DNA of 15,437 nt from Candidatus Raymondbacteria bacterium RIFOXYA2_FULL_49_16 (GTDB lineage: Bacteria; Fibrobacterota; OXYB2-FULL-49-7; XYB2-FULL-49-35), in contig MFYT01000016.1 of NCBI GenBank assembly GCA_001789205.1, positions 1 through 15,437 of the forward strand, given 5' to 3'. Position numbers and translations under genes: made by a program. This document shows, one piece after another, positions 1 through 15,437 of the stretch. Positions within the stretch are counted from its first letter, which is position 1; each line of letters opens with the position of its first letter. The notes under the pieces are model-generated. The model searched no databases, was not told the DNA's origin, and was given only the letters and a program-made list of their open reading frames with translations.

Positions 1-1257
1 CACAATTCCACGGTGGACGAAATACAGGCAAGCAGGGATTACCGCTTTCCAAAGGGCGGCATGAACCAGCGTGTAACATGGGACCCCGCAACCACCATTG
101 ATCGCGCTGAATCCCTGAGTGTGCGCGTAAAATATACCCCTGTCATGTATCCTTTTGAGAGCAATTATACTCCTGACCCAAGGTATGACAACACACAGCA
201 ATGCCCATACATGGGCTTTCCCGGCGCATTTACGGTTGACATCTCCCCGCGGCGTGTCCAAAATTTCACCGTATCGCCCGGCCAGCAGTATCATTGGTAC
301 CGCAATGGCATTGACATGGGTACGGCAACAGCGCAGGCTGCGCGGCCCGGTTCCCCTGACGGCATTGTAACCATACCGAATTATTATTTTCACCAGGGCG
401 CGGCCACCTGTACAAAGACCGCGACACTCACCACCCTCACGATTAAGGCAGGGGCAGGATCAATTCCTGAGGATGTTGTCGCACCTGGGCCCATTTCAGG
501 GCTCGAGCTTGTGTCAAACGACCCGACCTCTGAATTTTTCGGACTGGGAATATACTGGGCAAATGCTGATTCAGTCCAACTGGTCAAAAGGGACTATAAC
601 CTGATCACCTTGCGCTTTTCCGCGCCCGGCGACGATGGCAGCACAGGGACCTGCACGCGCTATGTCTTGAGAATATCGGGTAATTCAGGAGATGTTGCAA
701 CAAGCCCGACTATTGTACGCACTTTGCCTGCACCGGTTCCGGCTGGCCAGAGCGTTGAATTCACCTTTGGATCCTATTTCCTTTCCAGCGGTACATATTA
801 CATGGCCGTGGAGGCCTATGACGAGAACAATAACAGTTCGGGCATTTCAAATGTAATCAGCACATCCGTCACCTTTAGCGACAATGGCGGCACCATCCTG
901 ATCCACAACAACCAGCTTGATTCCCTGCTGGGAACGCTTGGTCCGGAAGCCCGTCTTGCCAATGCGCAGGCATTGGACTTGCCGCTTTTAGGCGTGTGGC
1001 CCAATCCCTTCAACCCGGACGCAGTCATCAGGTGCTTTGTGCCCGCGCGCATTGCCGGAAATGAGGTCTCGCTCGCCGTATTCGACGCTCGCGGAAGGTG
1101 CGTTAAAGACTTCGGCACAGTACGAACAGGTGCGGACAACCGTTTTGTGTGGACCGGCACAGACAAAGCAGGCGCAACGCTCGCATCGGGCATGTACGTT
1201 GTCAGGCTCAAGGCAAAAAACAGCTCTCTTGTCAGAAAGATCACAATGATGAAATGA
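1..1257 (+). CDS. Exported hydrolase-family protein, 3' part (FnIII and T9SS sorting domain)
   Basis: The reading frame is open at base 1, so the true start lies upstream; the GTG at 13 is only an internal codon. The first ~150 residues match the region after the catalytic domain of the two hydrolases at 8586 and 10775. They share a PRR(V/L)QNF segment followed by a G-x-Y strand and an (V/I)TIPNYYF/VTFPGFLV-type strand. The catalytic Ser/Asp/His part, if present, is off the window. A fibronectin type III domain follows at about bases 470-880, with the typical ITLRFSAPGDDGSTG start and a TYYMAVEAYDENNN...ISNVIS end. Then comes a T9SS type A sorting domain with PNPFNP at 1000-1017 and a VRKITMMK tail. 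It is probably secreted across the outer membrane. The next gene follows after 19 bases, so the two are likely co-transcribed. Family membership is seen; enzymatic function is inferred from the paralogs. Confidence 0.85.
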   Translation, partial: HNSTVDEIQASRDYRFPKGGMNQRVTWDPATTIDRAESLSVRVKYTPVMYPFESNYTPDPRYDNTQQCPYMGFPGAFTVDISPRRVQNFTVSPGQQYHWYRNGIDMGTATAQAARPGSPDGIVTIPNYYFHQGAATCTKTATLTTLTIKAGAGSIPEDVVAPGPISGLELVSNDPTSEFFGLGIYWANADSVQLVKRDYNLITLRFSAPGDDGSTGTCTRYVLRISGNSGDVATSPTIVRTLPAPVPAGQSVEFTFGSYFLSSGTYYMAVEAYDENNNSSGISNVISTSVTFSDNGGTILIHNNQLDSLLGTLGPEARLANAQALDLPLLGVWPNPFNPDAVIRCFVPARIAGNEVSLAVFDARGRCVKDFGTVRTGADNRFVWTGTDKAGATLASGMYVVRLKAKNSSLVRKITMMK

Positions 1258-1276
1258 TCATACCAGGAGGTTTTTT

Positions 1277-2968
1277 ATGAATAACCATACGGTTTTCATT
1301 CTTCTAATTATTTTAGAAATATTTTCCTTGAGTTTTTCCCAATTTCCTGCTAATACATCCATATCCTGGCAAATTGAAAATCTGCCGGATAGTGTAATCA
1401 GACCTGCTCAGCTTGAGTATAAAGGAGCTTTTAAAGTTCCCCAGGGTTCAGGACATGAATCGTGGCAATATGGAGGATCTGGGATCACTTATTTTCCGGA
1501 AGGGGACTCGGAGGGACCAAACGATGGTTATCCAGGCTCGCTTTTTGGTTGTGCAAATATAAACGGCCAGTCAGTGGGAGAACTTTCCATTCCCGTGCCT
1601 GTAATTTCCCCGGAAGAAAATCTGGCTGTCTTGAACAGGGCAACATCACTTCAGGTTCCAGTCTGTGTGGTTGAAGGCACAATATCCATGGATAGCGGTC
1701 CTTTTCCCAATGCACTTTGGACCATCGGATACCTGCCCCCCCAAGGCGATCAATCAATAGGAAAGCTGTATTTTGGAGGCTGGCTAAGCTACACTTCCCA
1801 GGAAGAATGGTCGCATGGTGCATGCGACCTCACACTTTCCAGCCACAACCCATCGGGCATGTGGCGCTTGAGCGGTCTAAGCGCATTCGAAGGAACCAAT
1901 ACAACCATGCAGATACCCGTGGAATGGGCCGATAAGTATTGCCCAGGCATGGTCTTGGCTTTGGGTGGCGCTGTAAACGGCGGCTCCACGGCTTACGGTG
2001 TTGGATCTGGTCCAAGTATTATTGCATGCGCGCCATTGAGCCATGGAAATCCGCCAGCGCCAGGTACAATTCTGGAAAATAAAATATTATTGCGTTATGG
2101 CGTCTCTTCAGACCCCAGCTACCAGGCTGTTCGCGACCGGCAGAAAAGAGACTGCTGGAGCGGCGGCGCGTGGGTGAACCATGGGGACCGATCCGCAATC
2201 CTTTTTTTTGGCTCCAAGGATGCAGGAGAGAGTTATTACGGGTTTCCCAAGACCTCGGAAGGGTATAAAGTTTTTATGAATGAAGGTGGACATGGTTTGC
2301 CGGATTCGTGCAAGTGGATGTACATGGATTTCGATTCCGTGTATCATTGCCTGGACACTAATACCGGCCAGCGCAGCTGGTATGCGGATTTTCCCCGGGC
2401 CTGCGTGTATTTTTATGACCCCGATGATCTGGCTAAAGTGGCCCAGGGGCTGATTCCATCGTATGGGCCCCAGTATTACGCCCGGTTGGATGTATCTGAA
2501 TACATGTACGATCAGGATCCCCAGTCCAGTTTTCTTTACGGGACAGGATACGATCAGGCAAACGGTCTCCTGTATTCGTTCGAGCGCAGTATTGAAGGCG
2601 ATTTGCCCATTGTACATGTATGGAAGATACATGAGGCCTCAGCGCGAATAGACGGCAATGATATGCGCAAAGACATAGCGATAACCGTGTCGCCGAATCC
2701 ATTTAGCGCGAGTATAATCATTGCCGTACAGGGTGTGGGTTCGCGTTCCATGAACATACCAAGCGATATGGTTGTGCAAATATTTGATATTGCAGGACGG
2801 CGTATCGGAATTCCACACGATGTTTCCACGGCAAAACATAATACGCCGGACAAAATACATGATGCGAGGTATACCTGGTCCGCGGCAAACTGTCCAAATG
2901 GCGTCTACATTGTCAGGGCAAAGATAGGCCCACGAACGGTCAACCGCAGTATTATGCTGATACGATGA
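1277..2968 (+). CDS. Uncharacterised exported protein with T9SS sorting domain (DGYPGSLFG family)
   Basis: 563 residues. The start is set by AGGAGG at 1265-1270, six bases before the ATG, and by an immediate signal peptide (about residues 1-22, hydrophobic, ending SFSQ). The body is a paralog of the protein at 12958. Shared landmarks are LEYKGAF, a YGG...YFPEGD...GPNDGYPGSLFG block, SIPVP, a P(V/K)EWAD segment, an IIACAPL...GNPP block and a GGAWV...RSAI(L)FF block. I know no function for this family. The acidic GPNDGYPG loop could bind a metal, which is conjecture. The fold is probably beta-rich, possibly a propeller. The C-terminus is a divergent sorting domain: PNPFSAS (2693 onward) replaces PNPFNP, it carries a longer insert, and it ends SIMLIR. 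It likely shares a transcript with the preceding hydrolase-family gene, the same order seen at 10775-14463. Confidence 0.9.
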   Translation: MNNHTVFILLIILEIFSLSFSQFPANTSISWQIENLPDSVIRPAQLEYKGAFKVPQGSGHESWQYGGSGITYFPEGDSEGPNDGYPGSLFGCANINGQSVGELSIPVPVISPEENLAVLNRATSLQVPVCVVEGTISMDSGPFPNALWTIGYLPPQGDQSIGKLYFGGWLSYTSQEEWSHGACDLTLSSHNPSGMWRLSGLSAFEGTNTTMQIPVEWADKYCPGMVLALGGAVNGGSTAYGVGSGPSIIACAPLSHGNPPAPGTILENKILLRYGVSSDPSYQAVRDRQKRDCWSGGAWVNHGDRSAILFFGSKDAGESYYGFPKTSEGYKVFMNEGGHGLPDSCKWMYMDFDSVYHCLDTNTGQRSWYADFPRACVYFYDPDDLAKVAQGLIPSYGPQYYARLDVSEYMYDQDPQSSFLYGTGYDQANGLLYSFERSIEGDLPIVHVWKIHEASARIDGNDMRKDIAITVSPNPFSASIIIAVQGVGSRSMNIPSDMVVQIFDIAGRRIGIPHDVSTAKHNTPDKIHDARYTWSAANCPNGVYIVRAKIGPRTVNRSIMLIR

Positions 2969-2975
2969 CCATGTA

Positions 2976-3062
2976 TATAGTATCGTCTATTGGACTGGGT
3001 CGATGCCGTTCCCTCCAACCTCGGTGTCGGCCCAGTTTCTCAAAATACTTATAGATACTATA
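2976..3062 (+). other. Long nested RNA hairpin, possible terminator or leader structure
   Basis: An inner stem pairs 2994-3008 with 3022-3036: 15 consecutive pairs, of which 12 are Watson-Crick and 3 are G-U, around a 13-nt loop. An outer perfect 9-bp stem pairs TATAGTATC (2976-2984) with GATACTATA (3054-3062), with TAT/ATA (2988-2990/3051-3053) stacked inside it. The G-U pairs make it asymmetric, so it is more stable as plus-strand RNA. The inner stem is followed by TTTCTC, a poor U-tract, so terminator activity is uncertain. It lies between the stop of the uncharacterised gene and the phosphoesterase, and could separate their transcription or protect an mRNA end. Confidence 0.5.
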
Positions 3063-3076
3063 CTTGGAGAATTTTC

Positions 3077-4627
3077 ATAAAAACCCATCTATTTTTTATC
3101 CTTTTAATTGGTTTAAATGTTTTTTCCGCCATTGATGTGCCGCCATATATGTATCTTGATACGGACAATACCCAAACCGCTCTTTTTATCCATTGGAAAG
3201 GAGGAGAGGGAACTATGTATTACGGTATAATAAATTCGGGGTTCAATCAAACGGCGACAGGCACCAATTATGTTCATCTGACGGGTCTTAATCCCGGTGG
3301 CAGGTATCAATGGTATCTTGACGTGGACGGTGACAAAAGCGACACGGGAAGTTTTCACCTTGATCCTGGACCGGGCCAGCCGTTTACAATGGTGATTTTC
3401 GGAGACACACAGTATATGGGGCCAGCAGCTGAACGGTTTTTTAAATATGTATATGAAATTAATCCAGACCTTTTTATAATAGTAGGAGATCTCACTCGAG
3501 ACAAAGACTCAGAGTGCGATGGCGAGGAAAGGTGTCAGAATCTTGACAGCCTTTTCAGGATATTTCCAAAAGCGTTCGCCAATTCGATTCTTGTCCCAAT
3601 ACGGGGAAATCATGACTCAAAGGGACAGCACTGGGTCGACTTTTTTCCGCACATTCCCGCAACTCTGTATAATGACACGGCTACTTACGGGTGGAACAAT
3701 CAGGTGATAACATCCGGAATGCAAATTGCCAGAAACTACTTTTTGGACTATGGCAACATCTCTTTTTCGATAAATGACGGCGGTCAGACCCTTGATAATG
3801 GGGCGTGGAACGGAAGCGTTCTCAGGGAATGGTGGGAGGAAAAGATAGACCTCCGTATGAATCATGGTCAGATTCGGCCGATGATAATCGCGTTGTCCCA
3901 TTATAACAGAGAGGAGAATTACCGTTACGGTCCGGTGTATCAATCCAGAAAGGGAGTGCTATGGTATAATGGCCATACTCATTTCTATGCGAGAACAAAG
4001 TGGGTTAAAATTAAGGATTCTGAAGATGGTGCTGAGTCTGTCAGCGATACCCAGCAGCCGGAACATATGATCTTTTGTCATGCTGGCAGTCCTGTCTGGC
4101 CATTAGCATGCGATTCCGGGAGTAACAGCCAAGCTCCCAACCCTTCTTTACTTGCCTATCGTAATTGCGCGGAAGATACGAATACCGTGAGTATTTTGTC
4201 TATTGTTGATGTCAGTGATGAAGGAATGATCCATCACAGGGCGCGTTCGGTGCCGGTTGTTGGAGACCATGAGCTTATGGATTCATTTACCGTTGATGGT
4301 ACGGCAATGGTGGACGATTATTCTGCCGCTACAAGTGTTTTTTTTGGATTTGAAAGGGAACATAATGATGTTGTGATGGGTGTGTGGCCAAATCCGTTTA
4401 ACCCTGCTGTAAAGATAACGGTAAACAGGCGGGCCGCTGCCAGTGAAAATCCAACACTATGCATATATAATGCCAGTGGCAAAATGGTTCAAAGACTGCG
4501 TGTTTCCAGCTACCAGCTGCAATCTGGCATTGTATGGGATGCTTCGGCTTTTCCGAGCGGTATATATATGGCCAGGGTATATATTGGCGGGATGACCCTC
4601 ATCAAGACAATGATATTGCTGAAATGA
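3077..4627 (+). CDS. Exported purple-acid-phosphatase-like metallophosphoesterase with T9SS sorting domain
   Basis: About 516 residues if read from 3077. All five calcineurin-type metallophosphoesterase motifs are present, numbered from 3077: GDTQ (109-112), GDLT (137-140), GNHD (177-180), SHY (His ~275) and GHTH (299-302). These residues bind a two-metal centre that hydrolyses phosphate mono- or diesters. A fibronectin-like domain precedes them (about 22-100), as in purple acid phosphatases. The C-terminus is a T9SS sorting domain (PNPFNP at 4388-4405, MILLK tail). The start is odd. A signal peptide begins exactly at 3077 (KTHLFFILLIGLNVFSA after the initiator), and GGAG at 3066-3069 is correctly spaced from it, but the codon is ATA. 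The only conventional upstream start is TTG at 2990, inside the hairpin, with no ribosome site and a 29-residue polar extension. I prefer 3077, possibly a mutated ATG. Confidence 0.88.
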   Translation: MKTHLFFILLIGLNVFSAIDVPPYMYLDTDNTQTALFIHWKGGEGTMYYGIINSGFNQTATGTNYVHLTGLNPGGRYQWYLDVDGDKSDTGSFHLDPGPGQPFTMVIFGDTQYMGPAAERFFKYVYEINPDLFIIVGDLTRDKDSECDGEERCQNLDSLFRIFPKAFANSILVPIRGNHDSKGQHWVDFFPHIPATLYNDTATYGWNNQVITSGMQIARNYFLDYGNISFSINDGGQTLDNGAWNGSVLREWWEEKIDLRMNHGQIRPMIIALSHYNREENYRYGPVYQSRKGVLWYNGHTHFYARTKWVKIKDSEDGAESVSDTQQPEHMIFCHAGSPVWPLACDSGSNSQAPNPSLLAYRNCAEDTNTVSILSIVDVSDEGMIHHRARSVPVVGDHELMDSFTVDGTAMVDDYSAATSVFFGFEREHNDVVMGVWPNPFNPAVKITVNRRAAASENPTLCIYNASGKMVQRLRVSSYQLQSGIVWDASAFPSGIYMARVYIGGMTLIKTMILLK

Positions 4628-4830
4628 GTGTTCGGATTAACGTTCTTTGAATCCAGTTGGGTGCAAGTCCCAATCTCGGCAAAACCTGTCAGCCGAGTAG
4701 CAAGAGGCCTGATATGCGCTGGAAACGGCGCATATCAAAGCGACCTGATCCGCCTGAAACGGATAGCCTTAAAGGGCGCAATGCAAACGTACAGGCGGTA
4801 ACGCAAGTGAAACTATAGGCAAGGAAATAG
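4628..4830 (+). mobile_element. Probable group II intron remnant (5' part of domain I)
   Basis: The segment begins GTGTTCGG, directly after the phosphoesterase stop, resembling the GUGYG 5' end of group II introns. It then folds into successive hairpins: GGATT/AATCC; TTGGG-TGCAAG-TCCCAA; CTCGGC...GCCGAG; GATATGCGC...GCGCATATC with a GGAAAC loop; and ATCCG...CGGAT. From memory, the order AAAGCGA, hairpin, GCGCAATG, then AACGCAAGTGAAAC parallels domain I of the lactococcal Ll.LtrB intron (AAAGCGA, hairpin, GTCGCAATG, GAACGCAAGTTTC). No reverse transcriptase, domain V or 3' end is present before the next gene, so it is truncated. It could instead be an unrelated structured RNA. I did not find a convincing exon-binding site. 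Confidence 0.55.
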
Positions 4831-4832
4831 TA

Positions 4833-4861
4833 TTGACATAGTAAATAATAATGATTATACT
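4833..4861 (+). promoter_or_regulatory. Near-consensus sigma70-type promoter for the LamG protein gene
   Basis: TTGACA (4833-4838), a 17-base spacer, then TATACT (4856-4861). The predicted transcription start is near 4868, giving a leader of about 40 bases to the ATG at 4908. The spacer contains GTAAATAAT (4841-4849), which matches 8 of 9 bases of one arm of the inverted repeat at 8479-8498. That could be a half-site for the same regulator or AT-rich coincidence. Confidence 0.7.
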
Positions 4862-4907
4862 TAAGGTTAAGAACAATGAGCATGTCTGAAAAAGGGGAGG
4901 CTTGGTA

Positions 4908-6704
4908 ATGAATAACCCAATACTATGTATCACTATTTTTTGCCTGCTGGCGGGTGCCAGCCGGATTCATGCCGAAGACAGCCTGGTAGCATCCTGGAAT
5001 TTTAATGAGAATACAGGGGACACTGTCCGCGATGGCAGCGGCAATGGGAACCATGGTAAAATTTGCGGAGCCACCTGGGTTTCCGGTTTTTCAGGAGGGA
5101 GTGCCTTGAATTTCGACGGAGTGGATGATTCTGTCCTGGTCCGCGATCTGGGAGTTGATAGCAATGAACCTAGGACCGCCATGCTATGGTTTAAAACCGC
5201 TGTTGACGAGAACAGCCAGTTGCTCTGGGCAAGTCTGATCAACATTGGCGGTGACGGCGCTGCTCGAAGGGCCTGGGTTATCGACGTACGGAACGAAGAC
5301 GGTTCCTGCACTGGATATCCGTCCCGCAGAATTACCGGACATTATTTTCAGTCAAGTACCTGTTCCGAACGCACGTTAACCAGTATTGGAATCGATGGCT
5401 GGCACCATGTTGCATTGACAAACAGCGGTACTTTCCAGGTGCTGTATCTTGATGGAGACAGCATTGGAAAGTCAATTATAACTTCCTTGAATACCGCGCC
5501 CGGCCCGACGAAGATAGGCGCAAGGCCCGGGCTTGGCGGGTATTTCAACGGCATCATTGATGAAGTTCGTATCTACAACCGGTGCCTCACTACCGAGGAA
5601 ATCAGGACTCAATTCAACGCCTATCAGGGCACGGCGCCGGAAATTATCGCCATTCAGACCCCGACATTGGAACAGAAACCGTTGTTCCAGTGGTATGCTG
5701 TTCCTGGAGCGCTTACATACACGATTCAAATCGACATCTCCCAAGCGTTTGGCTCACCGCTTACAACAATCTCGACAAGCGATACGTTCTTTCAACAATT
5801 GGTTAATCTGCCCATTGACACTATCTACTGGCATGTTAAGAGCGATCAGAGTATGCTTTACAGCGCAACTAGCTCGTTTGTCATCCAGGACTCAACCATT
5901 CCCATCTTGGTTCCTTATACGCCAAATCCAACGCAGGTCCGGCGGCCGGTACTGCGGTGGCACGCCGTGGCAGAAGCAGCTTCATACCAGGTTCTCGTTG
6001 ATACGGACAGTGTTTTCAGCAGCCCTGAAGTATCGATTTCCGTTGCCGATACACTGTTTCAGCCCTTGTCAAATCTTCCATCCGGCATGATTTACTGGAA
6101 AGTGAAATCAGATCTTAATGCGGCCTTCTCCGGAACGGGCAGCTTTTATATAACGCCTGATACAATTCCGTTCCTGTATGCATTCAACGGTTCTGAGACC
6201 TTAGAGCGTCGGCCCCTATTCAGGTGGGGCCTGGTAACGCGCGCGATCCAGTACCGTATCCAGATAGACACATCCAGAATATTTCTTTCGCCAGGAGTAT
6301 CCCTTGATGTGAGCGATACGACTTTTACGCCATTGTCGAACCTGAATTATACCCAGTATTTTTGGCGCGTAAGTTGCGACTTGAATACTGCAGCATACAG
6401 CCCTGTTGATAGCGTCGCAGTGGTACTGTCTTCAGGCCGGGAGAAAAACGTTAAACTAGTGACGGATGGAATGACTGTTTCTCCCAATCCATTTAATCCC
6501 TCTGCCACAATCCGGTTCCGTAATCAAAACCGTAATGCAGCTATCCGTATTTTTTCAGTGAATGGTATTGTAGTCTACGCGCAGCAAGGGGTTCGCGAAG
6601 GGCTTGTGACGTGGAATGCCACTGGCCAACCCAGCGGTGTGTACATCGTCGAAGTTTTTGCTGAGGGCAGAGCAATCAGCAGCCGTATCTGTCTCATGAA
6701 ATAA
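4908..6704 (+). CDS. Exported LamG-domain (lectin-like) protein with three beta-sandwich repeats and T9SS sorting domain
   Basis: 598 residues. ATG 4908 is chosen because GGGGAGG (4894-4900) lies seven bases upstream; an in-frame TTG at 4902 is too close. The signal peptide ends about residue 23 (IHAED). Residues ~25-235 form a LamG / concanavalin-A-like domain: LVASWNFNE, GNGNHG, ALNFDGVDD, GWHHVAL, LYLDG, IIDEVRIYNR.LTTEEI. Such domains usually bind glycans or protein ligands. Three repeats of about 90 residues follow (~243-520), each with RP/KPLFxW, a Y.(I/V)xIDT/VDT strand, a DTxFxxLxNL turn and a YWxVKSD or FWRVSCD end, consistent with Ig/FnIII-like sandwiches. The sorting domain starts with PNPFNP at 6483-6500 and ends ICLMK. 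No catalytic motif is visible, so it is probably an adhesin or substrate-binding accessory protein. It has its own promoter. Confidence 0.92.
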   Translation: MNNPILCITIFCLLAGASRIHAEDSLVASWNFNENTGDTVRDGSGNGNHGKICGATWVSGFSGGSALNFDGVDDSVLVRDLGVDSNEPRTAMLWFKTAVDENSQLLWASLINIGGDGAARRAWVIDVRNEDGSCTGYPSRRITGHYFQSSTCSERTLTSIGIDGWHHVALTNSGTFQVLYLDGDSIGKSIITSLNTAPGPTKIGARPGLGGYFNGIIDEVRIYNRCLTTEEIRTQFNAYQGTAPEIIAIQTPTLEQKPLFQWYAVPGALTYTIQIDISQAFGSPLTTISTSDTFFQQLVNLPIDTIYWHVKSDQSMLYSATSSFVIQDSTIPILVPYTPNPTQVRRPVLRWHAVAEAASYQVLVDTDSVFSSPEVSISVADTLFQPLSNLPSGMIYWKVKSDLNAAFSGTGSFYITPDTIPFLYAFNGSETLERRPLFRWGLVTRAIQYRIQIDTSRIFLSPGVSLDVSDTTFTPLSNLNYTQYFWRVSCDLNTAAYSPVDSVAVVLSSGREKNVKLVTDGMTVSPNPFNPSATIRFRNQNRNAAIRIFSVNGIVVYAQQGVREGLVTWNATGQPSGVYIVEVFAEGRAISSRICLMK

Positions 6705-6757
6705 CTGGCATGTGATTCCTTTTCAGGACCTGACACCACCATGCACCGAGAGCATGC

Positions 6758-8470
6758 TTATACCTGTGTTTTGTGATCACGCTCCTTTTTGGCCCATAGC
6801 GCCGGACTTGTTCCGAAATGTTTCCTGAACAGATGATGAAAATTCACTTCATCCTCGATCCCAACCATTTCCGCGATTTCCCGGATCTTAAACCGGCCCG
6901 CTTTTAGCAGAGAGCGCGATTCCGCGAGCCTTCCTTCGATCTGATACGCTTTTGGCGTTTTCCCGAAATATTCCCTGAATTTATTTATGAAGTGAACATA
7001 ACTGATGCCGCACTTTTCCGCCAGACTTTTAAAATTGATTTTTCTGAAATAATTCTGCTGAATATAGTCCCTGACCTCTTCCATGGACCTAACCAGCGTG
7101 TTTTGAACGTCCTTGAACGGCAGTACTGGAACAGGTGAAAAACTGAGCGCATATCCCGGTTCGTTGATGCAGCAAATGGGATCCAGGACAAACTGGAACA
7201 ATTTTCCCGGTACTGTACTGAATGAAACAAAACGCTGCCGCTTGCTTTCCTTCTCAAAGTCATACGCTGAGGGACGCCCTTTTATCGTAAGGGTCTTTAT
7301 GCGTATACTCCCTTTCCACACATACATATACAAGTGGGACGCCAGGAAACCGAATACCGGATTCGGATCAACGTACCGGATACCCTCTTTTCCGTTGATT
7401 GTAACGGAAAAGACAGGACCAATACGTCTTATGGCAAGCAGAAACGAAGATTCGTTGACCCCATCCGTCTCGGCCCGTACCATAGGAGAGGAATTACGGT
7501 AAAAATGGCTTCGCACGGTTTCATCGAATGAACAATCCACATGGTATCCGTGGTCGAAATGACGGCGCTCTGTTCCGAAAAAGGGGCGGCCCAGGGCCAA
7601 GGTAATGTCGCTGCCCTTTTCCACGCTGCCGTTGATCTCTATGGAAAGGTCCTGGTTGGGAAAATTAATGGCCTTTGAGATTACACAGTATGGCTGATGA
7701 GGAGACCGTAACCTGGTTGAGCGTAGTAGGAGAGAAGGGCCAGACCTGTTTATCCGTATTCCCGGATTTTTAACAAGGAAACGGGACCCCTTAGTGCTGT
7801 TTTCAGGCACAATGGAAACGATATCTTTCCAGCGCTTCCTGGTCCTCGGAGAAGTACTAGGAACTCCGGCAAAGTCCGAAATAAAAGGGTTTGGATTCCT
7901 GCATCCTTCATCAAGAAAATCGATAATAGGCGCGCCCATGACCTTTGAATCATCGAACAGGTTTAATAAAGACAAAAATTGCGCATTATACGAGTAAATT
8001 TTCAATTGGTCATTAAGAACCACGATTGGCTGCTTTGCCTGACGGAACAGACCGATAAGCCATTGGACAACCGGCGATTCCAGGGTTATGCCATGGGGCA
8101 CAAGGGTCAGGAGCAGATAGGGTGTTTTTTGTATTGTCACCGGATTTCCATAGGAGATATAAAAAATTCCCCGGGACAGCACAGAGGCCGGGTTTTCTGT
8201 TTTCTTTTCCTGTGTACGTGTTATATAAAGGTTGGCGGGACATGTTGGGTGTTTTGTAAAAAATGCTTGGTCCAAGCAGTCGTGGTTGTATTTTGCTATG
8301 GGCATGAACACAGCGTCCAGTTTTTTTCCACAGATATCATGTTCAACTTTGGTCAGCCGTTGCAGGTTGTCCGAAACCGCCGCAATGGTCCCATTGGATC
8401 CAATAAGCATATGACCAAAATGGGAATCAGAGAAAATCTGCCGGATTATCCTGTTTTGTATGGGTTTCAT
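6758..8470 (-). CDS. AraC-family regulator with PAS-like and concanavalin-A-like sensor regions
   Basis: 570 residues. The C-terminal ~105 residues (466-570) are a full AraC/XylS DNA-binding domain with two helix-turn-helix units: FKSLAEKCGISYVHFINKFREYFG, then IREIAEMVGIEDEVNFHHLFRKHFGTSP. The N-terminus holds two PAS-like segments (~10-125 and ~135-200, including QPIVVLNDQLKIYSYNAQF). Residues ~262-398 resemble a concanavalin-A-like beta-sandwich: DLSIEING, ITLALG, GYHVDCSF, then LLAIRRIGPVFSVTINGKEGI...DPNPV and IRIKTLTIKG. This resembles the 'fragile sugar-binding sandwich' pattern of LamG/DUF1080-like domains. No signal peptide or membrane segment is visible, so it is cytoplasmic, a one-component sensor. 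It is divergent from the 8586 operon and convergent with the LamG gene. The ATG at 8470 has only a weak ribosome site. It probably controls the neighbouring operon and itself. Confidence 0.9.
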   Translation of the reverse strand: MKPIQNRIIRQIFSDSHFGHMLIGSNGTIAAVSDNLQRLTKVEHDICGKKLDAVFMPIAKYNHDCLDQAFFTKHPTCPANLYITRTQEKKTENPASVLSRGIFYISYGNPVTIQKTPYLLLTLVPHGITLESPVVQWLIGLFRQAKQPIVVLNDQLKIYSYNAQFLSLLNLFDDSKVMGAPIIDFLDEGCRNPNPFISDFAGVPSTSPRTRKRWKDIVSIVPENSTKGSRFLVKNPGIRINRSGPSLLLRSTRLRSPHQPYCVISKAINFPNQDLSIEINGSVEKGSDITLALGRPFFGTERRHFDHGYHVDCSFDETVRSHFYRNSSPMVRAETDGVNESSFLLAIRRIGPVFSVTINGKEGIRYVDPNPVFGFLASHLYMYVWKGSIRIKTLTIKGRPSAYDFEKESKRQRFVSFSTVPGKLFQFVLDPICCINEPGYALSFSPVPVLPFKDVQNTLVRSMEEVRDYIQQNYFRKINFKSLAEKCGISYVHFINKFREYFGKTPKAYQIEGRLAESRSLLKAGRFKIREIAEMVGIEDEVNFHHLFRKHFGTSPALWAKKERDHKTQV

Positions 8471-8478
8471 AGGACTTT

Positions 8479-8498
8479 AATATTTACCAGTAAATATT
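8479..8498. promoter_or_regulatory. Perfect inverted-repeat operator candidate in the divergent intergenic region
   Basis: AATATTTAC (8479-8487), a 2-base spacer, then GTAAATATT (8490-8498) form a perfect 9+9 bp inverted repeat. It overlaps the end of the regulator's -10 box (8496-8501) and its likely transcription start. It is centred about 58 bases upstream of the predicted start of the operon at 8586. That placement suits autorepression plus activation. AraC proteins often use direct repeats, so ownership by this regulator is inference. Confidence 0.5.
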
Positions 8499-8524
8499 AT
8501 AATATCTTACATTGTTTTTATCAA
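8496..8524 (-). promoter_or_regulatory. Promoter of the AraC-family regulator
   Basis: Read on the minus strand: TTGATA (8524-8519), a 17-base spacer, then TATAAT (8501-8496), a perfect -10 and a one-mismatch -35. The predicted start is near 8489, giving a leader of only about 20 bases. Confidence 0.6.
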
Positions 8525-8540
8525 TAAATTGGTATATATT
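8512..8540 (+). promoter_or_regulatory. Promoter of the hydrolase operon
   Basis: TTGTTT (8512-8517), a 17-base spacer, then TATATT (8535-8540). The -35 is weaker than that of the divergent promoter, which fits a gene set needing an activator. The predicted start is near 8547, about 39 bases before the ATG. The region is AT-rich, so chance matches are possible. Confidence 0.45.
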
Positions 8541-8585
8541 TGTTTTATAAGGAATTAGTTGTATTAAATTAACAAGGGGTATGTT

Positions 8586-10763
8586 ATGAGAAGACTTCAG
8601 GCGCTGTTTTTTTCATTATTAATTGTATGTACCATTGTTTTCCCGGAAACACCCGCAAATCTCACTGCCATGGTGCGCTCAGGCCAGGTTTTTCTGACCT
8701 GGAGCGAAGTAACAGGCGCCAATCAATATATTATTTACAGTTCAACATCTCCCATTACCGCCGGTTATTTAACATCGGGCAATGTACGTATAAAAGTCCT
8801 GCAGGGCTCGGCAGGCAACAAACAACTTGAACTATATACTGGCGCGGGGAGCTTTTTTGATACCTATGGTTGTATTCCCCTGCCGGATTTTTCCCGCAAT
8901 GTCATCACACCGCTCAATCCTTCAACTTCAGGCCTGGCCACGGAAGTGCCTGCGGGAACAGGCATGATGGTTTTTACAACTCATACTTCTGGAAACTACT
9001 ATTACGCGGTGACCGCGGTTACTGGCGGCGTTGAGGATAAAACATTAAACAATGGCAATAACATAGGTCCCATTGCCGAGACCGTAGCTGATCCGGAACC
9101 AGTGCTTATCTGGCAGTCAGACACCATGTGCGCCCGGCTCTATCTGCAGTATACTGACGTGGATTCTTTCAATCCCACGCAGGCAGGCACCTACGCGTGG
9201 CCCTATTGGGTAGGCGTCAAAAAGAACTATAACTCCACCACGGACAGGGGGAACCTGCACCTTAAACTCGATGGGTATTCCGGTGTAATCCGGGGATGGA
9301 ATTATGCGATATATAACAATAATGGTATATCAGTAAATCCACACGAGAATGGGAACTGGTGGTTCGGCTGGAGCAAAACCTTCACGTACGACACATCCAA
9401 AGCTGCGTATGGCGCCAGTGACGCAGCAGTGACAACAGGGCCTGTATATAATTTTGTACAGGCCAGGATCATGGCGTTTTTCAAGTGGATGATCTACGTT
9501 GAACCGTATTACGCTTCCCGGATTGATACGAACTGGATCACCGTGGAGGGCGGTTCCATGGGCGGCGGCGGAACGCTTATGATGATTCAGAATTATCCGG
9601 ACTTCTTTGCTTCGGGCCAGGCGAAAGTCCCGCCGACCAATTATCTTGAAACAGGCTGGACCTGGTATACCAACTGCCGGGCAAGCTGGGGAACCGGAGA
9701 TAATGACAATATTAAAGTCCATTTTACCGGCTGGCGCTCCGAATGGGCGGAAACCCGTTTCGGCGGCATGGCCTGCCACCAATGGCTCAACCTTGAAAAC
9801 TTCTATATCCCTAATACCGAAGACGTGGAGCTCCCATACCTCGGCATCTGTTCAGGCGGACAGGATGGATCAGTCAACTGGCCCCAACAAGGAAGAAATT
9901 ATTATAACGGTCTTGAAGCGACCCGCCGCGGTTGGAGCGGCCAACTCAGCGGCGCATCAGGCCATTTTTGTGAAGGCGACGGTAACTGGATGCTAAGCGA
10001 TAAGGCGATACGAAAAAACGAGGCGTTTCCCGCGTTTAACAACACCCGAAAAAGCATGTTGCTCCCATTACCCGAGGAACCGCTCGATTCCAATTACACC
10101 ATGAACCGCCACTTCATCTGGGCTGTGGAACATTATCAAGTTGGAGGCGTATTCGGCCATACGGATGAAACCAACCGCTTTGATATGGTGATCGCTTCAT
10201 ACCGCGCGGGATATGAACCCATGATAGGCGACGATACAGCGGACGTCACTCTGCGCAGGCTTCAACGTTTCGCGGCCACTCCCTACGCTGACTATCATTA
10301 TAAGAACACTACTGTTCATGACACAACTGTCATTTACCAATCAGGTACTATGACGGCCGATAGCTTCGGTCTGATTACTATTCCCAATTTATATGTGCGT
10401 GCCGGAAGCCGTGATACGGGTGGATGCCGGCTCATCGTGGCCCCCGACATACCCGTTACCGAATCCGAGGCCGCACCTTGTGGTTTCCGTAACGCCTGGA
10501 TAGAAGCAGTTCCAAACCCGTTCAACCCAACCACTTCTATCACGGTTATTGGTACCAGAAACACGATTGCCAACAGACAATCCATGCATATTTATGATTT
10601 TAGGGGAAGGCTCATTGAAATACTGTTGCCTGTCGCAAATTCCGGACATCAGGGATGGGTGCACTTTTTGTGGAATGCTGGCAAGAATCCCTCAGGATTA
10701 TATATCGCGAGGATTTATTTAGACGGCAGAACGCTCTCGAAAAAACTTTTGCTGCAAAAATAA
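8586..10763 (+). CDS. Exported alpha/beta-hydrolase-fold serine hydrolase with FnIII and T9SS sorting domain (copy A)
   Basis: 725 residues. ATG 8586 follows AAGGGG (8574-8579) and opens a signal peptide (~1-20). Residues ~21-155 look like a fibronectin III domain with an internal insert (VFLTWSEVTGANQYIIYSSTSP ... YYYAVTAVTGGVED). The catalytic part follows. GGSMGGGG supplies a nucleophile-elbow serine (Ser324, codon at 9555), and GGQDGSVNW (Asp427) and GASGHF (His460) complete a plausible Ser-Asp-His triad, all conserved in the paralog at 10775. This points to an esterase or peptidase-like hydrolase; the substrate is unknown and I cannot assign a named family. An accessory beta domain (LRRLQRF...LITIPNLYV) and a sorting domain (PNPFNP at 10512-10529, KLLLQK tail) follow. 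It is the first gene of the operon controlled from 8479-8547. Confidence 0.9.
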   Translation: MRRLQALFFSLLIVCTIVFPETPANLTAMVRSGQVFLTWSEVTGANQYIIYSSTSPITAGYLTSGNVRIKVLQGSAGNKQLELYTGAGSFFDTYGCIPLPDFSRNVITPLNPSTSGLATEVPAGTGMMVFTTHTSGNYYYAVTAVTGGVEDKTLNNGNNIGPIAETVADPEPVLIWQSDTMCARLYLQYTDVDSFNPTQAGTYAWPYWVGVKKNYNSTTDRGNLHLKLDGYSGVIRGWNYAIYNNNGISVNPHENGNWWFGWSKTFTYDTSKAAYGASDAAVTTGPVYNFVQARIMAFFKWMIYVEPYYASRIDTNWITVEGGSMGGGGTLMMIQNYPDFFASGQAKVPPTNYLETGWTWYTNCRASWGTGDNDNIKVHFTGWRSEWAETRFGGMACHQWLNLENFYIPNTEDVELPYLGICSGGQDGSVNWPQQGRNYYNGLEATRRGWSGQLSGASGHFCEGDGNWMLSDKAIRKNEAFPAFNNTRKSMLLPLPEEPLDSNYTMNRHFIWAVEHYQVGGVFGHTDETNRFDMVIASYRAGYEPMIGDDTADVTLRRLQRFAATPYADYHYKNTTVHDTTVIYQSGTMTADSFGLITIPNLYVRAGSRDTGGCRLIVAPDIPVTESEAAPCGFRNAWIEAVPNPFNPTTSITVIGTRNTIANRQSMHIYDFRGRLIEILLPVANSGHQGWVHFLWNAGKNPSGLYIARIYLDGRTLSKKLLLQK

Positions 10764-10774
10764 GGAGGAGAAGA

Positions 10775-12937
10775 ATGAAACTATCTTATTTGATCTTCTT
10801 GGTTTTTTCCATAATGACGCTTGTTTCCGGCGCAGTGCCCTCTAATTTTGATGTATTTTTCCGTTCAGGGCAGGCATTCCTTACCTGGGATGAAGCGGCT
10901 GGCGGTGAAAAATACATTATTTACCGCAGCACGTCCCCGATGACAACCGCTGATCTGACATTGGAAAACAAAAGGTTTGAAGTTGCGCAGGGATCCGCTC
11001 ATAATGACATACTGGACCATCTTTCGCAGATTTCCACGTTTTCAAATTTAACGCCCCCCTGCGTCTTCTCAAGAAACGTAACGGAACCGCTGGATCCGGC
11101 CGCGACAGGCAATACGGAGCAGCTGCCGGAAGGTAAGAACATGATCGTGTTGACCACTCATGTAAACGGGACCTATTACTATACCGTAACCGCTGTTACA
11201 GGCGGTATTGAGGATAAAAGCGTGGATAGCGGCAACAGTGCAGGACCTGTTGCGGAAACCGTTGCAGACCCCGCTCCTCTCTTAATCTGGCAGTCGAACT
11301 ATAAGACTGCACGCATCTATTTGCAGTATATCGATGTTGACACATTTAATTTGTCCTATCGGTACCAGGAATTTGCCTTTCCATACTGGGTAGGAGTAAA
11401 CAGACGTTATAATTCAACTTCAGGAGGCTGTAATCTTGCATTGTACCTGAATGGTGGCACACAGGACCTTGGGGGCATAAATGATTCCATACTAGATAAT
11501 ATGGCGAACAGGTATATCGATATAAAAGTGATTCCTGAAGGCGACAACACATACTGGTTTGGCTTTAGCCAGACGTATAATTACCGCTTGGGTAATGTTG
11601 TGGACGCAGGCCCCACAGTGAATTTTACGCAGGCGCGGGTGATGAATTTTCTGAAGTATCTTATTTTCGAGGACGCTTATTTTTCAGCGCGGATCGATAC
11701 CAATCGCATTTTTCTCAAGGGGAATTCCAATGGTTCCGGCGGTACCTTGCAGTTTGCGTATAATTATCCCGATTTCTTCGCTTATTCATTTTCCTATTCC
11801 GGCGCCACGGACTATTTTGACGAGGGGGTATATGATCATCGCGGCTATTTCAGTAAGTTATGGGGCGCCTACGACGATACTGCCATGACGGTCGCTTTTA
11901 CTGGATGGCGCAGCGAATGGCTGAACGGGAAATTCAAAGGCATGACCGTCAATGATTGGTTTAATCAGGAAGAAAAACTTCTGTTGAGCCCCGGCGATGA
12001 CATGCCGTGGATCGCCTATGGTTTTGGAGCAAAGGATTCAACCGTTGACTGGCCTTCACAGGGACGGAATTATTTTACCAACTTGGAAAAAAGTAGGCGG
12101 GGATTTAATGGGGGCGTGCGGGGCGCATATGGCCATGGCGGGTGCGATGTAATAGCCTCGGCGCTTCCGCAATTGACCACAATACGGAAAAACAACTCCT
12201 TCCCCGCGTTTTCCAATGTGGCGAGCAACACGGATCTTCCCTTTCCTGATGTCCCGGAAGAGATTGATTTCCCCTTGAATAATCATTTTATATGGAGCAC
12301 GCCCCATTATAAGGCAGGCGGCGTGCAGGAGCAGATTGATGAACTCAACAGATACGAGATTGTCCTGGCATCGTGGAAGTCTGACTATATGGATCCTGTT
12401 GGTGATGATACTGCCGACATAACGCCCAGAAGGCTTCAGAATTTCAAGGTAATCCCTGGACAAGATTACATTGTAAAGAATACGGCTGTCAATGACACTG
12501 TCATGATCTATCAGATCGATACCATTGCCGCTGATGAATACGGGCTTGTCACCTTCCCGGGCTTCCTGGTGAAATCAGGCGACCAGAACACCGGCGGCAG
12601 CCGTTTCATCATGGCTCCTGTTGTTCCGGTTTCAGAGGTAACAGCCCAATCATTAAAGGGCGATGGCATGGCCATTGCAGTTGCGCCCAATCCGTTTAAT
12701 CCAGCTACGGAAATAACAATTACGAATTTCAAATTACGAATTACGAATCCTGAAATTAAAATATTCAACATTAAAGGGGAATTGGTTTCTGATTTATCCA
12801 ATTCGATTCGTAATTCCAAATTCGTAATTCGTAATTTTTTTGTTTGGGACGCTTCAAACCAGCCAAGCGGGGTCTATGTCATCAAGGCGACGATGGGGAA
12901 CAGGATATTGTCGAAAAAAGTCATGCTGATGAAATAA
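10775..12937 (+). CDS. Exported alpha/beta-hydrolase-fold serine hydrolase with FnIII and T9SS sorting domain (copy B)
   Basis: 720 residues. The start is ATG 10775: GGAGGAG (10764-10770) lies just upstream, abutting the previous stop, and the signal peptide begins there (~1-20, VSGA cut). It is collinear with the preceding hydrolase throughout: FnIII-like start (AFLTWDEAAGGEKYIIYRSTSP), GNSNGSGGT elbow (Ser318, codon at 11726), AKDSTVDWPSQGRNYF (Asp421) and AYGHGG (His454). The accessory domain (PRRLQNF...LVTFPGFLV) also occurs in the partial gene at the window start. The elbow differs (NSNGS against GSMGG), suggesting divergence in specificity. The sorting domain (PNPFNP at 12686-12703, KVMLMK tail) carries two AT-rich palindromic repeat arms translated in frame as ITNFKLRITN and SIRNSKFVIRNFF. 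Gaps of 11 and 20 bases to its neighbours indicate an operon. Confidence 0.9.
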   Translation: MKLSYLIFLVFSIMTLVSGAVPSNFDVFFRSGQAFLTWDEAAGGEKYIIYRSTSPMTTADLTLENKRFEVAQGSAHNDILDHLSQISTFSNLTPPCVFSRNVTEPLDPAATGNTEQLPEGKNMIVLTTHVNGTYYYTVTAVTGGIEDKSVDSGNSAGPVAETVADPAPLLIWQSNYKTARIYLQYIDVDTFNLSYRYQEFAFPYWVGVNRRYNSTSGGCNLALYLNGGTQDLGGINDSILDNMANRYIDIKVIPEGDNTYWFGFSQTYNYRLGNVVDAGPTVNFTQARVMNFLKYLIFEDAYFSARIDTNRIFLKGNSNGSGGTLQFAYNYPDFFAYSFSYSGATDYFDEGVYDHRGYFSKLWGAYDDTAMTVAFTGWRSEWLNGKFKGMTVNDWFNQEEKLLLSPGDDMPWIAYGFGAKDSTVDWPSQGRNYFTNLEKSRRGFNGGVRGAYGHGGCDVIASALPQLTTIRKNNSFPAFSNVASNTDLPFPDVPEEIDFPLNNHFIWSTPHYKAGGVQEQIDELNRYEIVLASWKSDYMDPVGDDTADITPRRLQNFKVIPGQDYIVKNTAVNDTVMIYQIDTIAADEYGLVTFPGFLVKSGDQNTGGSRFIMAPVVPVSEVTAQSLKGDGMAIAVAPNPFNPATEITITNFKLRITNPEIKIFNIKGELVSDLSNSIRNSKFVIRNFFVWDASNQPSGVYVIKATMGNRILSKKVMLMK
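12719..12835. repeat. AT-rich palindromic repeat pair inside a coding sequence
   Basis: The left arm (12719-12748) is built from ATTACGA units, with tandem period 7, and the right arm (12801-12835) is the inverted counterpart (TTCGTAAT units). The arms share ATTACGAATT at their outer ends and a further inverted GAATTACGAAT. The roughly 50 bases between them encode ordinary sorting-domain sequence (IKIFNIKGELVSD). Paralogous sorting domains lack the arm-encoded residues. Confidence 0.75.
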
Positions 12938-12940
12938 AAG

Positions 12941-12956
12941 AAAAAAAAGGGGGGGG
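12941..12956 (+). promoter_or_regulatory. A8G8 homopolymer tract serving as ribosome binding region
   Basis: Eight A residues (12941-12948) run directly into eight G residues (12949-12956), one base before the ATG at 12958. No other Shine-Dalgarno sequence exists, so the A/G junction must serve. Homopolymer length changes here would alter ribosome-site spacing. Confidence 0.55.
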
Positions 12957-12957
12957 T

Positions 12958-14463
12958 ATGCGATTACTATCATTACTTTTAGTGATGATGTTTCCCATGG
13001 CTGGGTATGCCCAGCAGAACCGTACCAAAGCGATATTTCCCGAGTATTTAGTTTACGAAGGGGCGTTTTCGCTCAATGCCGGACCTAAGGTCGATGACTA
13101 CGGCCGGTTCGGATACGGCGGTAATGCCTTTGCCTATTATCCAAATGGCGACCCCAGCGGACCGGATGATGGATACCCTGGTTCATTGTTCGGTTCAGGC
13201 CATGCATCCGGCGATTACATAACCGAAGTAAGCATTCCTGTTCCAGGTTTTTCAGCTGCAAAAAATTATACTGATCTCCCCAGGACTTCTCCATTACAGC
13301 CTTTTGCAAATCCATTCACCGGGCTTCCTGATTACCAAAGAATTGGTGTATGGGGACTTCTTTATCTTGCCGCCCAAGGTCAGCAGGGCTCGGGAAAATT
13401 ATACGCAAATGTCGGCAATGATTATGGCGCCCTTCACAATCAGGTGCACATGGCCTGGCTCGATGTCACTCTTTCCAATCCAAATACTGCGGGGTTCTGG
13501 CGCCTGGGAACTTATTCGCAATGGGACATTGGGCATTACATGTTCGAGATACCCAAAGAGTGGGCCGACCAAAATGTCCCGGGAAAAACCCTCGCGTGCG
13601 GCCGCATGCGCAACTGGGGTGCCGAAGGCCCCAACCTTTTCGCCTGCGCGCCATGGGAAAACGGCAATCCTCCCCTGGCTGGCGACACAATCGATGGCAC
13701 TCCGCTCATGCATTTCACGGGAAAATCCGATAAGGGTTTCACGGTATGCAGCTGGTATAAGTCCGGTGCGTGGCTAACCTATGGCCAACGGTCTGCGGTC
13801 GTCATGTTCTGTACACAGAATTACAGTCTCGATTTCAGTTATTTCAGCGGGCCGTTCGGGGCAGGCATGTACCCCACGCTCCTTTTTTACGATCCGGCCG
13901 ACCTTTCCGAGGTTGTTCAAGGTTCCAGGGATGAGTGGGACATACGGTGGTATGCCAGGAAAAACCTGGATTTCTGTTTTATTGGAGAAAAAATAGGCCC
14001 AAGAGGCGGAAATCTTAATATGGAAGACAATTATTTCTCACCCGGCGGAATGGCATATGACCGCGAACACGGCCGGTTGTATGTTGCCCAGACAATGGTC
14101 AGGACCACGGGTGAACCGCAGCCGGTCATTCATGTGTTCCGGATCGATACGACTGCCGCGTCCGGGACCGGACAGCGCGTGGATGGGAAAAGTACAGGAA
14201 CGCCAGTGCTTTCTGCCTGTCCCAATCCATTTAATCCAAGCACACGCATAATGATCAGCGCTAAGCGAATAACAGACAGCCGGAAACTGCGTATTGCCAT
14301 TTATACTGTTCAGGGACAGTTTGTGCAGGCGCTGCCAGCCGCTGCCTGCCGACAGCCTGCCGGATATCTTTGGAATGCTTCAAACCTTCCGAGCGGCCTC
14401 TATGTCATATGTGCAAAAATAGATGGCCGTACACTGACAAAAACCGTGACACTGCTGAAATAA
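12958..14463 (+). CDS. Uncharacterised exported protein with T9SS sorting domain (DGYPGSLFG family, second copy)
   Basis: 501 residues. ATG 12958 is chosen because a clean signal peptide starts there (MRLLSLLLVMMFPMAGYA, then QQ); the frame is open further upstream but overlaps the preceding gene. It is a paralog of the protein at 1277 and shares LVYEGAF, FGYGG, YPNGD..GPDDGYPGSLFG, SIPVPGF, PKEWADQ, NLFACAPW.NGNPP and SGAWL..GQRSAVVMF. It is shorter and lacks some loops. Near the C-terminal end of the body it has GGMAYDREHGRLYVAQTM, the kind of strand seen in beta-propellers. The sorting domain starts with PNPFNP at 14221-14238 and ends VTLLK. Function is unknown. It lies in the operon, 20 bases after hydrolase copy B and 9 bases before the next gene. 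Paired occurrence with hydrolase-family genes suggests a shared substrate. Confidence 0.9.
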   Translation: MRLLSLLLVMMFPMAGYAQQNRTKAIFPEYLVYEGAFSLNAGPKVDDYGRFGYGGNAFAYYPNGDPSGPDDGYPGSLFGSGHASGDYITEVSIPVPGFSAAKNYTDLPRTSPLQPFANPFTGLPDYQRIGVWGLLYLAAQGQQGSGKLYANVGNDYGALHNQVHMAWLDVTLSNPNTAGFWRLGTYSQWDIGHYMFEIPKEWADQNVPGKTLACGRMRNWGAEGPNLFACAPWENGNPPLAGDTIDGTPLMHFTGKSDKGFTVCSWYKSGAWLTYGQRSAVVMFCTQNYSLDFSYFSGPFGAGMYPTLLFYDPADLSEVVQGSRDEWDIRWYARKNLDFCFIGEKIGPRGGNLNMEDNYFSPGGMAYDREHGRLYVAQTMVRTTGEPQPVIHVFRIDTTAASGTGQRVDGKSTGTPVLSACPNPFNPSTRIMISAKRITDSRKLRIAIYTVQGQFVQALPAAACRQPAGYLWNASNLPSGLYVICAKIDGRTLTKTVTLLK

Positions 14464-14472
14464 GGGGCGCAC

Positions 14473-15437
14473 ATGAAATGTATTACATATATCATATCAT
14501 TCCTTTTCATGTTTTCATTCTGGTGCCCTGCACAGGAACCAGCTGTTGATTGGACAAAGGAAATCGCAAAGGATAGTCTGCTTTCCAAGTCGGGCGACCA
14601 GTCCGGCATCCGGTCGCACAGTATATGCGAAACCAGCGACCACGGTTATGCAATGACCGGCCATTGCTGCTGCTCACATTGCAACGGTGATTTATATATT
14701 GTCCGTACCGACTCTGCGGGGAAAATCCTGTGGACGCAGAGATATGACGACCGGGGAAGGGACGAGGTCGGCAACTGCATACGGGAAACTTTTGACCGCG
14801 GCTTCATTATTGCCGGTGTTTCCGAAGATCCGGCCAGCAGCCGGGCAGATGGATACGTGATTAAAACCGATTCTCTGGGCGCAGTGGTCTGGGAGAAAAT
14901 AGCAGGCGATACATCCTATGGCCGCCTCGAAGTCCTTTATGCTGTCCAGGAAACATTTGACCATGGTTTTATCACTGCCGGATATGCGTTCTCTAATAAT
15001 AACAGCGAAGCCTATTATGTAAAATTGGATGCAAACGGCAATGTGCTATGGTCAAAAACATGCGGCGGGCCAAGGAACGATTGGGTGCGATGGATTGAAC
15101 AGACAAACGACAGCGGATATATCATGTGCGGCGCTACATATTCATTCGGCGCCGGCGGGTCTGATGTGTACGTGGTCCGTACAAACGCCGCAGGAGACAC
15201 GTTATGGACAAAAACATTCGGTGGCAGTGAAGTCAACGACGGTGCATATTGCGTCCGCCAGACAAACGACAATGGGTTCATCATGACAGGGCAGACCAAT
15301 GATTATACCGATATCTACCTTGTCCGGCTCGATGTGCAGGGAGACCTGGTATGGGAAAAAGCCATTGGCAGCGACACCACTTCTGAATGTGGCCGTACCA
15401 TACGCCAGACGCCAGACAATGGTTTTCTCATTGGCGG
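14473..15437 (+). CDS. Exported tandem-repeat (beta-propeller-like) protein, 5' part
   Basis: The frame opens with ATG 14473, preceded by AAGGGG (14462-14467) that overlaps the previous stop, and stays open to the window end (at least 321 codons). A signal peptide covers about residues 1-20. Then come repeats of roughly 50-55 residues with the pattern G-x-D/N...(I/V)(R/E)QT.D.G(F/Y)I..G.......D.Y.V(R/K).(D/N)..G...W.K..GG. This pattern is common in FCB-group secreted proteins and probably forms propeller blades. One unusual element is a His/Cys cluster, HCCCSHC at residues 64-70 (14662-14682), in the first repeat, which could bind metal. The C-terminus, where a sorting domain would be expected, is outside the window. 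It is the fourth gene of the operon; no enzymatic motif is seen. Confidence 0.85.
   Translation, partial: MKCITYIISFLFMFSFWCPAQEPAVDWTKEIAKDSLLSKSGDQSGIRSHSICETSDHGYAMTGHCCCSHCNGDLYIVRTDSAGKILWTQRYDDRGRDEVGNCIRETFDRGFIIAGVSEDPASSRADGYVIKTDSLGAVVWEKIAGDTSYGRLEVLYAVQETFDHGFITAGYAFSNNNSEAYYVKLDANGNVLWSKTCGGPRNDWVRWIEQTNDSGYIMCGATYSFGAGGSDVYVVRTNAAGDTLWTKTFGGSEVNDGAYCVRQTNDNGFIMTGQTNDYTDIYLVRLDVQGDLVWEKAIGSDTTSECGRTIRQTPDNGFLIG

Follow-up and report, generated by a model that had tools for sequence, protein, structure and literature searches.

Inverted 7-bp repeats translated in frame within the sorting domains of a Candidatus Raymondbacteria genome

RESULTS

A secreted hydrolase with inverted repeat arms in its sorting domain

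The window, that is, the whole 15,437-nucleotide stretch of contig MFYT01000016.1 (Candidatus Raymondbacteria bacterium RIFOXYA2_FULL_49_16) that was analysed, encodes a secreted hydrolase, copy B, whose C-terminal sorting domain (SD) contains two inverted arms of 7-bp repeat DNA. The features that concern us, with the basis for each, are the following.

10775 to 12937, + strand: hydrolase copy B, secreted, with a C-terminal sorting domain (open reading frame; TIGR04183 match)
12598 to 12679, + strand: linker, where identity with the closest paralog collapses (DNA identity)
12680 to 12934, + strand: T9SS type A sorting domain, 85 amino acids (profiles, AlphaFold2, PDB folds)
12715 to 12749, + strand: arm 1, (AATTACG)n (inverted pair I1; lag-7 run 12711-12748)
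12750 to 12804, + strand: core between the arms (PEIKIFNIKGELVSDLSN), coinherited with them (nearest-neighbour test)
12805 to 12839, + strand: arm 2, inverted (CGTAATT)n (inverted pair; AlphaFold2 placement)
12840 to 12937, + strand: domain tail (87% DNA identity to C9:117403-119559)

The long open reading frame of copy B opens at 10655 and gene A ends at 10763; a start at 10775, with the signal peptide MKLSYLIFLVFSIM and 3' of gene A, is likelier than one at 10655. The protein has 17 matches in its genome, itself included. In the window (8586-12937) and in the genome at large (G000), these hydrolases form a large paralog family, whose other members show 27-82% protein identity and differ in their SDs. 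At the C-terminus of copy B, both profiles for the T9SS type A sorting domain score above their curated cutoffs, TIGR04183 over residues 676-757 (E 1.7e-7, 31.1 bits compared to 23) and Pfam PF18962 with 28.9 bits compared to 27. AlphaFold2 models of 29 SDs of the genome (pLDDT 80) support this assignment: the predicted fold is the Ig-like beta-sandwich of T9SS C-terminal domains, and the closest PDB folds found by Foldseek, 8glk, 7pq4, and 8qb1, are all T9SS C-terminal domains (probability 0.99-1.00, with E-values of 0.002-0.01, each above 0.001). Sequence and predicted fold agree on the host domain, and the repeat-bearing protein probably stays a normal sorting domain.

The two arms, each 35 nt long and 55 nt apart, are 86% complementary, with a longest perfect stretch of 18 nt. 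A preliminary description of this DNA had reported in-frame inverted arms in the SD, an expected long mRNA stem near the C-terminus, and paralogous SDs in the window without these residues, and each of these observations holds: the arms are translated as ITNFKLRITN (arm 1) and IRNSKFVIRN (arm 2), the paralogous SDs lack them, and the RNA of 12700-12860 is predicted to fold at −38.5 kcal/mol compared to a mean of −24.6 for shuffled sequences (z −4.1), with none of 200 shuffles as good. Three AATTACG units (21 nt) read as ITNYELR on one strand; the inverted run brings up TAA once per 21 nt and must therefore vary to stay open.

In the AlphaFold2 model of the domain, arm 1 corresponds to the loop that joins strand 9-13 to strand 25-30, and most of arm 2 to the loop preceding strand 53-57; these predicted surface loops flank a core beta-hairpin on either side. 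The preliminary description had taken both arms for insertions, which is correct only for part of arm 2. Loop 1 has a median length of 19 amino acids in repeat-bearing and repeat-free SDs alike (p 0.43), whereas loop 2 is longer in repeat-bearing SDs (24 compared to 20 amino acids, p 0.001). Arm 1 replaces native loop length, and arm 2 adds about 4 residues.

The AATTACG family across the genome

The genome-wide search for the arm sequence that had been proposed as a check gave 65 matches to AATTACGAATTACGAAT with up to 3 mismatches in the 5.43-Mb genome, compared to 2 for a reversed control. The AATTACG unit, with up to 2 mismatches, occurs in 18 places, 15 of them SDs, where it occupies the same two positions of the domain: arm 1 begins directly behind NPFNPxTxI, and the WDAS motif follows shortly after the end of arm 2. 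Two further places immediately follow stop codons (C35:11155 and C64:61537), and the last, the sole coding copy outside SDs at this mismatch level, is read in frame as RNYKLRITNFKS in the linker of an oxidoreductase-like protein (L012, G000:C64:123706-123729). Own arms of an AATTACG-family domain match each other only slightly better than they match the arms of other members (12.8 compared to 11.9, p 0.10), a difference too small to establish local copying within this family.

Several arms carry a second palindromic insert, GC-rich (CCGCTTCGCCTGCGAAGCGAGGCGAGC), inside the heptamer (AATTAC/GAATT). It is about 27-30 nt long, is always in frame, being translated as PASPAKRGER or SPRVAAGEAGN, and is found at G000:C25:3244-3552, at C23:166367-166678, and in other SD arms (L019, L020, L022-L024). 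In two SDs, those of C25 and C23:166k, it is mirrored across both arms.

Period and orientation of the repeats

We collected 169 SDs from the genome and cut 164 of them into head, loop 1, core, loop 2, and tail; counts other than those from pattern searches refer to a sample of about 0.7 Mb around SDs. Among loci picked for their SDs and not for repeats (669 kb), runs of lag 7 with a score of at least 12 number 16 in SDs, compared to none in 586 kb of other coding sequence and none in 44 kb of intergenic sequence. Every other lag from 4 to 13 gives 0-1 runs in SDs and lag 14 gives 9, so that only 7 and its multiple rise above other periods. Outside the AATTACG type, lag-7 runs with a score of at least 9 are present in 5.4% of the SD loops and in none of 1119 body segments or 132 tails. 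The units are unrelated to each other and include, among others, AATTACG, AAGGTGA, GGCAGCT, TGGCAGT, GCTGATT, CTAAAGT, CGTGAGT, and AGAAGTC. The last gene of the window (15398-15417) and a paralog (G000:C77:44-63) share a short 7-bp run (ACGCCAG) outside an SD.

The two loops of an SD are also more complementary to each other than mispaired loops are. Across the 164 SDs, the mean score is 7.68 compared to 6.41, with 25 SDs scoring at least 10 where 4.75 are expected. Once the 33 AATTACG-type SDs are removed, the remaining 131 still give 6.91 compared to 6.27 (0 of 20000 permutations), with 10 SDs at or above that score compared to 2.2 expected. In the direct orientation, the same 131 SDs show no excess (6.39 compared to 6.32); the complementarity within a locus is thus inverted and not direct, as expected of template switching at quasipalindromes. 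Strong inverted repeats (score of at least 18) occur 5 times in SDs and nowhere else in 715 kb, a sample that includes some loci chosen for repeat hits.

Arms and core follow each other more than the flanks do

The paralog closest to copy B (C3:14843-16990) has 89% DNA identity to it over 1.8 kb (10775-12597), which falls to about 42% afterwards. Identity thus ends before the SD, and the SD of this paralog is unrelated to that of the window, indicating that SDs are swapped as modules. A finer mosaic is seen with C9:117403-119559, which has the linker, NPFNP head, and tail in common with the window, along with the beginning of the gene that follows; its middle is different, with AAGGTGA arms that are again inverted.

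For 22 repeat-bearing SDs, we asked whether the nearest neighbour bears repeats as well. It does for 19 of the 22 when core residues are compared, for 5 with tail residues, and for 6 with head residues; neither of the latter two differs from the roughly 3 obtained with shuffled labels. Tail DNA places a repeat-bearing neighbour in 9 of 22 cases (p 0.008), and the flanks are therefore linked to the arms to some degree. In these comparisons, arms and core form one block and the flanks mostly another. The preliminary description had left open whether the arms came as a pair or separately: they are inherited together with the core, yet single-armed SDs exist in this genome and in other phyla.

Other genomes and phyla

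A profile built from seven repeat-bearing or related SDs finds 32 matches in this genome and a single weak one among 166 other genomes of the phylum. Protein matches to hydrolase copy B in those genomes cover only the sorting domain, with no same-family orthologs among the genomes compared. Three other genomes of the phylum carry their 7-bp arrays between genes (3, 5, and 3 arrays) and have none within their 76 SDs; in several relatives, AATTACG hairpins immediately follow stop codons. AATTACG-type arrays between genes, some of them hairpins, were seen at L038 and L050 (both G002), L043, L048, and L055. At L038 and L050, a variant unit in one arm has its counterpart in the other, which suggests local inverted copying. 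The contig of L297 (G058:C126:1-9000) holds several different heptamer arrays, among them an intergenic one of about 200 bp (7623-7831; CAAGTTG/CAAGACA units) that adjoins AATTCGT arrays.

Beyond the phylum, 3 of 80 SDs have a single 7-bp array in or beside an SD loop, and SD loops elsewhere therefore accept such repeats. The single arrays at L172 and L182 (Ignavibacteriaceae; MAG labelled Armatimonadetes), with the units GTCAATG and TTCAATA, lie in SD loop 1 or 2. In the SDs of other phyla, the excess of complementarity is weak (p 0.009) and does not stand out clearly against the direct control. Among the genomes compared, inverted pairs of many kinds are found only in this one.

DISCUSSION

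In this study, we followed a pair of inverted, translated repeat arms from one hydrolase gene to the sorting domains of a whole genome. The explanation that we prefer, at a probability of roughly 0.45, is that the arms consist of a 7-bp tandem repeat of local origin together with its inverted counterpart, made at the DNA level in two protein loops that tolerate nearly any sequence. Slippage-type copying would first extend a short 7-mer repeat within a single SD loop; a switch of strands across the hairpin would then place an inverted copy in the loop beyond the core, and would also keep the arms complementary. The arm-core-arm block may afterwards move, without head and tail, among the genome's many SD genes within short recombination tracts, an exchange that is supported by the asymmetry of the nearest-neighbour test and by one clear mosaic locus. 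Purifying selection, finally, would keep the frame and the core, so that only loop-compatible versions survive. The data show the location of the repeats, their period, their orientation bias, and their linkage to the core; from these we infer a mechanism, slippage and template switching, and the neutrality of the arms. Slippage does not explain why the repeats are nearly confined to SDs here, while three relatives keep theirs between genes.

The linkage of arms and core can be read as the trace of such recombination tracts, but it could also reflect an old SD subfamily whose head and tail have lost their signal, which is the main rival reading. In its full form, this rival invokes descent only: a single ancestral SD gained the inverted arms, and its descendants, the repeat-bearing subfamily, multiplied as genes or whole C-terminal modules were duplicated. 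The grouping by core residues speaks for it, as do the swapping of whole SDs seen with the closest paralog and the restriction of the repeat-bearing SD type to this genome alone among 167 of the phylum. Yet tail and head residues fail to group the repeat-bearing SDs, with tail DNA doing so weakly, the same architecture recurs with unrelated 7-mers, and the window and C9:117403 combine common flanks with different arms. Taking these points together, we regard descent alone as possible but rather unlikely.

We further speculate, as an unlikely reading, that in this lineage the SD undergoes diversification that is programmed or strongly biased, in which 7-bp hairpin repeats flanking the core serve as exchange points for arm-core-arm cassettes and themselves turn over among unrelated sequences. 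If this were true, cassettes would be swapped among well over a hundred genes for secreted proteins.

The arms might instead be under selection as an RNA (or DNA) hairpin close to the 3' end of genes for secreted proteins, acting, for example, on mRNA stability or by pausing translation before synthesis of the sorting domain is finished. Compared to synonymous recodings, the arm-core-arm region is indeed more structured with the repeat (z −1.56) than without it (z −0.59; p 4e-7), while the tail control stays at −0.08, and the same heptamers form hairpins directly after stop codons, in relatives and in two places here. However, repeat DNA predicts this excess equally, so that it fits functionless repeats as well as a selected hairpin. 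Moreover, most SDs have no strong hairpin, and the recent duplicates C105:816/C45:819 lose their arm matches. No Rfam family fits: none matches at its gathering score, and the only hits, to miRNA precursor models, lie far below their gathering scores, as any AU-rich stem would give. A selected hairpin is in our view distinctly unlikely, and the mRNA hairpin is probably a by-product.

Palindromes in protein-coding sequence are usually explained as inserted mobile elements. An element of the RPE, REP, or MITE type, inserted in frame with a transposase acting in trans, would account for the copy in the unrelated oxidoreductase linker (C64:123706) and for the intergenic copies, and the genome encodes Y1 (IS200-like) transposases. 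None of these, and none of the reverse transcriptases also found in the genome, is tied to SDs. The preliminary description had likened the arms to Rickettsia palindromic elements, which are 105-146 bp long, have terminal inverted repeats, and occur in many unrelated proteins (Ogata et al. 2000; PMC2229807). The two are alike in that palindromic repeat DNA is translated in frame within genes and is also found between them. We find no fixed-length consensus element with its own spacer but a 7-bp unit of varying sequence, with variable spacers and native domain sequence as the hairpin loop, and unrelated 7-mers behave alike in other SDs; arm 1 adds no length, and arm 2 adds about 4 residues. Nor are the repeats spread over many unrelated proteins and intergenic sites: AATTACG has only 18 places, of which 15 are in one domain family at its two fixed loops, 1 is in another gene, and 2 are intergenic. 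By unit, spacer, and distribution of sites, the arms are not elements of the Rickettsia type, and a mobile element in general is improbable. Finally, protein-level convergence, with loops favouring ITN/RN residues and DNA complementarity being incidental, would suit residues in loops that adjoin conserved strands but is very improbable, as different 7-mers give different residues, and a period of 7 nt, which is not a codon period, and an excess confined to the inverted orientation contradict any codon- or protein-based cause.

Several other known systems come close to the repeats described here. Heptameric tandem repeats, reported to be over-represented in bacteria but little studied (PMC4692102), include GGGAATC in Xanthomonas and GGGGATT in Nostoc (PMC4692102) and TAACTGA in Beggiatoaceae (PMC4679880). 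They share with ours the 7-bp tandem unit, the inverted pairs (in Xanthomonas), and the proposal of polymerase slippage, but are mainly intergenic, whereas ours lie in coding sequence, within SD loops only, and comprise many unrelated units in a single genome. Template-switch mutation at quasipalindromes, described in Escherichia coli (PMC7202029), yeast (PMC8604942), and RNA hairpins (PMC8794818), is known to homogenise imperfect inverted repeats, coding DNA included; the known cases are short single events, whereas here the process would recur in a single domain family, in combination with a 7-bp repeat. Coding palindromes kept in functional sequence are also found in Nematomorpha mitochondria, where perfect arms of up to 284 bp encode conserved residues of organelle genes (PMC6649704), unlike the imperfect 7-mer arms in loops described here. 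In the literature searched, we found no paper on these repeats or peptides, and none that ascribes repeat arms or a 7-bp period to T9SS type A sorting domains (TIGR04183, PF18962).

At the same two sites of a single domain family, at least eight unrelated 7-mers show a common layout; this points to a process that acts on DNA shape and period and not on a given sequence. As this genome carries the target domain in well over a hundred copies, it can be tested whether protein loops are remodelled by slippage and strand switching. Repeat DNA appears to be reshaping the same part of a protein over and over.
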